From positions 1 through 5,997 of the forward strand of contig DAOVMD010000211.1 in NCBI GenBank assembly GCA_030630935.1: 5,997 nucleotides of DNA, given 5' to 3'. The DNA comes from Candidatus Mcinerneyibacteriota bacterium. Its GTDB lineage: Bacteria > AUK180 > JAQVHJ01. Below, piece by piece: positions 1 to 5,997 of the stretch (positions are counted from its first letter, which is position 1; every line of letters starts with the position of its first letter). The translations under genes and the position numbers were made by a program. Under the pieces are notes generated by a model. That model was not told the DNA's origin and made no database searches. It saw only the letters and a program-made list of their open reading frames with translations.

Positions 1-2
1 GG

Positions 3-965
3 TTTCATAAAACTAAAGAGAAAATATACTTTAAATTAGATAAAAGTATAGAAAAAATTATAAAAAAGGAAAAATATAAAGAAAGTATCAAAATAGGTTT
101 GAATGTTGCTCTAGGTAAAAAAATGTTGCATTTGATGTATAAAAATCAAAACTGGTTTAAGAGAAACATTAAATTTATTATAACAAAAAGTAGTTGGCAT
201 TTAATTATGGAGAGTTTTCTTTTTTTTAATAATTATGCAATTAAAGATCATTATTTATTACTTAGAAAATATGAATTATATAAAAAATCTATTAAAAAAC
301 CATTTGAAGAAAAGAGTTCAAATAAAAGACTAGTTCATCAAATATGTATTGGATATTTAGAGGGAGATGAAGATATTTCAAAAGAAGAAAGTACAATATA
401 TTATTTATTAAAACATGGGAATCCTCAACATATTGAAGAAATTGTAAATCATTTTTGGTCTCTCTGGGATAGAGATAAAAATAGTTCTGTTTATGAAATG
501 ATAAAACCATTATGGAAAAGATTACTTAAAAAAGGAAAAGATCCTAAATATGTGGAATCAATTCAAAATATTTTCTTTTGGTTATCCCTTTATTGTTATG
601 CGAGTGAAGATAATAAAATTGATGATGAAATCAATGAACTATTATTGGAATCAATTAACTATTTAAAAGAAGATTTTGATCAAATACAATTATTAGATTA
701 CTTCGAATATATAATTGGAAAACAACCTGAAAAAGTTGGAGAATATATTTTAAAACTTGCTGAAAAAGATAGGTTGGTATTTTGGGAACAAGAGCGACTT
801 GTGGTATTAATTGATAAATTATATGGACAAGGTAGTAGTTGTGAAAAATGTGAAGAGTTAGCAGATGCAATTTGTAATATATATGGTGAAAAAGGACTTT
901 ATTTCCTTGAAAAAACATATTTTGATAATATGGATAATGAAGAGAAAAAATCGAACAATGAATAA
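3..965 (+). CDS. Partial CDS, 3' end of an unrecognised helix-rich protein directly upstream of hsdR
   Basis: The frame is open from the left edge to the TAA at 963-965, giving 320 visible codons. The true start therefore probably lies outside the window; the TTG at 99 and ATG at 123 are simply internal. I do not recognise the family. The first 100 or so visible residues are strongly basic (many Lys, Ile, Phe). The rest is a run of predicted amphipathic helices rich in Glu, Lys, Leu and Ile, with recurring Trp/Tyr (for example FWSLWDRDK, IFFWLSLYCYA, LDYFEYIIGKQPEK). This looks like a HEAT/TPR-like alpha-solenoid. There is no signal peptide, membrane segment or catalytic motif in the visible part. 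A late CEKCEELADAIC stretch has three cysteines but is not a clear metal site. The stop overlaps the hsdR start by 8 nt, so the two are probably co-transcribed and translationally coupled. It could be a restriction-system accessory protein or the C-terminal sensor part of a larger defence protein. It is visibly more AT-rich than hsdR, which may mean a separate origin. Confidence 0.8.
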   Translation, partial: FHKTKEKIYFKLDKSIEKIIKKEKYKESIKIGLNVALGKKMLHLMYKNQNWFKRNIKFIITKSSWHLIMESFLFFNNYAIKDHYLLLRKYELYKKSIKKPFEEKSSNKRLVHQICIGYLEGDEDISKEESTIYYLLKHGNPQHIEEIVNHFWSLWDRDKNSSVYEMIKPLWKRLLKKGKDPKYVESIQNIFFWLSLYCYASEDNKIDDEINELLLESINYLKEDFDQIQLLDYFEYIIGKQPEKVGEYILKLAEKDRLVFWEQERLVVLIDKLYGQGSSCEKCEELADAICNIYGEKGLYFLEKTYFDNMDNEEKKSNNE

Positions 966-3900
966 AATTAACGAATCCGATTCAGTTGAAAACACAATGA
1001 TTTCCTTAATCCGGGATATGAGTTGGGATTATCGGGATTGTTATAGTGAATCATTTGGTAAGAATGATATATTTGATATTGAGCGTGGGCTTGAGAACCT
1101 GGTTCTCAGGAGTACGAGTTCGGATGTTGTACTTGCCCCGATTTTAATGTATTATCTTTTGAAGTGCAATCTTGATTTGGACGATGATGCGATTGCAGAT
1201 GCAATTGAAGAGATTACACGGGACAGAAGTTCAATGAACCCGGTCTCTGCAAATCAGGAGATTTATAAATTACTCCGTGAGGGTGTAAAAGTTAAAGTTA
1301 AGAATGAATTAGGTGAGTTGGTTGATAAGAAGGTTAAGGTTATCGATTTCGAGAATCCGGAGAATAATCATTTTCTGTTATGTTCACAGTTCTCTGTTAC
1401 AGGTGAAATATATTCAAAGCGTTGTGACCTTATCGGATTTGTGAACGGCATCCCATTAATTTTATTTGAATTGAAATCACCGAAGAAACATCTTGCAGAG
1501 GCTTATTATAAAAACATACTTGATTATAAAGAAACCATACCGCAGATTTTCTGGTATAATGCGTTGATAGTTCTATCAAAAGGAGTTAAGACAAAAGTAG
1601 GAACAATCAGCAGTAAGTATGAGCACTTTAATGAGTGGAAGATTTTGAAAAGTCAAGAAAGAGATTGCCACGCTCAGACAGATGCTGAACTTAAAATATC
1701 AGCTAAAGAAAAAGAACAAAATTATGTCATTGCGAGAAGCGAAGCGACGCGGCAATCTCAAAAGGATAACCCAGTTACAAGTTCCCTCGAAATCACAATA
1801 AACGAGATTTTCAGAAAAGAAAACCTCTTAGATATCTTTGAGAATTTTATTTTATTCCATGATACACAAGGGAGTATTAGTAAAATCGCAGCAAAGTATC
1901 ATCAGTATTATGGTGTGAATGATGCAATTGAAGAGTTCCTTGAGAAACAGAAAACAGATGGGCGTCTTGGTGTCTTCTGGCATACTCAAGGTGCAGGAAA
2001 GAGTTTCTCTATGATATTTTTCTCGCAGAAAATATTACGAAAAATCTATGGGAATTATACATTTGTAATTGTGACTGATAGACGGTCTCTCGATAAACAG
2101 ATCTATGGAAACTTTGCTTCATGTGGTGCAGTTACAGAGAAGAAAGTTCATGCCACAAACTGTAATCACTTAAAGAGATTATTAAAAGAAGACCATCGAA
2201 ATATTTTTACACTCATTCAAAAGTTCCAGGAAGAAGAGGGTAAGGAATTTCCAGTATTATCAGAGAGAGACGACATCATAGTCATCACTGATGAGTCACA
2301 TCGATCGCAATATGAAGTTTTGGCGATGAATATGAGAACCGCTTTACCCAATGCATCATTCATTGCATTTACCGGTACACCTCTTATTGTCGGGGAAGAG
2401 AAGACGAGAGAAGTCTTTGGTGAATATGTAAGCATTTATAATTTCAAACAATCCATTGACGATGGGGCAACCTTACCTATTTATTATGAAAAGCGAAAAC
2501 CCGAAGTTAATATTATCAATGACCAGATTAACCAGGAGTTCTATGATATTATAAAAGATAAGAACCTTGAAGAGGAAGAAGAAGAGAAACTCGAAACCTT
2601 ATTTGCAAAGAAATATTACTTGATAACAGATGATGACAGGTTAGAGATTATTGCTGAAGATATCGTGAATCATTTTATGAACCGTGGTTATATGGGAAAG
2701 GCAATGGTCGTCTGTATTGATAAAGTTACAACAGTAAAGATGTATGATAAAGTGAAGAAATACTGGGTGAAGTACATTGAGAATAAAAATAGATTGCCAC
2801 GTCATTCCATTCCTCGCAATGACAAAGAAAATTTAATTGAGAATTCTTGTTTTAATTCTGTTGATGAAATAATTAATTATATGAAAGAGACTGAGATGTA
2901 TGTAGTAGTGAGTGAAGAACAGTTTGAAGAGAAAAAGTTCAAGGATAAAGGTTTAGATATCAGATTTCACAGGCAGCAGATGCAGATCAATGATTTGGAT
3001 ACAAGGTTTAAGGAACCAACTGATCCGTTTAGAATTGTTTTTGTCTGTGCAATGTGGATGACCGGTTTTGATGCGAAGTCACTTTCCACAATGTATTTAG
3101 ATAAACCACTCGTGAACCATAATCTAATGCAGTCCATCGCAAGAGTAAACAGAGTATATGGTGATAAATCCAATGGTATAATTGTAGATTATATCGGGAT
3201 ATTTGATAACCTGAAGAAAGCACTTGCAGTTTATGGCTCTGACCCAAGCGGTGTGATTCAACCGGGGGAGATGCCAGTCCAACCGAAGATAAAATTAATT
3301 GAACAATTACGAGAAATTCAGATACACTTATTTCAAGTTTTTAAAGATCATCAAATCGATTTAGAAAGATTATATCATATTAACGGACTCGAACTGATAC
3401 GCGAGTTGGAAAAAACTTCTGATAAGATACTGTCTGACAAGGATTTCAAGAAAGAGTTTAAGGAAATATCAAACCGAATAATGAAATTATTCAAGATGAT
3501 TCTTCCTGATATAACAGCAAATGAATTTCTGAGATTGATTTCAACGATTAAACTATTAAGAAATATAATCCTTGAATCAACTATAACTGATCCTGAGTTA
3601 AAAGGAAAAATTGAAGACCTCTTAGAAAAGTCAATTGATGCCGAGAAAGTTAAGCAGCCATTGTTCCCGGATTTTCAAATAGATTTAACAAAGCTTGACT
3701 TCAGTATGTTAAAGAAAAGCTTTATAGAAGGTCGGAGATTTCTGACTGCTGATAGATTAAGAAGAGCATTAGAAGATAAAGTAAAGAAGATGCTTGAACA
3801 GAATAAGTTCCGGGTAGAATTATATGAGAAGCTTCTAAGAATTATTGAAGAATATAATTCAGGAGCTGCCGATATAGAAAAGTATTTTAAAGACTTGACT

Positions 3901-4236
3901 AAGTTAGCAAAACAATTGGAGAAGGAAGAGAAACGCCATATTCAGGAAGGCTTGAGTGAAGAAGAACTCGTCATCTTTGATTTATTATATAAAGAGAAAC
4001 TGACAAAGAAAGAAAATATCAAATTAAAAAACATAGCCAAAGAACTTTTAGAGATACTAAAGAGAGAGAAACTTGTCCTTGACTGGCGCAAGAAACAACA
4101 GACCCGTGCCGCTGTCGAACTCACCATCGAAGAAGAACTGGAAAAACTGATACCCGAAATCCTTGCCCAAAAACAACTTGATAAAGTTACAAAAGAAATG
4201 TTCCAATATATATACGAAAAGTACCCAGGTGGGTAA
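958..4236 (+). CDS. hsdR: Type I restriction endonuclease subunit R (HsdR), 1092 aa, carrying two in-frame repeat insertions
   Basis: HsdR is the ATP-dependent translocase and nuclease of a type I restriction-modification complex (HsdR2M2S). It cleaves unmodified DNA away from the HsdS target site. Counting from ATG 958, the N-terminal PD-(D/E)xK nuclease shows D157 (RCDLIGF) and E171-x-K173 (LFELKSPK). The SF2 motor shows Walker A WHTQGAGKS (341-349), TDRRSLDKQ (373-381), motif II as DESH (445-448, where DEAH is usual), FTGTP (471-475), MWMTGFDA...YLDKPL (699-718) and QSIARVNR (725-732). The tail from about 775, with LDWRKKQQTRAAV near 1041-1053, fits the EcoEI_R_C/DUF3387 helical domain. 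Length is slightly above the usual 1000-1050 aa, and repeat insertions at about 235-268 and 612-622 help account for that. I chose 958 because it overlaps the upstream stop by 8 nt; ATG 937 is an in-frame alternative, and neither has a strong ribosome site. HsdM and HsdS are not in the window. All core motifs are intact, so the protein is plausibly active. Confidence 0.96.
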   Translation: MNKINESDSVENTMISLIRDMSWDYRDCYSESFGKNDIFDIERGLENLVLRSTSSDVVLAPILMYYLLKCNLDLDDDAIADAIEEITRDRSSMNPVSANQEIYKLLREGVKVKVKNELGELVDKKVKVIDFENPENNHFLLCSQFSVTGEIYSKRCDLIGFVNGIPLILFELKSPKKHLAEAYYKNILDYKETIPQIFWYNALIVLSKGVKTKVGTISSKYEHFNEWKILKSQERDCHAQTDAELKISAKEKEQNYVIARSEATRQSQKDNPVTSSLEITINEIFRKENLLDIFENFILFHDTQGSISKIAAKYHQYYGVNDAIEEFLEKQKTDGRLGVFWHTQGAGKSFSMIFFSQKILRKIYGNYTFVIVTDRRSLDKQIYGNFASCGAVTEKKVHATNCNHLKRLLKEDHRNIFTLIQKFQEEEGKEFPVLSERDDIIVITDESHRSQYEVLAMNMRTALPNASFIAFTGTPLIVGEEKTREVFGEYVSIYNFKQSIDDGATLPIYYEKRKPEVNIINDQINQEFYDIIKDKNLEEEEEEKLETLFAKKYYLITDDDRLEIIAEDIVNHFMNRGYMGKAMVVCIDKVTTVKMYDKVKKYWVKYIENKNRLPRHSIPRNDKENLIENSCFNSVDEIINYMKETEMYVVVSEEQFEEKKFKDKGLDIRFHRQQMQINDLDTRFKEPTDPFRIVFVCAMWMTGFDAKSLSTMYLDKPLVNHNLMQSIARVNRVYGDKSNGIIVDYIGIFDNLKKALAVYGSDPSGVIQPGEMPVQPKIKLIEQLREIQIHLFQVFKDHQIDLERLYHINGLELIRELEKTSDKILSDKDFKKEFKEISNRIMKLFKMILPDITANEFLRLISTIKLLRNIILESTITDPELKGKIEDLLEKSIDAEKVKQPLFPDFQIDLTKLDFSMLKKSFIEGRRFLTADRLRRALEDKVKKMLEQNKFRVELYEKLLRIIEEYNSGAADIEKYFKDLTKLAKQLEKEEKRHIQEGLSEEELVIFDLLYKEKLTKKENIKLKNIAKELLEILKREKLVLDWRKKQQTRAAVELTIEEELEKLIPEILAQKQLDKVTKEMFQYIYEKYPGG
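1661..1759 (+). repeat. 99-bp in-frame repeat insertion in hsdR (copy A), with 12-bp inverted ends
   Basis: The unit starts GAGATTGCCACG (1661-1672) and ends CGCGGCAATCTC (1748-1759), which are inverted repeats matching at 11 of 12 positions. The last 34 nt (1726-1759, beginning GTCATTGCGAG) form a full unit of a dispersed repeat that translates as VIARSEATRQS. I have seen this peptide string as a typical translation of such repeats in many genomes. The length is 99 bp, exactly 33 codons, so the hsdR frame is kept. The insertion falls in the linker between nuclease and motor, after FNEWKIL and before the conserved ITINEIFRKENLLDIFENFILF. Homologues, as I recall them, have only a short acidic linker there. 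Short A-rich flanks are present, but no convincing target duplication can be assigned. Confidence 0.75.
2791..2823 (-). repeat. 33-bp in-frame copy B of the same dispersed repeat in hsdR, opposite orientation
   Basis: AGATTGCCACGTC...CCTCGCAATGAC is the reverse complement of the 34-nt unit at 1726-1759, matching at 26 of 34 positions when one extra flanking base is included. Within the 33-bp unit all seven differences are transitions. It is exactly 11 codons and is read by hsdR as RLPRHSIPRND. It lies between KYWVKYIENKN and the conserved MKETEMYVVVSEEQ in the second motor lobe, in a region that is variable in the family. The following residues (KENLIENSCFNSVDEIIN) may be the native linker. 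Confidence 0.72.
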
Positions 4237-4274
4237 GAGTACATAGGAAAAAGGGGGAGTGAAAATTTAAAAAT

Positions 4275-4328
4275 GTAACACAGGCATCTTGCCTGTGGTC
4301 TTCTTCTCAGGCTGGAAGCCTGAGTTAC
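4275..4328. repeat. Cloverleaf-like palindromic repeat: two hairpins closed by an outer stem
   Basis: Two perfect 8-bp hairpins with 3-nt loops sit side by side: CACAGGCA/TGCCTGTG (4279-4297) and CTCAGGCT/AGCCTGAG (4306-4324). They are joined by GTCTTCTT. GTAA at 4275-4278 pairs with TTAC at 4325-4328 and closes the unit into a three-way junction. On the reverse strand it translates as the string VTQASSLRRRPQARCLCY, which I recall as a common spurious peptide from dispersed intergenic repeats. It lies 38 nt after the hsdR stop and could act as a weak transcript end, but it has no U-tract. Confidence 0.7.
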
Positions 4329-4549
4329 TTTAGCGGGAATGACGCAGTCGCTGTGCTCTATCTCAATGACATTACCCGGGGCTCTTTGCATTTGAGCTGA
4401 AGCTCTTTCTAAATAAAAGGGGGGTTAAAACCCAGGTCTACGAACCATGGAAAAAAGCAATAAATGGTTTTGTAATATAAGACTCAATAAAATTACCAAA
4501 TGATTCAACATGGTTTTAAGTCAAAGAATTAATAGATGAAAAGAGTTTA

Positions 4550-4653
4550 AAATATGGTGCCGGCCAGTAGTACTACTCCCCGCACCTCATGGGGATACGG
4601 GACACTGCACTTTGTTCGAGTACTCTACGCGGATATTATACTTATATTAATAA
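4550..4653. repeat. GGTGCC/GTAGTACTAC repeat, copy 1 (with 31-nt core)
   Basis: This is the first of three related copies. The order of parts is ATGGTGCCGGCC, a 12-nt perfect palindrome AGTAGTACTACT (4566-4577), a 31-nt GC-rich core (4578-4608, CCCCGCACC...GGGGATACGGGACAC), ACTTTGTTCGAGTACTCT, CGCGG, and an AT-rich tail ending ACTTATATTAATA. Copy 2 shares both flanks, including AAATATGGTGCC on the left and ACTTATATTAATA on the right, so the element extends over about 100 nt. The element has no coding potential. Confidence 0.8.
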
Positions 4654-4700
4654 TTATTAATATATTATTTCTTCGGGGATTATTTAAAAGATAACTAAAA

Positions 4701-4740
4701 CGCAAATCCGACGCAAATCCGACACAAATCCGAAGCAAAA
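4701..4740. repeat. Tandem repeat, 11-nt unit CGCAAATCCGA, about 3.6 copies
   Basis: Two perfect units (4701-4711, 4712-4722) are followed by CACAAATCCGA (4723-4733) and a degenerate partial AGCAAAA (4734-4740). The tandem lies between copies 1 and 2 of the GGTGCC element. It may be a replication-slippage array or a set of protein binding sites. The number of units is small and no function can be assigned. Confidence 0.85.
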
Positions 4741-4753
4741 ACAAGACAAGATT

Positions 4754-4826
4754 AAATATGGTGCCGACCTGTAGTACTACTTACTTTGTTCGAGTATTCT
4801 GCGCGGTTCTTATACTTATATTAATA
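4754..4826. repeat. GGTGCC/GTAGTACTAC repeat, copy 2 (lacks the 31-nt core)
   Basis: It is a direct repeat of copy 1: AAATATGGTGCCGACCT, palindrome GTAGTACTAC (4771-4780), then directly ACTTTGTTCGAGTATTCT, GCGCGG and ACTTATATTAATA. The 31-nt core found in copies 1 and 3 is absent, and a single T stands at the junction (4782 region). Flanks match copy 1 almost base for base, so this is a core-less form and not an unrelated element. Confidence 0.8.
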
Positions 4827-4864
4827 TTTTTAAATGTATTCTTTGAACCAGAGCTTAAATAATG

Positions 4865-4893
4865 TTGACTTGTGTAAAGCACACAATTATGAA
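4865..4893 (+). promoter_or_regulatory. Possible weak promoter with an operator-like inverted repeat
   Basis: TTGACT (4865-4870) is followed after 17 nt by TATGAA (4888-4893), a 4-of-6 match to the -10 box. The spacer contains the inverted repeat TTGTGT-AAAGC-ACACAA (4870-4886), a plausible repressor site position. No gene follows within several hundred bases, only hairpin repeats. It would have to drive a non-coding transcript, or it is a chance match. Confidence 0.25.
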
Positions 4894-4914
4894 TAGATTT
4901 TTTTATTTCCCTTT

Positions 4915-4966
4915 TTTATCCTGTAGGGATAAAGCGATAGTAGCCCCGCAATTTATTGCGGGGTTA
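4915..4966 (+). repeat. Double-hairpin repeat, forward copy (E1)
   Basis: Two hairpins in tandem. The first is TTTATCC/GGATAAA with loop TGTAG (4915-4933). The second is CCCCGCAA/TTGCGGGG with loop TTTA (4944-4963), extendable by TAG/TTA with one wobble. An inverted, roughly 80% identical copy lies at 5194-5246. Despite the strong GC-rich stem, it is followed by TTAGAATG and not a U-run, so I do not call it a terminator. Confidence 0.75.
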
Positions 4967-4996
4967 GAATGTAAAAAGACCAGAACAGTCCCATTC

Positions 4997-5017
4997 TCAA
5001 GCAACTTTGTTGCTTGA
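4997..5017. repeat. 9-bp perfect hairpin TCAAGCAAC/GTTGCTTGA
   Basis: TCAAGCAAC (4997-5005) and GTTGCTTGA (5009-5017) are perfectly complementary around a TTT loop. The hairpin is immediately followed by the purine-rich arm of the inverted repeat at 5017-5125. No U-tract follows, so its role is unknown; it may be one module of the composite repeat. Confidence 0.6.
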
Positions 5018-5125
5018 ACAGAGAACTGAGAGCAGAGAACAGAGAGTAGTCGTTTTATAGAAAAAGATTTTGATGAAAGTAGAATAATAGTTCATTATTC
5101 TGCTTTCTGCTCTCTAATATCTGTT
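5017..5125. repeat. Long imperfect inverted repeat with purine-rich arms (AACAGA...GAGAGCAGA)
   Basis: Arm 1 (5017-5044) is made of GA-rich words, AACAGAGAACTGAGAGCAGA and onward. Arm 2 (5098-5125) is its reverse complement at 22 of 28 positions. The 53-nt middle is AT-rich and non-coding. The low-complexity AGAACAGAGAAC wording is of a type I recall between genes in several AT-rich environmental genomes. It could form a long hairpin or be a small non-autonomous element. Confidence 0.6.
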
Positions 5126-5127
5126 TT

Positions 5128-5156
5128 CTGCAGATGCAATGGAGTTGCGTCTGCAG
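5128..5156. repeat. 12-bp hairpin, CTGCAGATGCAA/TTGCGTCTGCAG
   Basis: The stem runs 5128-5139 against 5145-5156 with one G-U wobble and the loop TGGAG. It abuts the next hairpin at 5157 with no gap. It is one of the strongest stems in the window, but no U-tract follows. Confidence 0.65.
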
Positions 5157-5173
5157 CTGTCCCTACGGGACAG
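5157..5173. repeat. Hairpin CTGTCCC-TAC-GGGACAG
   Basis: A perfect 7-bp stem with loop TAC. The same TGTCCCTACGGGACA word recurs at 5229-5243 inside the E2 copy, and a diverged form is in E1 (4917-4931). It is therefore a reused module of the local repeat family. Confidence 0.65.
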
Positions 5174-5193
5174 TGTGTGTTGTGGGGGATATC

Positions 5194-5246
5194 TATACCC
5201 AGCAATAAATTGCTGGGCTATTATCAGTTGTCCCTACGGGACAATG
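5194..5246 (-). repeat. Double-hairpin repeat, inverted copy (E2)
   Basis: Read on the minus strand it runs TTGTCCC-GTA-GGGACAA (5228-5244), a GATAATAG spacer, then CCCAGCAA-TTTA-TTGCTGGG (5198-5217). It aligns with E1 in the same order of parts at roughly 80% identity. The stem changes are paired: C-G in E1 (CCCCGCAA/TTGCGGGG) becomes A-T in E2 (CCCAGCAA/TTGCTGGG), so the stem is preserved. Confidence 0.75.
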
Positions 5247-5266
5247 TGGAATTAGTTATTGAAATA

Positions 5267-5348
5267 AGGTGCCAACCTGTAGTACTACTCCCCGCACCGC
5301 ATGGGGATACGGGACACCGCACTTTGTTCGAGTACTCTGCGCAGCTCT
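5267..5348. repeat. GGTGCC/GTAGTACTAC repeat, copy 3 (with 31-nt core)
   Basis: AAGGTGCCAACCT, palindrome GTAGTACTAC (5279-5288), 31-nt core (5290-5320), ACTTTGTTCGAGTACTCT and GCGCAG follow in the same order as copy 1. Within the core, CACCGCA occurs twice, 20 nt apart (5295-5301 and 5315-5321). The AT-rich outer flanks shared by copies 1 and 2 are missing, so this copy marks the conserved element more tightly. Confidence 0.8.
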
Positions 5349-5435
5349 TACTTCTTTGTTGAATAATTTTCATATGTTGCTGTGATTATAGACAAAATCA
5401 ATAAATAATAGAGATTTTTTTAAAAATTTTAATTA

Positions 5436-5464
5436 TTGACTTTTTAACTTTTTTCCAGTATAAT
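5436..5464 (+). promoter_or_regulatory. Strong sigma-70-type promoter for the downstream membrane-protein gene
   Basis: TTGACT (-35, 5436-5441) and TATAAT (-10, 5459-5464) are separated by the optimal 17 nt. The sequence upstream is an A/T-rich run (5400-5435) that could serve as an UP element. The predicted transcription start is about 5471, giving a leader of about 109 nt before the ATG at 5580. It sits just beyond the repeat island. Confidence 0.7.
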
Positions 5465-5470
5465 ATTAAC

Positions 5471-5542
5471 ATGAGCAGACAATTAAAAAGATTTATGAAT
5501 ATAGGATTAACAAAATTATTGGACCAGATAAAATGTGGATAA
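5471..5542 (+). CDS. Possible 23-aa leader peptide ORF (leaderless)
   Basis: ATG 5471 to TAA 5540-5542 encodes MSRQLKRFMNIGLTKLLDQI followed by KCG, a basic amphipathic-looking peptide. The ATG coincides with the predicted transcription start, so it would be translated without a Shine-Dalgarno site, and none is visible. It precedes the membrane-protein gene by 37 nt and might be an upstream regulatory ORF. It may equally be chance in a short leader. I do not recognise the peptide. Confidence 0.22.
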   Translation: MSRQLKRFMNIGLTKLLDQIKCG

Positions 5543-5546
5543 GAAG

Positions 5547-5574
5547 TAAGAGACCGGCACCTTTTCTTAGGAGG
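5547..5574 (+). promoter_or_regulatory. Leader hairpin abutting a consensus ribosome binding site
   Basis: AGGAGG (5569-5574) lies 5 nt before ATG 5580, which fixes that start. TAAGAGA (5547-5553) pairs with TTTCTTA (5563-5569), seven pairs including one G-U, with loop CCGGCACCT. The stem shares the first A of the AGGAGG, so its formation could modulate ribosome access. It is weak (AU-rich) and untested. Confidence 0.5.
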
Positions 5575-5579
5575 AAATC

Positions 5580-5997
5580 ATGAAAAGAACATTCTTTATA
5601 ATTTTGTATTTTGTTATTGCAATATTGATAATTATTGTTAATTTGTTAAGAAAACATATTGATATGGAATTACTATCAATTTATCCTTTTCTTCTTGGTA
5701 TTGAAATGATTGTAATCTTTAAATTAAATAAAAAGCTTTTTATATTAATAAGATTTATTAATCTTTTAACTATAATTATCATTGGCATTTTTTGTATTAT
5801 TTATATCTGGCATAATATAATTAATTTTATAGATCATGGTTACAAATATTTAAATAATTTAAATGATTTTATTTATTGGTATACAGATGGTGAGTTAGAA
5901 CTAACTCTTTCGATAGACTTATTTGTTTTGACATGGTTCGTATCAATTTTTAATTTGTTTTATTTATATAAAAATTCAAAAATTTTAAATCATTTTA
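5580..5997 (+). CDS. Partial CDS, 5' part of a small multi-pass membrane protein of unknown function
   Basis: The frame is open from ATG 5580 to the right edge, 139 codons visible with no stop, so the C-terminus is outside the window. A consensus AGGAGG 5 nt upstream and a strong promoter support expression. Four hydrophobic segments are visible at about residues 5-23, 31-48, 53-77 and 109-130. They are separated by short basic loops (LLRKH, KLNKK) and a polar loop at about 78-108 (INFIDHGYKYLNNLNDFIYWYTDGELE). The KR at the N-terminus and Lys-rich 48-52 loop fit positive-inside placement of the ends of those helices. Composition is extremely AT-rich (Ile, Phe, Leu, Asn, Tyr). I recognise no family, and no catalytic motif is visible. 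It does not look functionally tied to hsdR, being separated by the repeat island and having its own promoter. Confidence 0.8.
   Translation, partial: MKRTFFIILYFVIAILIIIVNLLRKHIDMELLSIYPFLLGIEMIVIFKLNKKLFILIRFINLLTIIIIGIFCIIYIWHNIINFIDHGYKYLNNLNDFIYWYTDGELELTLSIDLFVLTWFVSIFNLFYLYKNSKILNHF

Follow-up and report, generated by a model that had tools for sequence, protein, structure and literature searches.

How a dispersed palindromic repeat comes to be translated within a restriction enzyme, and what exactly was inserted there, are the questions raised by the hsdR gene in the DNA analyzed here, a stretch of 5,997 nucleotides from Candidatus Mcinerneyibacteriota bacterium (contig DAOVMD010000211.1), referred to as the window. 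The encoded protein carries an HSDR_N nuclease domain (residues 5-222) and a SWI2_SNF2 motor domain (residues 316-541) along with ResIII, T1R_D3-like and T1RH-like_C domains. The columns of the nuclease residues D158, E172 and K174 and of the motor residues G346, G348, K349, D446, E447 and H449 are invariant among 20 sequences; with nuclease and SWI2/SNF2 motor present and their motifs intact, the protein is a type I HsdR. An earlier note on this DNA had described an in-frame element of 99 bp or 33 codons with inverted ends (1661-1759). Its basic observations agree with the sequence: the ends at 1661-1672 (GAGATTGCCACG) and 1748-1759 (CGCGGCAATCTC) match at 11 of 12 positions, the stretch is 99 bp long, the HsdR frame remains open throughout, and the location between HSDR_N and SWI2_SNF2 is indeed the linker between nuclease and translocase (site 1). 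A second complete copy of the repeat later in the same gene (site 2) had not been part of that account (Table 1).

Table 1 Features of hsdR and of the repeat copies within it
Feature	Position in window	Strand	Remarks
hsdR, type I restriction enzyme R subunit, 1093 aa	955..4236	+	intact, open throughout
Site 1, orphan end, probably of a second, inverted, decayed copy	1661..1672	-	agrees with the CGTGGCAATCTC end of the family; lacks the core half
Site 1, spacer within the extra segment; no demonstrable repetition	1673..1725	.	other matches in the genome are short and A-rich
Site 1, complete palindromic repeat, translated VIARSEATRQS	1726..1758	+	exact core; model match 1726-1759, 47.7 bits
Site 2, second complete copy, inverted, in frame, translated RLPRHSIPRND	2791..2823	-	model match 2790-2823, 47.3 bits

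Aligned copies of the repeat define a palindrome with the consensus GTCATTGCGAG-loop-CGYGGCAATCT and a variable inner hairpin. The exact core GTCATTGCGAG occurs 88 times in the whole genome, while the reversed core, used as a control, does not occur at all; a covariance model of the family finds 142 matches at E<=1. Copies are 27-52 bp long with peaks at 33, 35 and 41 bp, end in GGCAATCT and enclose loops of varying length. The outer stem is invariant and thus uninformative on compensating changes. The inner arms, on the other hand, are complementary to a degree of 0.591, as compared to a mean of 0.501 and a maximum of 0.548 when arms were swapped between copies of equal length (n=1000), and contain 21 double-change cells versus 8.4 after shuffling. 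Since the inner arms covary more strongly than swapped arms, the repeat is a hairpin that is maintained through compensating changes. When 33-bp copies are folded singly as RNA, the resulting hairpin is often not that of the covariance model. The GTCATTGCGAG pattern was detected in 24 of 193 genomes searched; the only one of these 193 from the same family, G001, has 40 matches, and outside G001 the pattern is combined with other loops.

Evidence for insertion comes from aligning HsdR with 33 homologues, of which 32 extend across site 1 and are counted there. At site 1, 36-37 residues are absent in 18 of the 32 and 24-34 in the remainder; the smaller gaps derive mostly from a group of homologues with 8-12 residues of their own, as is the case for some Treponema and clostridial sequences, in which these residues are different ones. 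The six closest homologues counted each lack 36 residues. At site 2, nine residues are absent in 22 of 32 homologues and eleven in the closest one, while a few sequences differ widely. The homologues thus lack the residues and the repeat is anything but single-copy, which bears out the central proposal of the earlier note that a genome-dispersed repeat has become protein-coding. The closest homologue shares 54% identity over its best segment, no empty hsdR allele was found among the homologues, and the viral contigs searched contain only distant HsdR homologues. With relatives this distant, the polarity of the change is a matter of parsimony, and polarity as well as the exact edges (36 versus 33 residues) are read from outgroups of 54% identity at most. 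These outgroups support the view that the extra residues at both sites are insertions rather than losses.

What is the inserted unit at site 1? When the genome was searched with positions 1640-1780, 47 places were found, nearly all of which match only the right third, and no second copy of 1661-1724 exists in the whole genome. The repeated unit is therefore about 33 bp long, corresponding roughly to 1726-1758, and not the 99 bp previously assumed. The two checks that had been proposed came out accordingly: the alignment confirms an absence at site 1, the length of which is about 36 and not 33 residues, and the genome search confirms many copies of the 1726-1759 unit and none of the full 99 bp elsewhere. 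The left arm calls for an explanation of its own. Just two of the 88 exact-core copies, that of the window among them, are preceded by an inverted arm at a distance of up to 90 bp, and a match of this kind arose in only 3 of 20,000 random 100-base draws at the base composition of the open reading frame. Furthermore, 4 of 39 such ends in the loci examined lack a core, and the end at 1661-1672 is among these four. Given the rarity of upstream arms, the improbability of a chance match and the three other core-less ends, the left arm is most plausibly the end that is left of a second copy, an inverted partner that has otherwise decayed. Alternatively, the 99 bp could be a single composite, MITE-like mobile element that was inserted as a whole. 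Ends matching at 11 of 12 positions, a length divisible by three and a left arm that is hardly due to chance would all fit; we nevertheless consider such an element highly improbable, because the genome does not contain 1661-1724 a second time, an upstream inverted arm is missing in 86 of 88 copies and the gap in the homologues spans 36 rather than 33 residues.

The repeat copies avoid genes and are mostly intergenic. At least 40 open codons on both sides were present for 6 of 88 copies compared with 54.5% of positions drawn at random from these loci, a control that takes no account of the many copies near contig ends, whose flanks are shortened by this location. At least 100 open codons on both sides were seen for three of the 133 model matches examined, namely the two copies in hsdR and C153:7914-7941, which resides in the gene for a type IIG restriction enzyme (Eco57I/TaqI_C). 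All three clearly intragenic copies are thus located in restriction genes.

We propose, with a probability of about 85%, that short REP-like palindromes spread in this genome mostly between genes and that the copies in hsdR survived because they had landed in frame in segments that tolerate extra length. Site 1, the linker between nuclease and motor, would have received one copy that is still intact and an inverted partner of which a remnant is left, while site 2 is probably a loop further along the motor region. HsdR would be read through the repeats and, with its catalytic motifs kept, may well still be a working enzyme; whether the insert in the linker alters the coupling of cleavage to translocation, as the earlier note considered, is a matter on which the data favor neither side. 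An AlphaFold2 model of HsdR has a mean pLDDT of 71.9, with values below 50 at residues 231-258, 261-274 and 617-631, that is for most of both insert sites, and also in unrelated stretches such as 700-751. Because the alignment has no depth at the inserts and the model is of poor quality elsewhere too, these values are compatible with flexible inserts and weakly suggest them, without amounting to proof.

As a dispersed palindrome of 20-40 bp that forms a compensated hairpin and is predominantly extragenic, the repeat is REP-like in the broad sense. In-frame palindromes as such are already established: the main text of a REP survey (PMC3733652) documents GTAG and CGTC REPs inside genes, describes dimers that encode 20-30 residues as well as genes struck twice, and assigns the Rickettsia conorii elements RPE-4 and RPE-6 to the CGTC class of short palindromes. 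Like the family studied here, the CGTC REPs including RPE-4 and RPE-6 are described there as short, numerous, mostly intergenic and in some cases in frame, sometimes twice per gene, and no transposase flanked by the repeat was found for them (PMC3733652). The statement in the earlier note that the repeat is unrelated to the Rickettsia elements was hence too strong, as RPE-4 and RPE-6 belong to a similarly built class (PMC3733652), although the CGTC tag itself is missing here. None of the 88 copies has an unpaired CGTC end tag, the base before GTC being T in 84, G in four and C in none; instead of a CCA-type tail and a loop of 4-5 bp, the copies have GGCAATCT ends and variable loops. In addition, CGTC REPs are mostly head-to-head dimers in the survey's account, while the copies in this genome are mostly single and more variable in loop length (PMC3733652). 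RPE-1 is likewise a palindrome translated in frame within genes, and its description in the same text sets it apart as a longer insertion (PMC3733652). GTAG REPs, which are associated with RAYT transposases, share the short hairpin and known intragenic cases. In contrast to these, no GTAG tag is present in the aligned copies, and none of the three Y1_Tnp genes of the genome has the repeat core within the surrounding DNA examined. The word "restriction" does not occur in the main text of the survey (PMC3733652), and searching the literature for the core sequence or for HsdR turned up nothing relevant. A type I and a type IIG restriction enzyme would join the proteins with translated palindromic repeats.

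In the type IIG enzyme of this genome, the repeat lies in the linker that connects the TVG motif with the ACGSG motif. This linker comprises 16-23 residues in 24 of 31 orthologues and is longer in seven, i.e., in those of G373, G135, G026, G001 and this genome (G000) and in two paralogues of G046 (linker loci L222 (G000:C153), L228, L231, L230, L258 and L249). The orthologue of G001 has two linker copies of the GTCATTGCGAG superfamily, to which the repeat in the enzyme of this genome belongs as well. The linker in G026 contains two copies of another palindrome, GTCATTCC-GCGAA-GC-GGAATCC, which as a pattern is matched 15 times in G026 but not once in G000, G001 or G046; the linkers of G046 and G135 contain hairpin-like DNA. 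With the GTCATTGCGAG superfamily in two genomes and a different palindrome in a third, at least two families of translated palindromes have entered the same linker in different genomes. What is seen here is an event of a known kind that recurs, in this genome and in relatives, at the same linker of another defence enzyme. The repeats may even be selected for, for instance because they switch or tune restriction through linker length or an mRNA hairpin, as could be surmised from the confinement of all three clear intragenic copies to restriction genes and from different palindromes at the same type IIG linker. Yet only two genes are concerned, the pattern was noticed afterwards, and tolerance of dispensable defence genes accounts for it equally, which makes selection very unlikely in our view. 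The wider notion that any palindrome resident in a genome lands repeatedly in the interdomain linkers of its restriction enzymes, with the resulting length changes tuning restriction, is improbable. Regardless of this, a linker that differs in its repeats from genome to genome may serve as a natural test of how much length an interdomain linker tolerates.

Some further observations concern the surroundings of these genes. A near copy of the type IIG gene with 93% identity (L237, G000:C186:647-2059) breaks at the position of the repeat and continues as an inverted copy, which may reflect a rearrangement or an assembly error. No relative of the type IIG enzyme was found in the viral contigs searched. 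A further HsdR is encoded at a locus (L223, G000:C254) that also has an Abi_2 gene (PF07751), with repeats of the family in the gaps adjoining the latter. In the window itself, a longer intergenic repeat around GGTGCC...GTAGTACTACT is represented by three partial copies downstream of hsdR (4547-4666, 4754-4844 and 5259-5378), an 11-bp unit, ACGCAAATCCG, is repeated in tandem at 4700-4743, and the short palindromes CCCCGCAATTTATTGCGGGG and GTCCCTACGGGAC at 4936-4964 and 5154-5248 apparently represent additional repeat families.
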